From Rudanella paleaurantiibacter (GTDB lineage: Bacteria > Bacteroidota > Bacteroidia > Cytophagales > Spirosomataceae): a DNA stretch of 64,000 nucleotides. The stretch covers positions 62,001 to 126,000 of the forward strand of contig NZ_WELI01000010.1 of NCBI RefSeq assembly GCF_009184635.1. Reading direction: 5' to 3'. Within the stretch, counting starts at the first letter, position 1. Each line of letters begins with the position of its first letter. Positions 1-64,000 of this stretch are shown here, in pieces. The position numbers and the translations under genes are program-made. The notes beneath the pieces are model-generated. The model was not told the DNA's origin. It worked only from the letters and a program-made list of their open reading frames with translations, and did not search any database.

Positions 1-1217
1 TTGCCGATACCAAGGCGTCGGTATCGCTTGCGTTGACCCATAAATTCAACGCCCGTAGCTCGCTCAAGGCGGGCCTGAACGCAGACACGTACTTTTTCAA
101 CCTCTACGATAGCGTGCGGGTAGTGGTTACCCGGCCGGGTGTGGTGGCCGAATTACGGCCCTGGCAACCTCGCTGGGATACCCGTACAACGGCTCTGCTG
201 CTGCAACCGTTTGTACAGTGGCGCACCAATCTGACCGAAAAACTGACCCTAAGTGCCGGGCTGACGAGTACCATTTTTACCCTGAACAAAAACAGTGTAT
301 CGCCGGTGGAGCCCCGGGCTGGGCTGGTGTACGAGCTGCCTAACCGCCAGAAATTGAGCGTGGCCGTGGGCCTACATAGCCAGATGATGCCAACGTACGC
401 GTATTTCTACCAGACGCCCGACCTTACGTCGTCGTTCTGGCCCACGCCCATGAGAGAGCTGAACCGCGAGATAGGGCTTACCAAAAGCTGGCATTACGTG
501 GCTGCTTACGACCGTCTGTTGGGCCGCAACATGCGTCTGAAGCTGGAAGCCTACTACCAGCATTTGTTCAATGTGCCGGTGGAGGAAGGGCGCACTTCGT
601 TTTCGATTCTGAACACCGGGGCGGGTTTTACACGTGTGTTTCCACAGAAACTCTACAACGGTGGCACCGGGCGCAACTACGGGGTTGAGCTGACGCTCGA
701 AAAATTCTTCAGCAACAGTTATTACTTTCTTGTGACGGGGTCGCTGTTTGATGCCCGCTACCGGGGTTCCGACGGAGTGTTGCGGAATACTGATTTCAAC
801 GGGCGCTACGCTTTCAACGCGCTGGTGGCCAAAGAGTTTACGTTTGAACGTGGGCAGGGCAAGCGGAATAGTCTGAATGTAGGGGCCAAATACACGGCTG
901 TGGGTGGGCGTTGGTACGGCCCGGTCGATGAGGCCGCGTCGCAACTGGCGCAGGAGATTCTGTTCAAGGATGCGACCCGCAATACGCTTCAGTTTGCGCC
1001 GTATCGTCGGTTCGACATTAAGGTCGATTATAAAATGAACCGAATGAACGCCCGGGGTGGCCGCCTGACGCACACCATTGCCGTGGATCTGGTTAACATT
1101 CTGGGTATCGAGAATTTACTGTCGCTCAGCTACGCGCCCCAGCCCGATGGCTCGTTTATCAAGCAGGAGTATCAATTGGGCTTTCTGCCGGTGTTTTACT
1201 ACCGAATCGATTTTTAG
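1..1217 (+). CDS. TonB-dependent receptor, C-terminal barrel (5' partial)
   Basis: The frame is open from base 3, so the gene starts before the window; about 404 residues are visible. They show the alternating aromatic/polar strands of an outer-membrane beta barrel, with receptor-type stretches such as YGVELTLEKFFSN and DFNGRYAFNALVAKEF, and the chain ends in a strand closing with phenylalanine (YYRIDF), the usual outer-membrane insertion signal. This resembles the barrel of Bacteroidota TonB receptors with a carboxypeptidase-like plug extension. The plug and TonB box would lie upstream and cannot be seen, and the substrate cannot be told. A hairpin follows the stop codon, so the gene probably ends its transcription unit. 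Confidence 0.75.
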   Translation, partial: ADTKASVSLALTHKFNARSSLKAGLNADTYFFNLYDSVRVVVTRPGVVAELRPWQPRWDTRTTALLLQPFVQWRTNLTEKLTLSAGLTSTIFTLNKNSVSPVEPRAGLVYELPNRQKLSVAVGLHSQMMPTYAYFYQTPDLTSSFWPTPMRELNREIGLTKSWHYVAAYDRLLGRNMRLKLEAYYQHLFNVPVEEGRTSFSILNTGAGFTRVFPQKLYNGGTGRNYGVELTLEKFFSNSYYFLVTGSLFDARYRGSDGVLRNTDFNGRYAFNALVAKEFTFERGQGKRNSLNVGAKYTAVGGRWYGPVDEAASQLAQEILFKDATRNTLQFAPYRRFDIKVDYKMNRMNARGGRLTHTIAVDLVNILGIENLLSLSYAPQPDGSFIKQEYQLGFLPVFYYRIDF

Positions 1218-1237
1218 GTTTTCTTTGAGCCCGATTC

Positions 1238-1278
1238 ACAGCCAGCGTCGACCCGCAACGCCCGTCGGCGCTGGCTGT
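1238..1278 (+). terminator. Hairpin after TonB receptor gene
   Basis: ACAGCCAGCG and CGCTGGCTGT form a perfect 10-bp stem around a 21-nt loop, just after the receptor stop and before the next gene. There is no strong T-run, so its role as a terminator is inferred from position. Confidence 0.5.
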
Positions 1279-1301
1279 CTGGTTTAGTCTTCGTTTGTGT
1301 T

Positions 1302-1835
1302 ATGAAAAAAAGCGTCCTTACTCTGAGCCTGATGGCCGTTCTGGCTGCCTGCGGCCGTTCCGAAACCGCCCAAACTGACAGTGCATCCACCACCCCGGCC
1401 GACTCGGTGACGGCAGCAGCCCCGGCCAAGCCCGAAAACTGCAAGTCGGTGGTTGAGCCGGCCAAACTGGGTAAAGCCGACGAATACCAGGAGTCGGGCA
1501 AAGACCTGAAAGTGACGTTGACGCTCAACCAGGCCGACAACACAACGCCGGGGCCCGATGGGTGTTACTTTAATAATTTGGTTGATGTGACAGCTACCCG
1601 TAAATCGGGGAAACCGGTTTTTCGACGCACCCTGATTAAAGAAGATTTGGGCTACTTCTCCGAGAGCGACGCCGTGATTGAAAAGGGAGTGCTGCAATCA
1701 GTGCAGTATAAACCGACCTTCAACAGCCAGAAGTATGTAAGCCTGACCATGCGCCTGCGCGACCCTGAAACCGCCCAAACCACCGATTTTACGGTGTATA
1801 TGAACTATAACGGCGAGATTTTACGGGTAAAATAG
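1302..1835 (+). CDS. Lipoprotein of unknown function
   Basis: A 177-residue protein with a short basic start, a hydrophobic stretch and a lipobox (LAAC, Cys17), so it should be exported and lipid-anchored. A Thr/Ala/Ser/Asp-rich linker follows to about residue 45, then a compact domain ending in a strand-rich segment (TDFTVYMNYNGEILRVK). No enzyme motif is visible. It stands alone between a hairpin and a strong shared terminator. The start is the first ATG and gives a full signal peptide. I do not recognise the family. Confidence 0.8.
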   Translation: MKKSVLTLSLMAVLAACGRSETAQTDSASTTPADSVTAAAPAKPENCKSVVEPAKLGKADEYQESGKDLKVTLTLNQADNTTPGPDGCYFNNLVDVTATRKSGKPVFRRTLIKEDLGYFSESDAVIEKGVLQSVQYKPTFNSQKYVSLTMRLRDPETAQTTDFTVYMNYNGEILRVK

Positions 1836-1875
1836 TGTGAAGGGTGGCACGCACTAAGCGTGCCACCCTTCACAC
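1835..1875. terminator. Bidirectional terminator
   Basis: A perfect 18-bp inverted repeat (GTGTGAAGGGTGGCACGC with its complement, loop ACTAA) lies between two convergent genes and begins on the last base of the lipoprotein stop codon. It probably ends transcription from both sides. Confidence 0.8.
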
Positions 1876-1879
1876 TCCA

Positions 1880-4798
1880 TTAAAAGCCAATATCGAGCAC
1901 CAGAGGTTCTATCTGAAACTCGCCCGTATTGAGGGCGTAGGTTGCCCGCGCTCCTACCTCAAACGGCAACCGGAACCGCAGCACGTTAAACACAAACGAA
2001 AGGTCGGCCCCGACGGTTGCGAGGTTTCGGCGTCGGTTCTCGAAGCGTAATAACTGCCCGTTCTGATTCACAACCGCTACCTGCACATCGCCCTGGGCGG
2101 CATCGTAAAATCCGGCCGCTTTGATGCGCTGAATGTAGGCCAGCCGCCCGATGTTCCAGTGGGTGTCGGCCACGGGGAATCGGTATTCGGCCCCGCCCAC
2201 CCAAAGTTTGTCGAAACTGGTGTACAGTTGCCCGCGCGGGTAGAACGTAGCCGGGCTAAACCGGTAGGTGTCCTGAAACTGTTGCTGGTAGCCACCCCGC
2301 AAGCGTAGCGAGTGATGCTTGATAAGGCCGGGGAAAAACAGGTTACTCTGGAGGCTGAGCTGTTCGGCCCGCAAGGCCCCGCCAAAGGGCGTTGTACGCC
2401 AGGTCAGGTTCAGGGCTTGCCCCCAGGGGGGCGCTACATCGCGCTTGTTTTGTTTCAGGAGCCGTTGGTACGTGAGCCCGTAACTGAGCGCGTTGAGTAC
2501 GCGGGCTCCCCCAACCTCATTGAGTGGCCGGGCAGGCAGGTCGTAGCCCGATACCTGAATCAGGTTGTACTGCGCCGAAAGGGTCAGGCTCTGCCGGTAT
2601 TTTGTTTGGGTGAGCTGAAACGGTAGTCGGATACCGGCCGTAAGCTGATTGTAGTTCCAGGTGTCGGAACGCAGGCTGTCGAGCGGAAGCCGCCGGTCCA
2701 CGTAAACACTTGTCTGGTTACGGCCCGACTGAAACGACAGGTCAAATACCGGAAACAGACCCTGGTAGCTGGCATTGGCAAAAAAAGCGCCGGTTCGTTC
2801 GGCCTGATTGTACAGAAAACCCGTGGAGAGCTGCGTGGTGGCCAGCAAATCGCGCGAGTCGATGCCGAGCGTCAATTCCTGCCCTGTCGACGAGAAAATA
2901 GGTCCCCAGCCGTAGATATTCAGCGCGTGTGGCAACCGCCGAAACCGCGAAACCGGGAAGGGGGCCGGTAGCGGTGCCGAGTCGCTCAGGGCAACGCGAG
3001 CCTGCGCCACACCGGGCTCCTGCGCTACGAGCGGGCCAAAATACCGTACAGTTCGGTCGTCTACTTCGGTGGCGGGTGCCCAGCTTTCCGGATTCAGCGG
3101 CATCTCCTGCACGCGGTGTCCGTCGGCCGAAAAATCATGAAAAGCCATTTGTTTGCCGTTGGGCGAAATAGCCGCGTGGTAGGCTCCCAATGGCCGCGAT
3201 GTGACCTGGTAAGTGCGTCCGTTACGTGTGTCGACGGCGTAAATATTGTCGATGCCCGACTGGGGCGAGTTGTACAGGACGTATGGCCCCCAGGGTTGGG
3301 GGTGACTGATGTTGCGGTTCAGTTCGGGTAGCAGGTCGGTACGTTGGCCTGTGACGGGGTCGATACGCTGAATCGTTTTGCGGCCGTCGCGGAGGGCCAC
3401 GGCGATGATGGATTTACTGTCGTCGGTCCAGCGGGGGTGGAGGTAAAAATAGTCGAACGGGTTGTGCAGCGTTTGCTTCACCCGGCCTGTCTCGGCGTCG
3501 AGCACGAGTAGTCGGGTTTTGTAGTCGGCGGTATGTTCAACGGCGGCAATGCTAAAACCATCGGGCGAGAGGGCCACGGCCGTGTAGCGGGTTTGGCTTG
3601 TCAGGCGGGTTTGGCGGCCGGTGGTCAGGTCGAGTGAGCGGAGTTCCGACCAGACTTTCTGACCCCAGCGGGGGTGGTACCGAAATTCCACCCATACAGC
3701 CCGCCCGGCATTGACCGACAGCATATCGGGGTCGTTGTACAGACCGAGGGTAAATACCTTTTTCTCCGTACCGTTGCGCCGAAGCAACACCAGCTGGGCA
3801 ATGTCGCCTAATCCTGTTTTCAAAGCCAGAAGGGTGCTATCCGATACATACTGCGGATTCTGGTAATTGGTAAACACCCGTTTTTCGGGCCGTACGGGCA
3901 GGGGCGTGGCCCGCGTTAGCTTAAGCCCTTCCTGTTGTTTGGTCCAGGTTTCGGTCAGGTCGGTGAGGGTACGTTTGTACAGATTGTCGACGCGCGAGCC
4001 GGTTACCTTTTTTACACTACCTGAGAACGAAAACGGCCACGGAAACCGGTGATAGTATTCGTTGAGGACCCGGCTCCAGCCATCGGCCCCGTTTTCGCGC
4101 CGGAGGTTGGTGGTTAGCAGATAACCCAGTACATAGTGGTCGGGCACGTTGTCGCGAAACGAGCCCGCAACCGCCTTGTTGTAGCTAAACCGCCGACCGG
4201 CCAGCAGATTGGCCCGGAACCCCATGTCGAAGTTTGGAATCCGGCCACGTCCCGACCCACTCAGGGCTGTTTCGACGCCCACGGCATCGCCTTCCGAAAA
4301 CCAGTCGGGTACGCCTAATGTCGCCAGGGCCAGCGCATTGTTGCCAAACAGGTAGTAGGCTGCTTTGCCAAATCCTTGCAGGGCTTTTTCGAACTGAACC
4401 ACGTGGCGGTACTCATGCACCGTCAGGAGGTCGAGCCAGTCGTAGGTGCCAAGCAAAAACGGGTCTTGTGGGGGCGTGGTAAAAAACTCCGACCGCCGGG
4501 GCGTGAGGGTCACAAACCCGTTGCTGATGGTCGTCTGGTTTTGGAGCAGCAGCGGCAGTCGACGCGGGCGTTTGCCGAGGGTTGCGCTGACGGGCTCGTA
4601 CACGCCTTCGAGCCGGTGCGCGGTTCGTTGGGCAGGTTTCTCAAATCCTTCGGGGTACAAAACCGAGAAGTGCGGGGTGCGAATACGGTACCAGCGCAAC
4701 TGGGCCGGTGTTTGTTCGAGGATAGGAAGCGTTTGTGCCGTAGCCGAAGCAAACGATAAAGCCGCCAAAAGGGGCAGCACGCGGGTTTTGAGCGACAT
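1880..4798 (-). CDS. Secreted HExxH peptidase-like protein with beta-propeller and outer-membrane barrel
   Basis: 972 residues from the ATG at 4798, which opens a clean signal peptide (MSLKTRVLPLLAALSFA); a TTG 15 bases earlier is less likely. Residues about 30-290 look like a gluzincin metallopeptidase domain: HEYRH (H128) with a downstream WFSEGDAV glutamate (E169). The middle, about 300-600, carries repeated blade-like segments (LSPDGFSIAAVEH, ISPNGKQMAFHDF) as in TolB/WD40-like propellers. The C-terminal 350 residues alternate like a barrel and end LVLDIGF. A secreted or outer-membrane protease-like protein is inferred; activity is not shown. It is transcribed alone, away from the AI-2E gene. 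Confidence 0.75.
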   Translation of the reverse strand: MSLKTRVLPLLAALSFASATAQTLPILEQTPAQLRWYRIRTPHFSVLYPEGFEKPAQRTAHRLEGVYEPVSATLGKRPRRLPLLLQNQTTISNGFVTLTPRRSEFFTTPPQDPFLLGTYDWLDLLTVHEYRHVVQFEKALQGFGKAAYYLFGNNALALATLGVPDWFSEGDAVGVETALSGSGRGRIPNFDMGFRANLLAGRRFSYNKAVAGSFRDNVPDHYVLGYLLTTNLRRENGADGWSRVLNEYYHRFPWPFSFSGSVKKVTGSRVDNLYKRTLTDLTETWTKQQEGLKLTRATPLPVRPEKRVFTNYQNPQYVSDSTLLALKTGLGDIAQLVLLRRNGTEKKVFTLGLYNDPDMLSVNAGRAVWVEFRYHPRWGQKVWSELRSLDLTTGRQTRLTSQTRYTAVALSPDGFSIAAVEHTADYKTRLLVLDAETGRVKQTLHNPFDYFYLHPRWTDDSKSIIAVALRDGRKTIQRIDPVTGQRTDLLPELNRNISHPQPWGPYVLYNSPQSGIDNIYAVDTRNGRTYQVTSRPLGAYHAAISPNGKQMAFHDFSADGHRVQEMPLNPESWAPATEVDDRTVRYFGPLVAQEPGVAQARVALSDSAPLPAPFPVSRFRRLPHALNIYGWGPIFSSTGQELTLGIDSRDLLATTQLSTGFLYNQAERTGAFFANASYQGLFPVFDLSFQSGRNQTSVYVDRRLPLDSLRSDTWNYNQLTAGIRLPFQLTQTKYRQSLTLSAQYNLIQVSGYDLPARPLNEVGGARVLNALSYGLTYQRLLKQNKRDVAPPWGQALNLTWRTTPFGGALRAEQLSLQSNLFFPGLIKHHSLRLRGGYQQQFQDTYRFSPATFYPRGQLYTSFDKLWVGGAEYRFPVADTHWNIGRLAYIQRIKAAGFYDAAQGDVQVAVVNQNGQLLRFENRRRNLATVGADLSFVFNVLRFRLPFEVGARATYALNTGEFQIEPLVLDIGF

Positions 4799-5129
4799 AA
4801 CGCTAAGTAACAAAGAAAACCAATTGCCCGTATCGTACAGGTTTGTGGTTTGTCGTTTTTGGTTTATTGAGGTTGTGGTTCATCGTTTTCGGCAGTGAGC
4901 CATGTATGACTCACGTTGGCGTTTCTTCTGTAGGCGGGCCGCTCTCAACGGTAAAATCTGTTTGGGCAGGGCATTGGCTGACCCGTTTGGGGACATTGGA
5001 TAAAAAAAGGGGCCGTACGCTGGTCGGGTCTGTCTGTTTGGTGGTCTTTACGGTTGCAAAGTTAGGTTGCCAGTGCGAGGGCGTAAGCGTGCCGCAAGCG
5101 GGCAACCATTGTCTCACCCCAACACTACC
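4799..5129. other. Divergent intergenic region, no gene seen
   Basis: 331 bases between two divergent genes. The first 80 bases are rich in T/G runs (GGTTTGTGG-like). No convincing -33/-7 pair, RNA gene or repeat was seen; promoters for both flanking genes must lie here. Confidence 0.5.
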
Positions 5130-6209
5130 ATGAAAGCACTTTCGTTGAGCCAGGTAAATACCCGGCTGGCTTTTGCCGTTTTAGCCATTGGAATATTGTA
5201 TCTCGGTCGGCCATTTCTGGTGCCCCTAGCCTTTGCCGGCATTCTGTCGTTACTCTTTATGCCGGTAAGTAACTGGCTCGAACGCCGGGGCATCGGCCGA
5301 ATTTGGGCCACACTCTTGTGCGTGCTGCTGTTTTTGCTTTTGATTGGGTCATTTGTCGGGGTTATTTATGCGCAGGCCGCCAGTTTTTCGAAAGATTGGC
5401 CGCAGATTCAAACCAAGCTGACTACCGGTATCGAGCAGGCACAAGCCTGGATTCAGCAGCAGTTTGGCGTGAGTAGGCAACGGCAGCTACAGGCGCTCAA
5501 AGAAGGGGTTTCCAAACTGTCGAGTACATCGAGCGGGTCACTGTTGGCCGTTTTTGGTGGCTTATCGGGATTCCTGACGGGGCTGGTGCTGGTGGTGTTG
5601 TACCTCTTTTTCCTGCTCTGGAAGCGCGAAAAATACAGGGATTTCATCCTGAAACTGGCCTCGCCCGAAAATCGGCCGTCGGTCAATGATGCCCTGAGTC
5701 AGATCAGCAGCGTATCCGCGCAGTACCTGAGTGGTCGTCTGGTTTCAATGGGATTTTTGGCCCTGTTTTACAGCATTGGGCTTTCAATAGTCGGTGTCGA
5801 AAACGCCATTCTGATGAGTCTGGTTGCCGTGATTCCCACGCTGATTCCGTACATCGGGGCGTTTGTTGGAGGGGCTTTCCCGTTGTTTATGGCGTTGGTA
5901 AGTGGCTCGCCCGATATGCTTTTGCCAACGCTCGCGGTGCTCGTGTCGGCGCAGATTATCGACAACAACATCATCGAGCCGCTGGTAATGGGCGCACAGC
6001 TCGACCTAAGTCCGATTTTTACCATCATCGCCATTGTGCTGGGTGAGCTGATCTGGGGTGTTCCGGGTATGATCCTGTTCGAGCCCCTGTTTGCGGTAAT
6101 TCGGATTGTATGCGCGCATATTCCGCAACTGCACCCATATGCTTTTCTGCTCGAAAATGAGGTCGAAGAGCCGAGTTGGGTCAAGGCCGTCAAGAAAAAA
6201 ATGGGCTGA
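5130..6209 (+). CDS. AI-2E family transporter
   Basis: A 359-residue integral membrane protein of the AI-2E/PerM (UPF0118) family. Paired N-terminal helices are followed by a soluble amphipathic stretch (about 70-150, with QAWIQQQFGVSRQRQLQALKE), then the characteristic C-terminal membrane block with IPTLIPYIGAFVGGAFPL, DNNIIEPLVMG and LGELIWGVPGMILFEPL. Family members export small solutes or act in sodium/pH balance; the substrate here is not known. The ATG at 5130 was chosen because it starts the conserved membrane region; a longer frame upstream reads through basic, non-conserved sequence. It probably forms an operon with the DUF6766 gene 23 bases downstream. Confidence 0.85.
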   Translation: MKALSLSQVNTRLAFAVLAIGILYLGRPFLVPLAFAGILSLLFMPVSNWLERRGIGRIWATLLCVLLFLLLIGSFVGVIYAQAASFSKDWPQIQTKLTTGIEQAQAWIQQQFGVSRQRQLQALKEGVSKLSSTSSGSLLAVFGGLSGFLTGLVLVVLYLFFLLWKREKYRDFILKLASPENRPSVNDALSQISSVSAQYLSGRLVSMGFLALFYSIGLSIVGVENAILMSLVAVIPTLIPYIGAFVGGAFPLFMALVSGSPDMLLPTLAVLVSAQIIDNNIIEPLVMGAQLDLSPIFTIIAIVLGELIWGVPGMILFEPLFAVIRIVCAHIPQLHPYAFLLENEVEEPSWVKAVKKKMG

Positions 6210-6232
6210 TCTGCTCACTTACTCAATTGATT

Positions 6233-6892
6233 ATGAAGCGGTTTCTGCATGAAAATGGCCTGTCATTGGTCTTATTGGTCATCACCCTCCTGACGCTGAT
6301 GGGGCAGATTCTGGTGGGCTGGCATACGTTTAATGAGGAGTTAGCCGACTACGGTCGGGCTCCACTGACGTTGGTGGCCTACGTTAGCAGTGGGCATTGC
6401 ATCGAAGCGATCTTTGAAAACTGGGAGAGTGAGTTTCTGCAAATGGGCTTGTATGTGTTATTGACGGCCTCGCTCTTCCAGAAAGGCTCCTCAGAATCCA
6501 AGAGCCTCGATGAACCCGAAGAGGTTGACTGCGAACCGTCGGCGGGCCGGCCGGGCGCACCGTGGCCGGTTCGGCAGGGTGGTTGGGTACTGGCCTTGTA
6601 CAAAAATTCGCTCAGTTTGGCGTTTCTCCTCTTGTTTGTGATTTCGTTTTTCCTGCACGCCCTCGGCGGTGTGGAGCAGTACAACATGGAGCAAAGCCTG
6701 AATGGGCAACCCGAACAACTTACCCTGTGGGCGTTTCTGGGGACGAGTGATTTCTGGTTTCAGTCGTTGCAAAACTGGCAAAGCGAGTTTTTATCCGTAC
6801 TGGCGATTGTGGTACTGTCGATTTTTCTGCGGCAGAAAGGCTCGCCCGAATCCAAGCCGGTAGATGCTCCGAACGCCCAAACGGGTAAATAA
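6233..6892 (+). CDS. DUF6766-family membrane protein
   Basis: 219 residues with four predicted membrane segments in two similar halves. The N-half carries ENWESEFLQ then FQKGSSESKS, and the C-half carries QNWQSEFLS then RQKGSPESKP, so the protein looks like an internal duplication. The pattern (start RFLHENGLSLVLL, then SGHCIEAIFENWESEFLQMG) matches what I recall of DUF6766, whose function is unknown. It starts 23 bases after the AI-2E permease stop, which suggests co-transcription. The ATG at 6233 is preferred over a frame that runs back into the upstream gene. Confidence 0.75.
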   Translation: MKRFLHENGLSLVLLVITLLTLMGQILVGWHTFNEELADYGRAPLTLVAYVSSGHCIEAIFENWESEFLQMGLYVLLTASLFQKGSSESKSLDEPEEVDCEPSAGRPGAPWPVRQGGWVLALYKNSLSLAFLLLFVISFFLHALGGVEQYNMEQSLNGQPEQLTLWAFLGTSDFWFQSLQNWQSEFLSVLAIVVLSIFLRQKGSPESKPVDAPNAQTGK

Positions 6893-7001
6893 TCCCGACT
6901 TGGTGATTTGTTTGATAACGGTGCCTGAACCGGCTTTCTGGCAACTTGCCCGACGGGTCTGGTTAACCAACTGAGCCGCCGTTATCTAAACATACCCTTT
7001 C

Positions 7002-7844
7002 ATGAAGTCCATTTTTTTATTACTGGCCTGTAGCCTGTTGATGATCCACCAAGGCACGGCCCAGAAAAATGCCCCCATCCGGGTGGCTTCCTACAACCTG
7101 CGGTACAATACCCCCAACGACGGTGTTAATGCCTGGCCCAACCGTAAAGAGATGGTGAAGGGCCTGATTCGGTACCACGGCTTTGAGTTGTTTGGCGTGC
7201 AGGAAGCTCTGCGCGGGCAAATGAATGACCTGCTCGAGCTGAATGATTTTGCATATTTGGGTAAGGGCCGCGACGATGGCAAGGAAGCGGGCGAACACTC
7301 GGCTATTTTCTATAAAAAAGACCGTTTCAAGGTGCTTGATTCGGGTGATTTCTGGCTGAGCGAAACCCCCGAAAAGCCCGGCAAAGGCTGGGATGCTACC
7401 TGCTGCAACCGCATTTGTTCGTGGGCGAAGTTCAAAGACCTGACTACCAAAAAAGACTTCTACTTTTTCAGTGTGCATTTCGACCATCAGGGGGTAGTAG
7501 CCCGGCGCGAATCGGGGAAACTAATGGTGCAGAAGATTAAGGAAATCGCGAAAAACGCTCCCGTTATTTGCGTGGGCGACCTTAACTCAACGCCCGAAAC
7601 GGAGCAGGTAAAAACCATTGAGACGTTACTCAACGATACCTACCGCGTAACAGCTACACCGCCTTACGGTCCGGTAGGGACGTTCAACGCGTTTAAGTTT
7701 GATGCCCCCATGAAACAGCGCATCGACTATATTTTTGTGAGCAAAGACATCGCCGTAAACAACTACGCGGTACTGACCGACGCTCTTGAGCAACGTTACC
7801 CCTCAGACCATCAGCCCGTTGTGGCAACCGTTGTGTTGAAGTAA
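7002..7844 (+). CDS. Secreted endonuclease/exonuclease/phosphatase family protein
   Basis: 280 residues with a signal peptide (MKSIFLLLACSLLMIHQGTAQ). All EEP-fold landmarks are visible in order: VASYNLRYN, FGVQEAL (metal-binding Glu), FFSVHFDHQG, CVGDLNSTP (Asp/Asn pair), RIDYIFVS, and the terminal SDHQPVVATV (catalytic Asp-His). The compact length and export signal fit secreted EEP hydrolases of Bacteroidota, which may act on phosphodiesters or sugar/lipid phosphates; the substrate is not determinable. It is a single gene, closed by a strong shared terminator. Confidence 0.85.
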   Translation: MKSIFLLLACSLLMIHQGTAQKNAPIRVASYNLRYNTPNDGVNAWPNRKEMVKGLIRYHGFELFGVQEALRGQMNDLLELNDFAYLGKGRDDGKEAGEHSAIFYKKDRFKVLDSGDFWLSETPEKPGKGWDATCCNRICSWAKFKDLTTKKDFYFFSVHFDHQGVVARRESGKLMVQKIKEIAKNAPVICVGDLNSTPETEQVKTIETLLNDTYRVTATPPYGPVGTFNAFKFDAPMKQRIDYIFVSKDIAVNNYAVLTDALEQRYPSDHQPVVATVVLK

Positions 7845-7887
7845 AAGGTTCGAGAAGTTGTTTGTGAATTGCACTGTTACAAAAGCC

Positions 7888-7921
7888 AAAACGCGCCCGG
7901 GAGCAATCCCGGGCGCGTTTT
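7888..7921. terminator. Bidirectional terminator between EEP gene and gltD
   Basis: A perfect 15-bp stem (AAAACGCGCCCGGGA with its complement) and a GCAA loop lie between convergent genes. The A/T ends give a T-run in both directions. Confidence 0.9.
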
Positions 7922-7940
7922 GCATTCGTTTTCTTGCTTA

Positions 7941-9428
7941 CTAAACAGCCGCCAGCATCGATTCCGCTTTGGCTTCCAGCATGCTTTCGCCCATCAGGAA
8001 GGTATCAGCAGCCCGGGCGGCTTCGCGGCCTTCCGAGATGGCCCAAACCACCAGCGACTGTCCCCGGCGCATATCGCCTGCGGCAAACACGTTCGGAATG
8101 CTCGTTTGGTAGTTGGTGGCTTTCACGTTGCCGCGCTCGTCGAGCTCAACACCGAGGTCAGCCAGTAGGCCTTCCTGCTGCGGGTGCAGGAAGCCAGCTG
8201 CCAACAAGGCCAGTTCGCACGGGATTTCGCGCTCTGAACCCGGCACCTCAACCATTTGCATTCGGCCGTTTTCGTTTTTCCATTCCAGATTCACGAGCTG
8301 AAGGGCTTTCAGGTTACCGTTTTCGTCGCCAATAAACGCCTTGGTATTGATTGACCACTGCCGCTCACAGCCTTCCTCGTGCGAGGTGCTCGTGCGGAGC
8401 ATCATGGGCCAGTTGGGCCAGGGGGTGCTTTCGGCCCGGTCTTTGGGTGGCATGGGCAACAACTCGATCTGTGTGATTGAGGCTGCTCCGTGCCGGTTCG
8501 ACGTACCTACGCAGTCGGAGCCGGTATCGCCCCCGCCAATCACCACCACGTTCTTGCCGGTTGCCTGCAAATCGCCGTTGGCGTATACAGCCCCCCGGTG
8601 GTCAACTTCGAGTGGCCGGTTGGCTACGCGTTTGTTTTGTTGGCTCAAAAATTCCATAGCCGGGAAAATCCCCTTGAGGTTGCGGCCCGGAATAGGCAGG
8701 TCGCGCGGTACGGTAGAGCCACCAGCCAGCAACACCAGGTCAAAGCTATCGAACAGTTCGGAGGCTTTCAGATCGACACCCACGTTGACGCCCGTCCGGA
8801 AGGTAATGCCTTCGGCTTCCATCACGGCCAGTCGCCGGTCAATTACAGCTTTGTCGAGTTTGAAGTCAGGGATACCGTAGCGGAGAAGACCGCCAATCTG
8901 ATCAGCTCGTTCCAGGACCGTGACCGTATGGCCTGCTTTGTTGAGCTGTGCCGCAGCCGCCAGACCCGCCGGCCCAGAACCCACAACGGCCACGGTTTTG
9001 CCGGTCCGCTTTTGGGGCGGGTTGGGTTTCACATAGCCGTTAGCAAAAGCCACCTCGATAATCGATTTTTCGATGAACTCGATAGCTACGGGTGGTTTGT
9101 TGATACCAAGCACGCACGACGACTCGCAGGGGGCCGGGCAAATACGCCCTGTAAACTCCGGGAAGTTGTTCGTTGTGCTCAGAATCTCATACGCGTACTG
9201 CCAGTTTTGCTCATACACGGCGTCGTTGAACTCCGGGATGATGTTGCCCAGCGGGCAGCCGCTGTGGCAAAATGGCGTACCGCAATCCATACAACGGGCC
9301 GCCTGTTTTTGGGTCAGGGCTTCGCTGAACGGGGTATCAATCTCCTGGTAATCATGTATGCGTTCCTGAACCGGCCGCTTGGCGGGCAGTTCACGCGAAA
9401 ATTCTAAAAATCCTGTGGGCTTTCCCAT
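7941..9428 (-). CDS. gltD: Glutamate synthase, small (beta) subunit
   Basis: 495 residues, the normal GltD length. It passes NADPH electrons to GltB for glutamate formation from glutamine and 2-oxoglutarate. Cysteine clusters for iron-sulphur centres are seen at C46/C49/C54/C58 and C96/C100/C104. The FAD motif [16 protein letters not shown] lies near 147 and the nucleotide motif [14 protein letters not shown] near 290; the chain closes with the FAD-family [19 protein letters not shown]. It follows gltB on the same strand with a 173-base gap that is unusual for this pair and holds a relic of another gene. Confidence 0.95.
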
Positions 9429-9434
9429 TGATAC

Positions 9435-9554
9435 TTAAACAGTTTCTAAGGTTCGCTTGGTTAGCACGTCGTGTCCGGTGAGTGCTTTGAGAGCATCTTC
9501 TTCCACAACAAACACAGCAATGGTGTTGCCAACGGCGTTAAAAGCTTCTACGTA
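9435..9554 (-). pseudogene. Relic of a dicarboxylate/glutamate:cation symporter C-terminus
   Basis: Between gltB and gltD, 39 codons read cleanly to a TAA 6 bases before the gltD ATG, with an in-frame stop just upstream and no start codon. The peptide contains EAFNAVGNTIAVFVVEED, which resembles the last membrane helix of Glt/DctA symporters (the N-x-x-G-D/N spacing of the substrate/Na+ site) followed by a short hydrophilic tail. The rest of the gene is missing. This looks like a deletion that removed a symporter once placed inside the gltB-gltD operon. The family call rests on a short stretch only. Confidence 0.45.
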
Positions 9555-9601
9555 TTATCTGTTTGGTGCGCCTTCGTGTGGCGATTCCTATAGCCTCATG
9601 C

Positions 9602-12600
9602 TTACCCGCCAACCACGTCGACGACAATGTCCTGGTAAACCACGTTTTTGTCGCGAATCTGCTCCGAAAGCGAGATGCCCCGGCTTGCCAGTGCCTGACG
9701 GAAGTCAGTGGGCAGTACCTTCACAAACTGAGTCAGCTTGTTGTCCCAGTCCTGAATCAGAGCCAGAGCCACGTTGCTGGTGGTGTACTGGAAGTGCTTG
9801 TCGATGTACTCGCGCAGAATGACCGAATCCTCGGCGTTGAGCGGCTCAACGGCGACCATTTCGGGGTTTACCTTGCTCGCAAACGTACCGTCCTGATCCC
9901 ATACATACGCTACCCCGCCCGACATACCGGCGGCAAAGTTGCGGCCTGTCTGACCCAGAATTACGGCCAAACCACCGGTCATGTACTCAAGGCCGTGGTC
10001 GCCCACACCTTCCACCACTACTTTGGCTCCTGAATTCCGAACGCAGAACCGCTCACCCGCCATACCCCGGATAAACGCTTCGCCCGAAGTAGCCCCGTAG
10101 AACGAAACGTTACCCACGATGCTGTTTTCTTCGGGCTGGAACGTGGCCGTGCGGTCGGGGTACACAATCAGTTGCGCTCCACACAGGCCCTTGCCGAAGT
10201 AGTCGTTGGCATCACCTTCGAGTTCGAGTTTCAGGCCGCTCGTTGAGAACGCACCGAGGCTTTGACCCGCCGTGCCGCGTAACTTCACATGGATGGTGCC
10301 ATCGGGCAGGCCGGGGCCGCCGTACACCTTCGATACCTCGTTCGAGAGCATCGTGCCCACCGAGCGGTTGAGGTTATTCACCGTAAACTCGCCGTAAACG
10401 GGTTCGGTGGGTTTGCCGCCAGTCAGTACCGGCTGTGCCAGTTCGATCAGTTCGCGGTCGAGTACCGAGTCAATACCGTGATCTTGCTCTTCCTGCTTGT
10501 AGAGGGCCGTATCGAGGCTAACGGGCTCTTTGTACAGCAGAGCTGTCAGGTTGATATTCTTGTATTTCCAGTGGGGCAGATCGTCGCGGGTTTCGAGTAC
10601 CTGCACCTGACCGACCATCTCATCGACCGAGCGGAAGCCCAGTTCGGCCATGATTTCGCGCATTTCAGTGGCCATGAACGTAAACATGTTCACCACGTGC
10701 TCAGGCTTACCCGTAAACATGGCGCGCAGCTCTTTATTCTGCGTAGCCACACCCACCGGGCAGGTGTTCAGGTGACACTTCCGCATCATGATACAACCGG
10801 CAGCTACGAGGGCGGCCGTAGCCACACCGAACTCCTCGGCACCCAGCAGGGCGGCAATCACGAGGTCGCGACCAGTCCGAATCTGTCCGTCGGCCTGCAC
10901 CGTCACCCGGCCCCGTAGCTTGTTGCGCACCAGGGTCTGATGGGTTTCGGCCAGACCCAGCTCCCAGGGCAGCCCCGCGTGCCGGATGCTCGACAGCGGA
11001 GACGCTCCAGTGCCGCCATCATGACCCGAAATCAGGATATGATCGGCATGGGCTTTGGCAACCCCGGCCGCAATGGTACCAACGCCCGCTTCTGACACGA
11101 GCTTGACGCTGATACGAGCCTCCCGGTTGGCATTTTTAAGATCAAAAATCAACTGGGCCAGGTCCTCAATCGAGTAAATGTCGTGGTGAGGAGGGGGCGA
11201 GATAAGGCCTACACCGGGGGTTGAGTGCCGCGTCCGTCCGATCCAGTCATCCACCTTGTGACCGGGCAACTGACCACCCTCGCCGGGCTTGGCACCTTGC
11301 GCCATTTTGATCTGAAGCTCGCGGGCGTTGCTCAGGTAGTGGCTTGTAACCCCAAAACGGCCCGAAGCCACCTGCTTAATGGCCGAGTTGAGGCTGTCGC
11401 CGTTAGCGAGCGGGGTGTAGCGCAGTTCGTCTTCGCCACCCTCGCCCGAATTGCTCTTGCCACCAATGCGGTTCATCGCGATGGCAAGGGTCGTGTGGGC
11501 TTCCCAGGAGATAGACCCGAACGACATGGCTCCTGTCGCAAACCGCTTGAAAATGGATTCAATCGGCTCTACCTGATCAACCGAAATCGGCTGGCCTTTC
11601 TTGAATTTCAACAGACCCCGCAGGGTGATGGCCTTCTTCGACTGATCGTCGATCAGCTTGCTGTATTTTTTGTACAGACCGTAATCGTTACGCTTGGTCG
11701 ACTCCTGGAGCAGGTGGATGGTGTCGGGGTTGAAAATGTGCTTTTCGCCCCGTTGCTTCCACTGGTACACCCCGCCTACTTCGAGCCGTTGTACGGCAGC
11801 CGAGGGCACCTCGGGGTATGCCGTCCGGTGACGTACCAGAATCTCTTTGGCTATCTCGTGCAGGCCCATACCGCCAATGCGCGAAACGGTGCCCGTGAAA
11901 TACCGCGATACAACGTCTTCGTTGAGGCCGAGGCACTCAAAAATCATGGCACCCTGGTACGATTGCAGGGTTGAGATGCCCATTTTTGAGAAAATCTTCA
12001 GCAACTCACCGTTGACTGCCTTCACGTAGTTTTTGTACAGCTTGTCGAGGTCATAATCCACCTGCAACAAGCCTTTTTCTTTCATGTTGGCAATGGTCTC
12101 GAAAGCCATGTAGGGGTTTACACCCGATGCCCCGTAGCCAATAAGGGTAGCTACGTGGTGCGTTTCCCACACATCGCCCGCTTCAACCAGAATCCCTACC
12201 TGCCCACGCAGTCCCCGACGAATCAGGTGGTGGTGCACGGCGGCCGTTGCCAGCAGCGACGGTACCGGGGCGTGGTCGGAGTCGATGGCGCGGTCGGAGA
12301 GGATGATGATCTCAAAACCGTCGTCAATGGCGTCTTCGGCATACCGGCAGATCCGCTCCAGGGCCCGCTCCAGTGACTTGCCGTTGCCATCTGCCCGGAA
12401 ATAGGTGTTGATGGTTTTGGCCTGGAAATGGTGCCGGTCGATGAAACGAAGCTTGTCGAACTCTTTGGTGGTCAGCACCGGCTGATCCAGTTCTACCTGC
12501 TTGCAATGCTCAGGCGACTCCGACAGGAGGTTGTAGGTAGCGCCCACAAACGAAATGAGCGACATGATAGACCGCTCCCGGATCGAATCAATCGGCGGGT

Positions 12601-14215
12601 TGGTTACCTGCGCAAAGAGCTGCTTGAAATAGTGGCTCAGGTGCTGACTTTGCTCCGACAGAATGGCGAGCGGCACATCGACACCCATCGAACCGAGGGC
12701 TTCTTTGCCCGTTTCGACCATGGGGGCGAGAATCATCCGCAGGTCTTCCGACGTAAAGCCGAATGCTTTCTGGCGGGTCAGCAACTCTTTTTCGCCGTAG
12801 TGGCTGTACGTACGGGCGGGGGCTTCGAGCTGAGAGATGTGAATCTTGTACTCGTCGAGCCACTGCTGGTAGGGCTGAGCCGCGCAGATTTCGGCTTTCA
12901 GCTCTTCATCGGCAATAATTCGGCCCTGCTCCATGTTCACTACGAACATTTTACCGGGCTGTAAACGGCCTTTCTTCACAATCTTGGCCGGGTCGAGGTC
13001 GAGTACACCGGCTTCCGAAGCCATGATGACCACGTCGTCGTCGGTAACCCAGTAGCGCGAAGGCCGCAGACCGTTACGGTCGAGCGTAGCGCCCACAATG
13101 CGCCCGTCGGTAAACGAGATGGAAGCCGGGCCATCCCAGGGCTCCATCATGCTAGCGTGGTACTCATAAAACGCCCGGCGCTGTGCGTCCATTTGGGTGT
13201 TGCCGTCCCAGGCTTCGGGAATCAGCATCATCATGACGTGCGGCAGCGAGCGACCGCTCATCACGAGCAGTTCAATGGCATTGTCGAGGTTGGCCGAGTC
13301 CGACTGTTTATGGTCGCAGATGGGCAGCAACATCGCCATTTCCTCGTCGGTAAACTTCGACGACTTGAGCATCGTCTCGGCGGCCTTCATCCAGTTTACG
13401 TTGCCGCGTACGGTGTTGATTTCACCATTGTGGGCAATGTACCGGAATGGCTGCGCCAGTTTCCACGACGGGAACGTGTTGGTTGAGAAGCGTGAGTGTA
13501 CAACCCCCAGCGCCGAAACCACTTCTTCACGACCGAGGTCGGGGAAGTACTCGGCCAACTGACCCGTTGTGAGCTGCCCTTTGTAGGTAATAGTCCGGCA
13601 AGAGAGCGACGCGAAATAGAAATTATTGTCGACGCCCTTCACCGTTTCATTGATGATGCGCGAGCTGTAATTTCTTAAAACGTAGAGTTTCCGTTCAAAA
13701 TCGTCTGAGTTTGTAACGCTATCGGGGCGTTTAATAAATACCTGCTCCATCTGTGGCTCGGCCGAGCGTGAGCCATTACCCAAATCGCTGTTGTTGGTAG
13801 GCACTACCCGGTAGCCGAGGAGTTCCATGCCCAACTTCTTGATTTTCCGGTTCAGAATGGCGCGGCACTCTTCCCGAAGCCGGGCTTCGCGGGGGAAGTA
13901 CACCATACCAACGCCGTACTCTTCGGCGGCCGGAAGTTGGATAAATTGACGGCGGCATTCGTCCACGAAGAATTCGTGTGGAATCTGAATGAGCAGACCC
14001 GCGCCGTCGCCCGTGTTGGTTTCGCAGCCGCACGCGCCCCGGTGTTCCATCCGGTGCAGCATGTGCAGGGCGTCTGCCACAATTTGGTGCGATTTTCGGC
14101 CTTTGATATCGGCTACAAAGCCAATACCGCAGTTGTCGTGCTCGAATTCAGGACGATACAGACCTGTTTCATAGGAGAACCCGCTTTGGGCGGGCTGGTC
14201 GCTTTGGTCAGACAT
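9602..14215 (-). CDS. gltB: Glutamate synthase, large (alpha) subunit
   Basis: 1537 residues, full length for GltB. The class II glutamine amidotransferase domain begins with Cys29 (HDNCGIGF), so a 28-residue propeptide is probably removed. The central and FMN-binding synthase domains follow, with GEGGEDELRYTPLANGDS and GHDGGTGASPLSSI, and the 3Fe-4S cluster cysteines in AAGCIMMRKCHLNTCPVG. The C-terminal GXGXG beta-helix repeats are present (GDANDYFGKGLCGAQLIVYPD, read in parts). It works with GltD in nitrogen assimilation in the cytoplasm. It is the first gene of its operon, behind a long AT-rich leader region. Confidence 0.97.
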   Translation of the reverse strand: MSDQSDQPAQSGFSYETGLYRPEFEHDNCGIGFVADIKGRKSHQIVADALHMLHRMEHRGACGCETNTGDGAGLLIQIPHEFFVDECRRQFIQLPAAEEYGVGMVYFPREARLREECRAILNRKIKKLGMELLGYRVVPTNNSDLGNGSRSAEPQMEQVFIKRPDSVTNSDDFERKLYVLRNYSSRIINETVKGVDNNFYFASLSCRTITYKGQLTTGQLAEYFPDLGREEVVSALGVVHSRFSTNTFPSWKLAQPFRYIAHNGEINTVRGNVNWMKAAETMLKSSKFTDEEMAMLLPICDHKQSDSANLDNAIELLVMSGRSLPHVMMMLIPEAWDGNTQMDAQRRAFYEYHASMMEPWDGPASISFTDGRIVGATLDRNGLRPSRYWVTDDDVVIMASEAGVLDLDPAKIVKKGRLQPGKMFVVNMEQGRIIADEELKAEICAAQPYQQWLDEYKIHISQLEAPARTYSHYGEKELLTRQKAFGFTSEDLRMILAPMVETGKEALGSMGVDVPLAILSEQSQHLSHYFKQLFAQVTNPPIDSIRERSIMSLISFVGATYNLLSESPEHCKQVELDQPVLTTKEFDKLRFIDRHHFQAKTINTYFRADGNGKSLERALERICRYAEDAIDDGFEIIILSDRAIDSDHAPVPSLLATAAVHHHLIRRGLRGQVGILVEAGDVWETHHVATLIGYGASGVNPYMAFETIANMKEKGLLQVDYDLDKLYKNYVKAVNGELLKIFSKMGISTLQSYQGAMIFECLGLNEDVVSRYFTGTVSRIGGMGLHEIAKEILVRHRTAYPEVPSAAVQRLEVGGVYQWKQRGEKHIFNPDTIHLLQESTKRNDYGLYKKYSKLIDDQSKKAITLRGLLKFKKGQPISVDQVEPIESIFKRFATGAMSFGSISWEAHTTLAIAMNRIGGKSNSGEGGEDELRYTPLANGDSLNSAIKQVASGRFGVTSHYLSNARELQIKMAQGAKPGEGGQLPGHKVDDWIGRTRHSTPGVGLISPPPHHDIYSIEDLAQLIFDLKNANREARISVKLVSEAGVGTIAAGVAKAHADHILISGHDGGTGASPLSSIRHAGLPWELGLAETHQTLVRNKLRGRVTVQADGQIRTGRDLVIAALLGAEEFGVATAALVAAGCIMMRKCHLNTCPVGVATQNKELRAMFTGKPEHVVNMFTFMATEMREIMAELGFRSVDEMVGQVQVLETRDDLPHWKYKNINLTALLYKEPVSLDTALYKQEEQDHGIDSVLDRELIELAQPVLTGGKPTEPVYGEFTVNNLNRSVGTMLSNEVSKVYGGPGLPDGTIHVKLRGTAGQSLGAFSTSGLKLELEGDANDYFGKGLCGAQLIVYPDRTATFQPEENSIVGNVSFYGATSGEAFIRGMAGERFCVRNSGAKVVVEGVGDHGLEYMTGGLAVILGQTGRNFAAGMSGGVAYVWDQDGTFASKVNPEMVAVEPLNAEDSVILREYIDKHFQYTTSNVALALIQDWDNKLTQFVKVLPTDFRQALASRGISLSEQIRDKNVVYQDIVVDVVGG

Positions 14216-14718
14216 AGACGTAACGGATTGTTGTCAAGCCCTCGCGCCGGTAGGTTGTACTCGTCGGCTACCGTCGCTACGACATTTATATAATTGAAAA
14301 ATCGTTAAATCAAAAGGTAATCCGGCGATAAGAATAAATAGCGTCAGGAGCCGGACTTTTACGTGTTTGTGATAAAGCCTTGCAATATAGTACGCATTTT
14401 ATTTTGAAAACAGGTGGTTTGGCCAAATTTCATTTTACAAAGTTCATTTTGTGAAATTGATTATAAATCTTCTTGGATACTGACTATTTTGCAAAAACAT
14501 TTAGCCATTTTTTAAGAACGTTCATTTTGACGGTTCTTTCTACAGGGGTGCTGGAGCGTATTGAAAAGCCTATTTTGGTAACTACGTAAGCCACCTATAC
14601 GTATAGTTTGAAAGGTCTGTAAACAAAATAAACGCCCAAAGACCGACTCAGCTGAAAAGGTCCTCAGGCGTTATGGGTTTATCCTCCAAAAAGGGGGTAA
14701 ATGGACTCTTGTTGGGGG
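14216..14718. other. AT-rich intergenic region upstream of gltB
   Basis: About 500 bases between two same-strand genes, clearly more AT-rich than its surroundings. It must hold the gltB promoter; TATATTG (complement of 14383-14389) is a weak -7 candidate without a good -33 partner. The palindrome TATACGTATA lies near 14597. The right-hand end carries the terminator of the lipoprotein gene. No coding sequence or RNA gene was recognised. Confidence 0.5.
14631..14672 (-). terminator. Probable terminator of the lipoprotein gene
   Basis: Imperfect arms AACGCCTGAGGACC and GGTCTTTGGGCGTT (minus strand) enclose 14 bases and are followed by TATTTTGTTT. They lie 47 bases past the stop of the 14719-15504 gene. 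Confidence 0.5.
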
Positions 14719-15504
14719 TTAATGAGCCCGTGTGCCGTGGTAATTATCGACCAGATGACTCAGGATTACCTGCGCCAGTGTGGTAGCCCGCTCTTGTTTT
14801 TGGGCGTCGCTGCCTGCTGTTTTTACCTGAACATTCAGGATGTGGTTGTTCAGTAATACGTGTAACGTTTGCTTAGCGGGTTCCCAAACCGCTTTGTCAC
14901 CTATCTCGGGTACGGCCTTGAACCCAGCCGTTGATTGAACAGGTTCGGTAAACTGAGCGGCACGGGCGGGCCTACCCGATACCGTGTTGGCGGTGTCGTT
15001 GGCGGCCGATGTGTCGCGTTTGGCACTGTTTAGGTTCGTGGCGGGTAGTTCGGCTCCGGTGCCTTCGGAGTTCGGTCCGCTGAGGGGTTCCCGCGTATCG
15101 CCCGCACCCGTTTGGCCCGTGGTGAGGGCCACCGCTTTGGGCTGATACAGCCGATCGAACACGTACTCGGCATGGTAGATCGACGGGAACGGGCGTTTGT
15201 CGCCCAGCATAAGCGATACTTTATTACTGCCCCAGACAAACTCGCACCCATTGGGTTTGTCGAATTTTTCGAGGGTGACGCCCTCCAGACCGAAGGTTTC
15301 GGTTACAAACTCCTCGGCCAGATAGTTACAGGGCTCGTCATAATTAATGTCGGTGCTGAGCATATGGACGCCTACCACCTCGCGGGCGAGAAACGGGCTA
15401 CCGGTACCGGCGGCATCGTTGGCCGCGTCGGTGGTGGTCGATGAGCCTCCGCAGGCAAAAAGTAAGGCGGGAAGTGTGGCGATGAAGATGGATGGATAGC
15501 GCAT
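14719..15504 (-). CDS. Lipoprotein of unknown function
   Basis: 261 residues with a lipobox (LLFAC, Cys18) followed by GGSSTTTDAANDAAGT, a typical flexible lipoprotein linker. Two structured parts are visible: about 45-125 with few cysteines (CNYLAEEFV, GCEFVWGSNKVSLML) and about 185-261 ending VDNYHGTRAH, with a low-complexity Asp/Ala/Thr/Asn region between (about 135-180). No catalytic motif is seen, and I do not recognise the family. It is monocistronic, with its own terminator downstream. Confidence 0.75.
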   Translation of the reverse strand: MRYPSIFIATLPALLFACGGSSTTTDAANDAAGTGSPFLAREVVGVHMLSTDINYDEPCNYLAEEFVTETFGLEGVTLEKFDKPNGCEFVWGSNKVSLMLGDKRPFPSIYHAEYVFDRLYQPKAVALTTGQTGAGDTREPLSGPNSEGTGAELPATNLNSAKRDTSAANDTANTVSGRPARAAQFTEPVQSTAGFKAVPEIGDKAVWEPAKQTLHVLLNNHILNVQVKTAGSDAQKQERATTLAQVILSHLVDNYHGTRAH

Positions 15505-15591
15505 AATTGTACGAAAAGATGAGTTGTTCTGTAGACTAATACTATTTTGGCGGGTAGATGTTTCCGGGTCTTAGCGTACCCCGCAATGCCC

Positions 15592-15599
15592 TATCTTTG
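15592..15599 (+). promoter_or_regulatory. -7 box of lpxH promoter
   Basis: TATCTTTG matches the Bacteroidota -7 consensus TAnnTTTG exactly and lies 25 bases before the lpxH ATG, giving a short leader. The -33 position is weak. Confidence 0.6.
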
Positions 15600-15623
15600 C
15601 GCCCGAATCAGGACATCTGCTGA

Positions 15624-16400
15624 ATGCCCCCCGTTGAAACGATTGAGCTGCGCTCCGGCCAGAAAGTTTACTTTGCCTCCGATTTTCACCTCGGTACCCC
15701 AACCCCCGAGAAAAGCCGCGAACGCGAACGTGCTATTGTCGACTGGCTCGAAACGGCCCGGGCCGACGCGGCCGCCATTTTTCTGGTAGGTGATGTGTTC
15801 GATTTCTGGTTTGAGTACAAGCAGAGCATCCCGAAAGGCTTTGCCCGTTTGCAGGGGAAATTAGCCGAATTGACCGACGCGGGCCTGCCCATTACGCTGT
15901 TTACTGGTAACCACGATATGTGGATGTCGGACTACTTCACGTCTGAAATGGGTATTCCGGTGTACCGTAAACCCCGTGTGTACGACATAGGTGGCAAACG
16001 GTTCTATATCGGGCACGGCGATGGCCTCGGCCCCGGCGACCATGTGTACAAACAGCTCAAGAAAGTGTTTGAGAACGGGCTGGCCCGTTGGCTGTTTCGG
16101 TGGGTTCATCCCGATATTGGTATCTCACTTGCATTGGCATGGTCACGGAAGAGCCGCGCGAGTGGGGCCGAAAAAGGGGAGGAGGTCTTTCTGGGTGAAA
16201 ACCGCGAATGGCTGTACCTCTATTGCCAGGAGGTAGAAAAGCGTCAACATCACGATTACTATATTTTCGGACACCGGCATCTGCCCCTCGACCTCTCGGT
16301 AACGCCAAACAGCCGATACGTCAACATCGGCGAATGGCTCCACGCCCGTACCTACGGCGTCTTTGACGGCCAAACGATGGCGTTGAAGGAGTGGAAGTAA
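15624..16400 (+). CDS. lpxH: UDP-2,3-diacylglucosamine diphosphatase (LpxH-like)
   Basis: 258 residues of the calcineurin-like metallophosphatase fold with every metal motif: SDFHLG (D20, H22), GDVFDFW (D57), GNHD (N96-H97-D98), IGHGDG (H131) and GHRH (H217, H219). Length and the GDVFDFWFEYKQ...GNHDMW pattern match the LpxH group, which removes UMP from UDP-2,3-diacylglucosamine in lipid A synthesis at the inner membrane. The start follows a good -7 box by 25 bases. The next gene on the strand is separated by a very large hairpin, so it is probably transcribed alone. Confidence 0.85.
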   Translation: MPPVETIELRSGQKVYFASDFHLGTPTPEKSRERERAIVDWLETARADAAAIFLVGDVFDFWFEYKQSIPKGFARLQGKLAELTDAGLPITLFTGNHDMWMSDYFTSEMGIPVYRKPRVYDIGGKRFYIGHGDGLGPGDHVYKQLKKVFENGLARWLFRWVHPDIGISLALAWSRKSRASGAEKGEEVFLGENREWLYLYCQEVEKRQHHDYYIFGHRHLPLDLSVTPNSRYVNIGEWLHARTYGVFDGQTMALKEWK

Positions 16401-16500
16401 GGAAAAAAGGAGGAGGGGAGAAAGGGAGGAAAGGGGAAAAATCTGCGGGCGGATTAGTCCTTCCTCCCTTTCCTCCCCTCCTCCTTTCTTTCCCCTTCCT
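16401..16500. repeat. Long purine/pyrimidine hairpin
   Basis: A G/A-only arm (about 16401-16437) and a C/T-only arm (about 16460-16500) are near-perfect complements over some 25-30 bp, with one indel. The arms are joined by about 20 bases (ATCTGCGGGCGGATTAGT region). It sits right after the lpxH stop. It could end transcription or be a dispersed palindromic repeat. Confidence 0.7.
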
Positions 16501-16566
16501 AATATTCTGAAACTAAAGGGGTAAAGCGGGAGTTTGAAGTTCTTTAGCCAGAAAAAAGCATCGGCT

Positions 16567-17832
16567 ATGAGACGGTCTTTCGCTTCCGTGTTGCTGTTGT
16601 GTCTGCTCGCTGCTCCGTTGGCAGGTTGGGCCCGGTCGATTCTTATCCCGATGGATGAGCGACAATCCAATCACCTCAAAGCCTACGGGATTGCCTACGC
16701 CGTGCTGAAGGCCGATGCGGAGGTCGAATGGCTGCTCAATTACCGGGGGGGTAGCTTTATGATCGCCCATTCGGCTGCGTTTGAGGCCGAGTGCCGTATC
16801 CGGGGTGTTTCGGCTGAAATTATCTCCGATGCCGAAGCAGCTTCTATCCGGCAAAAACTGGCCGACCCTAACCTCAACGGCGATGTGGTGAAGCTGCTCA
16901 AAGCGGCCAAAATTGTGGTGTATTCGCCCATCAAAATCAGTACCGCTGAGTTTGAAAATACCGATGCCGTATTGCAGGTGCTCACCTATGCCGAGATTCC
17001 CTACGAGGTGGTGTACGACGAGGAAATTCTGAAAGGCGACCTGCCTAAGTACGACTGGCTTCACCTGCACCACGAAGACTTTACGGGGCAGTTTGGCCGG
17101 AGTATGCACCGCATGACCGTCGATGATATTAAAGCCCAGGAAACTATTGCGAAAAAGTTCGGGCACGCGAAGGTGTCGCACATGAAATTGGCGGTGGCTA
17201 AACGAATCAAAGAATTTTGCGCTGGGGGTGGCTATTTGTTTGCCATGTGTTCGGGCGCTGAGACCTTCGATATTGCGCTTGCTGCCGAGGGGGTCGATAT
17301 TGTACCCAGCAGTTATGATGGCGACCCTGCCGACCCAGATGCGCAGTCGAAACTGGATTTTAGCAAGACGGTGGCGTTTCAGAATTTCACCCTCGAGGGC
17401 GACAACGGCTACCGGGGTTTCTCGACGTTTTCAGACATTAACGCCAACGGGAGTCGGGGATACGAAAGCGGGAATACCTACTTCGAATTGTTCAATTTCT
17501 CGGCTAAGTGGGACGTCATTCCGGCTATGCTGACGCAAAACCATGAGGCTACCATCCGGGAGTTTGCCGGTCAAACAACGGCCTTCCGAAAAGGGGCCGT
17601 GAAGCCCAATGTGCTGGTCATGGGCGAGGGGAAAACCTCACACCGTTACATCTATGGCGAAATCGGCCGGGGGCAATGGACGTTTTACGGCGGGCATGAC
17701 CCGGAGGGCGTCCGGGGCGGCAACTTCCGAATGCCTACCAATCTGAACCTGCATCCGCACTCACCGGGTTACCGGCTCATTCTAAATAATGTACTGTTTC
17801 CATCGGCCCGCAAGAAAAAGCGCAAAACGTAA
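16567..17832 (+). CDS. Exported protein of unknown function
   Basis: 421 residues. The ATG at 16567 opens a signal peptide (MRRSFASVLLLCLLAAPLAGWA). The mature chain starts SILIPMDERQSNHLKAYGIAY and goes on with VEWLLNYRGGSF; I recall such proteins in Bacteroidota genomes being labelled asparagine synthetase B, yet no AsnB glutaminase or ATP-pyrophosphatase motif is present, so that name should not be trusted. A Rossmann-like middle with GGYLFAMCSGAETFD and a late GRGQWTFYGGHDPEG segment could suggest a glutamine-amidotransferase-like fold, but this is a guess. It is followed 107 bases later by a DUF1080 gene on the same strand. Confidence 0.7.
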   Translation: MRRSFASVLLLCLLAAPLAGWARSILIPMDERQSNHLKAYGIAYAVLKADAEVEWLLNYRGGSFMIAHSAAFEAECRIRGVSAEIISDAEAASIRQKLADPNLNGDVVKLLKAAKIVVYSPIKISTAEFENTDAVLQVLTYAEIPYEVVYDEEILKGDLPKYDWLHLHHEDFTGQFGRSMHRMTVDDIKAQETIAKKFGHAKVSHMKLAVAKRIKEFCAGGGYLFAMCSGAETFDIALAAEGVDIVPSSYDGDPADPDAQSKLDFSKTVAFQNFTLEGDNGYRGFSTFSDINANGSRGYESGNTYFELFNFSAKWDVIPAMLTQNHEATIREFAGQTTAFRKGAVKPNVLVMGEGKTSHRYIYGEIGRGQWTFYGGHDPEGVRGGNFRMPTNLNLHPHSPGYRLILNNVLFPSARKKKRKT

Positions 17833-17939
17833 GCATCACGGGCTGGTATCGGGTACCGCTGGTCAATAAATGAGGTAAAAACGCCCTGCCATAGGCTTTT
17901 GCGTTTTTGTAAACCTGTCGCCTTTGACCAGCCTTTCGT

Positions 17940-18851
17940 ATGCTTTTTCGCCGAATTCTTCTCTCAGCCATTTGGCTGCTCAGTTTGTTGTCGTATGCTC
18001 AGGCACAGCCCAAACCCCGACCGCAAGACTGGGAACCCCTGTTCAATGGCAAAGACCTGAGCGGCTGGGATATTAAAATTGCCGGGCATCCGCTCAATGA
18101 TAATTATCTGAACACGTTTCGGGTCGAAGATGGGATGCTGCGCATTGCCTATGACCAATACAAATCCTTCGACGGGAAGTTTGGGCATATTTATTACAAC
18201 AAGCCGTATTCGCACTACATCCTGCGGTTTACGTACCGGTTTGTGGGGAATCAAATACCCGGCGGAGCTGCCTGGAATGTGCGCAACAGCGGAGTGATGG
18301 TACACTCGCAGTCGGCAAAGAGCCTCTCGTTGAAGCAGGATTTTCCGGTCTCGCTCGAAATCCAGATGTTGGGTGGGCTGGGAAAAGGCCCCCGGCACAC
18401 GGCTAACCTCTGCACGCCCGGCACGCAGGTGTACATGAACGGTAAGCTAAACCCGGCTCATTGTATTGATTCGGACTCAAAAACGTATGATGGCGACGGT
18501 TGGGTGACGATAGATGCCGTTGTACTGGGCGATTCTATTGTGCACCACATTATCGAAGGCGATACCGTGCTCACCTATAATCGGCCCGAAGTGGGGGGCG
18601 GTTTTGTGAGCAAAGACTACACGTTTATTTCGGCCGGGGTCGATGAGGCCGGTGCCCGTTACTGGATGGAGCGGCAGAATACCCCCCTTGGCAGCGGCTA
18701 CATTGCGTTGCAGGCCGAAAGCCATCCGATTGATTTCCGCCGGGTCGAACTGCTTAACCTTAAAGGGTGTACCGATCCTAAGGCGCTGAATTACAAGTCG
18801 TATTTTGTGAAGTCAGACAACAGTCAGTGTCGCTATGCAAACCGACGGTAG
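17940..18851 (+). CDS. Exported DUF1080 (3-keto-disaccharide hydrolase-like) protein
   Basis: 303 residues with a signal peptide ending AQAQPKP. The concanavalin-like DUF1080 domain covers the rest: WEPLFNGKDLSGWDIK, then SHYILRFTYRF, VRNSGVMVHSQ, VSLEIQML, WVTIDAVVLGDS and the closing SHPIDFRRVELLNL. Known members act on 3-keto sugars or related glycosides in the periplasm. The tail has two cysteines (GCTDPKALNY, SQCRY) that could form a disulphide. The next gene starts 17 bases before this stop, which implies translational coupling. Confidence 0.85.
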   Translation: MLFRRILLSAIWLLSLLSYAQAQPKPRPQDWEPLFNGKDLSGWDIKIAGHPLNDNYLNTFRVEDGMLRIAYDQYKSFDGKFGHIYYNKPYSHYILRFTYRFVGNQIPGGAAWNVRNSGVMVHSQSAKSLSLKQDFPVSLEIQMLGGLGKGPRHTANLCTPGTQVYMNGKLNPAHCIDSDSKTYDGDGWVTIDAVVLGDSIVHHIIEGDTVLTYNRPEVGGGFVSKDYTFISAGVDEAGARYWMERQNTPLGSGYIALQAESHPIDFRRVELLNLKGCTDPKALNYKSYFVKSDNSQCRYANRR

Positions 18852-20040
18852 CCTTACTACTCTGCCAATCGCCCGAAACCCAGCCGGCCGAATTACATCG
18901 ATCGATGTGGTACGCGGCCTGGTGATGGTCATCATGGCTCTCGACCACGTCCGCGACCTGTTGCATGTGACAGCCACCGATCAGGACCCTACTAATCTGG
19001 CTACCACCACGGCTCCGCTTTTTCTGACCCGCTGGATTACGCATCTCTGTGCGCCCACGTTTGTGTTTTTGTCGGGCACCTCGGCCTATCTGTCGCTACG
19101 AAAGCGGAACGACGGAGCCGCTCGCCAATTTCTGCTGAAACGGGGATTGGTGCTCATTTTGTTCGAGCTAACCATTGTCAACTTTGCGTTTTGGTTCGAA
19201 ATCCCGTTTCGGGCCCTGCTCTTGCAAGTGATTTACGCCATTGGGGCCGGGTTTGTAATACTTTCATTTCTGGCTCGTTTTCGGGCGCGCACGCTCGGAA
19301 TTGTGGGTTTGGTTATTCTGTTCGGGCACAACCTGTTGGGGTTGGTTACGTTGCCACCCAACCCCGCGTTTGGGTTTGTATGGGCTCTTTTGTTTCAAAC
19401 CAACTTTTTTCAGATTACACCTGATTTTGCCGTGCTGGTCGGCTACCCGGTGGTTCCCTGGCTGGGTATCATGCTGGTTGGTTATGGGTTGGGGCCACTA
19501 TTCGAGAAGCCGTTGCACGAGCGCAAGCGAACATTGGCCCGGCTGGGTGTGGGGGCTCTGGTGCTGTTTGTGGGACTTCGGTTGCCCAATGTTTACGGTG
19601 ATGGATCGCCCTGGTCGGTGCAGGCTACTCCCTTGTTTACGGTTTTGTCGTTCATTAACGTGAGCAAGTACCCGCCCTCGTTGTTGTATAGCCTGCTCAT
19701 GCTGGGTATCGCCTTACTGCTTTTGGCCTGGGCCGATGGCGTGTCGAATACCGTAAGCCGTGTGCTCACGGTGTACGGCGCTGTGCCAATGTTTTACTAC
19801 ATTCTGCACTGGTATCTGGTGCATCTGTTGTTGCTGGGCCTGCTGGTGCTACAGGGCTTTTCGCTGTCCAACCTGAACCCTGCGCCCTTCTCGTTCGGGC
19901 GGCCCAAAGGGTCGGGGGTTGAATTGGGCTGGGTATATCTGGTCTGGGCAGGAGTGGTTATTGGGCTGTACCCGCTTTGTAAGTGGTATGGCCGTTATAA
20001 GGCTGAACACCCCGAAAAAGGCTGGTTGCGGTATGTTTAA
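18835..20040 (+). CDS. DUF1624-like multi-pass membrane protein
   Basis: 401 residues with about ten membrane segments. The start region SIDVVRGLVMVIMALDHVRD is the hallmark of the DUF1624/heparan-alpha-glucosaminide acetyltransferase-like family (the DHxRD sequence follows the first helix), then RWITHLCAPTFVFLSGTSAYL. Related proteins move acyl groups across the membrane or modify envelope sugars; activity here is not known. It overlaps the DUF1080 gene by 17 bases, so the two are probably made together. A nested palindromic repeat follows the stop. Confidence 0.8.
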   Translation: MQTDGSLTTLPIARNPAGRITSIDVVRGLVMVIMALDHVRDLLHVTATDQDPTNLATTTAPLFLTRWITHLCAPTFVFLSGTSAYLSLRKRNDGAARQFLLKRGLVLILFELTIVNFAFWFEIPFRALLLQVIYAIGAGFVILSFLARFRARTLGIVGLVILFGHNLLGLVTLPPNPAFGFVWALLFQTNFFQITPDFAVLVGYPVVPWLGIMLVGYGLGPLFEKPLHERKRTLARLGVGALVLFVGLRLPNVYGDGSPWSVQATPLFTVLSFINVSKYPPSLLYSLLMLGIALLLLAWADGVSNTVSRVLTVYGAVPMFYYILHWYLVHLLLLGLLVLQGFSLSNLNPAPFSFGRPKGSGVELGWVYLVWAGVVIGLYPLCKWYGRYKAEHPEKGWLRYV

Positions 20041-20099
20041 AGGGAGATAAACCCAGGCTGAAAATAAACCTGCAAGCCGGGCGCATTTAAATGTGTAAT

Positions 20100-20338
20100 G
20101 AATAATGTAGAATGAATTGTGATGTATAAGCTAACGTGAATTATGGATAATCTGTATACAACTAGCTGTTTAACAGACGATTGCTGACGCAAGGGCCTTC
20201 GGCAGGCTCAGGCTGACTGGGGGCTCTCAAGTTTATAGTCAGCCTGAGCCTGTCGAAGGCCCTTGCGTCAGCAATTATGCATAATTCACGTTAAGCTACT
20301 AGTCAGCAGGGCAAATCATTATTCATTCTACATTATTC
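20100..20338. repeat. Nested palindromic repeat, copy 1
   Basis: The inner element (20132-20293, 162 bp) has perfect ends TAACGTGAATTATG / CATAATTCACGTTA and a 35-bp inner stem beginning CTGACGCAAGGGCCTTCG around an 18-base loop. An outer pair, GAATAATGTAGAATGAAT at 20100-20117 and its complement at 20321-20338, encloses it. A related inner element occurs at 46444-46606. It fills most of the 322-base gap between the DUF1624 gene and katA, where no gene was seen. Confidence 0.9.
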
Positions 20339-20362
20339 ACTCACTTAGACAGTTGACGTTTG

Positions 20363-22003
20363 CTAATACGGTTGAGCCGGGTGCGATTGCTCTTTGGCTT
20401 GCCGAACGGCTTCGTCGGTATGGGCGCTACCAATGGGGCCGCTCGTTTGTTGCGGACTCTGCGCTGATTGTAAACCCTCGCGTACGCGTCGGCCGTATTC
20501 CTCGTCGCACTGGCTGAACAGCTCCACCATTTTTTCCTGAATCCGTTTGTCGGCGGGTTTCAGGGTATTTACGAGGTTTGTAATCAAGTCGTCGCGTTCC
20601 CAGTCTTCAAACGCCCGGAACCGTTCGCCAGCTTGTTTGAAGTTATTCTGCCGGTCAATTTTTTGCCGTACCAGATTGGCATCGTACCGGGGGGTATAGT
20701 CGGCACCGCTTTTGGGAGCTTCCTGCAAACCGCCCAGAATGGATGGTTCGTAGTTGACGCGCGGATTTTGCCCCAGTGCCATATCGACGTTGTAGGCCAT
20801 CTGGCCATCGCGCTGATTGGTTGCTACCCGCTTTTTAGGGGCATTGATGGGGAGTTGCAGGTAATTGGCCCCCACCCGGTACCGTTGCGTGTCGGAGTAG
20901 GAGAGGGTGCGGCCCTGCAACATCTTATCGTCCGAAAACTCCAGCCCATCTACCAGCACTCCCGTACCAAACGCGACCTGCTCTACCTCAGCGAAGTAGT
21001 TTTGCGGGTTTCGGTTCAGCACCATTTTACCGACCGGCAGAAACGGAAACTGATCTGTCGGCCAGATTTTCGTGTCGTCGAGCGGATCGAAATCAAGTTC
21101 GGGATGCTCGTCGTCGCTCATAATCTGCACGCAGAGCTCCCACTCCGGGTAGTTGCCCTGCTCAATGGCATCAAACAGGTCTTGCGTAGCGTGGTTAAAG
21201 TTTTTCGCCTGAATTTGCTCGGCTTCGGCCTGTGTCAGGTTGCGGATTCCGTGTTTCGGCTCCCAATGGTATTTCACCAACACGGCTTCGCCGGCCTCAT
21301 TCACCCATTTGTAGGTATTCACGCCGGAGCCCTGCATTTGCCGGTAATTGGCCGGAATGCCCCAGGGCGAAAACAGGAACGTAATCATGTGCATGGCTTC
21401 GGGCGTGTTGCAGATAAAATCGAAGATGCGCTCGCCCGATTGAATGTTGGTGACCGGGTCAGGTTTGAAGGCATGAACCAGGTCGGGGAACTTCATGGCA
21501 TCGCGGATAAAGAACACCTTCAGGTTATTCCCCACCAAGTCCCAGTTACCGTCTTCGGTATAGAACTTCACGGCAAAGCCACGCGGGTCGCGGAGGGTTT
21601 CGGGCGAGTGTCCGCCGTGAATAACCGACGAAAACCGCACAAATACGGGCGTTTGTTTGCCCTTTTGGCCAAACAGTTTGGCGCGGGTGTATTGGCTAAT
21701 AGGTTCATCGCCCGCGGTTCCGTAGGCTTCAAAGTAACCATGTGCCCCGGCGCCCCGGGCGTGTACCACCCGCTCGGGTACCCGCTCCCGGTCGAAATGG
21801 GTGATTTTCTCGATAAAAGCGTAGTTTTCCAGCGTAGCCGGGCCCCGACGCCCTACCGTGCGGGTGTTCTGATTGTCCGTGATGGGATGGCCCTGCCGGG
21901 TGGTCAGCGTCTGATCGGTTTCGGTACTGCCGTTAGTAGCGCCTGAGCCGTTGGGTGGCATGGGCACGTGGCCGTTCGGGGTTTGTTTTTCGTTGTTTTC
22001 CAT
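20363..22003 (-). CDS. Haem catalase
   Basis: 546 residues from the ATG at 22003; a TTG-initiated extension of 12 codons is less likely. It splits hydrogen peroxide to water and oxygen. The distal haem-site segment [17 protein letters not shown] has the essential His, the Asn is in [17 protein letters not shown], and the proximal Tyr is in [19 protein letters not shown]. The first 45 residues are a disordered Asn/Thr/Gly/Pro-rich extension. Length fits a clade 1 or 3 small-to-medium catalase rather than a large one, with no C-terminal flavodoxin-like domain. It is monocistronic. Confidence 0.95.
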
Positions 22004-22114
22004 AACTGTATTCGGAGAAGTGGTTCTCAGTGAGGTCAACTTCTCTATACAGTCTTGTGTTTTTATAGATTATTGTGAGCGACGAAAATCGTCCAACCTA
22101 AACCGCCTGTTCTC

Positions 22115-22843
22115 TTACAACCGCCGGATTTTGATATTTCGGAACCAGACGGGGCTGCCCCAGTCCTGCAACCCGATACGGCCTGCAAAAACACCCTTAC
22201 CAATGGGGGCATCTTTCAGTTTACTGCCCGACAGACGCGATTTCCAGTCGGCACTGCTCAGGTCGAACTCGTGAACGGTAAACCCGTTGAGGGTGACTAT
22301 CAGCTGGTTTTTCTGCTTCTTCACGTACACCTGATTCCACGACCCAACCGGGTTTACTTCCCGAACCCGTGCGTTGGCTACTCCGAAAAAGTCGCCGGCG
22401 CGGTGTTTGTTCTCGTCGGCTTCGCCATAGATCGCGTTGTCGAGCACCTGTAATTCCAGCCCCGTGTCGTACACGTTTTTGTGCGTGGGCGATTCCTGCA
22501 CAAAGAAAAAGATGCCGCTGTTGGTGAGCCGATCTACTTTCCAGTCGGCTTTAAATTCAAAATCGCCGGTAAAGGCCACATCGGTTACCAGATCGCCCCC
22601 GTTGACGGCCTTGTTGCCTGCCCGGTTCGGTACCGAAAGGTGCAGGGCGTTGTCCTGAATCTGCCAGGCTGCGCCAACGCCTTTACCGTTGTAGGTGTGC
22701 CAGCCCTGGGTGTTCCGCCCGTTGAAGAGCAGTTGCCAACCATCGGCTTTCTCTTTGGCCGTGAGTGTATTCTGGGCGTGGAGGTGGGTGAGAGTGCCGA
22801 TTAGACAGAAAAGTACGGTAAGAAACTTGGGAGGAAGATGCAT
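22115..22843 (-). CDS. Exported DUF1080 protein
   Basis: 242 residues with a signal peptide (ending THLHAQ). The DUF1080 pattern is complete: DGWQLLFNGRNTQGWHTY, GDFEFKADWKV, NSGIFFFVQES, GLELQVLDN, WNQVYVKKQKNQLIVTLNG and GRIGLQDWGSPVWFRNIKI. This is the standard single-domain form acting on keto-sugar glycosides in the periplasm, by family knowledge. It is less similar in layout to the DUF1080 protein at 17.9 kb, which lacks the GRIGLQDWG ending. It reads as a single gene. Confidence 0.87.
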   Translation of the reverse strand: MHLPPKFLTVLFCLIGTLTHLHAQNTLTAKEKADGWQLLFNGRNTQGWHTYNGKGVGAAWQIQDNALHLSVPNRAGNKAVNGGDLVTDVAFTGDFEFKADWKVDRLTNSGIFFFVQESPTHKNVYDTGLELQVLDNAIYGEADENKHRAGDFFGVANARVREVNPVGSWNQVYVKKQKNQLIVTLNGFTVHEFDLSSADWKSRLSGSKLKDAPIGKGVFAGRIGLQDWGSPVWFRNIKIRRL

Positions 22844-22957
22844 AGGAATTGGCTTAGTTATAGGGATTAGGTACTGGGAAAAAGAGTGTATGTCGGAGCT
22901 TTAGAGGATTTTGGGATAAGGGACCCCTGGCAGTATAACGTTCCCCTCAAATATAAC

Positions 22958-22991
22958 CCAAAACGCCGGACCTTACTGCCCGGCGTTTTGG
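22958..22991 (-). terminator. Terminator downstream of acs
   Basis: A 12-bp stem (CCAAAACGCCGG and its complement) with a 10-base loop lies 84 bases after the acs stop and before the DUF1080 gene. The arm ends are T-rich on both strands. Confidence 0.7.
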
Positions 22992-23074
22992 TGTTTGTCC
23001 TGCTTAGGAACGAAGCATTTTGACCCATAATGCTTCAGTCGTCAGGTTTTAAGCAGCATGGCAAAGCCAGTTGA

Positions 23075-24976
23075 CTACACCGCCCCTGCCTTGATCTCGT
23101 CCACTACGGCCGGGTCGAGGAGGGTTGTGGTGTCGCCGAGGTTGTTCACGTCGCCCTCGGCAATTTTGCGGAGAATCCGGCGCATGATTTTACCGGAGCG
23201 CGTTTTGGGCAGGCCCGTTACAAATTGAATTTTGTCGGGCTTGGCAATGGGCCCAATCACGCGGGTTACGGTGGCCAGAATGTCGCGCTTGGTCAGGTCG
23301 GCATCGTGGTCGGCGGGAAGAGCTTCCGTAATCACGTATGCGTAAATACCCTGCCCTTTGATGTCGTGCGGGTAGCCCACCACCGCACTCTCTACCACGC
23401 CCGTGTGCATGTTGATGGCGTTCTCGACCTCAGCCGTGCCAATCCGGTGGCCCGATACGTTCAGCACGTCGTCGACACGGCCCGTAATCCGGTAGTAGCC
23501 ATCTTCGTCGCGCAGACAGCCATCGCCCGTGAAGTACATGCCGGGGTAGGTTGAGAAGTACGTTTGGCGGCAACGCTCATGGTCGCCGTAGGTCGTGCGG
23601 AGCATGCCCGGCCAGGGGAACTTGATGCAGAGGTTGCCCGACACGCCGTTGCCCTCGATAACCGTGCCGTTTTCGTCGACCAGCACCGGCTGCACACCCG
23701 GTAGGGGCAAGGTAGCGTAGGTCGGTTTGGTTTTGGTCAGGCCCGCCAGCGGAGAAATCAGAATACCACCGTTTTCGGTCTGCCACCAGGTGTCCACGAT
23801 GGGGCAGCGGTTTTTGCCGATGTTATCGTCGTACCAATGCCAGGCCTCGGCGTTGATAGGCTCACCCACCGAGCCCAGAACCTCCAGGCTGCTCAGGTCG
23901 TGTTTCTGCACCGGCTCCAGCCCGAAGCTCATCAGCGACCGGATGGCCGTGGGGGCTGTGTACAGAATATTCACCTTGTGCTTGTCGACAATCTCCCAGA
24001 ACCGGCCAGCATCGGGCCAGGTAGGCACGCCCTCAAACAACAGGGTGGTTGCTCCGCAGGCCAGCGGGCCGTACACAATGTAGCTGTGCCCCGTAATCCA
24101 GCCAATATCGGCCGTACAGAAATGCACCTGGCCAGGTTTGTACTGGAATACGTTGGCAAACGTGTAAGCCGCGTACACCATGTAGCCCCCGCAGGTATGC
24201 ACCACGCCTTTGGGTTTGCCCGTTGAGCCAGACGTGTACAGGATAAACAGCATATCTTCAGCGTCCATCTCCTCGGCAGGGCAGTCGGCTGTAACCTGCT
24301 TCAGTTCCTGCTCCATCCAGACGTCGCGGCCTTTGAGCATGGCCACCGGGGTGCGGGTACGGGTCATCACCACCACGCGCTCCACGCTTGGGCACCCGAT
24401 GAGGGCATCATCGACCACGCTTTTGAGCGGAATTTCTTTGTTGCCCCGGTAGGCTCCGTCGGCCGTAATCACGAGCCGGCATTTGGCGTCGTTGATCCGG
24501 TCGGCAATGCTTTGGGCCGAGAAGCCACCAAACACCACCGAGTGAACGGCCCCGATGCGGGCACAGGCCAGCACCGCAATGGCCAGTTCGGGCACCATGG
24601 GGAGGTAAATACACACCCGGTCGCCTTTGGCTACGCCGTTACGTTTCAGCACGTTGGCCATACGGCATACCTGATCGTGCAGCATCCGGTAGGTGAGCGT
24701 CACGCCAGACTCGTGCGGGTCGTTGGGTTCCCAGATAATAGCCGGTTGGTCGGCGCGGGTTTCGAGGTGCCGGTCGAGGCAGTTTTCGGTAATATTCAGT
24801 TTACCACCCTGAAACCACTTCACGTTGGGCTCGTCGAAGTTCCATTGCAGGGTTTTTGTCCAGGGTTTGCGCCATTTAAACTCAGAGGCCACCTCGGCCC
24901 AGAAGGCTTCGGGGTCTGATACACTTTTCTGGTAGGCCTCTTCGTACTCGGCAAAGGTTTTAAGCTGAAAATTCAT
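23075..24976 (-). CDS. acs: Acetyl-CoA synthetase
   Basis: 633 residues from the ATG at 24976 ([15 protein letters not shown]); upstream codons are not conserved in type. It activates acetate to acetyl-CoA with ATP. Visible motifs are the P-loop-like [11 protein letters not shown], the adenylation core [21 protein letters not shown], the hinge region [20 protein letters not shown], and [11 protein letters not shown] with the Lys that is acetylation-controlled in this family. It sits at the end of a same-strand run with prpE, a receiver protein and an SLC5-type sensor kinase, an order that recalls CrbS/CrbR control of acs. Confidence 0.95.
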
Positions 24977-25074
24977 AGTAGGTTTTTGTATAGATGGATG
25001 GCGTCGGAACGCGTTGGGGTGGTTAGGCTGCAAAATAAATGGGTTCTGCCCCCGCTGCGTACCGACAGGAAAAA

Positions 25075-27012
25075 TTATTCAAAAGCAAGTCCGATGCCCC
25101 GTGCGGCCAATTCAGCCCGGATTTCGTCCAGAATAACGGGGTCGTCAATGGTCGAAGGCATCGCAAACGATTCGCCATCAGCTAGTTGTCGGATGGTCTT
25201 TCGCAGAATTTTGCCCGACCGGGTTTTGGGTAATCGTTTTACGATGACGGCCTGCCGGAAATAAGCCACCGCCCCAATCTGATCGCGGATCAGGTTGACC
25301 AGTTCGGCTTCGACCGAGCGGGGGGTATCGGTCCCGTGGCTACCCTGCTCTGACGTGCCGGCCCAGTCGTCTTTCAAGACTACGAACCCCACCGGCCGCT
25401 GCCCGCGCAGGGAACAGGCCAGCCCCACCACGGCGCATTCGGCTACGGCCGGGTGACTGCCCACGAGTTCTTCCATTTCGCCCGTCGACAACCGGTGTCC
25501 GGCTACGTTGATCACATCATCTACCCGGCCCATGATAAACACGTAGCCGTCTTCGTCAATGTAGCCACCATCGCCGGAGAGGTAATACCCCGGAAACCGG
25601 CTCAGGTACGACTGCCGGAACCGCTCCGGGTCGCGCCAGAGGGTAGGCAGGCAACCCGGCGGCAGAGGCAGTTTAAGGCATACGAACCCTTCCTGATTGG
25701 GGCCGAGTGGGTCGCCAGCTTCGTCGAGAATCTGGAGGTCGTACCCGCAAACGGGCACCGTAGCCGAGCCCGCCTTTACGGGCATGGGGCTGATGCCCAT
25801 TGGGTTGGAGAGCATCGGCCAGCCCGATTCGGTTTGCCACCAGTGGTCGATAACCGGCACGCCCGACACCTCTTCGAGCCAGTGCAATGTAGGCGGGTCG
25901 CAGCGTTCGCCAGCCACGAAAACCGTGCGCAACGAACCCAGATTGTGGCGTTGACGGAGTTTGCCCGCCGGGTCTTCCTTGCGGATTGCCCGGAACGCCG
26001 TGGGGGCTGCAAAGAATACGTTCACCCCATGCTGTTCGATTACCCGCCAGAAAGCCCCGGCATCGGGTGTTCGGACTGGTTTGCCCTCGTACAACAGGCT
26101 TGTGCAGCCGCCCAGCAATGGGCCGTACACGATGTAACTGTGGCCCACGGCCCAGCCCAGGTCCGAGGCTGCCCAGAACACGTCGCCCGGTTCTACGTTG
26201 TACACTGCCTTGAGGCTGTACCGGAGCGCCACTGCATGGCCACCGTGGTCGCGTACAATGCCTTTGGGTTTGCCGGTTGTGCCGGAGGTGTACAGAATAT
26301 ACAGCGGATCGGTCGCGTTTACGGGTACTGGCTCGGCGGGTGTGGCTCGGGCAACGGTTTCGGCCCAGTCGAGGTCACGCCCGGCTACCATCGACGCCGT
26401 GCATTCGCGCCGTTGCAGAATAAGGCAGTGGTTGGGTTGGTGGGTGGCCAGCCGAATGGCCTCGTCGAGCAGGGGTTTGTACGGAATCACCCGGTCGAAT
26501 TCAATGCCGCACGAGGCCGACAGAATTAGCTTGGGCTGGGCATCGTTGATGCGCAGGGCCAGCTCGTGCGGGGCAAAGCCGCCAAACACCACCGAGTGAA
26601 TAGCGCCGATGCGGGCGCAGGCCAGCATGGCAAAAGCGGCTTCGGGCACCATGGGCATGTAAATCACGACGGTATCGCCGTGGCCAACACCCAGTTGCCG
26701 AAACGCCCCGGCGAGTTGGGCTACCTGGGCCAGCATCTCGCGGTAGCTGTACCGGCGTATGGTGCCCGTCACCGGCGAATCGTAGATCAGCGCGGTTTGG
26801 TCGGCCCGGCCGTTTTCGACGTGGTAGTCGAGGGCGGCATAGCAGGTATTGAGAACGCCATCGGCAAACCAGCGTGGGTAGCCATGCTCATCGGTCGACA
26901 GAATCTGTTCGGGAAACTGCACCCAGGGTATGGCCCGAGCCTCGTCCTGCCAGAAACCGGCCGGGTCGTTCAGGCTACGCTGATGGGCAGTGGTGTAAGA
27001 GGTTGGCAACAT
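25075..27012 (-). CDS. prpE: Propionyl-CoA synthetase-like acyl-CoA ligase
   Basis: 645 residues of the acetate-CoA ligase family. Features typical of the PrpE branch are [17 protein letters not shown] at the N-terminus, [14 protein letters not shown] after [11 protein letters not shown], and [16 protein letters not shown]; it ends [19 protein letters not shown]. It should convert propionate (possibly also acetate or butyrate) to the CoA ester. It lies 98 bases before acs and 81 bases after the receiver gene, so one operon is likely. The paralogous pairing with acs suggests the locus handles mixed short-chain fatty acids. Confidence 0.85.
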
Positions 27013-27093
27013 ACCGTTTCGTTACGTTAATGAAGAGATGGAGTGTTGTACTGATTTGACCTAACCCAAAATTGATAAACCTAAAGGGTACAC

Positions 27094-27468
27094 TCAGGCA
27101 AGCAATTCCTGCGCTTTGGCCATCAGCTCGCGGGTCGAGAACGGTTTGGGCAGGTACAGGTCGGCACCGGCATCGTACCCTTTCTGAATTTCAGTATCGC
27201 GGCTTTTGGCACTCAGAAAAATGACTTTTCCGTGCTGATGCTCGGGCGATTGCTTCACAAACTGACAAAGCTCGTATCCATTCATGTGTGGCATCATAAT
27301 GTCGAGTAAGAGCAAGTCGGGTTTCTCGCGCTGAATCAGCTCGTAGGCCTCGGCCCCGTCGCGGGCTATCAGCACCCGGTACCCTTCTTTTTTCATCAAA
27401 AATTCGAGCGACAACAGAATGTTCGGTTCGTCGTCGGCAATGAGTACAGTGAACTTATTGTTTTTCAT
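27094..27468 (-). CDS. Single-domain response regulator
   Basis: 124 residues, all receiver domain: acidic pair D12/D13, phospho-acceptor D56 (LLLLDIMMPHMNG), switch Ser in FLSAKS and Lys in YLPKPFS. No DNA-binding or enzymatic output domain is attached. Its start overlaps the end of the SLC5-kinase gene by 14 bases, so the two are coupled in translation and probably form a sensor/receiver pair. Because CrbR-type partners normally carry a LuxR-type DNA-binding domain, the output here must pass through another protein, or the receiver acts as a phosphate sink. Confidence 0.9.
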   Translation of the reverse strand: MKNNKFTVLIADDEPNILLSLEFLMKKEGYRVLIARDGAEAYELIQREKPDLLLLDIMMPHMNGYELCQFVKQSPEHQHGKVIFLSAKSRDTEIQKGYDAGADLYLPKPFSTRELMAKAQELLA

Positions 27469-30220
27469 AAGCGACAGCCCCTTCAGGAGCCAATGGTAGT
27501 CGAACGGTAAAGCAACTTCCTTCGCCTAACTTACTTTCTAATGTGATGGTGCCCCGGTGCAAATGAATAATTCGCCGGGTAATGGCCAGGCCCAGTCCGC
27601 TGCTTTTCAGAACCCGCCCCGACTTGGCCGACCGGCTGCTTCCCTTCTCGGTTTGCCGAACGGCGTGCGTCTGGTAAAACTTCTCGAAAATCAACTCCTG
27701 ATGCGCAAGATCGATACCGATGCCCTTGTCCTGCACCGTAAGCACCAACGCTCCCGCATCGGTGTGGGTGGTGATGGTAATTGGCCCGGCGGCCCGGTCA
27801 GAATATTTAATGGCGTTCGACAGCAGATTCACAATCACCTCCATGAGCCGGTCGCGGTCGCCCCATACCGAGTCGGATGGTTCAGTGTGGTTAGCAACCC
27901 GAATCGGAATCGCTTTCTCGGTGGCCAACGGCCCAACAACATCGACGGCCTCGGTCACCAGCTCGGGCAGGTACAGCCTTTCGGTCGATAGCTGATACCG
28001 GCCCGACTCGATCCGCTCCAGGTCCAGTACCTGATTGATGAGCCGGGTAAGCCGTTCTGACTCTTTGATGACCGTACCCAGAAAATGCTGCCGGGCGTCG
28101 GGGTCCATATCGGGCGTATCGTGCACAATTTCGGTCAGGGCCCGAATAGAGGTGATGGGCGTGCGGATCTCGTGCGTCACCGTCGACAGAAAATCATCTT
28201 TGTGCATATCGGCCGCTTTGAGCCGCTCATTGGCTTCGCTGAGCTGCCGGGTGGTTCGTTCGAGTTCGGCCGATTTGCGTTTCAGTTCTTTGTTGACAAG
28301 GATCAGTTCCTGCGACGATTTCAGAATCCGAATCATCTCATCAACCAGAATCGGTTCTTCTTTTGCCACCGAAGCCACCAGCGTGCGCGCTGACGCCGTA
28401 CCGATGGCTCCGGCCAGTACGCGCTCGGTGTAGGTTACCAGTTGGGCGTCGGCGTACAGGCTTTTCTGACCCGATGACTCGTCGGGGGCGTAACGAAGGA
28501 TGGCCCGGTTGGCGCGTTCGGGGCCGAAAAAGGTGGTAAGCAGCGAGCGGAGGTCGGCAATGAGCACTTTGCCCCGCCAGACGACTGAGTTATCGAGCGC
28601 CCGCGAGAGTTTGAAAATATCAACGAACAGGATGGCCTGATTGTATTCGATGGATGATTGGGGCCAGTTGGCCGAGCCCCATAAATACCCGATAAGATTG
28701 GCCAGTAACGACCAGAACATACCGTGGGCAATGGGTTCGAGGGTGTTGAGGCCGAAGAGGTTTTGCGGCCGTAGCCATCCAATGCCCAGCGGCCCGTCGG
28801 TCAGCAACTCGGCCGGTAGTAAAGCGGGCACCAGCGTGGGGAGTACCAGGGTGTAAAACCAGACCAGACTGCCTGCCCACAAGCCCAGACGGGCCCCCGG
28901 CAGGTTGCCCCCTTTCCAGAATAAGCCGCCGATAACGGCCGGTAAAAACTGCGCAACGGCCGCAAACGAAATCAGGCCCACCGACACGAGCGAAAAGTGA
29001 TGCGACACCGCCCGGTAGTACACGTAGGCCATGAGCAGAAACACCAGAATGGTAATTCGGCGGGTGTTGATGACAAATGACCCCGTACCCACCCGGCTTT
29101 GCCAGCTCGGGCGGCCAATGACCAGCGGCATCACCACGTTGTTGCTCACCATCACGCTCAGGGCAATGGTTTCGACGATGATCATGCCCGTAGCGGCCGA
29201 AAAGCCACCGATGTAAGCCAGTAGGGCGAGCCCTTTCTGCCCGTACTGAACCGGTAGCATGAGCACGTAGCTATCAGCATGAATAGGCAGGTCGGCCAGG
29301 AGAATATGACCGCCAAACGCAAGCGGCAGTACAAACAGATTAATCACAAACAGGTACAGCGGAAACAGCCAGATAGCCCGGTCGAGGTGTCTCTCGTCCA
29401 CATTTTCGACCACGGCTACCTGAAACTGACGGGGCAGGAACAAGACGGCCGCCATCGACATGAGGCAGTTCCAGAACCAATCGCCGGTAGTATGACCGGG
29501 GCCAAAGGTCAGTTGTTCTTTGAGCGCGGGTAGTTGTATCGCTTTACTGAAAATACTGGCGGGGCCGTCGAACAGGCCAAACGTGACAAACACGCCCAGG
29601 GCTACAAATGCTACCAGTTTCACCAGCGACTCAAACGCAATGGCCGTTACCATGCCTTCGTGCCGTTCGGTGGCTTCGAGCGTGCGGGTCCCGAACAGAA
29701 TGGTGAAAATGCCCAATAACAGCGTGGTGTAAAACGCTGGATCGGTCAGAAAAAAGCTTCTGTCGTACGCGTCGGGGCTGCCCGAGAGTAGCGACAGGCT
29801 GCCCGATATAGCCTTGATCTGAATCGAAATGTAGGGGATGATGCCCACCAGACAAAGCACCGTAACGAACACGCCAAGCCCCCGGCTTTTGCCGTAACGG
29901 GCCGAGATAAAATCGGCAATGTTGGTGATCCGCTGCTGCTTGCAGATTCGGATAATCTTGCGCAGGATTATCCACCAAAGTGGGGCGGTAAGCGTTGGGC
30001 CTATGTAGACTGTCAGAAACTGCACGCCGTGTTCGGCGGCCCGGCCCACGCTGCCGTAGAATGTCCAGGCGGTGCAGTACACAGCCAATGACAGGGAATA
30101 GATGTACGGGTTATTGACCAGACTCCGGCCGGTGCGGCTTCGGCGCTCGGCAATGTCGGCAATAACGAAGAGCAGACACAGATACCCCGCCGATACAAAG
30201 AGGAGAATCAGACTATTCAT
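27455..30220 (-). CDS. SLC5 symporter-STAC-histidine kinase sensor (CrbS/CbrA-like)
   Basis: 921 residues from the ATG at 30220. Residues 1-520 form a sodium:solute symporter domain with about 13 membrane helices (ITNIADFISARYGKSRG near 98-114; YIGGFSAATGMIIVETIALS near 336-355). Residues about 545-620 match a STAC domain (LIADLRSLLTTFFGPERANRAI, VLAGAIGTASARTLVASV, read in parts). A coiled coil about 640-675 leads to the kinase: H683 in VTHEIRTPITS, NLLSNAIKYSD, DKGIGID and GLGLAITRRI. No PAS domain is seen. This architecture couples solute passage or binding to kinase activity. It is coupled to the receiver downstream and the small membrane protein upstream. Confidence 0.92.
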   Translation of the reverse strand: MNSLILLFVSAGYLCLLFVIADIAERRSRTGRSLVNNPYIYSLSLAVYCTAWTFYGSVGRAAEHGVQFLTVYIGPTLTAPLWWIILRKIIRICKQQRITNIADFISARYGKSRGLGVFVTVLCLVGIIPYISIQIKAISGSLSLLSGSPDAYDRSFFLTDPAFYTTLLLGIFTILFGTRTLEATERHEGMVTAIAFESLVKLVAFVALGVFVTFGLFDGPASIFSKAIQLPALKEQLTFGPGHTTGDWFWNCLMSMAAVLFLPRQFQVAVVENVDERHLDRAIWLFPLYLFVINLFVLPLAFGGHILLADLPIHADSYVLMLPVQYGQKGLALLAYIGGFSAATGMIIVETIALSVMVSNNVVMPLVIGRPSWQSRVGTGSFVINTRRITILVFLLMAYVYYRAVSHHFSLVSVGLISFAAVAQFLPAVIGGLFWKGGNLPGARLGLWAGSLVWFYTLVLPTLVPALLPAELLTDGPLGIGWLRPQNLFGLNTLEPIAHGMFWSLLANLIGYLWGSANWPQSSIEYNQAILFVDIFKLSRALDNSVVWRGKVLIADLRSLLTTFFGPERANRAILRYAPDESSGQKSLYADAQLVTYTERVLAGAIGTASARTLVASVAKEEPILVDEMIRILKSSQELILVNKELKRKSAELERTTRQLSEANERLKAADMHKDDFLSTVTHEIRTPITSIRALTEIVHDTPDMDPDARQHFLGTVIKESERLTRLINQVLDLERIESGRYQLSTERLYLPELVTEAVDVVGPLATEKAIPIRVANHTEPSDSVWGDRDRLMEVIVNLLSNAIKYSDRAAGPITITTHTDAGALVLTVQDKGIGIDLAHQELIFEKFYQTHAVRQTEKGSSRSAKSGRVLKSSGLGLAITRRIIHLHRGTITLESKLGEGSCFTVRLPLAPEGAVAYEKQ

Positions 30221-30425
30221 CGGCGTGGGGTGTGTCGTCGGTATTGTGGTGCTTGTGCAAAAGGGCCACCAGTACAATAATCATCAGCCCCCAGACCAGC
30301 AGAATGTAGGCATACGTCAGCGGAATCCCGGCCAGCAACCGGGGTTGACTCACAATTGACAGGACTGGCTCGTTGAGCAGTACCGCAAACAGGAGACTGA
30401 TAAAAAGGAGCCGCTTCGTTTTCAT
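30213..30425 (-). CDS. Small two-helix membrane protein, symporter partner
   Basis: 70 residues with two hydrophobic segments (LLFISLLFAVLLNEPVLSIV and IPLTYAYILLVWGLMIIVLVAL, the latter given in part) and a His/Asp-rich tail (HKHHNTDDTPHADE). It overlaps the SLC5-kinase start by 8 bases (GATGAATAG), so translation is coupled. Small proteins of this layout (DUF3311- or DUF4212-like) often sit beside SLC5 transporters and are thought to be accessory subunits. The ATG at 30425 was chosen over a longer frame with no conserved features. Confidence 0.75.
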   Translation of the reverse strand: MKTKRLLFISLLFAVLLNEPVLSIVSQPRLLAGIPLTYAYILLVWGLMIIVLVALLHKHHNTDDTPHADE

Positions 30426-30475
30426 GACAAGGTACGGTGAGTACAACATATAAGCCGTAGGGCGGTTCGGGGTAG

Positions 30476-30505
30476 AAACGCTGCACCCAGCCGGGTGCAG
30501 CGTTT
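30476..30505 (-). terminator. Terminator after DUF6814 gene
   Basis: A 13-bp perfect stem (AAACGCTGCACCC with its complement), with a 4-base loop, lies between the DUF6814-like gene and the symporter-partner gene. It separates the porin-transporter unit from the sensor unit. Confidence 0.7.
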
Positions 30506-30558
30506 GCCAGTATCTTCCAATCCGATTTTCTGACGCTCGGCCAGAAACCCTACTCTCA

Positions 30559-30789
30559 TTATCGGCTGGCCTCGTCGTTGTACTCGCCCTGAAGCGCGTA
30601 CAGCCCGAACGTAGCCAGTCCGCCCACGATAATCGGCATCAGCACAAATACGATGATGATGCCAAACACGAGATCTTCCTGTTTGCCGGTCGATAGTTTC
30701 GGTAAACCAAAGGCGGTTAGGCCGTAGTAGCCACACACAGCGGCCAGTCCGAGCCACACAACACCCATTATGCGTTTGATTGCGTCCAT
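30559..30789 (-). CDS. DUF6814-like small membrane protein
   Basis: 76 residues: a short start (MDAIKRIMGVVWLGLAAVCG), a first membrane helix, a linker with FGLPKLSTGKQED, and a second helix (FGIIIVFVLMPIIVGGLATFG) ending YALQGEYNDEASR. This is the layout of DUF6814 proteins, which are commonly found beside MFS transporters in Bacteroidota. It lies 82 bases after the MHS transporter on the same strand with a hairpin between, so it may be made at a different level from the transporter. Function is unknown; an accessory subunit is a guess. Confidence 0.7.
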   Translation of the reverse strand: MDAIKRIMGVVWLGLAAVCGYYGLTAFGLPKLSTGKQEDLVFGIIIVFVLMPIIVGGLATFGLYALQGEYNDEASR

Positions 30790-30830
30790 GTCTTTGAAAC
30801 GGTTTATACTGTTTTTTTGAATGATTAGGG

Positions 30831-30859
30831 CGTTGGCGGGTGTAGTTAGCCCGCCAACG
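30831..30859 (-). terminator. Hairpin between MHS transporter and DUF6814 gene
   Basis: CGTTGGCGGG and CCCGCCAACG form a perfect 10-bp stem with a 9-base loop just past the transporter stop. A T-run is lacking directly after it on the minus strand, so partial attenuation is as likely as full termination. Confidence 0.55.
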
Positions 30860-30871
30860 GGTAAGGGTTGG

Positions 30872-32455
30872 TTAGTCAGCTGCCGATGGTCGGTTTTTGA
30901 TGTACAGTACACCAATTACGAAGCTTACGGCCGCCACAATAATCGGGTACCAGAGGCCCTCCAGGTACGGAGCTGCGTAGGGTAGGGCTGCGCCGGCTTT
31001 CTCGGCTGCCAGGTTGGCGTCTTTCGCACCGGTAGCCAGGTAGGTAGCCACGGCCGGTAGCAGACCGCCAAACACCCCGTTGCCAATGTGGTAGGGTAGC
31101 GACATGGAGGTGTACCGGATCTTGGTGGGGAACATCTCGACCAGGAAAGCAGCAATGGGACCGTACACCAGCGTTACGTAAATCACCTGAATGAATACGA
31201 GCCAGATCAGAGTCCAGCGGTCGCTGTCGTTGAGGGTCAGCGTTTTCTTGATTTCTGGCTTGGCCGGTTCGGCAGCGGGGGCGCTCGCTATTTTGAGCTT
31301 TGTAACTTCGGTGAGCTTGGTGCCGTCGGTGTACTCTTTTTTCACGGTCTTGGTCATAATCGACACGCCCGCTACGTTGGGGTCGGCCGTCACGACGGAG
31401 TCGATGGTAGTAGCTGCCGTTACCTCCTGCTTGTTGGCCACGTTGGTGGTCTGATACATCCGCTCGTAGATGGGGCGGTACGTGAGCAGGGCTACCAGCA
31501 TACCCACGAGCATGATGCCTTTCCGGCCGATTTTGTCAGATAGCCAGCCAAACACGATAAAGAACGGTGTACCCATCAGCAGGGCCACACTCATCAGGCT
31601 GTCGGCCTGAATGGCGTCAACGTTACACACCGTTTTGATGAAGCTCATGGCGTAAAACTGACCGGTGTACCAAACCACACCCTGCCCCATCGTAGCACCA
31701 AACAGGGCCAGCAACACAAACTTGAAGTTGTACTTGTTGCCAAAGCTTTCTTTGAGCGGGTTGGTCGACGTTTTGCCCTCGGCTTTCGCCTTAGCAAACA
31801 GGGGCGACTCGCTCATGTTGCGCCGGATGATGAACGATACGTACACCATCAGGACCGATACCCAGAACGGTACCCGCCAGCCCCAGTCGTCGAAAGCCTC
31901 TTTGCTCATCGACGTGCGGGTAATCAGAATCACAATCAGCGATACAAACAAACCGGCGGTAGCCGTGATCTGAATCCAGGAGGTCCAGAAACCACGCTTG
32001 TCGGCGGGTGAGTGCTCGGCCACGTAGGTAGCGGCTCCCCCGTATTCACCCCCGAGGGCCAGCCCCTGCAACAAACGCAGGATCAACACCAGCAGCGGGG
32101 CCATGAACCCGATGGTTTCGTAACTCGGAATAAGGCCAATGGCAAACGTAGCGCCCCCCATCAGCATCAGGGTGACCATGAAGGTGTATTTCCGGCCGAT
32201 GAGGTCGCCGAGTCGCCCGAAAAACAGAGCCCCGAACGGACGCACCACGAAACCGGCGGCAAACGTTGCCAGCGTAGAGAGGAAAGCGGCCGTTGGGTTG
32301 CCTTCCGGGAAAAATTTAGTGGCCAGCACCGTGGCCAGCGAGCCGAAGATGTAGAAGTCGTACCACTCAATGAGTGTCCCGACAGACGATGCCCCGATAA
32401 CGCTCATAAGCGTGCGGGTGCTGCTGGCCTTAGCGGCTTTTGGTTCTGATACCAT
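30872..32455 (-). CDS. MHS-type MFS transporter with periplasmic insertion
   Basis: 527 residues. The metabolite:H+ symporter signature is clear: IEWYDFYIFGSLA at the start, GRLGDLIGRKY (loop 2-3), LRLLQGLALGGEYGGAATYVAEH, and a second GWLSDKIGRKG (loop 8-9). Between helices 9 and 10 lies an unusual soluble segment of about 75 residues (333-410) containing TVKKEYTDGTKLTEVTKLKI, predicted to face the periplasm. Relatives carry organic acids. It starts 56 bases after the porin stop and so is probably co-transcribed with it. Placement next to acs and prpE suggests a short-chain acid substrate, which is inference. Confidence 0.88.
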   Translation of the reverse strand: MVSEPKAAKASSTRTLMSVIGASSVGTLIEWYDFYIFGSLATVLATKFFPEGNPTAAFLSTLATFAAGFVVRPFGALFFGRLGDLIGRKYTFMVTLMLMGGATFAIGLIPSYETIGFMAPLLVLILRLLQGLALGGEYGGAATYVAEHSPADKRGFWTSWIQITATAGLFVSLIVILITRTSMSKEAFDDWGWRVPFWVSVLMVYVSFIIRRNMSESPLFAKAKAEGKTSTNPLKESFGNKYNFKFVLLALFGATMGQGVVWYTGQFYAMSFIKTVCNVDAIQADSLMSVALLMGTPFFIVFGWLSDKIGRKGIMLVGMLVALLTYRPIYERMYQTTNVANKQEVTAATTIDSVVTADPNVAGVSIMTKTVKKEYTDGTKLTEVTKLKIASAPAAEPAKPEIKKTLTLNDSDRWTLIWLVFIQVIYVTLVYGPIAAFLVEMFPTKIRYTSMSLPYHIGNGVFGGLLPAVATYLATGAKDANLAAEKAGAALPYAAPYLEGLWYPIIVAAVSFVIGVLYIKNRPSAAD

Positions 32456-32511
32456 GGGAGAAATAAGGTTTTATTGGTTAATTGGAATACGATGCGTTGG
32501 TAAAAAACGGG

Positions 32512-33927
32512 TTAGAGGTAGATCTGCGCCTGCAACAGGAACTCACCTTTGTAATCGCTGATGGTGTTCTTGTCGGTGTAAATAGGCCTTACAGACCATT
32601 GGGGGGTAATTTTGGCATGATGCCCATCGAGGTAGAAGTTACAGCCCAGGTCGTAGTAGCTACCGGCCTTTCCGAGTGCTTCCAGGTTCTTGTAGGTATA
32701 GGCGGCAAAGGGCTGCACCCGCATTTTGGGTTTGTCGGTTGTTTTGGGCAGCAGCAAGCCTGCCTGCGTGTACCAGATCTGCCCCGTTCCGAGCAAGGGG
32801 CGGGCATCGCCCGGCCCGGCCAATGCCCGTTTCCCTTCAAAAGCGGGGTTGTTGGCACCGGGGTTCATGATCCCCAGGTTTCGGATGTAATTAGGGCCGA
32901 AATTATAGTCGTAAAAGACACTGTAAGCAGTCACAGCCATGTTCTTTTTCTTGTCGCCAAACGGCAGATCCGCGAACATATCCACAGAGAACAGATTAAT
33001 ATCACTCGGTTTCAGGCTGCCCCCGTTGTAATAGCGGGTGCCCTCAGGTTGGCGGTAAAAGCCGGCACCGATGTTGAACACCCGTTTGGTGCCCACGTAC
33101 GTGCCAACCTTGAACGGTAAAATATTGGCCTCCTGATCCAGAAACTGATACTCTAAGTACGCGCCGTACGACATTTTACTTACCCCGTTGTTGTCGACGG
33201 CTACGTCGGGCGTAACTACCGTACCCGAGGTGGGCGGGGTCTGGTTGGTGGCAAACGGCTTGTTGTAGTTAAGCCGGTATTCAAACTTGCCCAGTTTCCC
33301 CTTGGCGTACACCCCAAACAAACGGGCAAACTGATCGGAGTTTTCGATGAGCGGCCAGTTGAAAATGGGCGCGTCGATAGCCAGAAAGTTGAGCGTACTG
33401 GCCGACGTCATTCGCGAAACCCCATGCCAGTAGTGTAGCCCCGCCCCAACGTAGAGCGTGTTTTTAGCCACTGACCCGTCGGGTTTCTTCCCGGCTGGTA
33501 CCACCGCGTATTCATTCCATACGTCGTGGAAAAAAATACCGGGTTTCTTGCCCTGCCCGTAGCCGCCCGTACCACTGCTACCCGATGCTCCGCCGTTGAC
33601 AAACGTTTGGTTATTGATACCGGCATGCACCAGAATCAGGTACCGGGGCGAAATCTGGGCGTACCCCAGCAACCGGAGCCGGCGGGCACCCACGTCGGTG
33701 AGTTGGTCGGTTGGCGTTCCGTTGACACTGGTGCCGGGGTTCATTTGCATGGATCGGAACCAGATCTGATTCCACATGATGATGCGTGCGTACTTGGTAC
33801 CATCTGGGCTCAGATTGAATTTGAGACCAGAACCATATTCACTCGACCCCTGGGCTCTCAGCCGGGTAGTGGTGGCCAGGCTCAGCAGAGCCAACGCCAG
33901 CGTAAACGTTACGGAACGGGACAACAT
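32512..33927 (-). CDS. Outer-membrane porin-like protein 1
   Basis: 471 residues with a signal peptide (MLSRSVTFTLALALLSLATTTRLRAQ). The barrel-like body begins GLKFNLSPDGTKYARIIMWNQIWFRSMQMNPGTSV (seen in parts) and ends with an aromatic-alternating strand (FLLQAQIYL). It is a paralogue of the protein at 35031-36704: both have the RxxMW-QIW start, NPGTS, and a shared GANNQTF / GINNQTF block. Such porins are common in Cytophagales and probably admit small organic acids. It is the first gene of a unit with the MHS transporter. Its promoter shares an element with the second porin. Confidence 0.8.
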   Translation of the reverse strand: MLSRSVTFTLALALLSLATTTRLRAQGSSEYGSGLKFNLSPDGTKYARIIMWNQIWFRSMQMNPGTSVNGTPTDQLTDVGARRLRLLGYAQISPRYLILVHAGINNQTFVNGGASGSSGTGGYGQGKKPGIFFHDVWNEYAVVPAGKKPDGSVAKNTLYVGAGLHYWHGVSRMTSASTLNFLAIDAPIFNWPLIENSDQFARLFGVYAKGKLGKFEYRLNYNKPFATNQTPPTSGTVVTPDVAVDNNGVSKMSYGAYLEYQFLDQEANILPFKVGTYVGTKRVFNIGAGFYRQPEGTRYYNGGSLKPSDINLFSVDMFADLPFGDKKKNMAVTAYSVFYDYNFGPNYIRNLGIMNPGANNPAFEGKRALAGPGDARPLLGTGQIWYTQAGLLLPKTTDKPKMRVQPFAAYTYKNLEALGKAGSYYDLGCNFYLDGHHAKITPQWSVRPIYTDKNTISDYKGEFLLQAQIYL

Positions 33928-33969
33928 AGTTAAGACAAGTAGCGGTTTAGGTGGTCGTGAAAACCAGGT

Positions 33970-33977
33970 CAAAACTG
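33970..33977 (-). promoter_or_regulatory. -7 box of porin 1 promoter
   Basis: The minus strand reads CAGTTTTG, one mismatch from TAnnTTTG, 42 bases before the ATG. The matching weak -33 TTTC (33998-34001) lies inside the shared AAATAGATRCTAT element. Confidence 0.45.
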
Positions 33978-33998
33978 CTCATCTGTCTCGTCCGATGG

Positions 33999-34011
33999 AA
34001 ATAGATGCTAT
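33999..34011 (-). promoter_or_regulatory. Shared porin element, copy A
   Basis: AAATAGATGCTAT (plus strand) abuts the -33 position of the porin 1 promoter, 72 bases before its ATG. The same 13-mer with one change lies 79 bases before the porin 2 ATG. ATAG-N3-CTAT is a near palindrome, as expected for a dimer site. Confidence 0.55.
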
Positions 34012-34017
34012 AGCTAT

Positions 34018-34033
34018 GCTAAAACCTATAGAT
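34018..34033 (+). promoter_or_regulatory. Putative operator GCTAA-N3-CTATAGAT before porin 1
   Basis: GCTAAAACCTATAGAT, one base shorter in the spacer than the three copies at 34486, 34505 and 36831 and in the opposite orientation. It lies about 90 bases before the porin 1 ATG, just upstream of its promoter. Confidence 0.5.
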
Positions 34034-34049
34034 ATTTCCAGGTTGCCTC

Positions 34050-34469
34050 TCATTCCCGAAACCGCTCCCACTTGATCAACATGAACTTGTCGCCCAGCTC
34101 GGTAACAATCATGCCCGCGCCACTCACATTCTCCGGTTTGCTGAAATACTCGGCTAACTCTTTGTTGCTGAGTATTTTATAAGTAGGGTGGTAGCTGTTA
34201 TTTTCGGGGACTTTGATCTGATACTTCTTCACCCAGTTCATGACCGAAACGTGGCTAACTCCCAGCAGTCGTTCGATCTCTCGGTAGCTAACACCCTCTA
34301 TATAAAGCTGTAGCGCCTTGATCACATAGTAGCTGCTGATACTCTTTCCCGCTTTTTCAACCGTAAAGTTGTAGTGGCACTGTTTACAACGAAACCGCTG
34401 TCGGCCGTTGAGTACGCCATTCCGAACGGCATTTGTGTTTGAGCACTTTGGGCATTTGGGCGTTGCCAT
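34050..34469 (-). CDS. IS1 InsA-like zinc-ribbon/HTH DNA-binding protein, stand-alone
   Basis: 139 residues. A zinc ribbon (C6, C9, C28, C31: CPKCSN and RFRCKQCHYNFTV) is followed by a helix-turn-helix (about 47-85: IEGVSYREIERLLGVSHVSVMNW), which is the layout of InsA from IS1-type elements. There is no InsB/DDE part here or nearby and no terminal inverted repeats, and the last 45 residues (LSNKELAEYFSKPENVSG then TELGDKFMLIKWERF) are not part of a transposase. It looks like an exapted transcription regulator. It lies between two paralogous porin units, and tandem repeats sit directly before its start, suggesting self-control. Confidence 0.75.
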   Translation of the reverse strand: MATPKCPKCSNTNAVRNGVLNGRQRFRCKQCHYNFTVEKAGKSISSYYVIKALQLYIEGVSYREIERLLGVSHVSVMNWVKKYQIKVPENNSYHPTYKILSNKELAEYFSKPENVSGAGMIVTELGDKFMLIKWERFRE

Positions 34470-34484
34470 GTGGGATTAGGACAA

Positions 34485-34522
34485 AATCTATAGTTAATTA
34501 GCGAATGTATAGCAAATTAGCG
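34485..34522 (-). promoter_or_regulatory. Tandem 19-bp repeats before InsA-like gene
   Basis: AATCTATAGTTAATTAGCG (34485-34503) and AATGTATAGCAAATTAGCG (34504-34522) are directly adjacent and identical at 16 of 19 positions. Each contains the motif that reads GCTAA-N4-CTATA-S-AT on the minus strand. They begin 16 bases before the ATG, overlapping where the promoter should be, as for an autoregulatory operator. A degenerate third copy, GCTAATTCTATC, lies at 34529. Confidence 0.65.
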
Positions 34523-34570
34523 GATTAAGCTAATTCTATCTTGCTATCCTTTTATTTTGTCCATTATCCG

Positions 34571-35020
34571 CTACGGCTGGGCGCATACTTTCCGTAATCC
34601 GTTCAGAATAGGCACAAAGTATTTTTTGTCGGCCGAGCTGGTGTTACGGCTTTCGTTATGCGTTTGCAGCACAAACGGTGTTTCGTCGGCCTGGTACACC
34701 CGAATGGTGGTAGCTACACTGATGATAATGTTGCTGCCCTGCGTGTAGGTGGCATCGAACAGGTAAGGCCCATTGTACTGCATATTTTCGCCCTGGTTGT
34801 ACTGGCTTTGCGCCTTGGTGGCCCGCACCCGCGCCAGCGTGGGGTTTGCCTCAATAATCTTGTAGCCGTTGTCGGTCAATAGTTTGGTGCAGCGTTCCAC
34901 AAAAACATCCTGCGACACCGCGCACGGAATGTACATGGGGCGGGGTTTGGTATTGATGCAGCCCGTTTGGAGGCCTACCAGCAACAGTACAGACAAGTAG
35001 AGAAAGGATGCCCTTTTCAT
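34571..35020 (-). CDS. Lipoprotein of unknown function
   Basis: 149 residues from the ATG at 35020 with a lipobox (LQTGC, Cys21). The mature part starts INTKPRPMYIPCAVSQDVF and continues with a short alpha/beta-type domain (CTKLLTDNGYKIIEANPTL, then VATTIRVYQADETPF). It starts 10 bases after the stop of porin 2, so the two genes are one operon and the lipoprotein may help or sit beside that porin in the outer membrane. No known family was recognised. A longer frame upstream would overlap the porin gene and lacks an export signal. Confidence 0.75.
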   Translation of the reverse strand: MKRASFLYLSVLLLVGLQTGCINTKPRPMYIPCAVSQDVFVERCTKLLTDNGYKIIEANPTLARVRATKAQSQYNQGENMQYNGPYLFDATYTQGSNIIISVATTIRVYQADETPFVLQTHNESRNTSSADKKYFVPILNGLRKVCAQP

Positions 35021-35030
35021 AGCATGGCGG

Positions 35031-36704
35031 TTAGAAAAAGATGAAAAACTGGGTGATAATTTCGGACTTTCGATCGGTAATCCGCATACCCCCAAGGCCT
35101 TCCTGTCCGGGTACGTCGTTGGTTGCTGCCGAATAAATCGGGCGTGGGCGGTAGTGTACTGTAATTTTGGCATTATGCCCGGCCAGCAACCAGTTCAGGC
35201 CACCCTCGAGCAGGTTATAGGGCTGATTGAGCCGCTCGAAATTAGCCCGGCTGTACGATACATACGGCTGAAACTGACCAAAGCTACGCGTCCAGGCACG
35301 CGGAAACATATAACCCGCCTGAACGTGGAATACGGAGCCTGTGCCCCAGGTCGGGTACGTATTACCCGCCCCATTGAACGCCTGTGGCTGCGAGCCCGGC
35401 TGCGTGGGCGCACTGGCCAGGTTCATGGTACCGGCGTTGCGCACAAAGTTGGGGCCGTAGTTGAACCAGTAATGAGCCGCATACGCTGTGATCGACGAGC
35501 GATTTTCCCCCTCCGGCCCCAGGGGGAGTTCGAGAAAGCTGTCGAGGGCAAAATGTTTCATGGCGGTCACGGTGGTATCAACGTTGGCCGTTTGCAGGGC
35601 AATGCGCTGATTCTCGGGTAGCGACGAGAAGCCTGTGATCGCTGCCGGGTACCGCCCAGCCTGCAATTCGCTTGTTTGCGCAGCCGTGAGCGACACCCCC
35701 GCCGGAATAGTTGGCGTGGCCGAAATCCGGGAGCGGTGCCACATGGCGTCGGGCTGAATCATGAAACCACCCCCAATGTTGAATACTTTTTTAGTGCCCA
35801 GATACGAGCCCACCATAAACGGCAGGGTTTGGCTTTCCTGCTCGAAGAAATCGTAGGTAGCATACAACTGGTACAGGGGCTTGTTGAGCGTACGCGAGTT
35901 GTATTGGGAGATGTTGTACGCGTTGGGCAGGGCCGTAAGACCGGCGGCCCAGCCGGCACCCCGCCCGGCCAACGTGGTCATGGGGGAGGCTCCCGTACGT
36001 TGCGCCTGCGTGTAAGGGGTTGTCCAGCCGGTGGCGGCTTCGGGTATGGTGAAAGGCTTGGTCAGCACGGCCCGGTAGCTGAGTTTGCCAATCTCACCCT
36101 TGGCGTACAGACCAAAGGTACGGGCAAACTGATCGTTGGCGTCGAGCAAGGCCCAGCCATAAAGCGGGGAGTCGAGCGTGAGGAAGTTGAGCGTGGCGGC
36201 ATTGGATAACCGCGACAGTCCCGACCAGGTGAGCAACCCCGCCCCGAACGAGAAAGCCCGGCTGGCTTTAAATTCGGTCCAGGCATCGTGTACAAACACC
36301 GACTGTCGTTTGCCGTCGGTAACCCCATCAGGGCCCGTCAGCAGGCCACCGCCCCCCGTATTGAAGGTTTGGTTGTTGGCGCCAATAATCCAGAAAACCA
36401 GAATGCGGGGTGTCAGTTGCCCGTGCATCAGAATCCGGCTCCGCCGAATACCCACATCCCAGGTTTGCGGCACATTGTTATTGCCGGAGATACTGGTGCC
36501 AGGATTTTGCTGTTGCCAGCGCATCCAGATCTGCGACCACATCAGCAGTCGGATAAAGCTCGTGCTGTCTTTGTTGAGATACAGTCGTAAACCGTTCTTG
36601 TAGTTGGAACCGGCCCAGTAACCCTGAGCCGAGGCCGGCGAACAGAACAGTGCAGAGCCAAGCAGTAAGATACCTAAAAGTACATGCCGTAATGGACTGG
36701 ACAT
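35031..36704 (-). CDS. Outer-membrane porin-like protein 2
   Basis: 557 residues from the ATG at 36704, with a signal peptide (MSSPLRHVLLGILLLGSALF, cleaved near SPASAQ). It is a longer paralogue of the porin at 32512-33927: aligned starts (FIRLLMWSQIWMRWQQQNPGTS against YARIIMWNQIWFRSMQMNPGTS, read in parts), a shared ANNQTF block, and LGTKKVFNIGGGF against VGTKRVFNIGAGF. The extra length is mostly loop sequence around residues 245-285 and 340-385. It is followed by a lipoprotein in the same operon. Its upstream region carries both motifs shared with porin 1 and the InsA-like gene. Confidence 0.8.
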   Translation of the reverse strand: MSSPLRHVLLGILLLGSALFCSPASAQGYWAGSNYKNGLRLYLNKDSTSFIRLLMWSQIWMRWQQQNPGTSISGNNNVPQTWDVGIRRSRILMHGQLTPRILVFWIIGANNQTFNTGGGGLLTGPDGVTDGKRQSVFVHDAWTEFKASRAFSFGAGLLTWSGLSRLSNAATLNFLTLDSPLYGWALLDANDQFARTFGLYAKGEIGKLSYRAVLTKPFTIPEAATGWTTPYTQAQRTGASPMTTLAGRGAGWAAGLTALPNAYNISQYNSRTLNKPLYQLYATYDFFEQESQTLPFMVGSYLGTKKVFNIGGGFMIQPDAMWHRSRISATPTIPAGVSLTAAQTSELQAGRYPAAITGFSSLPENQRIALQTANVDTTVTAMKHFALDSFLELPLGPEGENRSSITAYAAHYWFNYGPNFVRNAGTMNLASAPTQPGSQPQAFNGAGNTYPTWGTGSVFHVQAGYMFPRAWTRSFGQFQPYVSYSRANFERLNQPYNLLEGGLNWLLAGHNAKITVHYRPRPIYSAATNDVPGQEGLGGMRITDRKSEIITQFFIFF

Positions 36705-36752
36705 AAACGAAACGTTTGTGAAGTGTTTGTACTCATTTGATAAAAACTTGCA

Positions 36753-36785
36753 CAAAGGTTATCGGGCCGCCTATATGAGGTCAAA
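36753..36785 (-). promoter_or_regulatory. Porin 2 promoter (TTTG-N20-TAACCTTTG)
   Basis: Minus strand: -33 TTTG (36785-36782) and -7 TAACCTTTG (36761-36753), 20 bases apart, close to the rpsU promoter geometry. The leader would be about 40 bases. The -33 box overlaps the shared element at 36783-36795. Confidence 0.5.
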
Positions 36786-36795
36786 TAGATACTAT
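36783..36795 (-). promoter_or_regulatory. Shared porin element, copy B
   Basis: AAATAGATACTAT (plus strand), the same as copy A at 33999-34011 except for one base, overlapping the -33 box of the porin 2 promoter. Confidence 0.55.
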
Positions 36796-36830
36796 CAATA
36801 ATGCCCTTTTTAGCATCTGGAACGCGGTTT

Positions 36831-36847
36831 ATCTATAGTATTTTAGC
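36831..36847 (-). promoter_or_regulatory. Putative operator GCTAA-N4-CTATAGAT before porin 2
   Basis: The minus strand reads GCTAAAATACTATAGAT, 36 bases upstream of the shared porin element. It matches the tandem sites before the InsA-like gene (GCTAATTAACTATAGAT) outside the spacer. Confidence 0.55.
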
Positions 36848-36930
36848 AAAATTATCTTTTGTGCCGCCAACAAAAGACAGACCAAACAGTTTGAGAATAC
36901 ATTCATCAACCACCTTAACTGCTTGCCTTT

Positions 36931-37227
36931 ATGTTACTTCGCCAGTTAGAATACATTATTGCCGTCGATACGGAGCGCAGTTTTACCCGGGCCGCTGACC
37001 GGTGCTGCATCACGCAGCCCACGCTTAGCCAGCAAATCCGTTGCCTCGAAGCCCACCTGAATATTGAGATTTTTAATCGCCAGCAGGTGCCCGTTGTGCC
37101 AACACTAGAGGGGCAGCTAATTCTTGAAAAAGCACGGGGGATTGTGGCCGAGGTGCGCGCGTTAGAGCAGTTTGCCCGGCAACTGAACCGGAAGGAGCTC
37201 GCGGTGTATAACTTAGAAGCTGTTTGA
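36931..37227 (+). pseudogene. Truncated LysR-family regulator (HTH only)
   Basis: 98 codons. Residues 1-65 are a normal LysR winged HTH (MLLRQLEYIIAVDTERSFT, ITQPTLSQQIRCLE, IFNRQQVPVVPTLEGQ), most like the OxyR group, followed by the linker helix to about residue 92. The last codons and the TGA come from the left end of a 169-bp inverted-repeat element, and the whole effector-binding domain of about 200 residues is absent. The fragment could still be translated into a small DNA-binding protein. It is divergent from porin 2, so the intact gene may once have regulated that porin. Confidence 0.75.
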
Positions 37228-37380
37228 GTTAGCGATTTGAGACCGTAGGGAGCGGATTTTGGTTGCTGACAAGCCAATTTTTGCCGGTCGTAGCGGTTGC
37301 TACGGCCCAAAAAAGTGGCGCAGACAGCGACAAAAAGCTGCCCTTATGGGCCAAAGTGATTAACTCAAACAGCTTCTAAG
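37212..37380. mobile_element. MITE-like element with 20-bp inverted ends
   Basis: CTTAGAAGCTGTTTGAGTTA at 37212-37231 and its exact complement at 37361-37380 bound 169 bases with no coding content. The inside has a smaller hairpin (GTAGC...GCTAC near 37295-37315). It interrupts the lysR fragment. No target-site duplication is seen: the left flank is GTATAA and the right flank CAGCGG, which fits a later deletion on one side. Confidence 0.75.
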
Positions 37381-37427
37381 CAGCGGCCCGCTGCGTGGGG
37401 TTGGGTAAACCACGCAGCGGGCCGCTG
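37381..37427. terminator. Strong hairpin terminator of the SulP gene
   Basis: An 18-bp perfect stem (CAGCGGCCCGCTGCGTGG and its complement) with an 11-base loop directly abuts the MITE-like element. It lies 30 bases after the SulP stop on the minus strand. Confidence 0.75.
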
Positions 37428-37456
37428 TATGCCATGTCTACGCCTTCGAGGGCGTA

Positions 37457-39070
37457 TTAGTTAATCAGTACTTCTTTCACCGGCTCCACTTTCGGAAGAG
37501 CGCTTTTCGTTTTGATTACGTTTTTCAGCTCGTACGAGATGCCCTGTGCTTTCGCGGTATCAGTGTAATCGCGGAGCATATTGTAAATGTCGTGATCAAT
37601 AAACTGAGCGTCGGTTCCGTCGACAATTACCTGATCGCCGGGTTGCAGTGTGCGCAGAATGACCTTCAGCTGAGGTTTGCTCAAAAAGTAGAGATCTTTC
37701 AGGATCTTGATTTCGATGCGCTTGCCCTGCCGAATCACCTTCACCGTCGACTGCGAGTTGGTATACAGAATGAACATGACACCAATGACAGCACCGATGG
37801 TGATGCCAATGAGCAGATCGGTGAAAATGATACCCAGCACCGTCAGGATGAACGGGATAAACTGGTTCAGACCATCATTGTAAACACTCTTGAAGATTTT
37901 CGGTTTGGCCAGTTTGTAGCCCACCATAATCAGGATAGCCGCCAGACATGATAGCGGGATGTAGTTGAGCAACGACCCGGCGGCAAATACCGCAATAGCC
38001 AGCAATACACCGTGCACAATAGTCGAGACGCGGGTTTTGGCCCCACTAAACACGTTGGCTGAGGTACGCACCACGACCGAGGTCACGGGTAAACCACCAA
38101 CAAGCCCGGATACCATGTTGCCAACACCCTGCGCAATCAATTCCTGATCAGTTGAAGATACCCGGCGTTGCTCGTCGAGCTGATCGGCCGCTTCGAGATT
38201 GAGCAGTGTTTCCAGACTGGCTACAATGGCAATGGTTGCACCTACGGCCCAGATGCGCGGATTCGATAAAGCCGAGAAGTCGGGAAACGTAAAAATGGAC
38301 CACCAGGGCTTATCAGCCGCTACGACCGGAATCTGCACCATGTGCTGATGGGCCGTGTCGCCCATGTACCACTCCGGCATGTACAACCGAAACAGTTGAT
38401 TAAGGCCGATACCCACAAACACCACCATCAGGGCGCCGGGTAGGGTCTTGAAAAAACGCCACCCCCGGCCGGCTAAACGCTCCCAGCCAATAAGCAGTGC
38501 CAGGGATACGGCGCTGATGATCAGAGCACCCATACTGGCGGTTTCTACGGCCCGGTAAATTTCAGACAAGGTATTTTCGCCGTCGGCCAGTTGCTGAAAT
38601 GCAAACTCACCTTCGTAATCGTTGTCCCGACCGAGGGCGTGCGGAATCTGTTTGAGCACAATTACAATCCCGATAGCCACCAGCATACCTTTGATTACAC
38701 TGTCGGGGAAAAAGCTGCTTAGCTTGCCCGCTTTCAGCAGACCCAGCCCGAGCTGAATGGCACCGGCCAGTACAACACCTACCAGGAAAACTTCGTAAGC
38801 CCCTACATTTGTGATGGCGTCGGCAACAATGACGGCCAAACCGGCTGCCGGACCACTAACGCTCATTTCGGAGCCCGACAAAAAGCCAACCACGATTCCG
38901 CCGACGATACCCGCTACCAGGCCCGAGAACAACGGAGCCCCCGATGCCAGCGCGATGCCAAGGCACAGAGGGAGGGCAACCAGAAAAACGGATAACCCGG
39001 CCGGGAGGTCACTGCGGAGTAACCCGGACGAGTACGTGGAAAAGGTATAGAGAGGGTTTGAGGTCTTCAT
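37457..39070 (-). CDS. SulP-family anion transporter with STAS domain
   Basis: 537 residues from the ATG at 39070 (MKTSNPLYTF); the 31 codons upstream are AT-rich leader. It has about twelve membrane helices with the SulP core LPAGLSVFLVALPLCLGIAL, SVSGPAAGLAVIVADAI and GNMVSGLVGGLPVTSVVVRTSANV (read in parts). The C-terminal 100 residues are a STAS domain (EIKILKDLYFLSKPQLKVIL and VIVDGTDAQFIDHDIYNML). The family carries sulphate, bicarbonate or other anions; short-loop Bacteroidota members are often thought to move bicarbonate. The substrate is not determinable here. Confidence 0.9.
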   Translation of the reverse strand: MKTSNPLYTFSTYSSGLLRSDLPAGLSVFLVALPLCLGIALASGAPLFSGLVAGIVGGIVVGFLSGSEMSVSGPAAGLAVIVADAITNVGAYEVFLVGVVLAGAIQLGLGLLKAGKLSSFFPDSVIKGMLVAIGIVIVLKQIPHALGRDNDYEGEFAFQQLADGENTLSEIYRAVETASMGALIISAVSLALLIGWERLAGRGWRFFKTLPGALMVVFVGIGLNQLFRLYMPEWYMGDTAHQHMVQIPVVAADKPWWSIFTFPDFSALSNPRIWAVGATIAIVASLETLLNLEAADQLDEQRRVSSTDQELIAQGVGNMVSGLVGGLPVTSVVVRTSANVFSGAKTRVSTIVHGVLLAIAVFAAGSLLNYIPLSCLAAILIMVGYKLAKPKIFKSVYNDGLNQFIPFILTVLGIIFTDLLIGITIGAVIGVMFILYTNSQSTVKVIRQGKRIEIKILKDLYFLSKPQLKVILRTLQPGDQVIVDGTDAQFIDHDIYNMLRDYTDTAKAQGISYELKNVIKTKSALPKVEPVKEVLIN

Positions 39071-39121
39071 CGATCGTTGGATAAAATGGAAAAAGTTGTA
39101 AGATACAGTTGGTGGTTCAGA

Positions 39122-39129
39122 CAAAATTA
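39122..39129 (-). promoter_or_regulatory. -7 box of SulP gene promoter
   Basis: The minus strand reads TAATTTTG, an exact TAnnTTTG, 52 bases before the SulP ATG. No good -33 box at the usual distance. Confidence 0.45.
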
Positions 39130-39170
39130 AAAGGACATTAAACAAAAAGTTAGTTTTAACCAATATTAAT

Positions 39171-40376
39171 TTGGAATCAATCGGATTGACAGTCGACGAG
39201 AAAGACTTTATGGTTGCACACCTTCAAGACAATGTGCAACAGTTATTGTTGCGGTATGCAGCTAATAAACAGATAGATATCCGAAAAGTTGCTGTTCAGA
39301 TTGCCGCTCGGCAGCGCGTGCGCGACAAACTACCTACCTGGTGCGCTAACCCAGGGGTTTTGTTCCCCCCGACCCTCCCGCTCGAACAGGCTTCGTCGGA
39401 GCAAACAGCGCGCTACAAAGCCGCTGTTGTGTCGGCTTTTACCCCCCGGCTAAACCGCCTTGTCGACCTGACCGGGGGGCTCGGCGTTGATGCCTGGGCC
39501 TTCGCCAACGTAGCTGGGCACGTAACGTACGTGGAGCGGCAGGCACCACTCGCCGAACTGGCAACGCACAATTTTCCCCAATTAGCGTGCCACAATGTGG
39601 AGGTATTAAATGCCCAAAGCGAAACGGTACTCCAGCAGCTGGATGCCCCTGTCGACTGGATTTACCTCGATCCGGCCCGGCGCGACGACCGGGGTGGTCG
39701 TGTCGTTCGGCTCGACGAGTGTGAGCCCAATGCGGTTGCCTGGTGGCCCTTGTTACGCCAGAAAGCAACGTATGTCCTGCTCAAAACCTCACCCCTGATC
39801 GACATTGAAGCTGCCCTTCGGCAGTTACCCGGTATTCGGGCGGTGCAGGTGGTGGCGGTGCGGCACGAGGTGAAAGAGGTGCTGTTTGTCGCCACACCCG
39901 ACGAGGTGGCCCCCGACGAGGTTGCCGTTACCGCGGTCGATCTGCTGCCCGATTCGGAGGTTCGGTTTTCGTTTCGGCGGGGCGATGAACGTGCCGTTGC
40001 CGTGTCGTTTGCCGACCCGCAAGCTTACCTCTACGAACCCAATGCGGCTGTGCTGAAAGCGGGCGCGTTTCGGGCGGTAGCCGAGCGGTTTGGATTGGCC
40101 AAACTGGCCCCTCACAGTCACCTCTATACGTCGGCCGAACCGGTAGGGGATTTTCCGGGCCGGGCGTTTAAACTGGAAGGCATCTGTAAACCGAACCGGG
40201 CCGATGTACAGGCGTTGGTACCGGCGATGAAAGCGAATCTGACGGTTCGGAATTACCCCCAGTCGGTCGAAGAGTTGCGCAAGAAAGTGGGTCTGAAAGA
40301 AGGAGGAGACGTGTACATCTTCGCCACGACGCTACTCAACGGCGACAAGCGGCTACTTGTAACTCGTAAGCTATGA
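39171..40376 (+). CDS. THUMP-like class I SAM-dependent methyltransferase
   Basis: 401 residues in the annotated frame. The SAM-binding core is VDLTGGLGVDAWAFANVAGH (motif I) with the acidic residue in YVERQAPLAELA, then the catalytic-type motif VDWIYLDPARRD, followed by LLKTSPLIDIEAAL. The C-terminal part (about 300-401) is a THUMP-like domain. Family members are putative RNA or small-molecule methyltransferases. No ATG precedes the conserved N-terminus: the frame is open upstream, TTG at 39171 is the nearest common start, and ATT at 39165 (reading I-N-L-E-S) is also possible; the ATG at 39210 would cut into the conserved start. Confidence 0.8.
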   Translation: MESIGLTVDEKDFMVAHLQDNVQQLLLRYAANKQIDIRKVAVQIAARQRVRDKLPTWCANPGVLFPPTLPLEQASSEQTARYKAAVVSAFTPRLNRLVDLTGGLGVDAWAFANVAGHVTYVERQAPLAELATHNFPQLACHNVEVLNAQSETVLQQLDAPVDWIYLDPARRDDRGGRVVRLDECEPNAVAWWPLLRQKATYVLLKTSPLIDIEAALRQLPGIRAVQVVAVRHEVKEVLFVATPDEVAPDEVAVTAVDLLPDSEVRFSFRRGDERAVAVSFADPQAYLYEPNAAVLKAGAFRAVAERFGLAKLAPHSHLYTSAEPVGDFPGRAFKLEGICKPNRADVQALVPAMKANLTVRNYPQSVEELRKKVGLKEGGDVYIFATTLLNGDKRLLVTRKL

Positions 40377-40459
40377 GCCGGATAAAAGTTTAGGGCTCCG
40401 TTTGGAGTATTGAACGCCCTTCGCGGGCTTATTTCAGAAGTGGTTTTGAACCTGAATGT

Positions 40460-41476
40460 ATGGAATTATTACGTTGTGTGGCTCCCGGTCACTTGGAGTA
40501 CGCCCAGGCGCCCAAACCTAAGCCCGAACCGGGCCGGGCGTTGGTGCGCATCACCCGAATCGGTATCTGCGGAACCGATCTGCACGCGTTCGAGGGAACG
40601 CAGCCGTATTTCACTTACCCACGCGTGCTGGGTCACGAACTGGCTGGTCAATTAGTCGATGCGGTTGACGAGACGGCTATTCAGCCGGGCGACTCGGTCA
40701 CGATCATGCCGTATTTTTACTGCGGGCAGTGCGTAGCGTGCCGGGTTGGTAAAACCAACTGTTGCGAGCGGCTGCAGGTCTGCGGAGTCCATACCGACGG
40801 TGGTATGGCCGAGTTTCTTTCGGTGCCTACGTACGCGCTGGTGCCGGGGGGCGGCCTCTCCGACGACGAACTGGCTCTGGTTGAACCGCTTTCGATTGGG
40901 GCACACGGCGTTCGGCGGGCTCAGATTCAGCCGGGCGAGTACGTCCTGGTGGTGGGTGCCGGGCCCATCGGGCTGGGGGTGATGCTATTTGCCCAAATGG
41001 CTGGGGCGCAGGTGATTGTGCTGGATGTGAACGCGGGCCGACTGGCCTTTTGCGGGAAGCACCTCGGCATCGCTCATCTGGTAAACGCGACTTCGGCCGA
41101 TGCCCACGAACAAATTCGGGCCATTACCGGGGGCGATATGCCCACCGTGGTGATTGATGCCACCGGTAGCCACCGGGCCATTGAGGCCGGGTTTGGGTAT
41201 CTGGCCCACGGTGGCCGGTACGTACTGGTGGGTCTGCAACGGGAGCCGGTTCGTTTCAGCCATCCCGAATTCCACAAGCGCGAAGCCACGCTCATGAGCA
41301 GCCGCAACGCGACTCGTACCGACTTCGATACGGTGATGACCGCTATGCGAAACGGTCTAATAAACCCCATGACGTTTATTACCCACCGGGTGGGGTTTGG
41401 CGAGGTGCAGTCCGAATTTAGCGGTTGGCTCGATCCGGCCAATGGCGTTATCAAAGCAATGGTCAGCCTGGCGTAA
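40460..41476 (+). CDS. Zinc-dependent alcohol/sugar dehydrogenase
   Basis: 338 residues of the medium-chain dehydrogenase family. Catalytic zinc ligands lie in GICGTDLHAFEG and VLGHELAGQ; the structural zinc cysteines appear as YCGQCVACRVGKTNCCERL. The Rossmann motif is VLVVGAGPIGLGVMLFAQ. Such proteins oxidise sorbitol, L-threonine, galactonate or fucose-type substrates; sequence alone does not choose. It is the first of five same-strand genes of sugar or ester metabolism, 22 bases before the GH97 gene, so co-transcription is likely. Confidence 0.88.
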   Translation: MELLRCVAPGHLEYAQAPKPKPEPGRALVRITRIGICGTDLHAFEGTQPYFTYPRVLGHELAGQLVDAVDETAIQPGDSVTIMPYFYCGQCVACRVGKTNCCERLQVCGVHTDGGMAEFLSVPTYALVPGGGLSDDELALVEPLSIGAHGVRRAQIQPGEYVLVVGAGPIGLGVMLFAQMAGAQVIVLDVNAGRLAFCGKHLGIAHLVNATSADAHEQIRAITGGDMPTVVIDATGSHRAIEAGFGYLAHGGRYVLVGLQREPVRFSHPEFHKREATLMSSRNATRTDFDTVMTAMRNGLINPMTFITHRVGFGEVQSEFSGWLDPANGVIKAMVSLA

Positions 41477-41498
41477 CCCTTTCTTTCAACCGAAGTCC

Positions 41499-43352
41499 AT
41501 GCGGTTAATCACTTTTTTTGCCAAGCTCTGTAGTTGGTTCGTGGCCCTGATCTCGGTGGCGGCCCCCGCATCACCGGCTTACCGAATTGCCTCGCCCGAC
41601 AAACAGACACAGTTTGACGTACGGGTGGATGCCCGGCAGCGGCTGGTGTATCGGGTAATTCAGGCTGGTAAGACGGTGGTAGGGCCCTCTGTGCTGGGTT
41701 TCCGGCTGAATGAGCTAACCATCGGTGAGCAGACCGTGCTTGGGAAGATGAGCCAGCGCACCCACCGCGAGCAGATTAAGTGGCCGTTGGGGGAGAACGA
41801 CATCATCCGTAACCACTACACCGAAATGAGCGTGCAGGCTCGGTCGGCAGGGGTGCCCTATACGCTGGTGGCTCGGGTATTCGATGGCAGTGTGGCGTTT
41901 CGGTACGTGCTGCCCAAAACAGCGGCACCCGGTATAATCCGGCAGGAGCTGACCTCATTTGATCTGGCAGCGGGCTACACAGTGTACCAGTACAACGAAG
42001 AGTCGGTGTTTACGCCAACGTCTTTGAGCGCGCTGACCAAAACCTGCGATTTTCCCGCTACGCTCACAAACGGCACGCTGTACCTGTCTATCGGAGAGGC
42101 CCACAACCAGTCGTACACGAAGGCGGTTCTCGCACGGGCCGACTCTCCCAATGCCCTAACGACCGCGTTTCACCGTGGTGATTCTGTCAGAACCAATGGC
42201 CTATTTGTGTCGCCCTGGCGCACCATTAGCGTGGCTACTTCGGCCATTGGGCTGCATCAGTTTAGTGATTTGGCGCTGCGCCTTTGCCCGCCCCCACGAG
42301 AGGGGGTTCCGGGCTGGATTAAACCCGGCAAGCTGATCCGGGCGGCTCTCACCACGCAGGGCGGCCTCGACTGTATCGACTTTGCTGCGGCCCACGGGTT
42401 CAGCTACATCATGTTCGATGCGGGATGGTACGGAGCCGAATTTCGGTCCAGCTCTGACCCGACTCAGGTCATCCCGGCTATCGACATGCCCCGGGTTATT
42501 CAATACGGCAAAGACAAAGGCCGCACCGGCCAGCCTATTGGGGTGATTCTGTACGTGAACCGGGTAGGATTGCGGGCCAAGCTCGACACCATTTTGCCGT
42601 TATACAAGCGCTGGGGCGTGGCCGGGCTCAAGTTTGGGTTTGTGGATGGCCTGAGCCATGAGGGGCTCAACTGGCTTATTCCGGCCATTAAAAAAGTGTA
42701 CGACCACGGGTTTGTGCTCAACATTCACGACAATTACAAGCCCACGGGTCTGAGCCGAACGTACCCAAATTTGCTTACGCAGGAGGGCATTCGGGGCAAC
42801 GAGAACAACCCGGATGCCTTTCATAACACCGTACTCCCCTTTACCCGATTTGTGGCCGGAGCGGCTGATTACACGTTTTGCTACCCAAACGCAAACCAGC
42901 AGTTCTCCGACAACCTTCTGAAAACGAAGCTTCAGGTTACAAAAGGCCAGCAACTCGCCCTGACAGTGGTGTACTTTAGCCCGTTGCAGGCTATGCTTTG
43001 GTATGGCAACCCCGTCCACTACACCAACGAAGTCGAACTGGAGGTGTTTGCGCGGGTGCCCACCGTCTGGAATGAGTCACACTACCTCACGGGCGAAATA
43101 GGCCGTCATGTGAGTGTGGCCCGCCGGAAGGGCAATACGTGGTATGTCGGAACGGTAGCCGGCCTGACCGATTGGGAGGGGGGTATCCCGCTCTCATTTT
43201 TGCCGAAGGGGAAAACGTATACCGCTACCGTCTACGAAGACGATGGTGAGGGGAGTATCCAGAAGCGGAGTGTTACTCTGACCGGTGGCGAATCGTGGCC
43301 GGTTCAAATTAAGGCGCGGGGAGGGCAGGTAATAATGCTTCAGTCCCTGTAA
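41499..43352 (+). CDS. Glycoside hydrolase family 97 enzyme
   Basis: 617 residues from the ATG at 41499, which opens a signal peptide (SWFVALISVAAPASPA). The GH97 layout is clear: an N-terminal sandwich (YRIASPDKQTQFDVRVD, PSVLGFRLN), a TIM barrel (FSYIMFDAGWYG, VILYVNRVGLRAKLD, WGVAGLKFGFVDG, LTQEGIRGNEN) and a C-terminal all-beta part. The Asp in KFGFVDG sits where retaining GH97 alpha-galactosidases carry the nucleophile, while inverting SusB-type alpha-glucosidases use glutamates, so the retaining type is favoured but not proven. It acts in the periplasm or outer membrane. It follows the dehydrogenase by 22 bases. Confidence 0.87.
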   Translation: MRLITFFAKLCSWFVALISVAAPASPAYRIASPDKQTQFDVRVDARQRLVYRVIQAGKTVVGPSVLGFRLNELTIGEQTVLGKMSQRTHREQIKWPLGENDIIRNHYTEMSVQARSAGVPYTLVARVFDGSVAFRYVLPKTAAPGIIRQELTSFDLAAGYTVYQYNEESVFTPTSLSALTKTCDFPATLTNGTLYLSIGEAHNQSYTKAVLARADSPNALTTAFHRGDSVRTNGLFVSPWRTISVATSAIGLHQFSDLALRLCPPPREGVPGWIKPGKLIRAALTTQGGLDCIDFAAAHGFSYIMFDAGWYGAEFRSSSDPTQVIPAIDMPRVIQYGKDKGRTGQPIGVILYVNRVGLRAKLDTILPLYKRWGVAGLKFGFVDGLSHEGLNWLIPAIKKVYDHGFVLNIHDNYKPTGLSRTYPNLLTQEGIRGNENNPDAFHNTVLPFTRFVAGAADYTFCYPNANQQFSDNLLKTKLQVTKGQQLALTVVYFSPLQAMLWYGNPVHYTNEVELEVFARVPTVWNESHYLTGEIGRHVSVARRKGNTWYVGTVAGLTDWEGGIPLSFLPKGKTYTATVYEDDGEGSIQKRSVTLTGGESWPVQIKARGGQVIMLQSL

Positions 43353-43391
43353 CATAAACGTTGTTTTCGACGTCCGTATAGGCAAGGAGAC

Positions 43392-43399
43392 TAACTTTG
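43392..43399 (+). promoter_or_regulatory. -7 box before the LLM oxidoreductase
   Basis: TAACTTTG, an exact match to TAnnTTTG, lies 71 bases before the ATG at 43470. The -33 region is not a good match at the usual spacing, so this gene may have its own promoter separate from the GH97 unit. Confidence 0.45.
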
Positions 43400-43469
43400 G
43401 TCTTTCTAGTATCAAATGTAATCAATAAAGTATTAGTTGGTTACCTCAAGCAGAAGACAAAATCGACGT

Positions 43470-44522
43470 ATGGAATTAGGCATTAGCAGTTTTGGAGAAA
43501 TGAAGCCGGATGGGGTAGCGGGGCAAGCTGTCAATGCACATCGGCGAATGCAGGAACTTCTCGAGGAAATAAAACTGGCCGATGAGGTCGGCTTAGATGT
43601 ATTTGGTCTGGGTGAGCATCATCGCCCCGATTTTGTGGTGACAGTCCCTGAAGTAGTGCTGGCGGCTGCGGCTACCCTAACCCGCCGGATTCGGTTGTCG
43701 AGTGCCGTAACCGTGCTGAGTTCGGCCGACCCCGTGCGCGTTTTTCAGAATTTTGCCACGCTCGACCTGGTTTCGAATGGCCGGGCCGAAATTATGGCGG
43801 GCCGGGGGTCGTTTATCGAGTCGTTTCCATTGTTTGGGTACGATCTGAACAAATACGACGAGCTGTTCACCGAGAAACTCGATTTACTGCTGAACATCAA
43901 TAAAAACGAAATCGTAACGTGGGAGGGTAACCTGCGGGCTTCTATTGAGGAGCGAGGTGTGTACCCGCGGCCTATTCAGCCGGCTATTCCAATCTGGCTG
44001 GCAGTAGGGGGCACCCCCGCTTCGGCCGTTCGGGCGGGAACGCTCAATATACCGATGACGGTCGCGATTTTGGGCGGTACACCCGACCGGTTTGTGCCGT
44101 TTGTGAACCTGTACCGGCAGGCGGCCCGCAATGCCGGGCACGATACCACCCAGCAACAATTGGGTATAAACTCGCAGTTTTACCTCGCTGACGATTCGCA
44201 GCGGGCCGCCGATGAGTTTTTTCCACCCTACGAAATCCTGATGAATCGAGTCGGGCGGGAGCGGGGCTGGTCGCCCATAACCCGGGCGCATTTTGAGCAG
44301 ATGCGGCAGTTGGGGCCACTTATGGTGGGGAGCCCGGAGCAGGTAATCGATAAAATCCTGTATTTCCACGAGCTATTTGGCAACACGCGTTACATTGCGC
44401 AAACCATTAGCGGTTACGGTATTCCGCATGCCCGCACGCTGCGCTCGATCGAGCTGTTTGGGACAAAAGTAGCCCCGGCAGTTCGAAAAGCACTCGGGGT
44501 GTCGGCTATCGTAACAGCCTGA
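43470..44522 (+). CDS. LLM-class (luciferase-like) flavin oxidoreductase
   Basis: 350 residues from the ATG at 43470 ([10 protein letters not shown]). It is a luciferase-like TIM barrel: [43 protein letters not shown] (read in parts), [30 protein letters not shown] and a late [14 protein letters not shown]. It should bind reduced flavin (FMN or F420-like) and oxidise an unknown organic substrate. It has a likely promoter of its own and lies 117 bases after the GH97 gene. No partner flavin reductase is seen in the window. Confidence 0.87.
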
Positions 44523-44615
44523 TGCTGAGGAACCCGCTGTTCGGTTCCAGCCAGAAACGATGCACGAAGAACCCAAACCGTAAAACCATAACCCCCAAAC
44601 CGTACCTATACCTGC

Positions 44616-45443
44616 ATGAACCCTGTTCGTATCCTGTTCCTGTTTTTTCTTTTGGTGAGTGCTGGCTCGCTCCGGGCGGCCAAAATCGACACGGTAGAGA
44701 CCTACAGTGCATCGATGAAGAAAACGATTAAAGCCGTTGTCCTGACGCCCGACTCGTACAACAGTGGCCGTGAGTTTCCGGTGGTGTATTTGTTGCACGG
44801 GTACAGCGGCAACTACGCGGACTGGGTTAAAAAAGCACCGGCATTGGCCGGAGCAGTGGATGCGCAGGGCGTTATTGTGGTGTGCCCCGATGGAAATTAC
44901 GGGAGCTGGTATTTTGATAGCCCGGTCGATGCGTCGTTTCGGTACGAGACCTACTTGGCCAACGAGCTGGTGAATTGGGTCGATACGCACTATCGGACAG
45001 TCAAGAACCGGCAGGGCCGTGCCATTACGGGGCTGAGTATGGGCGGCCACGGGGCGCTTTATCTGGCGTTTCGGCATCAGGATGTGTTTGGGGCTGCGGG
45101 CAGTATGAGTGGCGGGGTGGATATTCGGCCGTTTCCGGCCAATTGGGATATTGCCAAGCGGTTGGGTACCTACGCACAGTTTCCTGAGCGGTGGGAGCAA
45201 AATACGGTCATCAACATGCTGCATCTGCTCATGCCGGGTTCACTCGCGCTCATCATCGATTGCGGCACGGAAGACTTCTTTTTTCGGGTCAACAACAATC
45301 TGCACGATAAGCTGCTCGAACGAAATATTGCGCACGACTACATTACCCGGCCCGGCGGCCATAACTGGGCGTACTGGAACAACGCCGTGAACTACCAGTT
45401 GCTGTTTATGCGGCAGTTTTTCGATAAGCCCAAACGGAATTAA
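44616..45443 (+). CDS. Exported esterase (alpha/beta hydrolase, esterase D-like)
   Basis: 275 residues with a signal peptide (MNPVRILFLFFLLVSAGSLRA). It has the esterase D/XynZ-type pattern: FPVVYLLHGYSGNYADWV, the nucleophile serine in ITGLSMGGHGALYLAF, the acid region DCGTEDFFFRVNN and the histidine in RPGGHNWAYW. Members cleave acyl or feruloyl esters on sugars or act as S-formylglutathione-type hydrolases; the export signal points to the former. The 93 bases before it contain a small direct repeat (CCCAAACCGTA). It is followed 30 bases later by an SGNH hydrolase, probably in the same unit. Confidence 0.87.
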   Translation: MNPVRILFLFFLLVSAGSLRAAKIDTVETYSASMKKTIKAVVLTPDSYNSGREFPVVYLLHGYSGNYADWVKKAPALAGAVDAQGVIVVCPDGNYGSWYFDSPVDASFRYETYLANELVNWVDTHYRTVKNRQGRAITGLSMGGHGALYLAFRHQDVFGAAGSMSGGVDIRPFPANWDIAKRLGTYAQFPERWEQNTVINMLHLLMPGSLALIIDCGTEDFFFRVNNNLHDKLLERNIAHDYITRPGGHNWAYWNNAVNYQLLFMRQFFDKPKRN

Positions 45444-45473
45444 CGCGTTTTTTCGAGGTAAATCGCCACACGT

Positions 45474-46436
45474 ATGAAATGGGTTCTTTGTGCGGTTTGG
45501 CTGCTGATTGGCCTGCTACTGACCGAAATTACTACCGCCCGGCCTTTTCCGCGCCGGGCGCAACGAATACTGTTTCTGGGCAATAGCATCACCTATGCGG
45601 GGACCTACGTAGCCGACATAGAAGCGTATCTGGTGGCTAAATACCCCAAACAGGCCTATGAGTTTATCAATGTAGGGTTGCCAAGCGAAACGGTGTCGGG
45701 CCTGAGCGAGCCCAATCATGCCAACGGCCGGTTTCCGCGCCCCGACCTGCACGAGCGGCTCGACCGGGTGCTGGCGCAAACCCGCCCCGATGTAGTTTTT
45801 GCCTGCTATGGCATGAACGATGGGATTTATCTTCCCCTCGACGAGTCGCGGTTTCGGGCTTACCGCGAGGGGATGAAGTGGTTGCACTCCGAGCTGAAAA
45901 AGGTAGGGGCCCGGCAAATTGTGTTTCTGACGCCCCCCGTGCACGACGACCCGCAGCTGGGCCTCAATGGCTATAACCGCACCCTCGACCGGTATTCAGA
46001 ATGGTTGCTGGCGCAGAAAGACACGCTGGCCTGGGAGGTTGCCGATGTGCATTTTCCGATGGTCCGTTTTCTGGAAAACAGGCGACAGACAGACCCCGGT
46101 TTCAAATTGGCGGCCGATGGCGTACATCCCGGCGAGCTGGGGCATTGGCTCATGGCGCGGGCTGTGCTGGGGTATCTGGGCGAGAAAGTAACCGACGAAC
46201 CAACGGCGCAGGCAGCTTTTGAAGCCGTCGGTTTAGCCAAAAACGTGCGGGCCGACGAAATCAGGCGGTTGGTTGGCCAACGGCAGGGCGTCATGAAAGA
46301 TGCCTGGTTGCGGGCTACGGGTCATAAACGGCCCGAAATGGCCGTGGGTAAACCCATGCCCGAAGCACGAGCGCAATACGACACCCTCGAACGACAGATT
46401 CGGGCCGTTGTGCAGGAGAAAAAAGGCCGCCCCTGA
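45474..46436 (+). CDS. Exported SGNH/GDSL hydrolase
   Basis: 320 residues with a signal peptide (VLCAVWLLIGLLLTEITTA). SGNH blocks are visible: block I ILFLGNSITYAG (catalytic Ser after Asn), the Gly block in FINVGLPSETVSG, block III YGMNDG, and block V DGVHPGELGHW with the Asp-His pair. It fits secreted carbohydrate or acyl esterases. The C-terminal 80 residues are a helical extension (EIRRLVGQRQGVMKDAWLRA and QYDTLERQIRAVVQEKKG, given in part). It sits directly after the esterase gene, and a palindromic repeat begins 8 bases after its stop. Confidence 0.87.
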   Translation: MKWVLCAVWLLIGLLLTEITTARPFPRRAQRILFLGNSITYAGTYVADIEAYLVAKYPKQAYEFINVGLPSETVSGLSEPNHANGRFPRPDLHERLDRVLAQTRPDVVFACYGMNDGIYLPLDESRFRAYREGMKWLHSELKKVGARQIVFLTPPVHDDPQLGLNGYNRTLDRYSEWLLAQKDTLAWEVADVHFPMVRFLENRRQTDPGFKLAADGVHPGELGHWLMARAVLGYLGEKVTDEPTAQAAFEAVGLAKNVRADEIRRLVGQRQGVMKDAWLRATGHKRPEMAVGKPMPEARAQYDTLERQIRAVVQEKKGRP

Positions 46437-46443
46437 TTAAAAT

Positions 46444-46606
46444 TAACGTGAATTATGGATAATTTGTATTACAACTATCTGTTTAACAAATGATTGCTGA
46501 CGCAGGGGCCTTCGACAGGCTCAGGCTGACTATAAACTTGAGAGCCGCCAGTCAGCCTGAGCCTGTCGAAGGCCCCTGCGTCAGCCAGTATGCATAATTC
46601 ACGTTA
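46444..46606. repeat. Palindromic repeat, copy 2
   Basis: 163 bp with perfect ends TAACGTGAATTATG / CATAATTCACGTTA and a perfect 36-bp inner stem starting GCTGACGCAGGGGCCTTCG. The 18-base loop ATAAACTTGAGAGCCGCC is the reverse complement of the copy 1 loop apart from one base. One stem pair differs from copy 1 on both arms (A-T against G-C). It is flanked by AAAT on each side. Confidence 0.9.
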
Positions 46607-46620
46607 AAATTAAAAGCCAT

Positions 46621-46658
46621 AAAAAAAGCAGCGATCCGAGAGGACCGCTGCTTTTTTA
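46621..46658. terminator. Bidirectional terminator of SGNH gene and rpsU
   Basis: Arms AAAAAAGCAGCG and CGCTGCTTTTTT with a short inner stem (TCC/GGA) and a GAGA loop. It gives a T-run on both strands between the convergent units. Confidence 0.9.
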
Positions 46659-46738
46659 TGCGAGGAATAGCTTGTCAACTTCAGATACCACTCGTTGCGC
46701 GCTTGAGTGGCTGGAGCATCGAAGCCTCACACCGGATA

Positions 46739-46936
46739 CTATTGCTCCGTGTGTTTGCCGTACATTCTTTCTTTGTAGGCAGCTTTGATGACCTCTGTCC
46801 GGCGCTTAACCGACGGTTTTTGGAAAGCCGTCCGCGACCGGAGTTCACGCAACACGCCCGTCTTCTCAAATTTCTTCTTGAAGCGTTTCAGGGCCTTGTC
46901 GATTGACTCGTTTTCTTTTACGTTAATGATTAACAT
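46739..46936 (-). CDS. rpsU: 30S ribosomal protein S21
   Basis: 65 residues, the full length of Bacteroidota S21: MLIINVKENESIDKALKRFK, then FEKTGVLRELRSRTAFQKPS and the basic tail KRRTEVIKAAYKERMYGK. It binds the small ribosomal subunit near the 3' end of 16S rRNA, where Bacteroidota also hide the anti-Shine-Dalgarno sequence. It has its own textbook promoter and an A-rich leader, and ends at a shared terminator. It is monocistronic. Confidence 0.97.
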   Translation of the reverse strand: MLIINVKENESIDKALKRFKKKFEKTGVLRELRSRTAFQKPSVKRRTEVIKAAYKERMYGKHTEQ

Positions 46937-46973
46937 AATCCGGATACTGTTTTTTTTTCGTTTAAACGGTCGG

Positions 46974-47004
46974 CAAAAGTAGTGTTTTACGATCGCTTTT
47001 CAAA
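46974..47004 (-). promoter_or_regulatory. rpsU promoter (TTTG-N19-TACTTTTG)
   Basis: Minus strand: -33 TTTG (47004-47001), 19-base spacer, -7 TACTTTTG (46981-46974). This is a full match to the Bacteroidota sigma-ABfr/RpoD consensus, about 38 bases before the ATG. The leader holds a run of nine A. Confidence 0.8.
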
Positions 47005-47119
47005 GCCAAACCCTCGAAATTAAGCCGCTAAAGCCCATAAACATTCCGTTAGTAAGTTAATTTGAGCCTGTTGGTAAGCCGTTTAACCCGGTTAGTGCGC
47101 GGTTTAGCAGGCTGGTTTA

Positions 47120-47470
47120 TCAAAGCCGGGTAATGCCGAGCAGCTCGGTCAGAAGCTCGCTGGCTTGCTGTAAGTTGCGTTGCATCATGGTAATCAAGTG
47201 CGCCCGGTCCGCATCGGATTGGGCCATCTGGAGCATATTAGCCGTGCCTGAAATAACGCCAAAGTGGCTACGGAGGTCGTGCGAGATGGCTCGTAACCGG
47301 TCGTTTTTTTCGGTCTGATTGGATTGCGTTTCGGGAGGTGATACTGCCGGAAGTCCAGTCAACGGTTCACGCTGGGTGTCGAGGGGAGCGGTGGAAGCCT
47401 CCTGGCTAACCAACGAGACGACTGGTGGAATATGGATGTCTGAATTTTGGGTGGATTGTTTCGTAGCCAT
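47120..47470 (-). CDS. HisKA-only protein (no kinase ATPase domain)
   Basis: 116 residues. The first 55 are Ser/Thr/Pro/Gln-rich and look disordered. The rest is a histidine-kinase dimerisation helix pair with an H-box-like LRAISHDLRSHFGVISG (H64) and a second helix ending LLTELLGITRL. The ATP-binding half of a kinase is missing and the stop is clean, with no further kinase motif downstream. It may serve as a phosphotransfer or kinase-interfering protein, or be the stable remnant of a kinase. It is divergent from ppx. I know of no named family for it. Confidence 0.65.
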   Translation of the reverse strand: MATKQSTQNSDIHIPPVVSLVSQEASTAPLDTQREPLTGLPAVSPPETQSNQTEKNDRLRAISHDLRSHFGVISGTANMLQMAQSDADRAHLITMMQRNLQQASELLTELLGITRL

Positions 47471-47516
47471 ACGATACAGAGAGTCGCTTCAGATAAACCC
47501 GTCTCGTGCGGGATGG

Positions 47517-47546
47517 TTTGCCGAACGAGGGCAAGTTGTACTTTTG
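47517..47546 (+). promoter_or_regulatory. ppx promoter (TTTG-N18-TACTTTTG)
   Basis: -33 TTTG (47517-47520), 18-base spacer, -7 TACTTTTG (47539-47546). The ATG follows only 5 bases after the -7 box, so the mRNA should be leaderless or nearly so. Confidence 0.7.
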
Positions 47547-47551
47547 TCAGG

Positions 47552-48520
47552 ATGAAACAAGCAGTTATTGATTTAGGTACCAATACCTTTCACCTCATGA
47601 TTGTCGAACAGACCGTTGCCCAACCCTGGACGGTGCTGTTTCGGGAAAGCCGACCCGCTAAAATAGGTAAAGGCGGCATTGGTCAGAACCAAATCACCGA
47701 CGAAGCCATCGAACGGGCCCTGACGGTACTGACCTATTTTCGGTCGGTACTCGACGCGCACGGTATTGACCCGGCTCAGGTGCAGGCCTTTGGTACGAGT
47801 GCGATCCGGGTGGCGGGCAATCAGGACCAGTTTGTCGAGACGGTGGCGCGGGCAACGGGTATCCGAATTCAGGTGATTTCGGGCGATCAGGAGGCCGCGT
47901 ATATCTATGCTGGCGTGCTGGCGTCGGGGGCCATGAACCTCCTGCCGTCGGGCGACCCCGAGCCGCCGGTATCGCTCGTGATGGATATTGGCGGGGGAAG
48001 TGTTGAATTTATTCTGGGGACTACCGAGCGGATTTTCTGGAAACAAAGTTTTGAGATGGGCGGGCAGCGGCTCATGGACCGGTTTATGCCCAACCCACAA
48101 AACGCCATCAGTCTGGCGGCTGTGGAGCGCATGAACGACTATTTCCGGGAGCAACTCCTGCCGCTAGTCAACGCGATTCATCAGTATGCTCCCACTACCG
48201 GCCGACCGTTGCAACTTGTGGGCTCGTCGGGTACGTTTGATACCCTGATTGATATGCAGTATTGTCACGAGACCGGCCATTGGCCCGACTCTGAACAGGC
48301 TGCGTTTGTGCTGCCCGTCGCCGAATTTTACCGGGCTTACGAGTTGTTGCTGACCCGTAATCATGACGAGCGGATGCAACTGCCGGGTATGATCGAGTTG
48401 CGCGTCGACATGATTGTGGTGGCTGTTTGCCTGATCGATTATATTCTGACCACCTTTGGGATTCAGACCATAACCGTGTCCCGGTACTCGTTGAAAGAGG
48501 GCGTACTGGCGGGTATCTGA
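47552..48520 (+). CDS. ppx: Ppx/GppA phosphatase family protein
   Basis: 322 residues from the ATG at 47552. It has the ASKHA fold of exopolyphosphatase/guanosine pentaphosphatase: phosphate-1 loop VIDLGTNTFHLMIVE, AFGTSAIRVAGNQDQFVE, ISGDQEAAYIYAGV, and phosphate-2 loop VMDIGGGSVEFILG. It is the short form lacking the C-terminal HD domain. It degrades polyphosphate or pppGpp in the cytoplasm. The start is set by the promoter, whose -7 box ends 5 bases before the ATG. The BASS transporter gene follows 71 bases later. Confidence 0.9.
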   Translation: MKQAVIDLGTNTFHLMIVEQTVAQPWTVLFRESRPAKIGKGGIGQNQITDEAIERALTVLTYFRSVLDAHGIDPAQVQAFGTSAIRVAGNQDQFVETVARATGIRIQVISGDQEAAYIYAGVLASGAMNLLPSGDPEPPVSLVMDIGGGSVEFILGTTERIFWKQSFEMGGQRLMDRFMPNPQNAISLAAVERMNDYFREQLLPLVNAIHQYAPTTGRPLQLVGSSGTFDTLIDMQYCHETGHWPDSEQAAFVLPVAEFYRAYELLLTRNHDERMQLPGMIELRVDMIVVAVCLIDYILTTFGIQTITVSRYSLKEGVLAGI

Positions 48521-48591
48521 CGCCTGCGCCTGACTTACCTCAACTGAAACCCCTAAACCATAAGCGCCCTCCCGGCCTGACTACCACCCCT

Positions 48592-49599
48592 ATGCATGGC
48601 GAAACAAGTACATCGTCTTCTTATCGTAATCTTCTTTACACGCTTCTGATTGGGGTGGCCGTTGTGCTGGCTCTGTTGTTTCCGGGTCTCTTTACCGAGG
48701 TCGGTGGGTTTCCGCTCAAAAAGCTGATTGTACCCCTGTTGCAGATCATCATGCTGGGTATGGGTACCACCATGTCGCTTGCCGATTTTGAGGGTGTTGT
48801 CAAACAGCCTAAGGCCGTGCTGATCGGGGTACTTTGTCAATTCACCATTATGCCCACGCTGGGGTTTGTGCTGGCCAACAGCTTTGATTTTTCGCCCGAA
48901 ATTGCGGCCGGTGTCGTACTGATTGGCTGCTCGCCGAGTGGACTGGCTTCCAATGTGATCAGTTTTGTGGCCAAAGCCAATGTGCCTTTATCGATCACCG
49001 TAACCACAGTGGCTACGTTGCTGGCCCCATTCCTGACACCCGCTCTGATGACCCTACTGGCGGGTCAGTTTATCGAGATCGGGTTCTGGAAAATGATGGT
49101 GGAAATCGTGCAGATGGTCATTCTTCCCATTGCCGTTGGTTTGGTGCTGAACCGGGTATTCCGGAAATCGACCGTGTTTATCAACGGGGTTATGCCGCTT
49201 ATCTCGATGGGGGGGATTGTCCTTATTGTAGCCATTATCACGGCCGCAGGCCGGGAGAGCCTGCTCAATGTAGGCTGGGTTTTGGCGTTGTGCGTACTGA
49301 CCCACAACCTATTGGGTTTTGCACTCGGCTACTGGTCTGCCCGGCTTTTTGGCCTCAACGAGCAAAGCAGCCGGACTATAGCGATTGAAGTAGGGTTGCA
49401 AAATGCCGGACTGGCGTCGGGCCTGGCTGTACAAATGGGTAAAGTAGCTACCGTTGGGCTGGCTCCGGCTTTATTTGGCCCGATCATGAACACAACGGGC
49501 TCGTTGCTGGGTACCTACTGGAGTCAACGGCCCGTAACAACTGGCAACGAACAACCAACAGTGAACAACGATCAGCGAACAATGAGCAACGATCAATGA
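48592..49599 (+). CDS. Bile acid:sodium symporter (BASS/SBF) family transporter
   Basis: 335 residues from the ATG at 48592, with about ten membrane helices. It has the BASS pattern MLGMGTTMSLADFEGVVKQP, LIGCSPSGLASNVISFVAKAN and TIAIEVGLQNAGLASGLAVQ, with the sodium-site Glu-x-Gly-x-Gln-Asn. The family carries organic acids such as bile acids, pantoate or pyruvate with sodium; the substrate is unknown. The last 18 residues (GNEQPTVNNDQRTMSNDQ) are Asn/Asp/Gln-rich, coded by short imperfect DNA repeats (GAACAA, AACGATCA), and look like acquired non-family sequence. Confidence 0.88.
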   Translation: MHGETSTSSSYRNLLYTLLIGVAVVLALLFPGLFTEVGGFPLKKLIVPLLQIIMLGMGTTMSLADFEGVVKQPKAVLIGVLCQFTIMPTLGFVLANSFDFSPEIAAGVVLIGCSPSGLASNVISFVAKANVPLSITVTTVATLLAPFLTPALMTLLAGQFIEIGFWKMMVEIVQMVILPIAVGLVLNRVFRKSTVFINGVMPLISMGGIVLIVAIITAAGRESLLNVGWVLALCVLTHNLLGFALGYWSARLFGLNEQSSRTIAIEVGLQNAGLASGLAVQMGKVATVGLAPALFGPIMNTTGSLLGTYWSQRPVTTGNEQPTVNNDQRTMSNDQ

Positions 49600-49637
49600 A
49601 CAATATGGTTTTTACCCAATAGGGCAGTTGTTCACTG

Positions 49638-52181
49638 TCAAAGCCCTACCCAGGCCGATACTTTGATGGCGAACGGCGTTACTCCGGGGTTGTCGCGGTA
49701 GGTGAGCCGATGTGTGGCATCGACGCGGAACAGCTTAAAGATATTGTCGATACCGTAGCCTAACTCAATGTAAGGCACCTTGCCTAAGGACTGGAAACCC
49801 GTAACTGGCTGCCCCAGATCATTGACAGGGGCCACCAGCCGTACATTTTCGGGGCGAATGCCACCCGCCATAATACGACCCGTGACCAGCGTACGCCATT
49901 TGAGCCGCTTGATGGCCGGAATCCGGTTGAAAAACAGTCCCTCGAAGTTATGCTCCACGTGTGCCGACGCGTAGCGGTCGGTGGCAAACTCGAAGAAATT
50001 CATCAGGTTATACGCGTTATACACGTAAAAAGAGGTTTCGTTGCCGAGTGGGATAAACAGCAACGGATACGGCACCCGCGAGGGTATCAGACCTGCCCCC
50101 AGCGTGTAGCTCGTGCGGCCCAGTACCCCCATTCGGAAGGAATGTTTCATCTCCAGCAGAAACCGGCCGTAGGGCACATACGATGCCGAGCTGTTGTGCA
50201 GGCCGAGTGTGTACCGGAATGTAAGTTCGGGCTTGCGCGTAGCCCCAAAACTTAACCGCTCGTTATCGCTCTGCACGACCACCTCATCGGGCGCAAACCG
50301 GGTTTCAAATACCATCTCAGCTGTACGGAACTGACTACGAATACTCTCGTCGGCCGGGTTGTCGGGGTTGGCGTAGTACGCAAACGGAAACAGCGGGTTA
50401 AACGAGCGTTCGCGGAGGGTCACGGTCTGCGTGAATCCTTTGCCCAGTTCCCGCCGGATGTAGGCCGAGCTTTGTTCCTGCATGTAAGGCCGCCGGATAA
50501 TGCCAAAGCGGGAGTAGGCCAGAAACAGGTAATTGGTGCCGATATTTTCCGACGAAACACCCAGCCGCTCGAGGTCGTACGAGTGCCGGAAACCGATTAC
50601 CGTCCAGGGTTTACGCTTCAAAATATAATCGGCACCGATGGCGTATTTAAAGCGTTCATCGCGGGTGCCGTACGCCAGATACCCACTGAGGGTCCACCGG
50701 CGGCTGAAATAGCTGTTGGTACGCAGGCCCACCCGAAACCGGTTGCCTTCGATGTCGTTGTTCGCATACGTATAAAGCAGGGGCCCTACGTCGACGTTGA
50801 CCTTACCAATGGGCTGATACCCGTTGGCAAACAGCCGGATAGCCTCGCCGGTGACTTTCACAATGGGTACATTCCGGACGGAATCGACCACCCGAAACGC
50901 CCGGAGTTCATCGGCCGAGATGGAGTCGGGCCGGGCCGCCTGCCAGTATCCTTTCGGCACATCGCGGTAATCATCGGCCAGTTCGAGCGAGGGGCTATAA
51001 AACGCGAGGGGCTGCGGTTGATTGATGACAATATTACGGGCCGACGCAAAAAAACGGACCAGTGCGCCGGGGGCGTTGGGAGTCAGTTCGTCGGTGTCGA
51101 TACGGACTTCGGTGCGCACCGGTAAGCGGGCTCCACCGGGCAGCGTTTCCAGTTCCTGCCCAACACGAATCTCGTCGATGAAATTAATATTGGCGCGCCG
51201 ATCAATGCGGGTTTCAATCTGCACCAAACCCAGCCGGTTGGTATCGAGCCAGGCCGTACCCACAAAAGCGAGGTCGGTGGCGCGTTTGGGCTCAAAGTCG
51301 ATCTCGTAGCAGATCTGATCGCCCACAGCCACCGTGTCTATCATTTGTACTTTGTAAAGGGCCTCCCAGGCCTCGCCCAAAGGCGAGGGGATGTCTTTAC
51401 GCAAAACCCTGACGTAATTCTGGTAAAAATTGTACTGCTGAAACGAAGCGCCGGTAAATTGAGAAAGCAGTCCACCTTCCTGAATCCCGACGGCTTTGAT
51501 CTGGGTTTTCAGAATTTTTTCTTTTGTTCGGTCGGGCTGGTTGCGCTGATAGTATTCCGAGTGATTTTCGGTGATGAATACCGGAACGGCCGGCTGCCCG
51601 TTGTCGTCGGTAATGGCCGGTAGCCGGTTCAGTACCTTACCAATGGGCCCCTTGCGCCGGACTACCGTTTCGCCATTGCGTTTGGTCCGAGTCTTCTTCT
51701 CAACATTGTTGATGTACGCTTCAACCTTCGTGTAACTTTCGTACTGAAACGCGCTCAGTTGTTCGGGGTTGAACTCGTTGCGCCGGGCGAGGGCTGCCCG
51801 GAGGACCCGGTAGGCGGGGTCGCCCCCTTTGCCGTACACGCGCACTTCCTGAAGCCGGTTCTCGGCCGATTCGAGCGCAATGGTGATCGTCTGAACAGGC
51901 TCGCGGGTGAGGGCTACGGCCTTGGTACGAAAGCCCAGGCTGGTTACCAGCAGTGAGTCGCCAATTTGGGTGGTCTTAAGCTGAAAACGTCCCTCGGCGT
52001 CGGCTGTTGTGCCCACGGTACGGCCTTTGATCGATAGCGAAGCGAAGGGGACGCCCGCATTATTGGCGGCCTCCTTTACCTGACCCGTAATGGTGTAAAC
52101 AACCTGACCCTGTACGAGTAGTGGAAACAGGAGTAAAAACCAGACAAAGCCAGAAATCGCAAATCGTATCGATGGAATCAT
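49638..52181 (-). CDS. DUF5686 outer-membrane protein with carboxypeptidase-like domain
   Basis: 847 residues. A signal peptide (ending LLVQGQ) is followed by a carboxypeptidase-regulatory-like beta sandwich (about 28-110: YTITGQVKEAANNAGVPFAS, VGTTADAEGRFQL). A DUF5686 region then starts ENRLQEVRVYGKGGDPAYRVL and includes AFQYESYTKVEAYINN, and a long barrel-like C-terminus ends FAIKVSAWVGL. It resembles a SusC/TonB receptor in its first domain but has no plug. Role unknown; an outer-membrane structural or transport function is inferred. Transcribed alone, convergent with the BASS gene. Confidence 0.85.
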   Translation of the reverse strand: MIPSIRFAISGFVWFLLLFPLLVQGQVVYTITGQVKEAANNAGVPFASLSIKGRTVGTTADAEGRFQLKTTQIGDSLLVTSLGFRTKAVALTREPVQTITIALESAENRLQEVRVYGKGGDPAYRVLRAALARRNEFNPEQLSAFQYESYTKVEAYINNVEKKTRTKRNGETVVRRKGPIGKVLNRLPAITDDNGQPAVPVFITENHSEYYQRNQPDRTKEKILKTQIKAVGIQEGGLLSQFTGASFQQYNFYQNYVRVLRKDIPSPLGEAWEALYKVQMIDTVAVGDQICYEIDFEPKRATDLAFVGTAWLDTNRLGLVQIETRIDRRANINFIDEIRVGQELETLPGGARLPVRTEVRIDTDELTPNAPGALVRFFASARNIVINQPQPLAFYSPSLELADDYRDVPKGYWQAARPDSISADELRAFRVVDSVRNVPIVKVTGEAIRLFANGYQPIGKVNVDVGPLLYTYANNDIEGNRFRVGLRTNSYFSRRWTLSGYLAYGTRDERFKYAIGADYILKRKPWTVIGFRHSYDLERLGVSSENIGTNYLFLAYSRFGIIRRPYMQEQSSAYIRRELGKGFTQTVTLRERSFNPLFPFAYYANPDNPADESIRSQFRTAEMVFETRFAPDEVVVQSDNERLSFGATRKPELTFRYTLGLHNSSASYVPYGRFLLEMKHSFRMGVLGRTSYTLGAGLIPSRVPYPLLFIPLGNETSFYVYNAYNLMNFFEFATDRYASAHVEHNFEGLFFNRIPAIKRLKWRTLVTGRIMAGGIRPENVRLVAPVNDLGQPVTGFQSLGKVPYIELGYGIDNIFKLFRVDATHRLTYRDNPGVTPFAIKVSAWVGL

Positions 52182-52500
52182 GAACAGCGGGGGGAATTAG
52201 AATTGTCCTATTAACGACAAACCCGTCAACTTGGTTTACCAGCCGATAAATATTGTGATGAACGGTAGGGGAAATGGGTGCATGCTCGCTTACGCCTTTG
52301 TAAGCGAGCACATAGGCAGAAAAGAATAATACTATTTCGAGAATAATTTGTTTGGTCTGTCTGAACCCGCGTTTATGCTATTATGGGTTGCTGTACGCTG
52401 AGCAGGGTTTATGAGGGAGTACGGAGGGCAAAAATGAGTGAGTGGCTCTGTGCGATCACAGGCCACCTCAACTCTAAACTGTTGACTGCAAACTCTAAAT
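52182..52500. other. Intergenic region with one stem-loop
   Basis: 319 bases between two minus-strand genes. It holds a perfect 11-bp stem (TGCTCGCTTAC and complement, loop GCCTTT) at 52283-52310 without a T-run on either side. No gene, promoter box or repeat shared with other parts of the window was seen. The DUF5686 promoter must lie here. Confidence 0.55.
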
Positions 52501-55500
52501 TTATTGCTGCAGCGCCTGAAGCTGAATGACAACGCGGTTGACGATCTTATCGAGCCGGGTAAGGAGTGTTTCGAGTTGTGCCGACGTCTGGTACACCGTA
52601 GCCTTCTTTTCGATCTCCCGAATTGGCTCCTTGAGCGACGCGACGCCCAAATTATCGATCGAGGGTTTAATGCGATGGGCTGTCTTGGCAACTCGCTCAA
52701 AATCGCGGTTGGCATAAGCCTCTTTAATCTCGGCGACCGAAGCCGGTACGTGCTGGATAAACAGGTCGATCATTTTGTGCACAAAGGCATTGTTACCGCG
52801 TGCTATGGTCTCCAGCGTTGTGAGGTTGTAAAGCGGTGGGATGTCGGCTTCGGTGCGTTGTGGGTCTGCCTTTTGTTTGTCAATCCATTTGCCAACAACC
52901 GAGAGTAGCTGGGTTTCCTCAAATGGTTTGGAGAGGTAGTCGCTCATGCCGGCGGCAATAAACTTCTCACTGTCCCCTTTGACCGCCAGCGCCGTTAGGG
53001 CAATTACGGGTAGTTGCGCACTGATCTGCTGCCGAATGGCCTGCGTAGCCTCAACACCGTCCATAACCGGCATCTGCACGTCCATCAGAACCAGATCGAC
53101 GGGTTTTACTTTTAGTTTTTCAAGGGCTTCCTGACCGTTCTGCGCTTCTTCGATCAGGGCCCCGTAGGTACGCAGGATTGTGGAGGCCACCAACCGATTC
53201 ATTTCGTTGTCATCGGCTACCAGAATCCGCTTGCCTGCCAAGATTTCGACATTGGTGAAGCCGGGTTCCTTTACAGGTAACTGATCCTCGGTGCCTTTCT
53301 GAAAGGATACCATAAACGATACCGTTGTGCCAACGCCCTTCTGGCTCTCAACCTCGATGGTACCTTCCATCAATTCAACCAGATGCTTGCAGATACTCAT
53401 TCCCAGGCCGGTGCCGCCAAATCGCCGGGTAACCGATTCGTCTTCCTGCTGAAACTTTTTGAAAAGGCTTTTGACAAACGATTGGTCCATACCAATGCCC
53501 GTGTCTTTCACGGTCACGCGGATGGTTTGCTGGGTCTCGTCGTCGCTTACGACGCGGCAATTGATATCAACGCCCCCTTTCTCGGTGAACTTGATTGCGT
53601 TGGAAATCAGATTGAGCAGGATCTGATTGAGCCGGTAGGGGTCGCCCAGCAGCACGGGCCAAAGCTGATCATCGCAGAATGAGTTGACCAACGACAGCCC
53701 CTTTTCTTCGGCTTTATGCATCAAGACCTGCATCACCTGCCCAACCACCAGTTTGGGCTCAAACCCGATTTTTTCGAGGGTGAGTTGTCTGGCCTCAATC
53801 TTCGATAAATCCAGAATATCGTTGATGATGATGAGCAGATGGTCGGTAGCCGACTGGATGGTGTTGACAAAAAACTGCTGCTCAGAGTTGAGTGCTGTTT
53901 TGTTGAGCTGATTCGCCATGCCCATGATCGCATTCATGGGCGTGCGGATTTCGTGGCTCATGTTGGCCAAAAACAGCTCTTTCGCCTTTGTCGACTCTTC
54001 GGCGGCTACTTTGGCCTGGGTCAGTTCGAGTTCCAGTTTTTTCTGGCGGGTGATGTCAACGTGGGTGCCGATAATTTTCAGAGGTTTGCCTTCGTCGGAT
54101 GTTTCCGTGACCACCCCCCGGTCAAGTACCCAGTGTACCGATCCATTCTGGTGAATCATCCGGTACTCGTAATGGTGATTGTTAATTAGCCCTTTTTTGT
54201 AGTTTTCGTCATTTTGCTGCAGAATATACCGGTCGTCGGGGTGAATACGGCTCCACCACAAACTGGCCAGATCGTCATGCTGATCCATCGAAAAGCCGAG
54301 CATGGCATTGTCGGGGTTTGAAAACGAAGTGACGCCGGTTCGGAAATCGTGTTCCCAATAATTGTCGCCCACGTTGGTGAGCGCCATTTTGAGCCGTTCC
54401 TCGTACTCTTTCACTTTTCGTTGGGCTACTTTCTCCTCCGAGATGTCTTCGAGCATCGCGAAGTAGTGCGAAATGGCCCCATCTTTCCCCACAACGGGCT
54501 GGCTATGCGCCCGGCCCCAGAACCAGGAGCCGTCTTTGCGGTAAAAAATCAACTCGCCTGTGTACGGCTCATCCAGCTTAAACAGGTTCTGGAGCCGTTT
54601 AAGCGCTATAGGGTCGGTGAGTGGCCCCCGCAACAGACAAGCCGGATGCTCGGCCAGAATTTCAGCATTTGAGTAGCCGGTAATCCGGCTCAAGCCTTCA
54701 TTGGCCCACGTAATCCGGCCGTTCAAATCGGCAAATACAATCCCATTTTTGTTGGCACTCGCCACCAGCGACAGCCCCTCGAGCTGAGCCTCGTTCTTTT
54801 TGCGCTCCGAAATGTCGCGGATAAACGAGCAGAAAAATTCGTCGTCGCCCTGTTTCACCGGAATGATGTACAGTTCAATCGGAAAGTGCTCACCGTTGCG
54901 GTTTACAGCCTCCAGCTCCATCTGTTTTCCCAGTACCGGGCCCTTTTGGGTACTTTGGTAGCGGGCCATCCCCCGGTTATGGGCTGCCCGGTGTACTTCT
55001 GGAATAATCCGTTCGGCCAGCTGAGCCCCGATCACTTCATGCGCCTGCCAGCCAAAGATTTTCTCGGCCTGCGGGTTCCAGAATGTAATGGCCCCCGTCA
55101 TATCAATGGTAATGATGGCGTCGAGGGCCCCGTTCATAATCAGGCGGTTTTTTAGCTCGCTCTGCTCGAGGGCGTCCTGCGCTTTTTTGCGCTCGGTAAT
55201 ATCGGTATAGCTCCAGAGGTGCCCTTTGTAGCGTTGATCAATGTAGATCGGGATGTAGTCGCGCTGGAAAATAGTGCCGTTGGCCAGTTCCAGAATCTCC
55301 CCCGTGACCAGCTGTTTGTTCTGAAGAATGTGGCTGATGTTCTTGACAAACTCGTCGGGGTTCCGAAAGAGGTCTTTGGTTTGTTCGGCGGTATTGCTGC
55401 AATCAATACCCGGCATTTGCTCCGGGTTGAGCGGAATGCCGAACAGATTACAGAAACCCTGATTGCAGTAAACAATTTTACGGTTTTCGTCTTCGAGCAG

Positions 55501-55887
55501 GATGCCACTGCGCATATTGGCGATGAGCGAGATAAACACCTCTTCGGCACTTTTGCGCTTACTTACCTGCTGATATAAAAGCCGGGCAATGGTCAGCAGG
55601 TCGTCGGAATCGGGTTGAAGTTCCACCTCCGAAATGGCGTTCACGGCCTCCCGCAATTGTTCGACGGACTGTTTCCGGACGGTAATTTCGTGTTTGAGCT
55701 TGTTATTGAGCTCTACGTATTCTTCTTCGCTGATGCTAAAGGCCCGCTCGGCCCGTTCGCGATCGCGGTTCAGGGTTTTGTACGATTGGTTGACAACGTC
55801 GAGAAATTTCGCCAGAGCCGGGTTATCCCGCAGGTCGTCGGGCAGGTATTTGCTTACCTGCTTGGCCAGCATTTTATGGTAATTCAT
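52501..55887 (-). CDS. Hybrid histidine kinase: four PAS, receiver and HPt
   Basis: 1128 residues, soluble. In order: a helical N-terminus with coiled coil (about 30-115), PAS domains at about 118-232, 245-362, 370-483 and 495-613 (each closing with a DITERKK-like end), HisKA with H645 (ANMSHEIRTPMN), HATPase (NLLSNAIKFTEK by about 768, DTGIGMD, GGTGLGMSICKHLVELM), receiver with D936 (LVLMDVQMPVMDG) and HPt with H1071 (KTAHRIKPSIDNLG). No membrane helix is seen. Its start overlaps the FIST gene by 14 bases, so FIST is probably its sensory partner. The phosphorelay output is probably the sigma-54 regulator upstream. Confidence 0.95.
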   Translation of the reverse strand: MNYHKMLAKQVSKYLPDDLRDNPALAKFLDVVNQSYKTLNRDRERAERAFSISEEEYVELNNKLKHEITVRKQSVEQLREAVNAISEVELQPDSDDLLTIARLLYQQVSKRKSAEEVFISLIANMRSGILLEDENRKIVYCNQGFCNLFGIPLNPEQMPGIDCSNTAEQTKDLFRNPDEFVKNISHILQNKQLVTGEILELANGTIFQRDYIPIYIDQRYKGHLWSYTDITERKKAQDALEQSELKNRLIMNGALDAIITIDMTGAITFWNPQAEKIFGWQAHEVIGAQLAERIIPEVHRAAHNRGMARYQSTQKGPVLGKQMELEAVNRNGEHFPIELYIIPVKQGDDEFFCSFIRDISERKKNEAQLEGLSLVASANKNGIVFADLNGRITWANEGLSRITGYSNAEILAEHPACLLRGPLTDPIALKRLQNLFKLDEPYTGELIFYRKDGSWFWGRAHSQPVVGKDGAISHYFAMLEDISEEKVAQRKVKEYEERLKMALTNVGDNYWEHDFRTGVTSFSNPDNAMLGFSMDQHDDLASLWWSRIHPDDRYILQQNDENYKKGLINNHHYEYRMIHQNGSVHWVLDRGVVTETSDEGKPLKIIGTHVDITRQKKLELELTQAKVAAEESTKAKELFLANMSHEIRTPMNAIMGMANQLNKTALNSEQQFFVNTIQSATDHLLIIINDILDLSKIEARQLTLEKIGFEPKLVVGQVMQVLMHKAEEKGLSLVNSFCDDQLWPVLLGDPYRLNQILLNLISNAIKFTEKGGVDINCRVVSDDETQQTIRVTVKDTGIGMDQSFVKSLFKKFQQEDESVTRRFGGTGLGMSICKHLVELMEGTIEVESQKGVGTTVSFMVSFQKGTEDQLPVKEPGFTNVEILAGKRILVADDNEMNRLVASTILRTYGALIEEAQNGQEALEKLKVKPVDLVLMDVQMPVMDGVEATQAIRQQISAQLPVIALTALAVKGDSEKFIAAGMSDYLSKPFEETQLLSVVGKWIDKQKADPQRTEADIPPLYNLTTLETIARGNNAFVHKMIDLFIQHVPASVAEIKEAYANRDFERVAKTAHRIKPSIDNLGVASLKEPIREIEKKATVYQTSAQLETLLTRLDKIVNRVVIQLQALQQ

Positions 55888-57013
55888 AAAACGATGTGAT
55901 GGTCATGGTCTGGTTATGCAGCTGGCAGGCCCCTCCATCGGGAAACGGGGAGAGTTCGCCATTCGCATAAAATCCGATCAGGGGAACGTTGCTGCCCAGG
56001 GTTCGGCTGACGGCCTCTACCTCTTCGTCAATGTGCGGACCCAGTACCAGCTTACGCCCTACGCAGCTGATAAGCAACGAAAAGTGCGGATGATGGTGCA
56101 ACTGGTCGGACAGCTGCCGGGCGGCAGTTGATGCGGCCGAGGTCAGGCGGTCAAAGTTGGCCTTCATAAACCGGACCTTTGAGCCGACCGGTACATCGCC
56201 CGCAAAAGTCATGGTTTTTCGCTCCGTATCGACCGACAGAATTGTCCGGACAATGGGTTGCTCGGCACCCGGAACCAGCACTGACAGCGGAAAGAGCAGG
56301 GCTGAAGCGGGCAGATCGTCGGCATCGGAGCCGAGGTACTTGATGTACAGGTCGAGGGCGTTCTGGTGATCAATTTCGTGCAGAATGTTGCTCTCCGAAT
56401 GCGTCACTTCCTTTTCGAGCCCAAATGTATCCCAACCCCCTTCAGACCCATGCCGAACAATCAGCTTGTCGCCATAAAAACCAATGGCAATGATGTTGCC
56501 CGTAGCGGGTTGGGTATTCAGCCCCAGCAGGGTCGATTTGAAGTTGGCGGCATCGCCCGCCAGGCCACCCGTAATGAGCAGATTATCCGTAGCTACATTG
56601 AGCCCCTGCGCCAATTCACTGCCGTTGACCAGACTGCCATCCGACAGAATCAGCAGGTAGGTGAGCCCCTCGGTCGGTAACTGACGCACCAGTGCCTGCG
56701 CGGCTTCGTAACTCGATCCAAACTCGCGCATGTTGACCGAAGCGGTCTGGATAGTGGTTTCGCGGAACGCAACGGCCAGCCCCACCAGCGAATCATCCTG
56801 AACGGTATCGTGGTAAATTTCGCCTGAGGTGCTGCACAACGCAATCTGGGCGTGTGGGAAACGGGCTCTTACCTGATCGTAAATGGTCTCGGAACGGAGA
56901 ATTTCATCGGCTGCAAAGCAAAGGAATAATTGAACGTCAGTATCAGGTAGTGGCTGGCTGACGGGGTGTCGACTCCAGGTGTTATCTGACAACTGAACAA
57001 GTGCCGTGCGCAT
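55874..57013 (-). CDS. FIST-domain sensory protein
   Basis: 379 residues covering FIST N and FIST C domains: ALCSTSGEIYHDTVQDDSLV, LITGGLAGDAANFKST, VIAIGFYGDKLIV-like (IIAIGFYGDKLIVRHGSEGG), and the C-terminal SCVGRKLVLGPHIDEEVEA and LIGFYANGELSPF. FIST proteins are small-ligand sensors, thought to bind amino acids, and often sit beside PAS-type histidine kinases. Here the stop overlaps the start of a large hybrid kinase by 14 bases, so the two are translationally coupled. It is soluble, without an export signal. Confidence 0.9.
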   Translation of the reverse strand: MRTALVQLSDNTWSRHPVSQPLPDTDVQLFLCFAADEILRSETIYDQVRARFPHAQIALCSTSGEIYHDTVQDDSLVGLAVAFRETTIQTASVNMREFGSSYEAAQALVRQLPTEGLTYLLILSDGSLVNGSELAQGLNVATDNLLITGGLAGDAANFKSTLLGLNTQPATGNIIAIGFYGDKLIVRHGSEGGWDTFGLEKEVTHSESNILHEIDHQNALDLYIKYLGSDADDLPASALLFPLSVLVPGAEQPIVRTILSVDTERKTMTFAGDVPVGSKVRFMKANFDRLTSAASTAARQLSDQLHHHPHFSLLISCVGRKLVLGPHIDEEVEAVSRTLGSNVPLIGFYANGELSPFPDGGACQLHNQTMTITSFYELP

Positions 57014-57174
57014 AGAGCGGGTCTGCTAAGATGGGATGAAGGCAAAAGCTGAATAAAAAAATAGTGCCAGTAGCTAACTGGCTAGTTAATATTTTGATAG
57101 ACAAAGGGTTATGTTTTGGCGTTTTTGGTCTGATTTCCGAAAAAAGGAAAATTATCCAAACTTCGGACAAAAAT

Positions 57175-58527
57175 TTAGGTAATCTCACCCGACTGAATCA
57201 TCTTATAAATGGTGCTTTTGCCGATGTCGAGCTGCCGGGCGGTGGCCAGTACATCGTCGTTGTTTTTGCGCAGGTAGTACTTGATAATATCGCAGGTGTA
57301 TTGTCGCAGAGTCTTGTGTTCGCCGGTAAAGAGTTCTTCTTCCCGCAACTCACTGAATATAATGTCGTTCTCTTTGATCTCGTTGTTTTCGCACATCACC
57401 GCGGCCAGATCCACCACCGCTTTCAGCTCCCGCACATTGCCGGGGAATGGGTAGCGCAGCAGTTTCTCTTTGGCTTCTTTGGTCAGTTGAATAGGCTCCA
57501 GGTGGTTCTCCCTGGTAAAGCCATCAATAAAATGTTTAGCCAGAATCAGGACATCATTGCCGCGCTCCCGTAGGGGAGGGAGGTGAATTGGCAGGCCCAT
57601 GATTCGGAAATATAGGTCTTCCCGAAAGAGGCCCTTTTTTACTTCCTGCGCCAGGTTTTTGTGTGTGGCCACTATGAGCCGAATATCGAGCTTCACTTTT
57701 TCCTGCCCGCCCACCCGAACTACCTCGCGTTCCTGAAGCACCCGCAGAAGTTTACTCTGAATGTTTAGGTCCATCTCGGCAATTTCATCAAGGAAAATGG
57801 TGCCGCCGTTGGCTTCTTCAAACTTACCGATCTTGCGGACCAGCGCGCCCGTGAATGCACCCTTTTCGTGGCCAAACAGCTCGCTCTCGACCAGTTCCCG
57901 GGGGACGGCCGCCATATTGACCGCAACAAAGTTTTTCTTTTTTCGGTCGCTGTTGTAGTGAATGGCCTTGGCTACCACCTCTTTGCCCGTACCGGTCTCG
58001 CCCGTGATCGAGACATTGATTTTGACTTTAATGGCTTTTTCCATCAGCGCAAACACCTTTTTAAGGCTTTCGTGCTGCCCAATAAGGGTTTTGCTGAATG
58101 AGAATTTCTGCCCCAGTTCTTCGCGCAGGTGCTCAACTTCCTTTTTGAGACTCTGGTTTTCCCGAATCCGGATGATGCTGTTCCAGAGCAGATCCTTGGT
58201 GTTATCGTCCTTGACCAAGTAATCGGTAACGCCCATTTTGAGTAGATTGATGGCTACCGAGATGTCTTCCTGCGAACTGATCACGATTACCGGAATACCG
58301 GGCATCAGATTCCGAATTTTTCCGAAGAGCTTATCGCCGGTGGTATCGGGCAGCGAAAAGTCGAGCACAAACAGGTCAGGGCGCACCCCCAGGTTGTCGA
58401 GGCACTCCTGTCCGGTTGTGAAGCGGGCCACCTTATGGTCTGGGTTTAGGCTCAGGTGATACTCCAGAATCTCGCCGTACCAGGGGTCATCTTCGACAAT
58501 AAAAATGGTGTAGGCTTCGGCTTTCAT
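57175..58527 (-). CDS. Sigma-54-dependent response regulator (NtrC family)
   Basis: 450 residues. Receiver domain with D56 (LFVLDFSLP), an AAA+ sigma-54 activator domain with Walker A GETGTGKE (176-183), the sigma-54 contact loop GAFTGA (223-228), Walker B TIFLDEIA and the arginine region, then a Fis-type HTH at about 410-450 (LATARQLDIGKSTIYKMIQ). It opens sigma-54 promoters when phosphorylated. It lies 161 bases upstream of the FIST-kinase pair on the same strand and is its likely output. An inverted pair TATGGTT / AACCATA at 58595-58620 lies upstream of its start. Confidence 0.95.
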   Translation of the reverse strand: MKAEAYTIFIVEDDPWYGEILEYHLSLNPDHKVARFTTGQECLDNLGVRPDLFVLDFSLPDTTGDKLFGKIRNLMPGIPVIVISSQEDISVAINLLKMGVTDYLVKDDNTKDLLWNSIIRIRENQSLKKEVEHLREELGQKFSFSKTLIGQHESLKKVFALMEKAIKVKINVSITGETGTGKEVVAKAIHYNSDRKKKNFVAVNMAAVPRELVESELFGHEKGAFTGALVRKIGKFEEANGGTIFLDEIAEMDLNIQSKLLRVLQEREVVRVGGQEKVKLDIRLIVATHKNLAQEVKKGLFREDLYFRIMGLPIHLPPLRERGNDVLILAKHFIDGFTRENHLEPIQLTKEAKEKLLRYPFPGNVRELKAVVDLAAVMCENNEIKENDIIFSELREEELFTGEHKTLRQYTCDIIKYYLRKNNDDVLATARQLDIGKSTIYKMIQSGEIT

Positions 58528-58688
58528 AGGGGCTGATACAGGTTAGTTGCTCGAGGGCTCAAGCGTGTGGGAACATGGAGAAAAGCGGACAAGTTATGGT
58601 TCATACTAACATAAACCATAGCCTGCCAACGCCATAGCCGGAATAACTCCAGTTCGGGCGTTTTCCTAACCAAAAAATAAGAGTGAGC

Positions 58689-59558
58689 CTACTTCTGCCG
58701 TCCTCGCCCGATGTATTCTTCCCGCTGATGTTTCCAGCGCTTGTGCGACCAGAGCCAGTCGGAGGGGTTGGCTTGAATGGTCCGTTCCAACCGGTCGCGG
58801 TACCGGGTCAGAATTGCTTCATCGGGCAGGTCTTTGTACGGCGGTTCGGCCAGGGTGTGCAGGGTAACGTCGTAGTAACCCCGGCGCACCCGCACCATTT
58901 CAACATAGAAAACAGGCAGTTGTAGCGAGCGAGCCAGTTTTTCGGGCCCTGGATAAAACGCGGTTTCGTGGTTCAGAAAAGGCAGCCAGTAAGCCACCTC
59001 GGGCGAGGCTGGAATCTGATCGGCCACGAGCGCAATGGCCCGCGGTACATGTCGGCGCACAGCCACGTCGCGCAGGAGCCGGTGCATCGGAATGGGGTTT
59101 ACGCCGAACGTAGACCGGATTTCGCGCATCAGATTTTCGAAGAATGGGCTCGACAGTTGCTTGTACACACTATCGGCAATAATGCCGTTGAGTTGCGCCG
59201 AAGCCGGGAGCCACTCCCAGTTGCTCTGATGTGAGGCCAGAATAATAACGGGCTGCCCGGCGGCAATCCGGCTGCTAATGAGTTCGGGGTTCTGAAACCG
59301 CACCCGTCGAAGCAGTTCGTCGGCGCTCAGGGCGGGGAGTTTAATCGTCTCCACAATCAGGTCGGTCAGGTTGCGGTAGAACCCCCGTGTCAGCTTGTTT
59401 ATTTGGGCGGCCGACTTCTCGGGAAAGGCCGTAGATAAATTCTGAACAATTACCCGGCGACGGTAACGAACCACGTAACTCAGTACAACGTACAGCAAAT
59501 CCGACAGGGCGTAGAGCCACGAAAAGGGCAGTCGGGATAACCAATGGAAGAAAATCAT
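58689..59558 (-). CDS. LpxL/HtrB-type lysophospholipid acyltransferase
   Basis: 289 residues with an N-terminal membrane helix (LSRLPFSWLYALSDLLYVVL). The acyltransferase motif HQSNWE (His-x4-Glu, in ILASHQSNWEWLPA) is present, followed by GVNPIPMHRLLRD, ALVADQIPAS and NPSDWLWSHKRWKH near the C-terminus. It should add a secondary acyl chain to lipid A or act as a related acyltransferase at the inner membrane. It faces away from the WbqC-family gene (divergent). It is monocistronic. Confidence 0.87.
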   Translation of the reverse strand: MIFFHWLSRLPFSWLYALSDLLYVVLSYVVRYRRRVIVQNLSTAFPEKSAAQINKLTRGFYRNLTDLIVETIKLPALSADELLRRVRFQNPELISSRIAAGQPVIILASHQSNWEWLPASAQLNGIIADSVYKQLSSPFFENLMREIRSTFGVNPIPMHRLLRDVAVRRHVPRAIALVADQIPASPEVAYWLPFLNHETAFYPGPEKLARSLQLPVFYVEMVRVRRGYYDVTLHTLAEPPYKDLPDEAILTRYRDRLERTIQANPSDWLWSHKRWKHQREEYIGRGRQK

Positions 59559-59623
59559 AATTCTTCCAAAATTAGTTGGAGTGATTTCTTTTTTTTCTTT
59601 AATTGGTAAAAAGTTGAGTTAAG

Positions 59624-60262
59624 TTGGAAAACAACACCCCGTCGCGTTTACTGATTGAATTGCCTTTTTTGCCTTGTTTGGATTTTTTTGTGGGCATGCT
59701 CACGCACGATGAAGTGCACCTTGAAGCCCACGAGCAGTACCAGAAACAGAGTTACCGAAACCGGTGCTATGTGCTCACGGCCAACAAGATCGACTGTCTG
59801 ACGGTGCCGGTAGCCGGAGCCACCAACCATCAGCCCATTCGTGAGGTTCGGATCGACAACGGGACGCCCTGGCAACAGCGGCACTGGCGGTGTTTGGAGA
59901 GTGCCTATCGCAAGGCTCCGTTTTTTGAGTACTATGCGCCCCAACTGGAGGCCGTTTATCGTCGGGAGTGGGAGTTCCTGTTTGACGTATCGTGGGAGAT
60001 GCTGACAATTTGTCGGCAAATGCTGGGGATAAAGACCCCACTTTTACTGACAGAATGGTACCAGAAAAACCCGCCCGATGGTACATTTGACGCACGTTCG
60101 CGGATGAACGCTAAGAATCCGCCCGATAAGCCGCTGTTTTACCACCCGGAGCCGTACATGCAAAACTTTGGCCCCCATTTTGCCCCCAACCTGAGTATAG
60201 TGGATCTGTTGTTTTGCGCAGGCCCCGATGCACTCGATGTGTTGCGTAAAAGCCGCCAATGA
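59624..60262 (+). CDS. WbqC-family protein
   Basis: 212 residues. It has the WbqC-type pattern: IELPFLPCLDFFVGMLTHDEVHLEAHE (seen in parts), YQKQSYRNRCYV, LTVPVAGATNHQPIREVRID, WQQRHWRCLESAYRKAPFFEYY, and a late YMQNFGPHFAPNLSIVDLLFCAG. WbqC-like proteins are found with surface polysaccharide genes; the biochemical role is unsettled. The start must be TTG at 59624: an in-frame stop (TGA at 59615) lies 9 bases upstream and the next ATG is too far inside. It is divergent from the acyltransferase gene and 81 bases before clpC. Confidence 0.8.
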   Translation: MENNTPSRLLIELPFLPCLDFFVGMLTHDEVHLEAHEQYQKQSYRNRCYVLTANKIDCLTVPVAGATNHQPIREVRIDNGTPWQQRHWRCLESAYRKAPFFEYYAPQLEAVYRREWEFLFDVSWEMLTICRQMLGIKTPLLLTEWYQKNPPDGTFDARSRMNAKNPPDKPLFYHPEPYMQNFGPHFAPNLSIVDLLFCAGPDALDVLRKSRQ

Positions 60263-60343
60263 GTTGTTTAGGCCCAATGAACAAAGAGGAAATATATTTC
60301 GTTACCCCATTATAAGACGCACACGACTGGAGAGCCAAAGCGA

Positions 60344-62872
60344 ATGGATGCAAAATTTTCGAATCGCGTTAAAGAAGTAATCACCTTGAGCCGGGAGGAA
60401 GCCCTCCGGCTGGGCCATGATTACATCGGCACCGAACACCTGCTGCTGGGCATGATCCGGGAGGGGGAAGGGGTGGCCATCGGCTTGCTGAAAAAACTCG
60501 GAATATCGCTCGACGAACTCCGGGTGACCATTGAGCAGGCGACGAAAGGAACGGCCACCAACAATGTAAAAAATCTGGCGAACATCCCGCTGACCCGTCA
60601 GTCGGAGAAGACGCTCAAGATTACGTATCTGGAGGCCAAAATCTTCAAAAGCCCGCTGATCGGTACAGAGCACCTGCTGTTGTCCATTCTGCGTGACGAA
60701 GACAATGTAGCCACGCAGATTCTGAACAAGTACAACGTTAATTACGAAGTGATTAAGGAGATGCTGGAATATCAATCATCCGGAACCCGTCCACACATGG
60801 GACCTGAAACCGACGACGATGACAACGATCGGGGGATGTTCGGCGGAGGTGGCAGCACCGGTCAGGGCAAGGAAAAAGGGGGCGAGAAATCGCGCACGCC
60901 CGTCCTTGATAACTTTGGCCGTGACCTGACCAAGCTCGCTGAACTCGGCAAACTCGACCCAATCGTTGGCCGTGAAAAAGAAATTGAACGTGTGGCCCAG
61001 ATTCTGAGCCGCCGGAAGAAAAATAACCCGATTCTGATTGGTGAACCAGGGGTTGGTAAAACCGCTATTGCGGAAGGCCTCGCCCTGCGCATCGTTCAGA
61101 AGAAGGTATCGCGGGTGCTGTTTGGCAAGCGCGTGGTTACGCTCGATCTGGCTTCGCTGGTGGCCGGTACCAAGTACCGGGGTCAGTTTGAAGAGCGGAT
61201 GAAGGCCGTAATGAACGAGCTGGAGAAGTCGCCCGAAGTGATTCTGTTTATCGACGAGCTGCACACAATTGTGGGCGCTGGTGGAGCCTCGGGCTCGCTC
61301 GATGCGTCGAATATGTTCAAGCCGGCATTGGCGCGGGGCGACATTCAATGTATCGGGGCTACTACACTCGACGAATACCGTCAGTACATCGAGAAAGATG
61401 GTGCCCTGGCCCGTCGTTTCCAGATGGTGATGGTCGATGCGACGTCGATTGACGAAACCATCGAAATCCTGAACAACATCAAGGATAAGTATGAAGATCA
61501 CCACCACGTAAACTACACGCCAGAGGCTGTAGAGGCTGCGGTGAAACTGTCGGAGCGGTATATCTCTGACCGATTCCTGCCCGATAAGGCCATCGACGTG
61601 CTCGACGAGGTGGGTGCCCGCGTACACATCTCGAACATTACTGTACCTGAAGATATTCTGAAGCTCGAAGAGCAGATTGAGAATATCAAGAAGGAGAAAA
61701 ACCAGGTGGTTAAGAGCCAGAAATACGAAGAGGCTGCCCAACTCCGCGACAAGGAGAAGCGCCTGATCGATCAGCTGGAGCGTGCCAAGCAAGCCTGGGA
61801 AGAAGATACCAAGAAGCGCCGGTACACGGTAAACGAAGACAACGTGGCCGAAGTAGTGGCCATGATGACGGGCATCCCCGTAACGAGCGTTTCGAACGAC
61901 GAAGGCAAGAAGCTCATTAACATGGGCGAGGAGCTGAAAGGTCGCGTGATTGGTCAGAACCCCGCCATTGAAAAGCTGGTGAAAGCCATTCAGCGGACGC
62001 GGGTAGGCCTGAAAGACCCCAAGAAGCCCATTGGTTCGTTTATCTTCCTTGGCCCGACCGGGGTTGGTAAAACGGAGCTGGCGAAAGTACTGGCAACGTA
62101 CCTCTTCGATAAAGAAGACGCGCTGGTGCGGATCGATATGTCGGAATACATGGAGAAATTCAGTGTAAGCCGACTGGTGGGAGCTCCTCCGGGCTACGTA
62201 GGTTACGAAGAAGGCGGTCAGTTGACCGAGAAGATTCGTCGGAAGCCATACTCAGTAGTGTTGCTTGACGAGATCGAGAAAGCACACCCGGATGTGTTCA
62301 ACATCCTGTTGCAGGTGCTCGACGATGGTATCCTGACCGATGGTCTGGGTCGCCGGGTCGATTTCCGCAACACGATCATCATCATGACCTCAAACATCGG
62401 GGTTCGTGACCTGAAAGACTTCGGAGCCGGTATTGGTTTTGCTTCACGCAGCCGCACCGAAAACCAGGACGACATGATGAAGAGCACGATTCAAAGTGCG
62501 CTTCGGAAGGCGTTCTCGCCCGAATTCCTCAACCGTCTGGACGATGTGATCGTGTTCAACTCGCTGCAACGCGAAGACCTGCACCAGATCATCGACCTGT
62601 TGCTGGCCAAGCTGCTGGGCCGTGTTACAAGCCTGGGCTACAAGGTAGAGCTGACCGAGAAAGCGAAGGATTTCCTGGCCGAAAAAGGCTACGATCCGCA
62701 GTACGGTGCCCGCCCGCTCAACCGCGCCATCCAGCGTTATCTGGAAGATCCCGTTGCTGAAGAAATTCTGAAGGGTGATCTGAAGGAAGGCGATGTGATT
62801 CTGGCCGACTATGCAGGCGAAGGCGAAGCCCTGACGATTTCGGTAAAGAAGCAGGAAGTTGTTGAAGAATAA
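60344..62872 (+). CDS. clpC: ATP-dependent Clp protease ATPase subunit ClpC
   Basis: 842 residues, full length. It has an N-terminal Clp repeat domain ([20 protein letters not shown]), AAA-1 with Walker [10 protein letters not shown], the Tyr pore loop [19 protein letters not shown], a UVR motif in the middle domain ([20 protein letters not shown]), and AAA-2 with [15 protein letters not shown] and [20 protein letters not shown] near the end. It unfolds substrates for ClpP in the cytoplasm. Long acidic/Gly stretches ([20 protein letters not shown]) link the N-domain to AAA-1, as is usual in this phylum. It is followed by a strong terminator. Confidence 0.97.
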
Positions 62873-62898
62873 TTTGTCCTGACAGATAGATTGAAGTG

Positions 62899-62932
62899 AA
62901 AAAGGCCCGAACGCACGTTCGGGCCTTTTTTT
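62899..62932. terminator. Bidirectional terminator after clpC
   Basis: A 14-bp stem (AAAAAGGCCCGAAC and complement) with a GCAC loop and a run of seven T. It lies between convergent clpC and the exported-protein gene. Confidence 0.92.
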
Positions 62933-62951
62933 GTCAGCTTATATCGGTGGT

Positions 62952-63662
62952 CTATTTATTGGCCAGATCGACACATTCCTGATCGAACATAAACACGTGG
63001 TAACAGAAGTCGCGCCAGGCGAAGTCTTTACCATATTTGGTCATGAGACCTTTGCAGGAGCTAAACAAATCGACAAAGGCCTTGTCATAATCCTTCTTTT
63101 TGAGCCGGAATGTTTTACCGTTGGCACGGACATAAAACGACTTGTCCATGCCGCCCGTTACCTGCACGCCCGCAAAACCAACGCCCATAGTCTCGGCCGC
63201 AAAGGGGTCATTGTACACCCGAATACGCGATTCAAAGCCCGGGTTCACCAGTTGTAATAAAGCCTCGCGCTTTGGCTCGTCGAGTTGCTCATTGTAAAAC
63301 AGGACCAGATTCCGGCCCGACTCGTTTACCTGATTCCGTTGCATCTTGGTAATTGACCGGGTGCTCTCCGAAATGGAAGCGAGTTTGGCGTAGTCAGACG
63401 GGGTAAGGCCTAACTCCTGAATTTGTTCGGCACTATACGAAAACTTCTTGCCATCGGCAGTTTTGCCAGCTACGTTGACAATGAGGCCGCGTTTTCGATC
63501 CAGATCGTCGAGGGTAAACTCAATTCGTTCGCCGGTTTTGAGAATCAGATAACCGGGCTTACTGCCCGAATAGCGTTCGATGGGCGGCAGAAACTGCTGA
63601 GCCGATGCACTCACAATAAGCAGACCCTGGAGTAGGCAGAGCATTAGGAGATGTTTAAACAT
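62952..63662 (-). CDS. Exported protein of unknown function
   Basis: 236 residues from the ATG at 63662, which opens a signal peptide (MFKHLLMLCLLQGLLIVSASAQ); a longer frame upstream has no such signal. The mature protein begins with a small strand-rich part (GYLILKTGERIEFTLDDLDR) and ends with a helical region with paired cysteines (FSSCKGLMTKYGKDFAWRDFCYHVFMFDQECVDL, seen in parts). No enzyme motif is visible. Similar exported proteins are common in Cytophagales without known function. Transcribed alone, convergent with clpC. Confidence 0.8.
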   Translation of the reverse strand: MFKHLLMLCLLQGLLIVSASAQQFLPPIERYSGSKPGYLILKTGERIEFTLDDLDRKRGLIVNVAGKTADGKKFSYSAEQIQELGLTPSDYAKLASISESTRSITKMQRNQVNESGRNLVLFYNEQLDEPKREALLQLVNPGFESRIRVYNDPFAAETMGVGFAGVQVTGGMDKSFYVRANGKTFRLKKKDYDKAFVDLFSSCKGLMTKYGKDFAWRDFCYHVFMFDQECVDLANK

Positions 63663-63862
63663 GCAGAGTTTTGAAAAATATGAAGGTAAATGAAACCAGC
63701 TAATGCCTGTGTGACAAAGCCGGTTCGAAAGATACAGAACGATCGGCTCTGTGGTGCCCAATCCGAATAAAGCACTTCGTGAACGGTTGCCCTATTTTCG
63801 GGCAATCAGGAACCGGGGTGTTTTGTGGCTCCAGAATGGGTATTTGCCAGCCTAAATGGGCT

Positions 63863-63870
63863 TATCTTCG
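63863..63870 (+). promoter_or_regulatory. Possible -7 box of the last gene
   Basis: TATCTTCG differs from TAnnTTTG at one base and lies 50 bases before the ATG at 63921. A TTTG at 63843-63846 is 16 bases upstream, a little close for a -33 box. Confidence 0.35.
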
Positions 63871-63920
63871 CAGTTCCCCGCCGACGGGCAACACTGTCCT
63901 GCCGGGGCATCGCCCTTCAC

Positions 63921-64000
63921 ATGCACGATTCATTTAAACATACTCTGTTCGGCGTACTGATGGGGTGCGCGCTGACAACACAGGTCATGGGGCAGCAGCC
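63921..64000 (+). CDS. Start of an exported protein (3' partial)
   Basis: The last 80 bases open a frame from ATG at 63921: MHDSFKHTLFGVLMGCALTT then QVMGQQ, 26 codons. It reads as a signal peptide with a cleavage-like AXA-type end near VMGQ. A weak promoter box lies 50 bases upstream. The rest lies past the window, so no function can be given; the orientation fits a new transcription unit divergent from the exported protein at 62.9-63.7 kb. Confidence 0.6.
   Translation, partial: MHDSFKHTLFGVLMGCALTTQVMGQQ

Follow-up and report, generated by a model that had tools for sequence, protein, structure and literature searches.

A putative IS1-derived regulator with a conserved operator-like motif at acetate and propionate assimilation genes in Bacteroidota

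What is a gene resembling a fragment of an insertion sequence doing between two porin genes, a short distance from acs and a prpE-like gene? In a window of 64,000 nucleotides from Rudanella paleaurantiibacter (the whole stretch of DNA analysed here), such a gene shares a motif with both porins, and a preliminary description had proposed that its product controls itself and a local regulon of two porin units. From comparisons at the level of sequence, we consider it very probable that the protein is a domesticated transposase acting as an autoregulated controller of acetate and propionate assimilation. The locus comprises the following features.

23075-24976, minus strand: acetyl-CoA synthetase gene acs (TIGR02188, 964 bits, cut-off 725)
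25075-27012, minus strand: propionate/acyl-CoA ligase-like gene (prpE-like; best NCBIfam matches below their cut-offs)
27094-27468, minus strand: single-domain receiver protein, 124 aa (only Response_reg above cut-off)
27455-30220, minus strand: histidine kinase with a sodium:solute-symporter-like N terminus, CrbS-like (Pfam SSF, HisKA, HATPase_c)
30559-30873, minus strand: small DUF6814 protein (PF20664), putative start codon
30872-32455, minus strand: MFS metabolite:H+ symporter (Pfam Sugar_tr/MFS_1; TIGR00883 below cut-off)
32512-33930, minus strand: porin 1, an outer-membrane porin, ExtI-like below cut-off (NCBIfam NF040900, 41 bits against a cut-off of 150)
34018-34033, plus strand: candidate operator site upstream of porin 1, inverted relative to porin 1, N3 variant
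34050-34469, minus strand: IS1/InsA-like putative regulator, 139 aa (zinc ribbon Cys 6, 9, 28 and 31; HTH helices 46-82; short C-terminal remnant)
34486-34502, minus strand: candidate operator site, promoter-proximal member of the tandem upstream of the regulator gene, exact match
34505-34521, minus strand: candidate operator site, distal member of the same tandem, exact match
34571-35023, minus strand: 150-aa protein downstream of porin 2, lipoprotein-like start by eye, no family match
35031-36707, minus strand: porin 2 (NF040900, 41 bits, below cut-off)
36831-36847, minus strand: candidate operator site upstream of porin 2, in the same direction as porin 2, the genome's best consensus match

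The protein itself points to a transposase ancestry. Its N terminus matches the Pfam zinc ribbon of InsA (PF03811, 28.4 bits, cut-off 26.1) and is followed by an HTH_23/28 match above cut-off (PF13384, PF13518), in agreement with helices at residues 46-82 of an AF2 model of mean pLDDT 84; the four zinc-ribbon cysteines are kept in 123 aligned rows, one gap excepted. Likeness to IS1 spans nearly the full length by sequence comparison, with the NCBIfam IS1 transposase model NF033558 scoring 79.1 bits, below its cut-off of 100. None of 121 regulator sequences keeps the first catalytic Asp of IS1, and the remainder of the DDE catalytic domain is missing; proteins of the family measure 139-143 aa (one 176 through start choice), and IS1 genes 683 nt. 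We therefore envisage an IS1-family transposase of which the DNA-binding half survives, together with a vestige of the beginning of the catalytic domain, and which would now serve as a chromosomal transcription regulator. The AF2 model found no fold match at E <= 0.001, Lrp/AsnC-like proteins headed the fold matches at TM below 0.3 and were not used, and solved structures searched by sequence gave nothing below E 0.03.

The gene is present as a single copy (a genome search at E <= 0.1 gave no second match), its neighbours recur across loci, and comparison with the orthologue of G002, the only other genome of the genus in which it was found, yields dN 0.003 and dS 0.72, with 41 nucleotide differences and one amino-acid difference. 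These substitutions indicate that the gene is under strong purifying selection. Of 150 family genomes, 65 have an orthologue, at 52-100% identity (the one in G132 is partial and covers residues 1-98); the weakest scores 169 bits and the next class of matches 43 bits or less. Across the phylum set, 30 of 395 genomes have one.

The motif was confirmed by a pattern check: all four sequences lie at the coordinates and on the strands listed above, GCTAAN{3,4}CTATASAT has no further exact match in the window, and 100 dinucleotide shuffles gave none. Two further, weak sites appear in the window, at 34287 and 47226, when two mismatches to the N4 form are tolerated; sites within the SulP coding region of the window and of G002 were dismissed as chance. 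The loose core GCTAAN{2,5}CTATA occurs 18 times in the 6.72-Mb genome, four of them in the locus, and its reversed control 47 times, so that rarity cannot be claimed for the short core by itself, which was rejected as standalone evidence. The longer consensus TTTGCTAAWWWRMTATAKAT with up to three mismatches finds 11 matches against 8 for the control, and those with none or one are solely the porin-2 site and the promoter-proximal regulator site. The two best matches of the whole genome both lie in the locus. The preliminary proposal withstood two checks, namely whether the motif is equally frequent elsewhere and whether it is missing before orthologues. Among relatives the usual spacer is N4, from which the porin-1 site of the window deviates with N3.

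It is at the regulator's own promoter that the motif is most regular. With a matrix built on family upstreams and then tested on the Hymenobacter-type and phylum-set upstreams, sites of at least 14 bits precede the regulator in 31 of 33 Hymenobacter-type loci, as opposed to 7 of 1650 Markov-simulated sequences, and in 24 of 26 phylum-set loci (29 of 1300 simulated). Furthermore, a tandem with a 19-bp period, both members at 9 bits or more, is found at 25 Hymenobacter-type and 20 phylum-set loci, and of all spacings from 10 to 40 bp tried for these pairs the best was always 19. The motif, then, is kept before orthologues well beyond the family, although some clades depart from it: the repeats have changed in the L070 group, and L106 lacks a site near the start. 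A -7-like box, TAnnTT[TC][GA], spans the tandem junction in 42/42, 26/27 and 19/19 tandems (from sets of 61, 33 and 27 loci), placing the conserved sites over a core promoter located by consensus. TTTG at 18-22 nt, expected of a -33 box, was consistent in none of these sets (6/61, 0/33 and 3/27 upstreams), so that the promoter reading depends on the -7 box. Since the motif contains TATA- and TTTG-like promoter elements, promoter function could account for some of its conservation at the regulator.

With its own core promoter bearing two copies at a 19-bp period, the regulator most likely represses itself, and the self-control proposed in the preliminary description is strongly suggested by the retention of this pair so far outside the family. 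The element recognised would be TTTGCTAA-N4-(C/A)TATA(G/T)AT; that this protein is its binder we infer from conservation, the HTH being nearly invariant across orthologues and the operator site likewise.

Which other genes might be controlled? The reading put forward earlier is supported with corrections: the porin sites are there, but the set of marked genes is wider than two porin units, extending in relatives to malate synthase, acs and the gene for the SLC5-type kinase. In subsets of genomes the motif precedes porin 1, malate synthase (4 of 7 loci) or the kinase gene. Before porin 1, acs and the kinase gene it points the opposite way to the gene; by a manual count, 34 of 61 loci have an inverted site of at least 11.5 bits beyond the end of the regulator gene. 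Only in the window genome and in G002, where one base is changed, was a porin-2 site seen. Homologues of porin 1 are labelled in 27/61, 22/24 and 22/27 loci, and of the MFS symporter in 54/61; isocitrate lyase and malate synthase stand beside the regulator in some genomes. Single sites, mostly inverted, mark putative targets among the uptake and assimilation genes for acetate and propionate: the porin 1-MFS unit, in relatives acs, the kinase gene and malate synthase, and in the window's genus porin 2.

An acs gene stands at a distance of 6.0-13.5 kb from the regulator in each of 30 genomes, and acs adjoins it in two phylum-set loci (L292, L307). Sites upstream of acs were found in 15 of 30 regulator-bearing and 1 of 30 regulator-less genomes (one-sided Fisher p = 3e-5, nominal as relatives are not independent). 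Eleven of the 15 begin 87-133 bp ahead of the start codon, a candidate position that would suit activation better than repression. The other 15 regulator-bearing genomes have no 14-bit site before acs; two of these 15, L176 and L179, are acs paralogues that are unlinked, but in G039 even the linked acs has no site of 12 bits or more, and neither the window genome, itself among the 15, nor G002 has an upstream site at acs.

Summed by hand, pattern matches number 67 against 18 for the reversed control in 44 regulator-bearing genomes, and 7 against 14 in 40 regulator-less ones; manual placement put 37 of the 67 no more than about 15 kb from the regulator. The remaining 30, little above the control count of 18, are near background and were rejected as regulon members. 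Thirteen of these remote places were inspected and two retained: malate synthase in G026, its family confirmed, and a lead in G029, where the gene that follows resembles an acyl-CoA carboxylase by eye. At the other 11 no acetate gene was recognised by eye from the first 60 residues; another remote match, in G049, precedes malate synthase.

The regulator also travels with the sensor kinase, in which SSF, HisKA and HATPase_c domains were found (neither STAC nor PAS was among its Pfam matches) and which is linked to acs. Among the 150 family genomes 58 have both, 7 the regulator only, 2 the kinase only and 83 neither, suggesting joint gain and loss. Six regulator-less genomes retain MFS-DUF6814-acs, but the stretch inspected contains no regulator, receiver, kinase or porin 1; two of these clusters still carry a site, of 21 bits before acs in G102 and of 14 bits before MFS in G048. 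Eight genera include members with and without the module, G038 being a regulator-less sister cluster. It is possible, if somewhat doubtful, that the domesticated transposase provides the DNA-binding output otherwise missing from the kinase and its receiver, an output-less protein in which family searches found no DNA-binding domain. A three-part acetate-sensing pathway would then exist across Bacteroidota, with an ex-IS1 transposase replacing the LuxR-type CrbR, and kinase, receiver, porin 1 and regulator would form one exchangeable module on a regulator-less MFS-acs core.

Could the motif instead be the promoter element of a sigma factor, or a variant -7 box, and not the operator of the neighbouring protein? 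The box straddling the tandem junction would fit, as would the sigma-A -7 consensus TAnnTTTG given for Flavobacterium (PMC9723704). Yet much of GCTAA and CTATA falls outside that box, a rigid 19-bp repeat is unexpected for a promoter, the porin 1, acs and kinase-gene sites face away from their genes, and the motif does not exceed its control in the 40 regulator-less genomes; we hold a promoter element to be very unlikely.

We regard it as very unlikely that another regulator binds the motif with the InsA-like protein a mere target, whether an XRE/IrrE-type neighbour or an output of the kinase-receiver pair, both of which are alternative candidates for controlling the same genes. The kinase does track the regulator, and an XRE/IrrE-type gene adjoins the regulator gene in L070 and, by eye, is divergent from malate synthase in L129; but the XRE gene was identified by family search in L070 only, and nowhere is the motif as regular or as widely conserved as at the promoter of the InsA-like gene, whose HTH, like the site, is nearly invariant. 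A decaying or still mobile IS1 element, its terminal repeats mistaken for operators, would explain the relation to IS1 transposases along nearly the whole protein. It would be surprising in the extreme, given the single copy amid recurring neighbours, 41 nucleotide differences against one in the protein, a catalytic Asp missing in 121 of 121 sequences, and sites that precede several separate operons.

Should the domesticated-transposase reading hold, the locus would provide a clear prokaryotic case of a transposase turned regulator with an operator conserved across a phylum, as well as a testable control circuit for acetate and propionate assimilation in Bacteroidota. Because the family models that match it are almost all transposase models, a gene like this could be dismissed as a mobile element. 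In the open-licence literature covered, we found no previously described system of this kind.

Several known systems resemble parts of the proposed one. RamB-like XRE/IrrE proteins are regulators of acetate metabolism, and an XRE/IrrE-type protein sits in L070; it is, however, a separate protein with a DNA-binding fold other than that of the window's regulator. In IS1, according to PMC12428005, the promoter partly overlaps the end repeat bound by the repressor InsA. Both proteins have a zinc finger and HTH, but the window's regulator is single-copy, not within an IS as far as seen, extends further at its C terminus, where the catalytic Asp is absent, and shares its motif with porin, acs and kinase genes. 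The recruitment of a host regulator from a mobile element has a parallel in Ner/SfsB, where a mobile-element DNA-binding protein was recruited to carbon metabolism (PMC8987985); there the recruited protein is of phage XRE type, and the whole words "InsA" and "IS1" occur nowhere in the main text of that review. Finally, the SLC5-type histidine kinase alongside acetate genes recalls CrbS/CrbR of Vibrio and Pseudomonas, which controls acetate utilisation and acs (PMC5715377, PMC9100948), work on SLC5/STAC systems being restricted mainly to Gammaproteobacteria according to PMC9100948. In contrast to that system, no receiver domain was found in the window's kinase, the adjacent 124-aa receiver lacks the LuxR domain that would make it a LuxR-family CrbR, and where the CrbR motif is an imperfect inverted repeat, GCTAA-N4-CTATA is here repeated directly.

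The preliminary description had read four copies of the motif GCTAAN(3,4)CTATASAT from the sequence; all are present at the coordinates it gave, and no further exact match occurs in the window, nor any in 100 shuffles.

34018-34033 (+), site before porin 1
34050-34469 (-), gene of the InsA-like (IS1-transposase-like) regulator, 139 aa
34486-34502 (-), site before the regulator gene, first of a tandem
34505-34521 (-), site before the regulator gene, second of the tandem
36831-36847 (-), site before porin 2
36931-37227, LysR-type HTH fragment, 98 aa, divergent from porin 2
37213-37379, MITE-like element, 167 bp, with 19-bp terminal inverted repeats

With as many as 3 mismatches allowed, the full consensus has 11 matches genome-wide versus 8 for a reversed control; those with 0 and 1 mismatch are only the porin-2 site and one regulator site, and the short core of the motif is not rare (18 versus 47 for its control). 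Neither acs nor the kinase gene in the window has a site; the regulator gene, porin 1-MFS and porin 2 are the candidate targets here. Beside porin 2, the LysR-type fragment lacks an effector domain, and a 94-aa frame occupies its position in G002, a genome of the same genus. The MITE-like element starts within the 3' end of this HTH remnant. Its terminal repeat has 20 matches in the genome: eight pairs share the 148-bp offset, one further pair is spaced at 85 bp, and two matches stand alone. The corresponding locus of G002 (L052) lacks the exact repeat.

The regulator, present as one copy in the host genome, combines an InsA-type zinc ribbon with an HTH and reaches 79 bits with the NCBIfam model for IS1 transposases, under the cut-off of 100. 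It aligns with two plasmid-borne IS1 transposases, one from an archaeon (residues 6-136, 40% identity) and one from Methylobacter (residues 5-134, 35%); alignment extends into the start of the catalytic domain, the remainder of which is missing. The first Asp of that domain in IS1 transposases has a role in catalysis; at its position, 80 of 121 orthologues carry Lys and none Asp. In an AF2 model (34 sequences; mean pLDDT 84, pTM 0.60), strands form the zinc ribbon, three helices make up the HTH, and the small C terminus has one strand, two helices and two strands. The window and G002 copies of the gene differ at 41 nucleotides and 1 amino acid (dN 0.003, dS 0.72).

Orthologues occur in 65 of 150 family genomes (52-100% identity), the weakest at 169 bits and the next class of matches at 43 bits or less; one match, in G132, covers residues 1-98 only. 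A sample over the phylum has them in 30 of 395 genomes (E <= 1e-25), and a scan of 84,980 species (one genome each, two peptide patterns) returned 460 relatives, of which the best 80, those retained, include Spirosoma, Fibrella, Runella, Emticicia, Flectobacillus, Arcicella, Siphonobacter, Hymenobacter and others.

In 61 family loci (the window and 60 of the 64 other orthologue genomes), the region upstream of the regulator gene shows the putative operator TTTGCTAA-N4-(C/A)TATA(G/T)AT, which 42 of them carry as a tandem repeated every 19 bp. A weight matrix of 78 such sites, duplicates removed, was tested on upstreams outside the building set: sites of at least 14 bits appear in 31/33 Hymenobacter-type upstreams versus 7/1650 Markov-simulated sequences, and in 24/26 phylum-set upstreams versus 29/1300. 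Among spacings of 10-40 bp, 19 bp was always best for pairs with both members at least 9 bits (25 Hymenobacter-type and 20 phylum-set loci). Across the tandem junction lies a TAnnTT[TC][GA] box (42/42 family, 26/27 Hymenobacter-type and 19/19 phylum-set tandems); PMC9723704 gives TAnnTTTG as the -7 consensus, and most regulator upstreams searched have no -33 box at the usual distance. In IS1, the left inverted repeat and the InsA promoter overlap in part (PMC12428005); by this analogy, a tandem over the predicted regulator promoter is the layout of a putative autorepressor.

Downstream of the regulator, the gene order runs porin 1/MFS, then kinase, receiver, often prpE, and acs. The MFS gene is labelled in 54/61 loci and porin 1 in 27/61, many others having an unlabelled frame of similar length. 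An inverted site of at least 11.5 bits follows the regulator gene in 34/61 loci, and three (L065, L068, L078) have an inverted site 250-269 bp upstream of the kinase gene, where the simulated background is 11 sites of at least 12 bits per 341,562 bases. Sites of at least 14 bits within 500 bp upstream of acs occur in 15/30 regulator-bearing versus 1/30 regulator-less genomes (one-sided Fisher p = 3e-5); the sole regulator-less case, G102, reads like a recent loss of the regulator. The distance from the regulator to an acs gene is 6.0-13.5 kb in 30/30 regulator-bearing genomes. Two genomes have two acs genes: in G148 the linked copy has a 27-bit site and the unlinked one none, and in G039 both lack one. 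Isocitrate lyase and malate synthase (identified by Pfam for L087, by eye for L070) adjoin the regulator in Runella-, Flectobacillus- and Arcicella-type loci, and 4/7 malate synthase upstreams (30 genomes searched) carry sites of at least 12 bits. In L070, the InsA-like gene also has an XRE/IrrE-type regulator as a neighbour. In G029, a 24.8-bit site (L119, 1805-1825) lies ~106 bp upstream of an acyl-CoA carboxylase beta subunit-like gene, assigned by eye, a possible propionate-side target.

Among the 150 family genomes, 58 have both the regulator and the SLC5-type (CrbS-like) kinase (E <= 1e-150), 7 the regulator alone, 2 the kinase alone and 83 neither, some single-gene cases being fragmented assemblies. 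Eight genera among the genomes listed contain both states, and within them the presence of one gene tracks that of the other, apart from two exceptions. The six regulator-less genomes examined, one in the window's genus, keep MFS-DUF6814-acs, with prpE whole in two and a fragment in one; the 9-20 kb fetched contain no regulator, porin 1, kinase or receiver, and two of the six clusters retain a site. The kinase genes of G022, G046, G047 and G122 each have one in-frame stop within the kinase match, possibly a broken gene, a sequencing error or a match overrunning a stop.

Direct observation extends to the sites, how they are conserved and the gene linkages. The regulator would bind these sites, repress its own gene and control acetate/propionate uptake and activation; in 11 of 15 cases the acs site starts 87-133 bp upstream of the start codon, a position that would suit activation. 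We found no description of an IS1-derived acetate regulator in the open-licence papers searched; the recruitment of regulators from mobile elements is as such known (reviewed in PMC8987985). CrbR is described as LuxR-type in PMC5715377 and PMC9100948. Unlike it, the window receiver (124 aa) has no DNA-binding domain that we could find, which suggests that the InsA-like protein may be the DNA-binding output of the kinase-receiver pair.
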